From contig NC_090784.1 of NCBI RefSeq assembly GCF_040054535.1, positions 16,246,001 through 16,310,000 on the forward strand: a stretch of 64,000 nucleotides of DNA. The letters are read 5' to 3'. This DNA comes from Antennarius striatus (Eukaryota > Chordata > Actinopteri > Lophiiformes > Antennariidae). The stretch's first letter is position 1, and each line of letters starts with the position of its first letter. Below the pieces are notes generated by a model. The model made no database searches. It saw only the letters and a program-made list of their open reading frames with translations, and had not been told where the DNA came from. Positions 1-64,000 of the stretch are shown in pieces. The position numbers and the translations under genes are program-made.

Positions 1-1880
1 TGAGTGGTGCCTTCATGATAAGCAGTGATTCTGCTACTGCTGCCCTTCACTTTCAACAATTTGTTTCATATGCTTAAAGTTTGTTTTTACGAGATGTTTT
101 TGCATTCTGATACAAATGCAGAGTTTTTTCAGTAGCATTAATCGTATATTGTTTTAAATAGATAAAAATATCTGCAAATTCATGAATCTCTCTGTGAATC
201 TGCACAGTAACTGAGTGGTGTTCATATGAACGTGCATTGGTAACATGAGATACTTTTACTTGGATTCTGACATAAGTAATAGTTTTAGTTTTTAGTTTTA
301 TTACAAAGCACATGAAGTAAACTGGATTATAAGACTTGAGTAAATAATTGAAGACAGGTATGGCAAACAGTCTGAGAACTCTCTTTGTTCTTTTGCAATC
401 AAATAGTACTTGAAAAACTAATACCACTAACAAAGCTAACCTAAGGAGCTCAAAGTGTTGATATATTAGATTTTACAATTACTGTTAATGCTGTTTTGCA
501 CTTTGCCTTGATTCTCCTTGGTGGCCACCAAGCAGAATCTTTTTAAACACCCAGGAAAAAAGTAGGGATGCGGATCATTTGGTCAATCATAATTCACTGA
601 AAATATAATACATTTTCAAATCATGGGTTTTTGTATTGCACATAATGTAAGATACACACTGTACTGTAATATTACATGACCATACAATTTTAATGAAATA
701 ATGAGACGAGATTAACTCTCATCCAGGGTGTTCCCTCTCACATGTAGCCAGCTGAGATAGGCTGCGGCAATAGATGAGACTATTACGATCATCTCATCTA
801 CAACAAAATAGATAGATGGACTACTCGATTGTAACTATAGCTTTAATTTTCAAAGAACAGGACAACTGTTTGCACCAACATTGAATTGTGACGTAGGCCC
901 TGAATCGGGGAATGAGTACTTCATAATGACACAACACAGTGTTATACAGCTAATAAAACACAGAAATTAAATAGCAAATATTGTCTGCTTCCTTATTTGC
1001 TCTCCAAGTAGCTCTTATTTTTACTAAAGTACTTGTTTAGTATATCTAGCATAATATTTGTTTTATTTCAATTAGAGTTTTATATTTTTTGGTGTTTTAA
1101 AGGAGAAAAACTTGTCATTACTAATAAACCTGTCAAATCTTTCCAGTACAGGAATAAGTTTAGCAATATTTAAACTAATGAATAAATCTATAACTATCTA
1201 GTTATTATTTAAATAGCTCTACTTTTCCAGTTAAAGGGTTGAATTCATGCATTTGTTTTAATGTATTCTTGCTGTGTTGTCAAAATTAAATTGATAAAGA
1301 CAGGTTTTGCAAATTGATGCAATTAATAATAGGACACATTACACACATTTATTTCCTCAGCAAGTATGATTAGTATCAGTAAATCATTGTTATTTCATTA
1401 TCTTCACAACGTAGATCTGAATTTTGGCTTGTGTTTTGTTGTATTAGTGACAATAAAAATTAGGTGTAAAAAAATATTAAAATGTGTAAATTACAGATAC
1501 CTGAAATTTGTTTATTTTAACTGATATGTTTTATGCTGTGCAGATTTCAGACTTCTTAATAAACATCTTGCTTTCATCAATAACCAAAATCTTGGGTCAG
1601 CTTCTAACTGCAGTTCTTCTATTTTTAAGAAAAAGAGCATGCTGTGGTGTCTGTAATCTTTTCACAGTGAATTCATTGTGGATTTTCCCTGACCATCTGA
1701 ATTAGGCACCTGGAGTCAGATCATTCCAAGCGAAATGTTGGCTGTGTTTGGATGAAGAATCCAACTAATCCGATCCCAGGTCAGTGTCTGCAGACACTTC
1801 GTCGGCACAGTGAGGAAAACAAAGGACCAGCAAATCTCCCTACTTTAGAGTGAGAATGCCGCACGGACACCTGCTGTATT
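1..1880. other. Intergenic, AT-rich, no gene recognised
   Basis: I see no coding exon, RNA gene or clear transposon here. The open frames present (for example on the minus strand around 74-433 and the plus strand around 1508-1705) have no recognisable domain, low GC and no splice context. The stretch leads into the CpG-richer promoter of the myosin gene. Confidence 0.5.
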
Positions 1881-2228
1881 GCTTCGATTGGCTTTCTCGC
1901 CATGTCAATCACTAATTTCTTCGTTTTAACTGGCTGATAGTGGAGGTTCGAGTGCTAACATGAATATCATTGGTCAATGCGTTAAATTCATGCCAGTACT
2001 AGGGCGGAATATCCCCATCGTACTCATGAGGTGGGTCTAACGCTTTCTTGTAGAATTTCATTGGAGTGATGTCATTCTAAGGCGGGACTACAATTAGTTT
2101 TACGATTTTTGATTGGTGTGTAATCAGAAAGTCCCGCCCATGACTGAAGCTGTCGCTGTTCCCTCAGTGCTCCCGGTCTAGTTTATTCTCAGAGAGAAAT
2201 TTGAGTGCGGCTGGAGCGGAGCGGTGCA
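1880..2228 (+). promoter_or_regulatory. Putative myh14 promoter with four inverted CCAAT boxes
   Basis: Base composition changes from AT-rich to mixed, with CpGs, just upstream of the putative first exon. Four ATTGG pentamers (inverted CCAAT, the NF-Y core) lie at 1887-1891, 1969-1973, 2060-2064 and 2112-2116. I see no TATA box at a convincing distance. Assigning this as the promoter is an inference from position: the next downstream elements are a short exon-like segment ending in a good donor and then the myosin coding exons. Confidence 0.45.
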
Positions 2229-2352
2229 ATGATTAAAGCCGCATACGCGGGAGGCTACACACCTATCTGGCTAGAAAATAACCAAAGAAACAACCTCACC
2301 CTGTTCTGTCTCGCACCACAGCCTTAGACACGACTCAGAGCGGAAACTGAAG
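2170..2352 (+). other. myh14: Putative non-coding first exon of myh14
   Basis: A GC-richer segment ends at 2352 in a good splice donor (AACTGAAG|GTGAGA). The coding ATG lies in a separate exon at 5981, preceded by an acceptor, so a 5' untranslated exon is expected, as in other non-muscle myosin II genes. The start coordinate is a guess. The segment contains a 32-codon upstream ORF (2229-2327) that closes before the donor. Confidence 0.45.
2229..2327 (+). other. Upstream ORF (32 codons plus stop) in the myh14 5' leader
   Basis: ATG at 2229 opens a frame beginning MIKAAYAGG and ending in TAG at 2325-2327, wholly inside the putative leader exon. It could lower translation of the main ORF, but I see no evidence that the peptide itself is conserved. 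Confidence depends on the leader exon being real. Confidence 0.35.
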
Positions 2353-3023
2353 GTGAGAGATTAAATTGTCTTTACCCTTAATCCAACTTGGAAATAGTAA
2401 TATCCCGAATGTATCATATTTCAGTTGAGCTTGCTGCTCTCGCTAGGTTGGTATAAACGCGGTAATTATCGTCTAACATTGAATTGTAGCTGGTGTTTAT
2501 ACTGGTTTTATCTTATATAGAGAGGCTTGCATCGAGACGAATTTGGGTCGGTTTGAGGAAAACTGTTCAAAACCCATATATGGGATTTCGACCTATTTAA
2601 TCACAAGGTCTTCTGTAATAAAATAATAATAATATACCGCCATGGCTCCCATATATCCATGCGGTTCAGAGTCAGCTAAAGGCTGAGACCCATGTGATTG
2701 TTCATGTCTTATGTTAAAGGTGTGGTTGCTTCAGTCATTTTCTTGCGCTCTCAAAGGTGGCTGCCTCATTCATAAGGGTCATGTCGCAGCTCTGCCTTCC
2801 TACAGCCGCATTATAGCCAGGGTCTTGATGTCACATTTCTCTGTCGCCTAATGTGCACAAATGGCACAATGTAATAAACCACAGAATAGGGCGTATCCAG
2901 CCCCCCCACGCCACCACCCGATCGGCACACGCACAACTACGTGCGTGCACCCACACATTCATTACACACACATTACAACCCAAGACCCCCGCAGTGAATG
3001 ACCTCAGTAGAAACTCAGAAGGT

Positions 3024-3026
<3 letters not shown>

Positions 3027-3117
<91 letters not shown>
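3027..3117. repeat. (GT)n microsatellite
   Basis: An uninterrupted GT dinucleotide run of 91 bp. It creates artefactual Val-Cys reading frames in several phases that are not genes. Shorter GT/CA tracts of the same type lie in other myh14 introns (about 9554-9583, 13030-13053, 15550-15582). Confidence 0.97.
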
Positions 3118-3121
<4 letters not shown>

Positions 3122-4066
3122 TTAGTGTTGAGGTTGTTGCTATGGAAGACAGCCTGCAATTCCAGCTGCTACAGGACAATGGTCAGTCCAGAGTGTCCAG
3201 TGTGTGTGTGTGTGTGTGTGTGTGTGTTGTGTGTGGTGTGTGACCACTACTTTAGAGGAATCATGAACACCGATTAGACCTCAGAGCATTCTACAGCACA
3301 GTACTGTCAGAGCTCCTCCAGGAACACAAGAACACCTTAGACATAATGGGTTCACAAAACAGAGAATCGGAACATTCTTTTGTCATATTCTTGGTATTTT
3401 CTTGGTATTTATGCGTTTTTTTGTGTGTGACTGTAGGCAAATTCTTAGATTATGGGTAGGGATGGTGTTGTGTGTGTGGGGGGGTGTGTGGGGGGGTTAG
3501 GGTTAGCATTAGCAAACACACATACACACACAGATGTCAAAACTTATTAAACACCAAACAAACTATGAATTGATGAAGTATTGCCCGTGTAGGTAAAGCT
3601 GTCAGAGAACCTTTAGCACTTAGACTCTCATTACAGATTGTGATTGAGAGGCATCTGTCCTGAGCAGCAAAGTAACCCCCCCCCCCCATCGAGCCCAGTC
3701 ACTAGTGGTGGTGGCCAATGACTCTACTGGGAATGATGAAGCTGATGCTGAAGTTGGAGAATATGTTGCTGGTTATAACGTCAGCGTGAATGAACTACAG
3801 GGACACCGAAAAGTACATGAAAAAGACAGCAGCATGATGATTGGCTAACGATGAAGGTGTGTCATTGTGCTATTGGGTAGTTGGGACCAGGCTATAGGTA
3901 AGAGCAAATGATGTCTTCATTAATAACACAAAGGCTGTGACATAACATGATGGTAAGAGGAAAAAATTCAATCCTATGTGTGCATACGGATATTCTTCTG
4001 GATTGGACTTTAATGTCTTGAACTTTTATTGTTGTCCAGAAACATAAACGTCTATCATTTAAACTC

Positions 4067-4192
<126 letters not shown>

Positions 4193-5980
4193 TTAGTTTA
4201 AGTTATTTTATGTGTTTAATCATTCTTTAATAACAGGTACAGAGAGGAAGCTAATATTATTCCTATACTGACGAACTGGGTGGTACCGGTGCTTTTGTTT
4301 AGACATTAACGCCACACCCTGAATCTTTAGTATGTCAAAGGCAGGGCGGCACACCAGACCATTTCATGAAACAGACAGCAGAAAAAACATTAGGTTGAAA
4401 TGAACTGCAAGAATCAAGCCAGATGACATACCTGTCTCAGGCACGGAAACGGTTAACCCATACAATACACAGATAGGTACAATAGTCAACTTGTTAGACC
4501 AAAGCTGACATTTGCTATGACTCAAGAGAGTTTCACACCCAGCAGTTGTTTAAGACAATCTTGTGTCACCTTATTCATACATGAAACTTAAATCTGACTG
4601 TAAGTGATTTTGACACAGTCGTTGAATATCCCTGCTTCACCCTTCAAGCTGAATGTTGATCTGTCAACAGTTGTTAAGCATCATTCTGATTTCCAGCTGG
4701 GCTTCTTGAAGGGTTTCATTCCTAAGTTGTAAGTCTATTTTGGTTCTCATGTGAAAATTTGTGTTCGTATCGACTCAGAAAAGGCTCTTGGTAACAGCAC
4801 TGTTATTAAAGTCCTTTAGGAATCTGTCTATGAGATGACATGTCTCGTCTCTATGTAACTGAAATACTTCTCATTGATGTTGCTTCGCTTTATTATAATT
4901 TCTCCTACAGATCTTTGTGTCAATTCATTGTTCGGTCATAGTAAGTTGGTAAATGTCTATCCTAGAAATCATGGTGATATTTTAAAATGGGGTTTTTCTG
5001 TGTCAATTTTAAGCCGTCCACATGTCCTCATCATCATATGCATGTAGATATTTGTTAGGATGTTAAAGGTGTGGTTGCTTAAGTCTGAATTTTAAGTATG
5101 ATTAAGGCAGGGCTGCAGACAGGGCGCTGTCAGGAACTTACTGAACAAGATGGGTGCAGTCAGCTTTTCTCATTCAATTCCTTAAACTATTGATCACTAT
5201 TAAAACATTGCTGTTTCACAGACAGTTGGTTGACTGACTGACTGTCTGAAACAGTGTCATTTCTGTCTACCTTAAAAGTAAAGTTTTGGAGTGACAAATT
5301 CTCCTCCACCAGGGGAGCATTTCTCACTGAATCACATTATTTATGTGCTGTCAGAGGGAAACATAGAAACAGTCTGTCTTACTACCACTCTCACTGTGAC
5401 GGGAGAGTATCCCTTGCTTCAAAGTACTAACCACTTCTAGCAGCTGTCACCTCGTCTTTCGTAGGATTCTGTCTCCTGAGGCTAATCAACATTTTAACTT
5501 CAGTCTTTCTCAGTGTGGATCTCAATCGAGTTAACCACGACTAGATTCCTTCATCCTCTCTTCACCGCTACACCATTTTTTTCTCTCGTGCTTGCCATCC
5601 CTCCCCTTTCCGCTGTCATGTCAGTTTACCCAGTCGATTGATGCATCCCGCTTTTCCTCCACCATCCATCTCTCCACACCTCCAGCCAGTGAATCTCCTT
5701 GTCTTGCTTTGTCCCTTCTCCTTGATTTGTCATGTCTTTGAACTAGGCCAACCCTGATTACTTTCAAGTTACTTTGATGTCACTACTTCTTTTTTGTCCA
5801 TGCGTGCATATACCACGTCACAGAATCACATCAGCGTCACTGTTTTAACCCGATCACGAGACGCAAGGCGCTCGTTGACAAAAAAAAAGTCTCAAAACAA
5901 CCCGACTACTTATCGTCCCACTTATTTCTGCCTACCACTTTCTCTCTCCTCTTTCTCACTCACCCAGTGCCAGTAGAACC

Positions 5981-26616
<20,636 letters not shown>

Positions 26617-26631
26617 ATTCAGTCACACATG

Positions 26632-26676
<45 letters not shown>

Positions 26677-29100
26677 AACAAACGCACAGTTACATATGCC
26701 TACTTCATATACGTGCGTGTAGTATAACAAACTTTAGGAAGTATACACCAGCCCTATAACTAACTGAACCTAATTGAAAAATAGAAAGTGTAGAAGTAGG
26801 ATTTTACAAAAAGGCGACTAGAATTGATTTTATAACAACCTGTGACATAAAACCAACAGACTGTAGAATTCTAAATCTCTGCAATGCAATCCTGAGAATC
26901 TAAAGCAAGAATTCTTGGAGTAAAAGGAATTATTATCAATCAATTTCATGATGCTGTACAGTGACTCCAGGGCAGATACTCTACGGTGGTAATGTCTTTT
27001 ACATTGGGAAGTATTTTAGCACTAAGCCATGTTTCACCCTTTGATGAGGATGTACAATCAGATTTCACAAAGGGCTGCTGCAGGGTGGAAGTACTTCTAA
27101 AAGGTGTGAAGACAATCTGCATAAAGTAGTTTCTGTAAGAAGACAAGTCAAATGCATACATGAAACTAGCAGTTCATCTTTTTTACAAGCATGTTTTAAA
27201 AGAAAATGTGATTTCTGACATTTTTATGTCAATCAAAAAAAGGAAAATGAGACACTTAGAATAATCCAGCAAACCGATAAGAAAAGAAATGGCTATTAGT
27301 AATGTCATGTAATCAAACCCTTAACAGAAATGGTTTCTCCTTAATTCTGTGATAAATTGATCTCATTGTCATTTAATTTGTTTAAATTGGGACACAAATC
27401 ACTGATCTTAAAAAGTGACCTGTGCGAGGTAAAGCTGCATTACAGCTGTGTTAAATAGTAAATCATGCTTCTGTAGTCTAGAAACAGTATGTTGTTGAAC
27501 AAAGTAGTAGGTAGTAGGTAATAGAGTAGCTACAGTTTGAACATATGGACTCTGATATTTAAGTCTTTCTTATTTATATCTAATGTGAACCTAAGTTATT
27601 GATCACTGGTTACTTTCTGCACTCCAGCTGGTGGGGGAAATCAGTCTGTTTATTTCTTCTCCTGCTGGCCATGATGTTTCAGAACTTGCAGTTCCAGTCA
27701 GTGTCACATCATTAGGCCTCAGATGAACTTGCATGGAGGACCAATAGTTTTCTGGTTTGACATTCTGACACAGCAACATAACTAGAACCTACCTGTGGAA
27801 AAACTGCATTAATTGATCTGTTTTGTCTTGTGTTAGAATGATAAAACCATCATATTTTTATTTGACAGACATGTACATTGTAATTTTGCTTTTTACTGAG
27901 TAACTGTACATTATTGATCAAACGAAGCTTTTTCTGTGGTTAACCAAACGGTTGGCATATGGATGAGAAAAAGGGATTTAAAATTGTAGTAAAGTAGCAG
28001 TAGAATAGAATAGCTGACAGGATCTGAGGCTGGTGAGATATTCTTTTGTCCTCCAGTGACTCTACTGGAATTTTCCAAGTACAAAAAACTCTTCTCACAG
28101 TTCCTGCGCAATAGAAAGTAGAATTAATGAACACTAGATTCAGAGCATTTTCAGAAACTAATAGTATTAGATTAACGAGTTACAATGACGGCAGTGAATG
28201 AATGACAAATACATTTTTATTATGCAAATAAGAAGAAAAAAATAGATCTCGTCTGCTCTGGCTATCAACTCAAAATGTCATTTGTCAGACAGGAACCTGG
28301 TGGCTACGTTGTGACACAACAGTTTGGTCAAATCTTTTTGGTGTCATTTTCTTTTAAACATCTCCATGTTCCTCGGCTTGTTTTATTTATTGTTAGTTTG
28401 ACCTTCACCTCCTTCTTTGTTGCGATAAAAATAAGGAAGACTGTCTGGGAAATTAGAAATTAGTGTGATGTCTAAGTTTTGACATATACACACACAAAAC
28501 ATTATCAGAATAATTTAAGTAGTATATAAACTTACATTTTTAATTTACAGACATTTTACAGATTTAATTCACAAAAACAAAATCAGTTTATAGAATTGTA
28601 AAATTATTCCTTCATATTATAAAGAATGTCACTGGCACTTTCCATTTCGATGTAACTAACATAACTTTTATGTTTAGATGTTTGAAATCATGCAGGTGCA
28701 CCATCATTGACTGGTACAGTAATCAGTAAAGTAATCAACTTCTTGTATTCACTGGTTGCTCTTCCTGCCTTTGAAATTAACAAAAATATTCTAATAAAAA
28801 CAAACAAACAACTGAAGCTCTAACTTAATGGATCAGCGCCATGTGTGTATCCATGTTGGAGCTTTTCTTTTCATCATGCCAGGTTCACTATGGTTCACTG
28901 TAAAAGGTGAAGAAAGAGTAAGAGAGGGTCAAGAGAGGGTCTGACTTCCGACGACATATGTTTTACACCCCAATAAAGGGTTTTATTTCTTTGCGTACAA
29001 TGTTTTTATTTTAGCAATATGCAAAGGGTATTGTTTGGCACATTATTTTGTAAGATTCTTTTGAAATGCTGCACTTTACAGTGACCAGTGGAAATAAACA
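26617..29100 (+). other. myh14: Probable myh14 3' UTR
   Basis: After the TAG at 26614-26616 comes a (CA)n tract (26633-26672) and then about 2.4 kb of AT-rich sequence without exon-like coding. AATAAA hexamers at 28972-28977 and 29093-29098 are candidate polyadenylation signals. The second is followed within 40 bp by a GT-rich stretch. The extent is inferred, and transcript ends cannot be proven from DNA. Confidence 0.4.
26633..26672. repeat. (CA)n microsatellite in the myh14 3' UTR
   Basis: A CA dinucleotide run beginning 17 bp after the myosin stop codon. Confidence 0.95.
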
Positions 29101-30319
29101 TAGCCAGACATTGTCAGTGCATCGTGTCTGCTTTGTCTGGCCGTAATTATCTGAAAGAGGTCAATGTAACATTAAGCCAAATGAGCTAGCAGTGTGTGTG
29201 GCCACAATTGAACTGTTACCTTAAATGTCATGATCCCAGAATGTTATATCAGTGTCTAAACACGGCAGTTTTGTTCATGCCTGGATAGATCAAAATCTGA
29301 GGACGTGTGGGCTGAACTGCTGGAATGACGACCGATCATATCTGCTCATCTGTAGCACGAGATCAGGCTGATGCTCCTCAAGGTGTAAATTTTGACTCTG
29401 TTTATTGCTACTGTGGAACTTGAAACATTTTGGAAAAATGTGTTTTATTGTTTTAGCCTTTTTTGTTAATGATGCTTGTAATTTTAAAACATCTGACTGG
29501 GGTTAACTTAAAACATGCCGTTGGTTTTGATCTTTGTGCGTCTGTGTGTTTCTTTGAGATTCCAAGCTGGCCATACACACCCAATGCACACACACTTCAC
29601 TGTATAGTACCGTCCTCGAGTACAAAATACTTATACAGGTTTACCACAGCGAAATGTTCCATACAGGACTACTGTGAATGTAGTAGTTCTTTTATTGCAG
29701 TGTTGTCAAGAATGGAATTATCTGAAAAATTCAATATTTATATTACTGACACAAATTTCTTATCATTTAAATACCACACACACTATTGTTTATTGGCATG
29801 ATCACATATTTGCCACTTCTTTAATATTTTACATTTCGTGTTCTGCAATAATATCACTGATTAATGCAAATACAGGTCAAGTAGCATTTTATAGTAAAGT
29901 TGTGGTCCACATCATGACAAATAGGACAAAAAAAAAAATCCCATCAAATCATGAGGTTCATTTGAAAAAAGGACAAAATCAAATATGATGTCAGAACAGC
30001 CACACCACTGTTAAAGACTGATTTTGCCATGTTTGATGGGTAACTAAAAAAAAACAACAACCCACAGTCTCTCATTTCCATTGAATCCTGCACTGACTTA
30101 ATCATTAGGTTAATGATATTAAAGTTAGTGAATATGAAATATATTTAAGTGGATCTACTCTAAAATGTAACACTCTCCTGTCATATGCCCAATCTTCCCA
30201 ATAAAACAAGTGTTTCAGGATGTGCTTTTGTAATCCAGCCAACACACAAACCACCACACACCAGAGAAAACATGACCTCCCTTCTGGAGCTGACCTCAAA
30301 GCACAATGGAGAGATCTTC

Positions 30320-32184
30320 TTAACAATCTAGGGGTGTCCTGCCCTTTAGGATATCAGTGAACAGCCAATCAGCCTCACACAGAGGAGTTGGTATGGAACA
30401 GTGCTCATGAGCGTGAAGGGGAACAGAGAATGATTGAGCAACACCCTCAAATAGTGTGAAGTCCTGGTTGTTCCCCAGCATACAGGTACTCTCTCCCTCA
30501 GGCTGCTGGTGTGACTGCAGCTCAGACAAGTTGTAGGGGGAGCTGATCGATGTGGGCAGCTGGCTATGGATGCCCTCAGACATCCTAAAGTCTGTCTCTG
30601 CAGTGTCTTCCCTTGCACTTTGAAAGTGGTTCATGGTCGATTCCTGAACTGCGTGTGGGTATCTTTGTCCATATTCGTATCGGCAATCCCTCTCCCCGGA
30701 ATATAAATCCTCCATCTCTGAGTTAATGCTGCAGATCTTTTCTTTTAGACTTTCTGACTGATCTGCAAGTCCATGATCAGCACCAACATGACTATGGCAT
30801 TTACAGATACTTTCAAAATAAGCGTCTACATCCATGAAGGCTCCTATATCTTCATTGCCAGCATTAAAGAGATCCATGATATCTGACTCTTGCGAGAAAT
30901 CACAAGAGTCAAGGGACAATGAACAACATACTGGAGAGAGCATGGGGGAAATGTTCATATTTTGGTTGACCTGAATGAAACTACAGTCTTCTGCAGTTGT
31001 TTGAGAGTCTCCTGAGAGGCTGTTGCCAGATTTCAGCTGGCTGTTGTTGTAACACTCGGCATGAATAAGACCATCACTGTGGTGATGTGCCATCAGAGAG
31101 CTAACTGATGGGGATTCAACCAGTTTGTGATTTGGACTCACTTTTTCTTGTCCTGCATTGCGCTGGTTGTTCTTCCTAGGGGGGCAGATAGTAGGTTGGG
31201 GTTTAGGGTGTTGGTTTAAAACATGTTCTGAGTCTGACTGCTTCTTTTCCATTGACTTCGAGACCCCATCAGCTCCTATGTGAACATCGCATTTATCTTG
31301 ATCCTTGAGATAACCACCTCGGGAGGGGATATCTGACCTGACAGGAGTCTCTGGCTCTTGTGATGGCGTTGAAGAAATATTCTTCCCATCCTCCTTAATG
31401 TACAGAGCAGATGCTAGGTGTTGGTTTGCTGCTTCTATGTCCGCCAACTTCCTGTTGAGAGACAGATGAAAAAAAAACTTTAATAGTTTCCATAGATAAA
31501 CTGAATGTCCACAACCAAGCAGTAGTTCGTCATTTTTGTACAACACTTTCTTATCTGTGTGCAGTATTAAGTATAAAACTACTAGCTAGTAGCTCATTAG
31601 CTCAGCTTAACACAAAAGCTGTAGTCGGGGAGATAGTAAGCTTAGCGTTGCTCAATGGTCATAAATATGTCAACTGAAAACTCAATTTATTGTTAATGTT
31701 AAGATGCATGTTATAGTGTTGTTTCTTAGACTTGGGGGGCTTTTAATCAATTGTTATCTCCTGTTTGATGTATTTATGTGAAGGTAAACACATTGACTTG
31801 TCGTCATATTTGTGATATGAATACCAGAAATTTTTTTTAGCTCTTATTACACTTTTCAAAAAAAAACTGTATGACCTGAAACATTACCTTTCAAATAATC
31901 TTGAGTGATTTTTCTTCATGAATTTGAAGGATTTTTTTTAATACAGGATGTTGTATCACAGCAAAAAAAGACCAGCTTTAGGTATCTCCACCATACCTCT
32001 GAATCATGTTGTGCAGGAAGCGACGATGGTTGACCTGCCGTTTGGACCGGCGGTTCTTTTGAGGTTTCTGGAGAGTTCTCATCATGTGACCTGCTGCTGA
32101 TGTTACGAAGGTGTAGAGGTCATAACCCTTTGGAACGCCTTCCTCCAAACCAGGCTCAAGAGTCACAGAAAATAATGGCTGCAT
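30320..32184 (-). CDS. Unrecognised 439-aa protein with a conserved-looking basic N-terminal motif
   Basis: Two coding exons on the minus strand: 32184-31997 (ATG start, 188 nt, donor AG|GTATGG) and 31451-30320 (1132 nt, acceptor CTCAACAG, stop TAA at 30320-30322). Phase 2 joins exactly, giving 439 aa. I do not recognise the family. The first 90 residues look like a folded or helical module: acidic start, PKGYDLYTFVTSAAGHMM, then a highly basic stretch (KRQVNHRRFLHNMIQR) running through the splice into an amphipathic helix (KLADIEAANQHLASALY). The remaining ~340 residues are Ser-, Gln- and acid-rich with short hydrophobic clusters (SDIMDLFNAGNEDIGAF, CEADWLFTDILKGRTP). This layout fits a nuclear or regulatory protein with activation-like motifs, which is only an inference. 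A 5' untranslated exon may lie at about 33254-33335 (donor AAG|GTAAAA). The gene is convergent with myh14 and divergent from mpv17l. Confidence 0.75.
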
Positions 32185-35100
32185 GTCCTACGTAGCGAGG
32201 GGGTGTGAGACAGAAATAAAGGACAATTCCAGCGAGCTGATGTGTTCGTGGTTAATACTGGGCCGAAATCTTCTCTTATGAATTACACTGAGTGATTGAA
32301 CGCATAAGTACAAGTTAATTAATTATTTCAAATCACATTCATCACACATTTTGATCATTAACCGCTTGATGCCCGAAATTATCTACAATTACACGAGAAA
32401 AATATTTGTGTTTTTTGCTTTTTTGCTGATGTCGAGTGGAGATTGTTAAATTGTGTAAACTACAAAGATTAGAAATTAATTTGAAAGTAACTATTTCCTT
32501 TTAAATTACTTACATTTTAAACTGAAGCAGCTGCTACATAAAATGCTACTTATACAATAATGACAATACTAATCCAATGATATATACAAAGACAGAAAAA
32601 TAAAGAGCAAATTCCAAATACGAGTCATTTTATGTTTAAACAGTTAAAGAACATTTCACTGTAAAATACCTGTAGTTTGACATTTTGAATGAAGGATCTG
32701 TTTTTACTGGTAAATGTGATGTTGTTATTGTAAGTAAAGTAATGAAGTTCAGCACTGTTTTTAGAAATACTGTAGTATATAATATAAATCTTCATAGACA
32801 TGTCGATATAAAAAGTAAAAACAAAGCCATTATCCTGTAATGTGGTATTCTTACATTGTCATTGTCAGATAATTCAAAGTGAAGATTAATTTAAGATTAG
32901 GTATTTGAAAATAAATAAGAACATATAAATATATTTCATTGAGTATGTAAACATGTAATTTAGATATAAGGTGCAAATATAAGGTACAAATATCTACAAA
33001 TAGCTGAAATGGCATGATGCATGTTTTTAAATTTACAAAGTCACAAGTAATTGTAAGAGAGAAAAAAAACAAGTAACTGTTAGGCGTGTTTTGCAAATAT
33101 TGCAAACATTTCAAACACAGAGAAACGGTAATTGATCAGCGTGACTCTTACACTGTCTGACACTGCACTTACAGTAAGGAATTGATGTATTATATACTTT
33201 AACTGTTTATGTCCACTCTTTCTATGTAGAAATATATATATAATGGGTTTTACCTTAGTACTCTTCTATCTGCTGTGTCTTCTTGTGTCTTCCAATGATC
33301 CACTCTGAAGACTCGTGTTGATGTTGCAGGCTGCTTCAGAAAAAGAGGTGTGGTAATTTCTTGGTTTTGTACGTCTGTTTGTGTGTTGTGAGTATGTGTG
33401 CAGCCAAATGAAGTCAAGTGACATGATCACTCAATACAAATGCACAAACTCCTTTTTTTTTTCGGCATTTGAATGAAAGGCAACTTGACAAATTGATAGC
33501 AAGAGAGGAAGTGAGACACAATGGTAGGCTCTGAAAAGAAGGGCAATTATCAGAGAAGTCGACCACTTGTGGAGGTGTGGCCACGCTCCTCATTGTGTAC
33601 CTAACTAAAGGCAGCATGTTCAATCCTGGGAGACACAAATACACAATTTGAGACATTTAACAAGCCCTTAATTGATCAGCTTAAACTCTGGCCCTCATTA
33701 TCACATTCTCAGAGGAAAGAGCTAAGGTGGTTGCTACTGGCTCTAATTGAGCTTTGCAATTCAATAGTATTCCCACTTAGTGCAGAATTTTAAATACGAA
33801 TGCCAGCTTAAGCTTGAGGGTGAAAAGAAGCTGGCTTCTATCAAACATGAGAGACAGTGAAAGGATATAAACAGGATTAAAAATAAAATGTTTATGTGTA
33901 TGTTCACGTTTGGTCTATTACCATTTTTTTCCTGATTTGACTCCACTTGAACTTATTTATATATTTATATTCTTTTTACTCTGCAACTTAAAAAGTACGT
34001 TTTGATTGAATATTTTATATCTTGCATTGGAACATGTTGGTCAAATTGCTGGTTTGTTTGGTAGCCATGGAACGTGAACAAAGACTCTTCCCGTGCAAAT
34101 GTGAGCATATCAAAATGTAGGCCTACACCGTTTAGTTATGTTCGGAGTTGATCATGCTAAACTGTTTAATGAGGCTGGAAACTAATAACATTTTTGTTTT
34201 CTTAAAGGGGCGAGGCCAGCCACTGGTTCATGTCATGAATTTGTTTTTTTGGTGGTTTTGTTTTTTCTGTTTGTTTATTGCCTTCCTGAATTTTGCCCCT
34301 GGGCCATCTGCTCATGCACCCCATTCGTAGGGGTTTTGACAGTTTTTTGTTTTTTTAATAAGTGGTGCTGTTAATGCTGGTGGTTCTCCTCCCTAAGTGT
34401 GTCTTATACATAGGATACAATTTGTACAAGGCCAGACCTACGCTGATGCTTGCCTCTTGTAGGGGGATTGCACTGGTGAGACGCAACATTGGGGTGTACT
34501 TTTAACTATTACAACATGGTGTGTATTGTTATAGTTCTATCAGATTTTACAATTTTTAAATTAAGATTTTAAGTGTATGGAGTTTTCTGTATTGCATGCT
34601 TCGTGTTGTTGTTGGGTCTGCTGTCTCTACCTTTGTCTCACCAGAGGTCTCCGTAGCAGGAGGATCAAGACATAAACATGTAAGTATAAATTTAATCTGG
34701 ATTTTGAGGTTATGTCTGTGAACATAATTTTGAAATTCTATGCAAATTTTGATGAAAGTTTTTCAGTATGGTATTCATTTATACTGAAAACAATTAAGAA
34801 ACTAATGAATAAAGAGTATTTGTGCATCTGCATAGAGTCACTTGAGTTAACTGAATGACTCGAAGAGGCTCTATCTGTATTGTTGTTATAATCCTACATC
34901 GTTTTTGTTAAGCACTTTGAACTACGTACGTGTAACTAGTTTTACATATTTTATGTAGAGGTCATTAATCATATGATGATTACTTAATGTAACAATTTAT
35001 CTCTTATCTTAACTCTAACAAAATGAAAAGTCACCCTATTTAAAACACTCAAAGCAAGGAAGTATTGCTGCAGGAGTCTGATCTATTTATAGTAAAGCAC

Positions 35101-35853
35101 ATGTGCTTCTGACCAGACAACTGCACGACTAACTTCCTGCTTTGGTCTCCACACTTAACCACATGAGAAAAATCTGTGGTAAGTGACACATTGTTCTTCT
35201 AGGGGAAAGAAACATAGGGGGTGCAATAAATCACACCATTCCATAAAAACAGTCAGTGCAATAGGCCTGTCTAAACTGATAATGAAGCCTCAGCCAATCA
35301 TACCAGTGTATCCCGCATGTTCAGGAATTCAGTATACAGTATTGTTGATTTTAGAATTTGTCTGATGCAGATCTTTGCCTTCTGGGGGTCACTTCTTTAT
35401 TGTGTCTCATATTTGGTGTTTTCACAAATCCTTCTCCAGCGAGTGGATAAAATGTCTTATCACACATTCTGTGCAACAGTTGCAAAACTTTGACCTGGTG
35501 ACAAGAGTTACCACCTTCCCTACACATTCATCTCAGCTCCTCCTTGTTCAACAGCACCAGTTGGTAAGGAGTTTGAGGCTCTTTAGCTTTGGAAACTAAA
35601 GGAGAAGTGTTACCCTTTAAGGTTGTGTTAACTATTTCTTGGATAAGAACCATAATGGACTGCTGACTAAAAGTAGAGTGGGGTAGAAAATTATGTTAAT
35701 GATTTTAGATGTTATTTATTATTCCATATTTTAATAGTTTCATTTAATATCTGTTAAATTTGAATGTCTAATTGAAAAAAAAAATTCCACCGGGAGTGTC
35801 ATTTATTGTGAATGACTTGAGATTTAATCCTCTCTCTGATCAGGTTTTTCACC
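32185..35853. other. Upstream of the minus-strand gene and of mpv17l; no further gene seen
   Basis: AT-rich sequence with no recognised coding exon. Two segments look like untranslated first exons: 33254-33335 on the minus strand (donor AAG|GTAAAA) and about 34620-34679 on the plus strand (donor CAT|GTAAGT), which could begin the neighbouring minus-strand gene and mpv17l. Both are weak calls based on donor quality only. Confidence 0.35.
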
Positions 35854-37100
35854 ATGAACCGGGCCTGGGCTGTTTTTAAGGCCCATCCATACATCAGCAA
35901 CATCCTGGGATACACAACACTGTTTGCTTCTGCTGACCTCATACATCAGAGTGTCCTGGGAGGGAAAAACACTGCAGGGTTCAAGTCAAAAGATCGGGGT
36001 GGCATCGACTGGAGACAAACAGCTCGGGTGGCAACTGTCGGCATCTGTTTCCATGCCAACTTTAACTACCACTGGCTCCGAGGGCTGGAGAGGCTGCTGC
36101 CAGGAGCTGGAGTAAAGGCAGTGGCAGGGAAGGTAGTGGTGGATCAGATGATTGCAGGCCCGCTCACCATTAGTGCCTTTTATATTGGTAGGTATGTTAT
36201 AGAGACCTTAATCATTTGCTTATTATTGATGATATAGTGCTTTATCTGTGGCTCATATTCTGATGGAACAGATGTGGTATCTTGTTTATTATTTTTATTT
36301 TACCTCTTCAATAGCTTTTTTTGTTCATTTTCAGTTTGTTTCCATCAGTTCTCACCTGATGCTGCCTACTTATGCATGTTAGAATTTACTGTAGAAATAA
36401 TATTTCCTAGAAGAAATTATGCAGTGTAGGATTGTTTCCACGGAGATATTCCAGCTATTGGTCAGACCAAACTAATAGACTGACACTGGGTAGAAAAACA
36501 GGATGATGACTACCCCATCTATAAAAGGAATAAAGCATTAAAATGTTTTAGTAATGGGTTTTAAGCATTTGCCCATGCAAGGGTGCTTCTAATAATTAGA
36601 CTCAACAAAGAATCAGTCCGACATTTAACACACACTTTTACGTTGTAGGATTAAGTTTACTTGAAAATAAGGATGACCCATTTGAAGACTGGAGACATCA
36701 ATTCTGGACATCATATAAGGTACAACTAGCCATATTTCGATATTATTAGATAACTGTAACATTTGTTTTATTATTAGAAAATGAATCATGCCTATTTATT
36801 TGTAATTCTCTTTTTATCTTTAGACTGGAGTGGTGTTTTGGTCAACAATGCAGGTGAGATAGTCTTGTACTAATTCAATCAACTGATAGCAAGATTGTTA
36901 TAAGTACAGTCAAACACCATAAATCTTATTAGAATGATAGAAAAATATAACCAATATTTTCATCTCTATCACTCTCTCAGGCTGTGAACTTTGCCCTGGT
37001 CCCACCCGTGGCACGGACAGCGTTCATGGGAGGCATCGCATTGGCATTCACCATCTACCTGTGTCACCTCAAACAGCAGTGTGGTCACAAGCTTGAATAA
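35854..37100 (+). CDS. mpv17l: Mpv17-like protein (Mpv17/PMP22 family)
   Basis: Four coding exons: 35854-36187, 36649-36719, 36824-36853, 36981-37100 (555 nt, 184 aa), all with GT-AG introns and matching phase. The family is small four-helix integral membrane proteins; MPV17L in mammals is linked to peroxisomes/mitochondria and reactive-oxygen metabolism. Family features seen: N-terminal helix with the FASADLIHQSV region, DWRQTARVATVG, FNYHWLRGLERLLPG, VVDQMIAGPLTISAFY, the KDDPFEDWRHQFWTSYKTGVVFW signature (compare the W-x-x-Y-K-x-x-x-x-x-W/P-x-x-Q family motif) and NFALVPPVARTAF. These match Mpv17l better than mpv17, pxmp2 or mpv17l2. The ATG at 35854 is preceded by an acceptor (GATCAG) only 13 nt upstream, so a non-coding first exon is likely. 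Confidence 0.9.
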
Positions 37101-37409
37101 ACTAAACAGATTTCTGTTTGTGATGCAATATTTTAACAGTTGGTTTTGGATTCACATTGACATCAGATAAACTTTATTTAAAGCCAAGTTTGTAAATCCT
37201 TAATCATCTAATACACTACCTATTACCACGGATCATTTACTACAATACTGGAATATTGTTGATGTTGCCATATACTTGTTATATAATGAGTTTTTAAAAA
37301 TTTCAACCATTTTACCCATTCATTCACACAGTAGTCTTAAATAATACAGTACACATGTACATTCTCAACTAAACATGTTTTTTAAACAAAGAAATCTATG
37401 GGATATTCT

Positions 37410-37442
37410 CACAAATTTCCCCACTGTGGGACAATAAAGGTC

Positions 37443-37492
<50 letters not shown>
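37410..37492 (+). repeat. LINE-like 3' tail plus (TTA)n tract
   Basis: The sequence CCCACTGTGGGACAATAAAGG followed by about 16 TTA repeats (37443-37490) is the usual 3' tail form of fish L2/CR1-like retroelements. It lies about 320 bp after the mpv17l stop, so its AATAAA could also serve that gene's polyadenylation. Confidence 0.55.
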
Positions 37493-37493
<1 letters not shown>

Positions 37494-37499
37494 CAGTAT

Positions 37500-37828
37500 A
37501 TCAGAAAAGTATATATATATCCCTGATGGGACTGCATCAGGGATCAGCTCTGAGCCCCTTCTTGTTCGCTATGGTGATGGACAGGCTGACAGACGAGGTT
37601 AGACAGGAATTTCCGTGGATTATGATGTTTGCAGATGACATTGTGATCTGCAGTGAGTGCAGGGAACAGGTGGTGGAGAAGCTAGAGAGGTGGAGGTTTG
37701 TCCTGAATAGGAGAGGAATGAAGGTTAGCCACAGTAAGACAGAGTACATGTGTGTGAATGAGAGAGACCCAAGTGGAAGACTGAGGTTACAGGGAGAAGA
37801 GATCAAGAAGGTGGAGGATTTTAAGTAC
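37500..37828 (+). mobile_element. Non-LTR retrotransposon fragment (reverse transcriptase)
   Basis: An open frame carries reverse-transcriptase motifs: HQGSALSPFLFAMVMDRL (palm motif region), MMFADDIVIC (catalytic FADD-type motif), then KLERWRFVLNRRGMKVS and SKTEYMCVNE. The clade is uncertain (RTE-like is my best guess). It is 5' truncated and stops abruptly where a pogo-like terminal sequence begins. The LINE piece in sphk2 intron 1 appears to belong to the same family, covering later RT and C-terminal parts. Confidence 0.85.
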
Positions 37829-38290
37829 AATGGTACGTCTACTTACGAAATTAATTGGTTCCGAAAGAAATTATGTAAGTAGAGACGCGTTTCCCATGCA
37901 AATGCCCTAATCTGTTCCAAGCCCACAAAAATTCATAAATGTTTTATGAAGCATAAAAATGCATCAAAACATGTAACAAATACATGTTACGATTAGATTA
38001 TTACACAATAAATGAGATTTGTGCATAATGTAAAAAAACAAAGAATAGAGTAAAGAATAATAATGACAGTCATTTACCTTTTAACAGCTGTCCCCATTGT
38101 TTTTTGCCCTCTTTGGTTCATGCGCTCCTATCTCACGATGCCCAACAACAGAGTGAATTCCACTCCTCCTTTTCAACTTCTCCAACCACCCATGCAATGC
38201 CTTAAACTTTTGTTTTAATAATGTGGCCATTGTAAATACATTACGGCCATATTCTTTGATGAGATCAACCAAACGCATCCCTTTTTATAC
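37829..38290. mobile_element. pogo/Tigger-like DNA transposon fragment
   Basis: It starts with CAATGGTACGTCTACTTACG right after a TA, like a pogo/Tigger terminal repeat with TA target. On the minus strand, 38081-38278 encodes LVDLIKEYGRNVFTMATLLKQ, which fits the N-terminal HTH of Tigger-type transposases. I found no matching right end, so it is truncated or decayed. It interrupts the LINE reverse transcriptase. Confidence 0.55.
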
Positions 38291-38459
38291 ACATTCATGA
38301 AAAAGAGCGCCACTAATTCTGGATATTTTATGTGCAACATGGATAATAATTATGGCATGCAGTTTAGAAGGCATGACTTGTGTTCTGCGTGTTACTGCCA
38401 CTAGGCGGAGTATGTACTGTAACGTCTCTCTTTGTTATGCCCGTAAAAACAGGAAGCGA

Positions 38460-38552
38460 TGAACAACCAACCAATCAGAGCCCCGAGATTTCAGGGCACT
38501 GATTATCGCGAGAAGTCGGCTCTTCCTTTTCCCTTTTCGTTCTGAGTCCAAG
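38460..38552 (+). promoter_or_regulatory. rpl18: rpl18 promoter and TOP-type leader
   Basis: A CCAAT box lies at 38471-38475 and a TCGCGA palindrome element at about 38505-38514 (ATCGCGAGAA). A pyrimidine-rich tract CTTCCTTTTCCCTTTTCG precedes the ATG at 38553, as expected for a 5' TOP mRNA whose translation responds to growth signalling. The exact start site within the tract cannot be fixed. Confidence 0.6.
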
Positions 38553-43658
<5,106 letters not shown>

Positions 43659-43686
43659 ACTTTTGTTTTCCAAGGAAACTGATACA

Positions 43687-43692
43687 AATAAA
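43687..43692 (+). terminator. rpl18: rpl18 polyadenylation signal
   Basis: AATAAA 29 bp after the stop codon, followed by a GTGTGTTGTCTTTTATT-type downstream element. A very short 3' UTR is normal for ribosomal protein genes. Confidence 0.85.
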
Positions 43693-46600
43693 AGATCGAC
43701 AGTACAAAAAGTGTGTTGTCTTTTATTATTGGACTGCTCACACACCTTTACAAAAATCCATATCTGCTGGGTTTTATGGGTAAATTTAAGACAAATGACG
43801 TAATGATGATGTAAATGTCTGGGATACAGCGAAAACATGTTTACGACTCCTGCATACATTTTTTTTCCGTTTACATCCCCCGTTCAGGAATGTGGCCGAT
43901 GGACACGAATCGTTTGGTCAGGATTTATCGAGATGAAGGTGGGAAAAAAAAGTTATTCCGGAAGTGGTGGTCTGTCAATGATTGGGTGATGTCGGTGGGT
44001 GTGGTTATGTTTTCCTTATCGCCATTGGGTTTCCTTTCCGCCGCTCAAAGCCGCTGGCGCTGCGTCTCCACGCACTTCCTACACCGAGCCACAGTTTTCA
44101 AGGCAAGTCACTGTCGTCGAGAGAGGTGACTCAAGATGAGGTAATGTGAGTCTTTGTTATGCTTGGATCTTAATTGGCCCTTTTAGCTCCGCATCAAATT
44201 AAAATATCCTTTGAAGCTGTCAAATTTCATGACGGTTGATAGAATCATCAAAGCTTTAGCTAACGTTGTCATCTCCTGACATTTATGCTAACTTCGTTAC
44301 CTCAATTATCCAGTCGAGATTAAACATAATTAAATTTGCAGCATATCGTTTGTACCCGCGATGATGCCTGATGTATTTGAAGAGAATCAAATTATTCTAT
44401 AGAAAGTTTTCTTAAACTTGGGAGTACACGTATCCAAGCGAGCTGCTAGCCGCGGCTAACTGACGACGTTGTGTTTTTGCCTGTTAAGCAGGAATTTACA
44501 GTAGCTACTGATTTTTTTTTTACATGAGTATTTGCTATTCTTGAATGTCAAAATGCGTTTGACGATTTATAACTGGGGATTCTTGAATATTTAAAAACCT
44601 TGAGACAAACTGTGGAAGTACTGTTCGTAGTACTGCGTGTAACTGTAAGTACATTTGAGTTGTCAGCTGGCTAGCAGCCTGTCATCCTGCTAGCTAACGG
44701 GATCTGATGGCGTGCTAAACTCGAAGGGTCACATGTAGCTTCTACTTTAATCACCAGGTGTGTATGTTTGCTCCATTGTTTTTATTATTAAGCGTTCGCA
44801 TTGGAGCCCAAACTCTAACAATCCACCAACTGAAACTTGCCCAGAAATATCCCTCAAATCAGTGAACAACAGCCCCATTGTGTGGTAGACAAATTTAGCC
44901 CGTTGGTATTATTTTTGGGCGCCCCCGCCCAGAATTTCAAGGACGTAAGGTGCAAGAATGGACATCAGTCGAGTCCCTTTTTGTGTGTGTGTGTTATCAA
45001 GACAGGACATCAGCCATGTATTGATTTTGTCTGCACCGAGGCTTGCGTAATGTTTCCTGCCGATTATAAAACTTGAAAGATAAAGTAAAGAAAATGTACT
45101 TTGACGCACTAATTGAACTACACACTTGGTTGAAATATAACTAATCTCTTATTATACTGTGTACACACTCTCCCTGACTGGTACCTTATATCATCTAATG
45201 TGTTTATCTTCAAGGACAGATTTTCAGACAGCAATCTAAAGTAAGAATCATTTTGCAAGTGACAATCCGTTTCAAAGGTGTGCCAAAATGGATTTGTCAG
45301 CCACCCAAAAATTCTTGATAAGGATGTTTTTCAGGTTATTGGGTCTTGAAACATTGCAAAACCTCTTGACAGTTCAGTTTTGGTCAGCAACTGATCATCT
45401 CCTACATTTAAATTGTGAAAGGGTCTATTTCCACAAGTTGCTTTAGACAAAATACCTTAGTCATGAATGTACCAGCTGAATTTGGTCATTCTCGTGCAAC
45501 CTTTGGTCCAAAATAATGTGGTGTCTCAGCAATGCTGTTGAGAATGAGTGACGTTGAGTCATATTGTCCAGTGAAGTGACATGATAGATCTTGCATTGCT
45601 TCACCCTGTAGTCATAATGTCTTCCTTTTATCAAAAAGGGTTCTTCTGTGTACTGAAAATAAGATACAGAAAATCTCCCTTTTGCACTTTGAAAGTCTTT
45701 GTCGACTAGAGGCACAATCTCTAAGATTGATTTTGTGTGTTTACTTCTTTATGTGATGTTAGTATCTTACCCTGGGGTTAATTTCATTGTTTCGATCTTA
45801 AAAAAATTTATAGGTGTCTTTATTTACATTTCTGGACTTGACTTTTGTCCTCATCTCTTTCTTTGTCATAGGAACACAGATCTTTGGGAAGGAACGTGAG
45901 ATTTGACTATTGAACACTATGACATGAAAAAGGACCCTCCTAGAACTGTCTCCTTGTTTGTGTGTTGTGTTGTGTTTTGTTTTGTTTTGTATTGTGCTCT
46001 CTTTAGAGAGCTGGTAATGAAGTAAAACCTGAGTGTTTATTTGGATGAAAGGTTAATGTTATCACACTACTGTTTAGCCTTGTCACTACGTCTGCCTCTT
46101 ATATATTGATGAGATTAAATATAGCAATACAAGTATCAAAGATCTTGTAAAAGCATGCACTTATACATTTGTGGCATTCATTACATTTTGGCTTGAACTT
46201 ACCGTACAGTATACTCGACAGATTTTAATTTACATTTTGTAGCATTCAAGTCTGATGTTTTTTGTCTAATTCATACATTTTAATTTCAAAGCAAGTAAGA
46301 TTTATTTTTTGTGTAATTAATGATTGTCTGTAATGTGGAGTAGCTGCACAGCTGAATATTTATTTTTACTTGTACAATATTTGTGAAGAATGAAGTGACC
46401 AATATTGCTAATACTGGAAAGTGTTTGTCCTGTTATCTTCGAACATGTTAACGTATTACTTATCCACTGGCAGTAAAGTGTAGACGCTGACTGCTGTACA
46501 GGACAACCTGATTTGAGCTCTCTAACTGCTGTTTAGTGGTTCTTATCTCCCCTGTACTAAAACAGAACAACCTTTAAACTGGAAAAACTTAATTTTTAAT

Positions 46601-46885
46601 TTTTTTTTTCACTTGAAGATCTACTTCTGAACAAATGGAAATTGAGAGACTCTGGCTGTTTAATTTTGTTTGTTTTTTGCTTATTGGTGATGTTTTTATG
46701 ATTTAATTTCTTGATTTGAAGCACTGAAGACGATGATTTTGAGGAGTTCACAGACTGACACTCATACAAGTTGTGATTTTTCTTGAAGATCTGGCCGGAG
46801 TGGACTCTGCTACCATATTGTCCAGGCCGTTAGCTTTAGAAGATACTTTTTTGACTGATAAACCGTGTCCTCCTCAGCAGTAACG
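43693..46885 (+). other. rpl18-sphk2 interval with a probable sphk2 5' leader exon
   Basis: A CG-containing segment at about 43860-44140 ends in a donor-like AAGATGAG|GTAATG and may be the untranslated first exon of sphk2. Plus-strand open frames there (for example 43815-44129) do not resemble known proteins. The sequence from 44200 to 46600 is AT-rich, with nothing recognised. Just upstream of the coding ATG an acceptor CCTCCTCAG (ends 46878) could receive the leader exon. Confidence 0.4.
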
Positions 46886-48754
46886 ATGCGATCCCCAGAA
46901 CCATCTTCACCCTCCACTTCAGAGGCCCTCCTTCACGGCCAGTTTGCCAGCTGGGGATCCAGCAGCAGCAACAATAACAGCTGCCCAAACAGCCCTGGTG
47001 GTCCAGGTGGACACTCCCCTGCTGCCTCCCCCACTCTGTCTCCAGCCTCCAATTATGCCTTGACTCTCACCCACACCCACATACACATCCAGCGTCTTTC
47101 ACCGCGGCCAGGGAAGGAAGCCCGTCTCCTCTTGCCTCTATCGGAGCTGGTTGGGTGTAGTTGCCCTCGTGCCCCTGCTCCTCCTCTCCTAGTGCTGTAC
47201 TGGTATCCGCCAGGCAAACGACGGAAAGGAGTGTCCCGACGAAGGCAGGTGAGGGCATACCTGGCAGAAAGCCGGCCTGAAGCTGAGAGATGGTCTGCAG
47301 CTGTGCAGTGTCTACTCAGAGATGTTACCGTGACTGCTGACACAGGTGAGTTTTGGGTTTACGTTGTGTTAAACTGTCATTTACATACTGTGTTCTTTGT
47401 TTTCTGTATGAATGACCTGAATTCCTATTGTTTGCTAAATGAGCCTGCACATTGTTGCTTCACATTGATTTGATTGATGCAAACATATTGAATGCTAGGC
47501 ATTTTTGGCTCAATGAAACCGACTGGACAGGATGTGAGGTTTATTTGTGAGTTAATCTGAGTCGTCTTCTCCTTTTGGCTTTTCCCTTCAGGGGTCGCCA
47601 CAGCGAATCAATTGCCTCCATCTAACCCTGTCTTTTGCATCCTCTTCTCTCACACCAACTACCTTCATGTCCTCTTTCACTACATCCATAAACCTCCTCT
47701 TTGGTCTTCCTCTAGGGCTCCTGTCTGTCAGTTCAAAACTCAGCATCCTTCTACCAATATATTCACTATCTCTCCTCTGGACATGTCCAAACCATCTCAG
47801 TCTGGCCTCTCTGACTTTATCTCCAAAACCTCTAACATGTGCTGTCCCTCTGATGTACTCATTCCTGATTCTTCCATCCTGGTCATTCCCAAAGAGAACC
47901 ATAGCATCTTCATCTCTGCTACCTCCAGCTCTGTCTCCTGTCTTTTCCTCAGTGACACTGTCTCTAGACCAGGGGTTACCAAATGGCGGACCGCAGTCCG
48001 GATCCGGACCGCGTGATGGTTCTGTCCGGACCCATGAACACTCCATGATAAATTCACCAGAGTAGATTTTCTTGGCGCATTTTTACTTGCAGTTCACAGC
48101 TACAGACGGAGGGCGCTTCTCCTCCAGTTAATACGGTAGTAGCTCCACTCAGTTCAGCCAATCAGATCCTTTGTCTACCCTGCGCTGTCAGCGTACCAGG
48201 AAGTGAGACAGCTCGCTGCCGCTACCGCTGTGAGTTTACCGCTACAGCGGAGCACAGAACTTCTTCTAGCGAGACAGCATAGCTCCAAACGAAGGGAGGT
48301 TAACGAGGAAAACCACTGGTTAATAATGAGTGGATGAAATTTATGTTTATTCCTCCGTCAGGCAGTTCAAAACCATTTTACCTCATATAGTCTGAACACG
48401 TAGCACTAATTAATTAATAACATGAAGCGCCGCTACGAAACAAGGCACAGATCTTTTTGCCCAGAATTATCCCTTGAAGTCCTAGCTGAGGGCAAAATGA
48501 CCGAGAAAAATGCAAATGAATGTTCACTAAAGGCATGGTGGAGTTTGGGGCAACATAAAACATCGTTTAGTGATGGGACAGTTGTGAATAAGTGCTTAAA
48601 AGCTGTTCTTGACAATTTGTTTGGGGGAAAACAGAAAGATGAGATGTGTGGAAAAACTCCCAATGTCAGTTTCAATACCAACCAGAAAATCAGAAATATT
48701 AACAGCTTGATGCAGCTATTCAGAGAGCACCATGCATATCTTTGGCCATTGACG

Positions 48755-48847
<93 letters not shown>

Positions 48848-51800
48848 AGGTTCCTTCACAAAGATAAGGAGCTCTTTGCTGAGTGTAACACCACTATGAA
48901 ACACACAAGGGGAGAGGACATACATGCAGCAATAAAAGTTGCCGATCAAGTCCAGTGGTCTTTCACCAACATTACAGAGATCACCACAAGGAGACCACCA
49001 CAAGGTGTGCACAGGCACTTGTGTACAAGTAAATTACTGGCAGACCACATGCCCCTTTCTCTCGTGAAGAAAGTTCTGTTTGCATTTTTCCCCTGAAAGA
49101 GCCAGTTTTTATTCATGCTTTCTGAACATGTTAATGTTTTTTTACTGGAAGTGTAGGCCTTCAGTTCTTTAGGCTGGGATGTCTTTAATTTACAAGAAAA
49201 AGGATTATTCAGCTCTTTTTGCACGTTATTTTTTAATTCTGAGGTTTGTGTGTTCTTCAATCTAACATAAAGGCTTAAAATGTATTTGCCTGGGTCTACT
49301 TTTATTTATGGTGAGGTAAAAGAGATAGCTGTGCACTCACTTAAACATATCCTGCATTGAAAATTGATAATAAATGATAATGTGGATATAGTGGCCGGCT
49401 ATAAGACACAAACTGGACTTGGGTAATAACTGGACCTCCGTGACTGTTAATTGAATACCCCTGCTCTAGACCAAACAACATCGCTGGTCTCACCACAGTT
49501 TTGTACACATTTCATTTTAGCTGAAACTCTTCTGTCACTCATCACACCTGACACTTTTCTCCACCCGTTCCATCCTGCCTGTACACGCTTCTTCACTTCT
49601 TTTCCACACTCCCCATTGCTCTAGACTGTTGACCCTAAGTATTTATCCTTAAGCATTATCCTGGATAATCCAAAAATATTGTCATTTCATCTCCTTTTGG
49701 GGGCGGCAGTGGCTCAGCGTAGAGCAGATGTCTCGTAGACAGATCGCCCCAGCCATCGGTGGATCGAATCCCGCTCCCGCCATGATGTCACCAGGAGTGT
49801 GAGCTGACGGTGGGAGGTGTCAGCTCACCTCCCAGTCACTGCCGAGGCGCCCTTGAGCAAGGCGCCGTCCCCCCTACAAGCTGCTCAATTGGGGCGCGTT
49901 CCAAAAGCCGCTGTCTGTCACTCTGCCTCCCAATGTGTGTAGTTTGATGTGTATGTATTAACTGCATGCTTACAGGCCCCCTTGTGTGCTGTGATCAGGG
50001 GGCCCGTGTACTGTTAAAAATACTAACCTGAGTGACTATGTAATTTCCCCTTGCGAGATCAATAAAGTCTTCTTCTTCCTTGCATCAGTGACATCCATCT
50101 GTGCCCTGCTAAAGCTCTGACTGATTTTTAGGAGTTTTTAATTTCTTAAAATTCTATTAGCTACAACCTATACACATCTTGAGTTGATGACAAGACAGTG
50201 TCTTATTAATCTGTGCTCGGCACCCCACTTTAGAAGTAAAATAATGAATTTGCATCCCCACAGACCTGTTTGTTTTTTACCACCTTAATTTGATCCTATA
50301 TTCTGAATGCTACATGTGTCCACGTGCTTGCTGCTGAATTTAAATGATTAACAGACACACTCTTGGCTGATAATGCACTGTGGTGTGAAATAGATCCTTA
50401 TGAGGTAAAATGAAAGAGACTGAAGTCCAGGATTGGACAAGACTAAAGACAGCTCATTCATGATCTCTTTGAAAAATGTGAAAAAGGTCTAGTTTGGTTT
50501 TTTTCCTTTGGAACACAACCTGTGGTCTTCAACCTATTAATGCATTCATTTCTTTTTTGTACAGAATTTTCAAGAAGTCTGCTACCTCGTCCCAGGCGAC
50601 TACTGTTATTGGTTAATCCCTTTAGTGGGAGAGGCCAAGCAATGCAATGGTGTCAGACACACATCTTGCCAATGATCAGAGAGGCCAATATTAGCTACAA
50701 CCTTATACAAACAGGTAACTCACTCAGTGCAAAGACATATGAAACAGGTGGTACTTTTATGTAAAGTATGAAATCATTGGGTTTTTATTCTTCGGTCTCA
50801 GAGCGTCAGAACCACGCTCGGGAGCTGATCAGAGAGATATCACTCAGAGAGTGGGACGGCATTATTATCGTCTCTGGAGATGGCCTGCTGCATGAGGTTG
50901 GAAAAACTTTTTTTGAAGAGCAAGGAACAATGGAATTGGAGTTGTTAGTGAAAATATTGGTGTTGTATGTTACATGAATAATTTGATCTGTATCTTATAG
51001 TATGATTTTGTCATTTTCTGTAGGTAATCAATGGGCTGATGGAGCGTTCTGATTGGGAGCAAGCAATAAAAACACCAGTTGGCATTCTGCCCTGTGGATC
51101 TGGGAATGCACTAGCTGGTTCCATCAACCACAATGCTGGGTAAAGTTTCTCTTATAAGTCCGAAAGGTGGGATTCTTGTGACTTTACTATTTTTACTTAG
51201 ACTGTTTTTCTGGCCTGTCTCCCATAGGTATGACATGTGCCTTCGGGAGCCCCTGCTTTTGAACTGCTGCTTCTTGCTCTGTCGCGGTGGTATCCGACCC
51301 ATGGATGTGGTTTCTGTGACAACAAGTCCTCCATCCAACAACAACCACGCTACAGCTCCCAGAAGACTGTTTTCTTTCCTTTCTGTTGCTTGGGGCTTTG
51401 TGTCTGATGTAGATATTGAGAGTGAAAGGTGGGTGTTGAATTGCATTTATTGTAAGAAAAGTATCATCTGTCATTGCACAAAAGGATAGCTTTGCTTGAA
51501 ACATGTCTTCTTTTCAGGTATCGGGGCCTGGGTTCAGCTCGCTTCACTCTGGGAACCCTGGTGCGCATCGCTTCTCTTCGATCCTACAAGGGTCGCCTGT
51601 CCTACCTGCCTCCATCTGTTTGCACCTCATCACCAGACGCCACGCCGCCTCCTCCAAGGAGACCTCTCTCCCGCAGCATCACAGAAGGTCTGGAGGGCTT
51701 CTGCCGAACGCCTATCCATCGCACGTGTTCCGACATGGGGATAAGCGAACAGAGGAGCTTACGTAAAGGTGAAGGAGAGAGAGAAAAGGAAGAACGGCAA

Positions 51801-53704
51801 AGGGAAAGGGAGAGAAGAAGGGAGAGAGCCAGGGGAGGAGGGACTGGAGTGGTGAGGGCAAGCAGCCTGGCAGAGGATAGAGAGAGGGAGCTGGAAGGGG
51901 AGGTGGAAATGGAGGCCGAAGAGGCAAGGTCTGGGACAAGTTCAGAATCAAATGAAAGGGATGGATGCAGCACGGGCCGGGTAGAAAGACTGGCAGGGAT
52001 AAAGGATGAAAGGGAAGATGAAGAAAGAGTGGAACATGACTCGAGTGAGATGGAGGAGGAGGAAAAGGTGAAGGATGGAGATATCACTGAAGGTTCCATT
52101 GAGGGGGAGCGAGTTTCCCATGCTGGAGAGCTGGGAGAGAGCCGTGGGGTAAACCCGGAGAGAGAAGCAGATGAAGAACCAGAGGGTGATTTCTCTTACC
52201 CAAATGGCCTTCAAGAAGGCAGACAAACACTAAGGAAGAATTCAGCCCCTTCAAGTCAGATAATGAAGACTCTTTTCAATCAGCCTCTCAGTCAGGAGGC
52301 CGACCCAGACTCTGGAACCTCATACGGCGTAGAAGACATGGATCTGAATGGAGCCTACTTCCAGAAAGAACCCTACCAGTTAGATGTGTCCCGTGAGCGA
52401 TCTCTAACCATTTCCTCTCCGTTTCGCCACTCTCCTTTTTCTCACAAGCCCAAGACCTTGGACCAAAACCAGAACGCTTCCCGGCCGAGGCCCCTCTCCC
52501 TTCTTCAGCACTCCCACTCCAACTCTCTGCCTCCCAAACTCCCGTCCCTCTCCCTGTCTCTCTCTCCCACACCCCCATCGTCGCCATCGTGTGCTTCCCC
52601 ACACTCCTCATCTTTTCTTGTCCCGCGTCCGAACACTCCAAATTCCACCTCGCCTTCACCCTCTCTTCGCACACAATCCTCATCTTTTAACTTTGACCTC
52701 ACTGAGCCAGCGGGACCCCAGAAGAGCTGTCTTTACCCACTGCCTTTAAATATCCCGAAGGATGACTTGTTGCCCCCACTGGACCAACCCCTTCCCACCA
52801 GAGACTGGGTGACAATTGAAGGAGACTTTGTCCTGGTCCTGGCCCTTTATCAGACCCACCTCGGGGCTGACCTTCATGCTGCACCCCAGGCCAAGTTTGA
52901 TGATGGGCTGATCCACCTGACCTTTGTTCGGGCTGGGATTTCAAGAGCCACTCTGCTGAGACTGTTCTTTGCCATGGAAAGAGGAACCCACCACTCCGTC
53001 ACCTCGCCGTTTGTGAGCCATGTGACCTGCAGGGCCTTCAGGCTGCAGCCTCTGTCCACAAGGGGAACACTCACCGTGGATGGAGAGTTGGTGCCTTATG
53101 GGCCCCTTCAAGCACAGGTCAGAAAGAGGAAATATAACATGAGTCTGTCAAAACTTATCACGAAATGTCACAGTTGGATTGATGGGTTGGCTAGATCTTC
53201 CCATAAATAAAGCACACCTATATGTAACTGTAATATGCATTACAAGGTGTTAGTATTTAGGCTTTGTTCCACCATAATCTTTGTTTACAAATTTAATTCA
53301 AAACTGTTGAATTGTCAGGTCATTTTAACATATTTCCTGCAGTCATAGTAATGATAATATTATGCAGTCAGGTCTAGTCTATGTCCTAGAGAGAAAACTG
53401 TATACAATATAGTGTAGCTGTGATGGCAAAAGCAGGTCAGTCTGTTCAGTCGATTGCTTGACATTCACATTATTGACAGACATGATTTTTATTTAACAAC
53501 TAGTTCAAAGGTGAATAATATGGTTTTGGTATATGTACATTACGCTTTTGCAGCATTAAGTCTGATTACTGTGGCATTAGATTTGATCATTAGTGTGTGA
53601 CGTGCCATTGGTAATATTTTCCCCCTATGTGTCTGTCTCAGGTTCATCCTTCCATGGCTCGTCTCATCGTTGGAGATTCTGGAGTCAAGATTACCAGATT
53701 CTAA
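46886..53704 (+). CDS. sphk2: Sphingosine kinase 2
   Basis: Phosphorylates sphingosine to sphingosine-1-phosphate; mammalian SPHK2 acts in nucleus, mitochondria and ER. Seven coding exons: 46886-47345, 50565-50714, 50802-50896, 51024-51139, 51228-51428, 51518-53117, 53642-53704 (2685 nt, 894 aa). I chose the ATG at 46886 because it starts the Ser/Pro-rich leader before the SPHK2-specific HIQRL and YWYPPGKRRKG region. Diacylglycerol-kinase-type catalytic motifs: LLLLVNPFSGRG (about 166-177), VSGDGLLHEV with catalytic Asp (about 230), GILPCGSGNALAG (about 255-267), SFLSVAWGFVSDVDIESERYR, and C-terminal DWVTIEGDFVLVLA and MERGTHHSV. Between about residues 385 and 765, encoded in the 1.6-kb exon 6, is a long low-complexity insert: Arg/Glu-rich, then acidic, then Ser/Pro-rich. 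Human SPHK2 also has a Pro-rich insert here, but shorter. The donor after 50896 (GAG|GTTGGA) is weak. Confidence 0.95.
47970..49463 (+). mobile_element. hAT DNA transposon, internally deleted, with 8-bp target duplication
   Basis: A 1494-bp element bounded by perfect 8-bp direct repeats CTCTAGAC (47962-47969 and 49464-49471). Ends are CAGGGGTTACC and ATACCCCTG, a short 7-bp inverted repeat (CAGGGGT). The plus-strand frame 48422-49096 resembles a GTF2IRD2/FAM200-like hAT transposase: KRRYETRHRSFCPEL, LKAWWSLGQHKTSFSDG and FGGKQKDEMCGK. It lacks most of the catalytic region and is interrupted by a 90-bp GT tract, so it is non-functional. Confidence 0.88.
48757..48846. repeat. (GT)n microsatellite inside the hAT transposase remnant
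   Basis: A 90-bp pure GT run inside the transposase frame. It reads as a Cys-Val run and happens to keep the frame open. Confidence 0.97.
49699..50075 (+). mobile_element. tRNA-derived SINE
   Basis: The head carries a tRNA-like A box (TGGCTCAGCGTAGAGCAG from 49710) and B box (GGATCGAATCC), then a body with TGCCGAGGCGCCCTTGAGC, a sequence widespread in teleost SINEs. It ends in a LINE-like tail GATCAATAAAGTCTTCTTC. It is not a functional tRNA: the A box lacks a base and there is no proper anticodon stem or 3' half. Confidence 0.75.
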
Positions 53705-56700
53705 TCAGGGATTGGTTTATCTGACTGACTTGATGCAGCACTCTACTGAATGATATAATCTCTGTTTGCATATGTACTCTTACAAGGGACTTAAAATAGC
53801 CTGGATTGCAGAAACTGCTTTTCAGGGTTTAATGAAAGGGATAACACAACCAATCCACGCATCACTGGAAGGTGACTGCAGGGATTAATAGAATATTGGA
53901 TGAAAACGGATGAAAATGCACCTCATTGCAGAGCTGTTGGATTATTATGCCATGTGTACCCAGTGAAGCATGCAAATTGCACTGCCTGGGATGACGAGGG
54001 AAGATCAATTGAATGTTTATGGATTTTTTTTATGTGCAGATAGTGCATGCATTGGATGTATACATAGTAGTATGCATGCAGAAAAGCACTATCTGTCGCC
54101 TTTGAATGAGATGAAAAAAAATCTGATATAATTCAGAATAAATTGATTTCAAACATGAAATGCTATGAAAAAGAACAAAAAAACCCATTGAGATTCTTGG
54201 GGGCAACACCCCAAAAAAAATCAAATTGTTCCTACACTATTTTCACGTTCATCTCAGTTTTTTAAGCGCAAGAACTTCCGTCCATGATAGGACTGCCTTA
54301 CTGGACATTGGTTGTCGCACTTTCTTACAGACATTTGTAACCTCTATTCACATATCAAAAAAAACGTCCAGTGCACACACACACACACACACACACATGC
54401 ACACATATATAATACAAAAACATTTGTAGTGAACCAACCTACCTAGTGCGCACGACTACCCATTATTTCAAGTACCACTGAGGAAAATGTGGATTGACGT
54501 TCTCTTCAGTGACTATTTTGTTAATGCAAGTGAATGCAAGTGTGTCAGTGTAGTTCAACACATGCGAGACATGGAGCCGTTGAACGGTGACAAGAACCTC
54601 ACTGAAAATTTTACAGCATTTGCCTTTTTTTCTTAGCCAGTGGATGCACAATGTCAAAGATGTCATACTTTGCATCATAAAATGAATGAAAAAAACAAAC
54701 TCTGTTGTCACTGGTTTTAGACTGTTAATTTTCAAAGAAATGGTTCAAAATCACATCTGGTGTCTGAAGTATGTTGCTATCTCTGAGTGAAGGAGTGGGA
54801 GCAGTACATGAAACGACAACACTAGACTACATACTAACTGCAAATAGATCTAACATGGAATCAGTGATTTGGCTTACAAATAAATTGCACTAGTAATAGT
54901 TGGCTAGTCTAGATATGTTAATTGATTACATTCCTAATTTAAAATGAGTCTTAGTTTAAACATAACTTTCTGAAAGGTAGGACCTACAGCGACCACAGAA
55001 TCATCAAGGCACTTTAAGCATGTTCTGTGGAGGCAAGATGCCAGAACACTAAAATTATTTCGCTCAAAATCAAAAGCCAGATGATGGAATGAGGTTTACC
55101 TACAAATAGTTCATTTGCAGGAGACAATCTTGAACTAAATCATGAGTTGTGTTTTGAATTTAAAGTATGATCTTTCTAGTTCTTCAAAATGATGGCGTAC
55201 TCCTCTGTGAATTCAAACAGTCGACCTTGGACTCCTTCACAGAATTGATGTGTTTTATAATTAAGATGTTTTGATAAATAAAACCTACCAATAAACTCAC
55301 ACTGGAAAAAGGATAAATTAGCGTTTGCAGTGTATAAATGATGGAGAACTTATGCTGCCTGCTTTGGCCATTGTTAACTGTCTTGGGTCATGTCTGGATA
55401 AATTAATGCCTTCATGAATTAAGCCTGTAAATGCTGGCAGTTGATCATAAACTGTTCAAACCTGATTGCCGAAAATAGAGTAAAACGTTTTGCTGTTAAT
55501 TTATGTGTGTTTACCATTTGAGCATACAGTGCAGCTAATCTACCACAATTACACTGTGCTTACACAGCTATGGAATGTGAATACAACATTTTGAGACTAT
55601 GCTGACTATGTAACCACCAAATAGAAGAGTCTACACACTTTGAACAATGTTTTTGCCACTATGTTTATTCTTAATGTTTAAGAGACTAGTTATGACAGGT
55701 CATCTTCCTAAACATTTTGCGCCTATGACCAGAGCTTACTCTGTGGTGATATAGACCAATGTGATATGACATCTATTTTTATGCCATTAAATATGTCTGT
55801 AGGCTGCCTGCAAATAAATTATAAGCATTAATAAAGTTGTGAAAATATATAAATTTTCCATTTACAGTTGATGGTTATTATATGGTTTTGAATAAATGTA
55901 TCTTATGTTCGTCTGGAGCAAATCTACTGGACTTCTGTCACACCATTTTGATAACTTGAATTACTCTATTTTGGTGGTGTAGTCTCTCACCCACTGCATC
56001 CATATTTAGGAAACTATGTAATGATTTAGGCACAGCATTGTGGGAGGACAATATATATATTAGTCTATAGGCGTTAGATGTGTTTGTTGTCCCCTTACCC
56101 ATTTGAAATACCTTTACCTTGTTATCTGCTGTTTCAAAAGGTAAAGAATGTTCTTTATGGTTAACCTGTGCTGTACAAAAGGAAGTTTGTTAAATCCTCA
56201 TAAGAATTGTGATTTTAACAACTACAAAACCTGGATCTTGAGAAGATATAATCATCTCCCACAAGGAGGTTACTTTGCCTGTCGTGTGATTGTTGCTTTG
56301 TTAATATATCACTAAACTTGATTTTTCCAAAGTACATCCCATTAAATATATTTAATGGGACCTGACTGCTAAGATATTTATGGCATTGATTTTCTCAAGG
56401 AGCAATATGTGGATTGTGCCAAAAAGAGGCACATGTACGGGGTCAATATCTGTGAGGTGTGGAATTTGGTGCAGTTCCAAATAACATTCTGGATGCACTC
56501 AGTTTTAAATGATGGGCTGCAACAAATCCATTGAGTTTAACCTCAATGGATTTGTGGTTAGAGAGCTATAAATTATATTTATGGTTGAAGCTCAAGATAA
56601 CCACTCAAATGTCTCTTAGAGGAGTGTGAACTTTTCATGCTATTTCTTTCCAAATGTAAGTCCATTTTTCATTGAAGTTTAAGTTCTAACTTTTGTCTAT

Positions 56701-57737
56701 ACATAAAAAAGATTTAATCCCCTGAAACTTTGTTCACAAATATTATTAGAGCCATGTTTTTACAATCAATCTGACCCATGTAGCATATCAAGATGCTTAT
56801 TGTAAAAAATTACTTGCACAGGATTGCTGTGGGCACAAAGATATTCAGCAAAACAAAATGTAATGATATTTTTGTGTTCAAAAACATATTGTTAGCATGC
56901 ATGTTACTATTTTGTATTTAAATTTTATTTATATGTGGACCGTTCTCGCAAAACTTGCATGACATTCATGTACAACCAATTTTCAAACAGGGAAATGTTA
57001 TAATCACAAATTATCTTAAATGAGTGGTGCGTTTTTAAATCCCTTGAGTATATCTGTCTATTTCCAAAAAGATTGAGAAACGTGTGTGCAGGTGCTGCTG
57101 AATATTTAAGCAACAAATTCTTAAATGCAGTTCAGTCCTTAAGCGGCTGATTAGAGCGCCTGTGACCACCAGAGGGATTCCGAGAGCATTTAAAATCTCT
57201 AATATGCCACATAAAGAGAACTTGTTTTCTCTCTGCCTCCAGAAAAAGAAACAGATTACAAGTAGAATGTGTAACACAGATTTACATCGCAAAGCAAAGC
57301 GTTTTGCACAATTGAACAAAGTTTTACATAGTAATTTAGATATACGTTTTATTCTTAAACCATTTTTTCATCTTTTTCTTTCATTTTTCTTTCGTTAATT
57401 TTTTAAAATATTTTTCTAGTTTAGTTATTAATTTCGTATTGCTGTTTTGTTTAAATGAAGTAGATTTCATTTCATTAATTTTTGTCACGTCAAGCTCCAT
57501 TTTTGCATTACTGACTACAAGTGACCTTATTTTGAAAAAAAAATAAATCCGGAATTAGACTGGCTGGTTGTTTCCGGTGTCGCCACCTTCTTTGTCTCTG
57601 GCCCAATATTTTCACACCAGGGACTGTCTATTTTTTAGCTTTGGTTTTGAGGGAATATTCATGCATTTGTCCATATTTTTTCATATTGAATGACAGTCAA
57701 CTCTGGAATATTTATGCCTAAAAGTAAAGCGCCTAAA
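53705..57737 (+). other. sphk2 3' UTR and sphk2-cyth2 interval
   Basis: AT-rich with no coding exon recognised. Candidate polyadenylation hexamers include AATAAA near 55813 and 55891, so the sphk2 3' UTR could be about 2 kb. A (CA)n tract lies at 54374-54397. At 57550-57640, just upstream of the first cyth2 exon, a GC-richer segment with TTTCCGGTGTC (ETS-like site) may be the cyth2 promoter. Confidence 0.4.
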
Positions 57738-60700
57738 ATGGATGATTTGGACTACAGTAAGTAGACTTACTAATTAGCTGTTTACATAGGCTATCGCTAG
57801 CTAGGTGGCTAGTTGTAGCTAGGGGCTCAGTTTTGTTTTTTATTTGGTCAGGTGTGACACACTGATTCACTCCATTGAATACCTAATTGATAATCATCAT
57901 AAACCATTTACCCACTTCTCCGAATATTGAACGTGTACACGCACAGAACTTAAAAGCGCTCTAAATATATTTCGCTTAACCTGGAGCAAACCAAATACTG
58001 AATTCATTTTCACTGTGTGCTCTTAGCTAACGTCTATGCTAGCTCACCTCAATACGTATTAAACACCCCAACCAGCCTCCAAGTGACAGAAGGGCTTATT
58101 GAAATAAATTATTTGGAAACACTGCGTCTGTAGTAAATATGGCTTCCGTATTGGGAGATAAAGTGTGGTCGCTAACCCAGACGGGGCGTGGTTGATGGTG
58201 TTTTAGAGCTGCTGTTTGTTTTGCAGAGTAACCACGTTGACTTCTTTCAAGTCCTCCATTCCTCTAAACTGAACTGGCTGGATTTCTTGGTGGATTTTGT
58301 GCCGCAGCAATAATTTGTTGTGTTTCTTTCTTCAGCCAAGTTCAGGCTGAAATAAATGTCACATAAATATCACAGTGTCTCGTTGGTTTATTTGGAGACT
58401 TCCGGGTCTTCCGACATCTAAATTGTATGAAGTGAATAAGGGACTTGTCTTGAAGTTATCTAACAGTTATAATCTAAATCTAAATCTATGTCTAAATCTA
58501 TGGTGAATATGGCTTACTGTAAACCAGCTTTCGGTCATTCTTAGTTACGATGCAACACATTAAAAATAATTCACTGTAGCTGAAACCTTAGAGAGGATAT
58601 CTGATAAAACAGAAACTAAATGCTCAGCTCAGTACAACTATTCCAACGATAGAGCTTTATATTTATCACACTTTAGTGTAACCTGCATGCTCTACCAACT
58701 ATGAATTGGTACTGGAACCAAATCCAGATGTTTCTCAGGGAGAGTTCTACTGATAAAATCAAGCTGTCTCACTCGGACAGTAGTTCTGTATATTTAGGGG
58801 CCTTTTAGGTCCATAAACGTCTGTCTTGCTCAATTTTTAAGAATCCATAAATGAGCATTATTAATTCTTCTTTATATGATAATCTAGATGTGACCTGCCT
58901 AAATGATTATCATCAAATAGCACATAATCAAGTGCTTTGAAAGGATGTAGTCATGACGAATGATGCAGTTAACACTGCTATCCACACTGCCTTTTCAGAA
59001 TGCTGTTTATAGACTTTATAACACTGCATTTAACACTGTTATCCCCCACAAACTCACAGACAAGCTCCTTTCACTTGGACTGACACCCTCCCTCTGTAAC
59101 TGGGTGCTGAACTTTCTAACAAGCAGGCCCCAGTCAGTCAGAGTCCACTGCTGCACACCCAGCTCAAGAACTAAGCACTGGGACCCCAAGTCTTTGCACC
59201 TACATCAGCGAGGACCTCACCGGGTCTCACAATACCTCAAATCACCAAGAAATTATTCTTCCTGAGGAGACTGAGAAAGTTTCACATTTCAACCAAAACC
59301 GTCAGCTTATTCTGCAGATGCCCTATATAGACTGTCATTATTGCCTCTGTCACGGTCTGGTAGGGAAAAAAGGCAGGAAGGCACTCCAGTGCTGGGGCGG
59401 CCTTCCCCTCACTGCGACACGCTTACAAAACCCGAGTCCTACGTAGAACACACAACCTCATCAGAGACCGCACACTCTCTTCACACTACTACCATCAGGC
59501 AGACGCTACGGGTGGTGGAAATCCAGGACCACAAGGATGGCAAACAGTTTCTACCCACAGGCCATCACACACATATTCATAACACTATACTTTTTATTGC
59601 TGCTGTTAATCGTTTATTTATTGTTACTTTATTACAATGTTCTTTTTAATTTTTAATGTCATGTTCTTAGGGCGAATGAAAAGAATAAAAGTTTCATTGC
59701 ATAGCATAACTGCCTGTTTGCTGTCCATGTGACAATAAAACTCTTGAATCTAGAGGCAGTTTATTGTAAGGATTTCGCAGCAATTGCTCGTGTAGTGTGG
59801 AATAAGATGATATTAATAAGTAGGATGCAGATGCAGAAATAGGGCTTTGCATCGTTATTAATTTGACCTCTGGTTATTTGGACACAGTTAGATATTATAT
59901 CTGCAACAACAGCAGTACAGTTAATCTACTTCTCTGCCTTACAGTCCCAGTAGACCTGAGCCCAGAGGAGCGCTCAGAGCTAGAGGACATCCGCAGGAGG
60001 AAGGGCATCCTGATGCAGGAGATCCAGAGGCTCAGAGAGGAATTACGAGAGGCAATTTTGGAGGTGGAAGGACTGGAGACAAGCACAGAGGGCAGGTAAA
60101 GCAAATAAATTAATATTCAGCTTAATGTTGTTAACATAATATATTAATAATTTTGATTCTTTGATAAAATGCCTGCTTTAGAATTTGAGGTCTAATAATT
60201 ATGTTGCTATACTTTTGAACATATAGTTTTATTTTATAGCTTTGGTTTTGTTTTTCCACAATTTTGGTAGTAAAATTCATAGCATGATAACAATCAGTGA
60301 TTTTGAATTTTTTAATTTGAGCTAATGCCTTTACAATTTGAAATTAGATATGTTAAAAAAAAGGAATCAAATTTAAATTATAAAAAAGTAATTTTCTTAC
60401 AATTTTCAATCCCTCAAGCAAAACTTTACAGAAAAGCAGACATGTGGCAATGGGCAGGAAAAAATTCAACATGGACCCTAAAAAGGTATGAATCTTAAAT
60501 GTTTTTGTGTGTCTGCATCATCTTCCTTATTTCTTAGTTTTATGGTATTACTTTGGCTCTTTAAAGGGTATCGTGTTTCTGGTGGAGAATGAGCTGCTCA
60601 GACACACTTCAGAAGACATTGCTCAGTTCTTATACAAAGGAGAGGGCCTCAACAAAACTGCTATAGGAGACTATCTGGGAGAAAGGTGCTCAATCTCAAA

Positions 60701-63700
60701 ATATATTGTATTCTTTTTCTCTGATGTCAGACATGTGTAATCCTGTCCTCTCTTGTTTTTCTCTAGGGATGACTTTAACATCAAAGTTCTTCAGGCCTTC
60801 GTTGACCTCCATGAGTTTACTGATCTCAACCTCGTTCAGGCCCTCAGGTGAGATGTCATTTTGGGGTGAATACTGTTTTAAATCGAGGACAAACAGTCAT
60901 TGAGAAGTTATCAAGGAAATCAGTAGAGACTTTATAGTTTTACCTTCATTTGCTGAATTTAACCTCTTTGCCCTGATTTGAATCTTGTCCTGTTTTTTTA
61001 CAGACAGTTCCTTTGGAGTTTCCGTTTGCCTGGTGAAGCCCAGAAGATTGACAGGATGATGGAGGCTTTTGCTCAGAGATACTGCCACTGTAACCCTGGC
61101 GTCTTCCAGAGCACTGGTGAACAAAACCTCACCATTATGCAGCATTTCATTCAGCGGTTTAGCTTACCTTCTTCTCTGTGTAATTGGGAGATGTTGTTTT
61201 CAAATCAAACTTTATTTTCCTGCAGTGGGTCACAGCAAGGGACATTTCCCAGGTGTAAAATACTGTAATGTAAATTGTGGGCCCCTTTAGAGGAAATGGT
61301 CTGGTGTGTGATATCTGCACTCTGATATCTGTGTTCTTGAATGTAGATTTTATAGTTTATTGTTGATATTAAGAAAGAGACAGATATTGAGAACAGGAAT
61401 CAGTGTTGCTGCATTAACCTGCATGTCTCTCCTGTTTTCAGACACATGTTATGTGCTGTCATTTGCCATAATTATGCTGAACACAAGCCTCCATAACCCA
61501 AATGTGAGAGATAAACCTGGTGTGGACCGTTTCATCTCTATGAACCGAGGCATCAACGAAGGGGGAGACCTCCCTGAAGAGCTGCTCAGAGTAGGATGAG
61601 TTCTACTGCTCTTTGGTTATGGATAAGTGACTGTTAAGATGCACATTGTAAATGGATTTTTGTTTTAATCTGATATGCTTTTCCAGAATCTGTATGAAAG
61701 TATTAAAAATGAGCCCTTCAAGATCCCTGAGGATGATGGTAATGACCTGACACACACATTCTTCAACCCTGACAGAGAGGGCTGGCTTCTTAAACTTGGT
61801 GAGTTGTTGCCACTGGTACCCTTTTGCTTTATTGTGAAGTATTTATACCCTACATAGAAGCCGTAATCCTGATGTTGCACAACTAAATTCAAATATTTCA
61901 TTGTATTGGACAAGAATCCAAGGTTTCTTATTATAAACTGTGACGGGTGCTGTCTGCTGTGGAACTCTTTAAAGCTTTGCGCTGTAACAAACCTGCTGAT
62001 CTGTCTCTGAGGTTTGCTGGCTCTGCCTTCACTTGACATGTTGGCTCACAATGTTGTGGCTTTTGAACATTGCCATAACATTAAATGAGATTCACTTTCT
62101 TGCGTCATGTCAGCAGGAATCTGATTGTGTTCTTTTGCATGGTGGGGCTGTGATTTCTATGCCACTAATAACATCTCTCTCTTTCTCCCCCCACCCCGCT
62201 GCCTCACATTTTTTGTCCACTTTTTTCTTTAAATCTTTGGGTTGCTTTTGTCTATGCTTCTTCATTGTGGTTTCTACCCTCTGCTGCTGCTGTTTGTTTT
62301 CTCAGGAGGTATGTACTGACAGAGTTTTTGTAGTTATAAAGTTCTATGTAGAAGAATTACTATATAGTTAGCTACTAGAATGTGAAGATCATGTAGTAGT
62401 ATCCCCTTTAGTTTTGAACCCAATCTTATTATTTACCTCACACTCTTCAAGAATTGTTTTTTATTTGTTTCAGGGGGGCGAGTTAAAACCTGGAAGCGCC
62501 GATGGTTTATCCTCACAGATAACTGCCTTTATTACTTTGAATACACTACAGTAAGTGCTAATTTGACAGTGTCACTCCAATATTTATGTAGCTTAGACTT
62601 TAAAACATGGAGTTGCTTAATTTAATTAATACAACGTATGCAACAGGAAATTATTAACTACAAAGTATGCATGAACAAGAATTGTCATACTCGACACAAC
62701 TTATTTTTTTTCTCCTTTTTAATTTTTTTTTTTAATTTTTAGAGTGAGAGAGAGAAAGATAGAGAGACAGAGCTTGCGTGTGTGTGTGCGCTATGTAACA
62801 GTTAAAATATCTATACAGTATATAAATCATTAATTTGAACTGAAGTTAGAAAGTGTCAAACTAAGAGCAGAGATTCTCCATTACATCCATCTATGTCAGT
62901 GGTCCCCAACTACCGGGTCGCGACCTGGTAGCTGGTCGCGGGACATTAGGTACCGGGGGGCACAGAAGGTTTTACTTTTTTTTTTTTTTATTGTTTACCA
63001 GTCTAAAGATGTTTTATTTTGATAAGTGACGTCTGTGCGGAATGATGCACAGACAAATGCATGCGCCTGTCCTCCTTGACAGGTCTCGGTCACGTGACAT
63101 GTTACCCCTAAATTAAGCGCTCACTACTGCGCCGGTGTTCTGGATTAGAGTCAAGGCAGATTATCCTGAGATCGCCCAAATAGTATCGTAAACCCTGCTT
63201 CCAACCACCTGTCTTTGTAAAGCAGGATTTTCTGCGGTGACCGTAAACAAAACCAAACTGCAAAGTAGACTGGACGTCCGAAACACACTTCAGGTGTCAT
63301 TGTCTCTCGTTACCCCTAGGTCAGCGGTCCCCAACCACTAAATCTCATTATTGTAATTATTATTATTTGATTGACTTATTCACTCTTTTATTGGAAATGA
63401 TCAGTATTTCTCCTACGTTGAATTCACTGATTGTAAGTCACTATATTTCAAAATAAACCTCATCATTGCCGTCACTTGAACCGAGTTTTTAATATCATTA
63501 TGTCTTACAATTGTTTTGTTTACAGAGATGTTGATTATCAATCTATAAAAAAAGGTTGTTTATTGTCTGTTGATGTCTGCATTTACACAAAACCACTGCG
63601 GATGATTTATTATTAGACTACAGCTGTCCTGGCATCAATAACGATTATCGAGCAAATGAAGGCCGGTCCGTGATACGTCAAAGAATAATGTGGAGATGTT

Positions 63701-64000
63701 TTAATTTGAAAAGTGTTGTATTCTGAAATAAAAAACTTTCTGAAAGTATTTTAATGTTTTATTATGAAAAGACCAGGTATTGTGGTCATGCATTGACTAC
63801 AGTACTTTTGTTGAGAGGGAAAAAACAATTACCCGTACAATTTTGCTCTATTTTTAACAGTCAGAACTATTTCAGAGATGGGATGCATTTCTGTTCATGA
63901 ATTCACACAAAAATTCCGACTAGGATGTAAAGAGCTTGTATTTGTAGAAACCTTTTTGCTCTAATGTTTAAATTCCTTTCCTTCTGACAGGATAAGGAAC
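57738..64000 (+). CDS. cyth2: Cytohesin-2 (ARNO), Arf guanine-nucleotide exchange factor; 3' part beyond the window
   Basis: Catalyses GDP/GTP exchange on Arf GTPases at phosphoinositide-rich membranes. Exons: 57738-57756, 59945-60095, 60419-60485, 60567-60685, 60767-60847, 61004-61116, 61442-61590, 61687-61798, optional 62306-62308, 62474-62550, and 63991 onward (cut by the window edge). Phases all join. Order of parts: short N-terminus ([15 protein letters not shown]), coiled coil ([19 protein letters not shown]), Sec7 domain from [13 protein letters not shown] through the catalytic glutamate loop [18 protein letters not shown] and motif 2 [17 protein letters not shown], linker [14 protein letters not shown], then the PH domain beginning [14 protein letters not shown] and [20 protein letters not shown]. 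Exon 3 uses acceptor CCCTCAAG, giving [13 protein letters not shown], which matches CYTH2 (SKTLQ) rather than CYTH1 or CYTH3; linkage to rpl18 and sphk2 supports this. Missing from the window: most of the PH domain and the polybasic tail. Confidence 0.95.
58930..59760 (+). mobile_element. L2/Rex1-like LINE 3' fragment in cyth2 intron 1
   Basis: The plus strand reads [34 protein letters not shown] and SRPQSVRVH, the RT region of fish L2/Rex1 elements, then jumps by deletion to the FLRRLRKF-type C-terminus in other frames. It ends with a tail (GTGACAATAAAACTCTTGAATC near 59730-59751). It is frameshifted and internally deleted, so inactive. Confidence 0.75.
62306..62308 (+). other. cyth2: 3-nt GAG microexon of cyth2 (two-glycine/three-glycine switch)
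   Basis: A CTG-repeat and pyrimidine-rich tract ends in TTTTCTCAG, followed by GAG and a donor GTATGT. The upstream exon ends CTT G (61798) and the downstream exon starts GG GGG CGA (62474). Skipping gives Leu-Gly-Gly-Arg; inclusion gives Leu-Gly-Gly-Gly-Arg. Mammalian cytohesins are known to have exactly this GAG microexon in the PH domain. The 2G form prefers PtdIns(3,4,5)P3, and the 3G form also binds PtdIns(4,5)P2. Confidence 0.85.
62897..63690. mobile_element. hAT relic in cyth2 intron 9, related to the rpl18-intron copy
   Basis: It starts CAGTGGTCCCCAAC, as in the 40664-41155 element, and shares internal blocks with it (63091-63205 against about 40838-40945; 63555-63680 against 40976-41101). 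It is longer and keeps a short frame [18 protein letters not shown] (around 63240-63290), typical of the C-terminus of hAT transposases. A second head-like CAGCGGTCCCCAACC occurs at 63322. No right inverted repeat or target duplication was found, so the end is approximate. Confidence 0.7.

Follow-up and report, generated by a model that had tools for sequence, protein, structure and literature searches.

Gene Content of the Window

The window is a 64,000-nt stretch of the Antennarius striatus genome (C9:16246001-16310000). The following regions were noted in it:

about 8.8-25.5 kb, + strand: exons of a non-muscle/smooth-muscle type myosin II heavy chain
30320-31585, - strand: stop-to-stop open frame, 421 aa
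35821-36237, + strand: ORF of 138 aa
37373-37882, + strand: reverse transcriptase fragment, a retroelement remnant
50447-53210, + strand: sphingosine kinase gene, probably sphk2
last 7 kb, + strand: cytohesin gene, from exon 1 to the opening bases of exon 10

In the myosin II region, Myosin_head matches were found in three ORFs with coiled-coil ORFs following them, and a 66-aa piece of the motor was nearest to myosin-10 chains, myosin-14 being more distant. The 421-aa frame had no match in Pfam or NCBIfam. The 138-aa ORF, which we take to resemble an MPV17-family protein, had no Pfam match at E 0.01, and the reverse transcriptase fragment was recognized by RVT_1 (E 1.9e-14). The sphingosine kinase gene, located upstream of the cytohesin gene, matched YegS_C (E 2e-10), SPHK1 chains (E 3e-26) and, under the Pfam cut-off, a fragment of DAGK_cat. 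Ahead of its C-terminal domain it has an extended Ser/Pro-rich region, a feature typical of SPHK2. Rfam families and tRNAs were not found in the window.

Structure and Identity of the Cytohesin Gene

The cytohesin gene was reconstructed as follows:

57738..57756, + strand: exon 1, predicted coding part (MDDLDY), from the reading frame and a GT donor
59945..60095, + strand: exon 2 (coiled coil)
60419..60485, + strand: exon 3
60567..60685, + strand: exon 4 (Sec7)
60767..60847, + strand: exon 5 (Sec7)
61004..61116, + strand: exon 6 (Sec7)
61442..61590, + strand: exon 7 (Sec7)
61687..61798, + strand: exon 8, holding the start of the PH domain and ending LLKL G/
62306..62308, + strand: GAG, candidate 3-nt microexon adding one glycine if included (2G to 3G)
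62474..62550, + strand: exon 9, beginning /GG GGG CGA GTT
63991..64000, + strand: start of exon 10 (DKE...), truncated by the window end

Exons 2 to 9 are 151, 67, 119, 81, 113, 149, 112, and 77 nt long, the introns are GT-AG throughout, and beyond the window further exons follow in the adjoining 3 kb of contig. The translation in the window matched the Pfam families Sec7 (E 5.3e-76) and PH (E 8.1e-9), and the nearest solved chains were cytohesins. Intron 9 contains the stretch GTCAGYGGTCCCCAACYAC in two direct copies (62891-62913 and 63316-63338, + strand) with a palindrome after the first, which are presumably transposon ends.

The residues at both termini and the adjacent sphk2-like gene identify the gene as cyth2, and the name given to it in the earlier note was upheld by diagnostic columns, terminal exons, and summed bits. 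Against human sequences, 23 alignment columns matched exactly one of CYTH1-3, namely CYTH2 in 15, CYTH3 in 5, and CYTH1 in 3, and the whole translation was identical to CYTH2 at 258 positions, to CYTH1 at 250, and to CYTH3 at 246. The summed tblastn bits were 680, 640, and 632 for CYTH2, CYTH1, and CYTH3, respectively. The last exons, located past the window, were 92% and 86% like CYTH2 versus 81% and 58% like CYTH3, the second value of each pair applying to the end AARKKRISLKKKEEQP. Taken by itself, the Sec7 part fails to separate the paralogs (372.2 bits for cytohesin-1 vs. 371.2 for ARNO). Exon 8 taken alone suggested cyth3, being identical to cytohesin-3 at 37 of 37 positions; this assignment was overruled by the two termini and the neighbourhood. 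In human, SPHK2 and CYTH2 both map to 19q13.33.

Position, Phase, and Predicted Products of the GAG Site

Intron 8 of cyth2 is a phase 1 intron of 675 nt, running from the end of exon 8 at 61798 (AACTTG/gtgagt) to the start of exon 9 at 62474 (tttcag/GGGGGC). Positions 62300-62316 read tctcag/GAG/gtatgtac, that is, CAG/GAG/GTATGT with GAG at 62306-62308, which splits the intron into 507 nt upstream and 165 nt downstream. Exon 8 ends with LLKL and the first base of a glycine codon, and exon 9 supplies the last two bases of this codon and a second glycine codon. Direct joining of exon 8 to exon 9 yields LLKLGGRVKTW (2G), and inclusion of GAG yields LLKLGGGRVKTW (3G), GG becoming GGG with the rest of the protein unchanged. 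The earlier note had described AG-GAG-GT at 62306..62308, between an exon 8-9 junction at 61798/62474 whose phases give GG on skipping and GGG on inclusion; the bases and both boundaries were exactly as claimed, and the two products were confirmed on translated joins.

Single junctions between donors at 61760-61860 and acceptors at 62400-62490 were enumerated. Two glycines arose only from the junction 61798/62474, and three glycines from none; an alternative acceptor or donor was therefore rejected as a route to 3G, and there is no NAGNAG shortcut in these ranges. The 3G peptide aligned without gaps to solved 3G PH domains (41/41 for 1u2b and 40/41 for 1u27 and 1u29), whereas a one-residue gap was required against 2G chains. 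Searched against viral and prokaryote collections, the PH peptide had no relative. RNA structure near the site was ordinary (z -0.49).

Splice Scores and Chance Occurrence

Considered on these data, GAG is very probably a 3-nt cassette microexon in the PH-coding part of teleost cyth2, giving 2G and 3G products. The opposite reading is that the site is a chance look-alike, unused in this fish, and that cyth2 makes 2G only. Two splice matrices were applied: a general Shapiro-Senapathy type matrix, and a small one trained on this gene's own splice sites (9 donors, 9 acceptors). With the general matrix, the acceptor scored 7.29 and the donor 4.68, well inside the range of the other exons of the gene and jointly strong, which argues against a look-alike. 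By the same matrix, the site had the highest sum of the 514 AG-N3-GT sites that the two strands of the window contain (270 on + and 244 on -), the runner-up reaching 7.37, and no AG-N3-GT as good occurred in 5000 dinucleotide shuffles of the intron. Under a different background, 1 of 1000 shuffled introns matched the score and none of 1000 did so with a glycine-giving GNG. Two results are in favour of a look-alike: the bare motif AGGNGGT is common, being present in 252 of 5000 shuffled introns, and the own-intron matrix placed the site low, only sixth among the 514 window sites and third among the 70 candidate exons 1-30 nt long that the intron offers.

Distribution of the GAG Site among Cytohesin Paralogs

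The 548-Mb genome was searched for paralogs; the exon 8 query gave seven places, at six of which exon 9 was also located. Names were given from the summed tblastn bits, with CYTH1-3 as the only references, and cyth4-like is the presumed identity of two genes that diverged from all three. The intron following exon 8 had the following features:

cyth2, window locus: CAG/GAG/GTATGT in a 675-nt intron
cyth1, C16:13.67 Mb: CAG/GAG/GTATGT in a 3689-nt intron, best of 21 AG-N3-GT sites, 0 of 1000 shuffles
cyth1, C21:15.06 Mb: CAG/GAG/GTACGT in a 504-nt intron, 1 of 1000 shuffles
cyth3, C21:7.23 Mb: TAG/GAG/GTAGGT 1002 nt past exon 8, weak acceptor, best of 8
cyth3, C16:12.18 Mb: no GAG site in a 2644-nt intron with 8 AG-N3-GT sites, 0 with GNG
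cyth4-like, C8:1.32 Mb and C16:1.83 Mb: diverged from CYTH1-3, no GAG site in introns of 128 and 75 nt

Thus, the site follows exon 8 in four of the seven cytohesin genes, and the comparison with cyth1 and cyth3, to which the earlier note had pointed, revealed the same GAG site in both cyth1 copies and in one of the two cyth3 copies. Such sharing would be difficult to account for if the exon were not genuine and inherited. For the C21 cyth3 site, 8 of 500 shuffles were as good and 1 of 500 with GNG; the intron of this gene was read in part only, owing to a run of exactly 5,000 N that starts 2683 nt past exon 8, and neither the following 22 kb nor a genome search yielded its exon 9 or any later exon. 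The introns of the second cyth3 and of both cyth4-like genes, where the GAG site is absent, were read whole and contain no N. In the C16 cyth3 intron, the closest candidate, TTACAG/GGG/GCTTGT, was discounted as a 3G exon, as it would require a poor GC donor.

Two further observations concern the genes lacking the site. In the C16 cyth3 gene (C16:12173931-12176574, - strand), the donor of exon 8 is unusual, reading GTTTGTGT. In both cyth4-like genes, exon 9 starts with GAGGT, resembling the microexon and its donor; the microexon might thus have originated as a duplicate of the exon 9 start, but a match of five letters is no proof.

The pattern [CT]AGGAGGTA.GT had four matches on the gene strand of the seven cytohesin loci, every one after exon 8, and none on the opposite strand (165,306 bases, 5,000 of them N). 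Across the 548 Mb of the genome, YAGGAGGTAYGTAC had 9 matches, of which cytohesin introns accounted for 3. The reversed pattern, used as a control, occurred at 32 places; since it is commoner than the motif, there is no enrichment of the motif as such, and the argument rests on position. Nor does flank similarity lend support, because the resemblance among the four sites does not extend past the splice signals (at most 10 of the last 20 intron bases alike). As to a chance look-alike, three paralogs do manage without a GAG site, but the site recurs in three paralogous introns and its pattern is found nowhere else in the 165,306 bases on both strands, so that this reading is considered highly improbable.

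The paralogs also bear on a zero-length or recursive splice site (CAGGAG/GTATGT), in which the upstream part of the intron would be removed first and the regenerated donor respliced, all mRNA being 2G. Such a site would account for the AG at 62307-62308 immediately followed by a good donor, and the definition of a 3-nt exon in one step would be difficult. However, the stronger acceptor is the CAG at 62303-62305, directly after the pyrimidine tract, and all four sites retain the first G, which the glycine codon requires, though a donor prefers C or A there. Moreover, stepwise removal is unnecessary for an intron of 675 nt, and GAG is retained in mammalian cytohesins 1-3 (PMC9104363). A recursive site is accordingly regarded as very unlikely, and the cassette microexon is the reading retained below.

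Upstream Motifs

Two motifs were noted in the intron upstream of GAG:

62174..62189, + strand: UC-repeat/polypyrimidine stretch with CTCTCT at 62175 and 62177, a possible PTBP1/SRRM4-type context
62282..62292, + strand: TGCTGCTGCTG, with UGC three times between -24 and -14 relative to the microexon acceptor, a possible Srrm3/4 site

These motifs raise the possibility, compatible with a cassette microexon, that Srrm3/4 raises inclusion of the cyth2 GAG in neurons through the acceptor-proximal UGC repeats. Three UGC at -24 to -14 together with a UC repeat form the canonical layout of Srrm4-controlled zebrafish microexons (PMC12626420), and TGCTGCTGCTG occurs once per strand in the window. On the other side, UGC was present in the last 30 intron bases at none of the three paralogous GAG sites, a single UGC precedes 3 of the 9 ordinary acceptors of the window cyth2, and no paper pairing 'cytohesin' with 'srrm4' was found in the literature surveyed. 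In mammals, cyth2 3G makes up about 60% in non-neural myoblasts, A7r5, and HEK293T (PMC12894763), which suggests broad inclusion. Because UGC is absent from the paralogs and mammalian 3G occurs in non-neural lines, neural control of the cyth2 GAG is at best possible, and its operation through Srrm3/4 is considered unlikely. None of the four GAG sites is followed by TGCATG in the 200 nt downstream.

Proposed Age and Fate of the Exon

That fish cyth1, cyth2, and cyth3 all have the site suggests that the exon is older than the duplication of these genes, and one gain followed by later losses is probably the simplest history. Repeated gain would be less simple, as it would need the same three letters in the same phase each time. 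The earlier note had proposed that the exon has been kept since the bony-vertebrate ancestor; the age appears to have been understated, since sharing among cyth1, cyth2, and cyth3 would place the exon earlier. In Drosophila, a di-glycine motif was described for Steppke (PMC4640550).

Judging from the distribution of the site, some cytohesin paralogs look fixed as 2G. A more detailed scenario can be put forward only tentatively, and we hold it to be somewhat doubtful: an exon older than cyth1/2/3 would have been lost from some duplicates, the loss of three bases specialising them; the C21 cyth3 would keep a weak exon and could make both forms, and the C16 cyth3 and the cyth4-like genes would be fixed as PIP3-preferring 2G.

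Proposed Switch and Lipid Preference

If GAG is used by the spliceosome in fish, as we infer, removal of both flanking introns (507 and 165 nt) would keep it and give Gly-Gly-Gly in the beta1/beta2 loop of the PH domain, and splicing of exon 8 straight to exon 9 would give Gly-Gly. Three bases are presumably too few for U1 and U2AF at once, so the two introns would be removed in turn, the upstream one first. The glycine count would then steer the Arf activator to signalling-dependent or constitutive membrane sites, provided that the mammalian lipid preference carries over to fish by analogy.

Ogasawara 2000 reportedly treats the 3 bp of cytohesin-1 and -4 as an exon 9 of their own, and this work, Klarlund 2000, Cronin 2004, and Ratcliffe 2019 are reportedly those cited for mammalian cytohesin 2G/3G. 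The 2G and 3G forms of mammalian cytohesins 1-3 differ by the GAG insertion (PMC9104363). The extra glycine lies in the beta1/beta2 loop, and 2G favours PI(3,4,5)P3, whereas 3G favours PI(4,5)P2 (PMC10586773; PMC12894763); alternatively, 3G binds both lipids with a reduced affinity for PIP3 (PMC6823287).

Since the GAG 2G/3G switch of mammalian cytohesins 1-3 has already been published and is textbook knowledge, the fish result is an annotation and a dating point and not a new mechanism. The novel part is the distribution over seven fish paralogs, four with the GAG site and three without. No description of a cytohesin microexon in fish was found in the literature surveyed; zebrafish microexon tables in supplements (e.g., of PMC7821500) may well list it. 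A 3-nt exon is among the smallest possible, and aligners and annotation readily overlook it; even so, it would set a lipid preference. Its occurrence in four fish paralogs would date the exon before the cytohesin duplications and indicate which duplicates can still switch, and the paralog set enables a simple test of splicing-based specialisation.

Comparison with Known Systems

The TLN1 microexon is likewise 3 nt long and conserved in mammals (PMC4317164), although its gene and function are unrelated to cytohesin. Microexons controlled by SRRM3/4, PTBP1, or RBFOX share with the cyth2 site a tiny in-frame cassette, a long pyrimidine tract, and UGC repeats (PMC12626420); the UGC layout of the cyth2 site is not common to the paralogous sites. 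The closest counterpart is the switch of mammalian CYTH1, CYTH2/ARNO, and CYTH3/GRP1, with the same place in the PH domain, the same GAG, and the same GG/GGG (PMC9104363; PMC10586773; PMC12894763), and the likeness asserted in the earlier note holds for gene family, the GAG itself, and the GG versus GGG outcome. The fish case differs from the mammalian one in being a candidate read from genomic DNA and in comprising seven paralogs, of which four carry the site and three do not.
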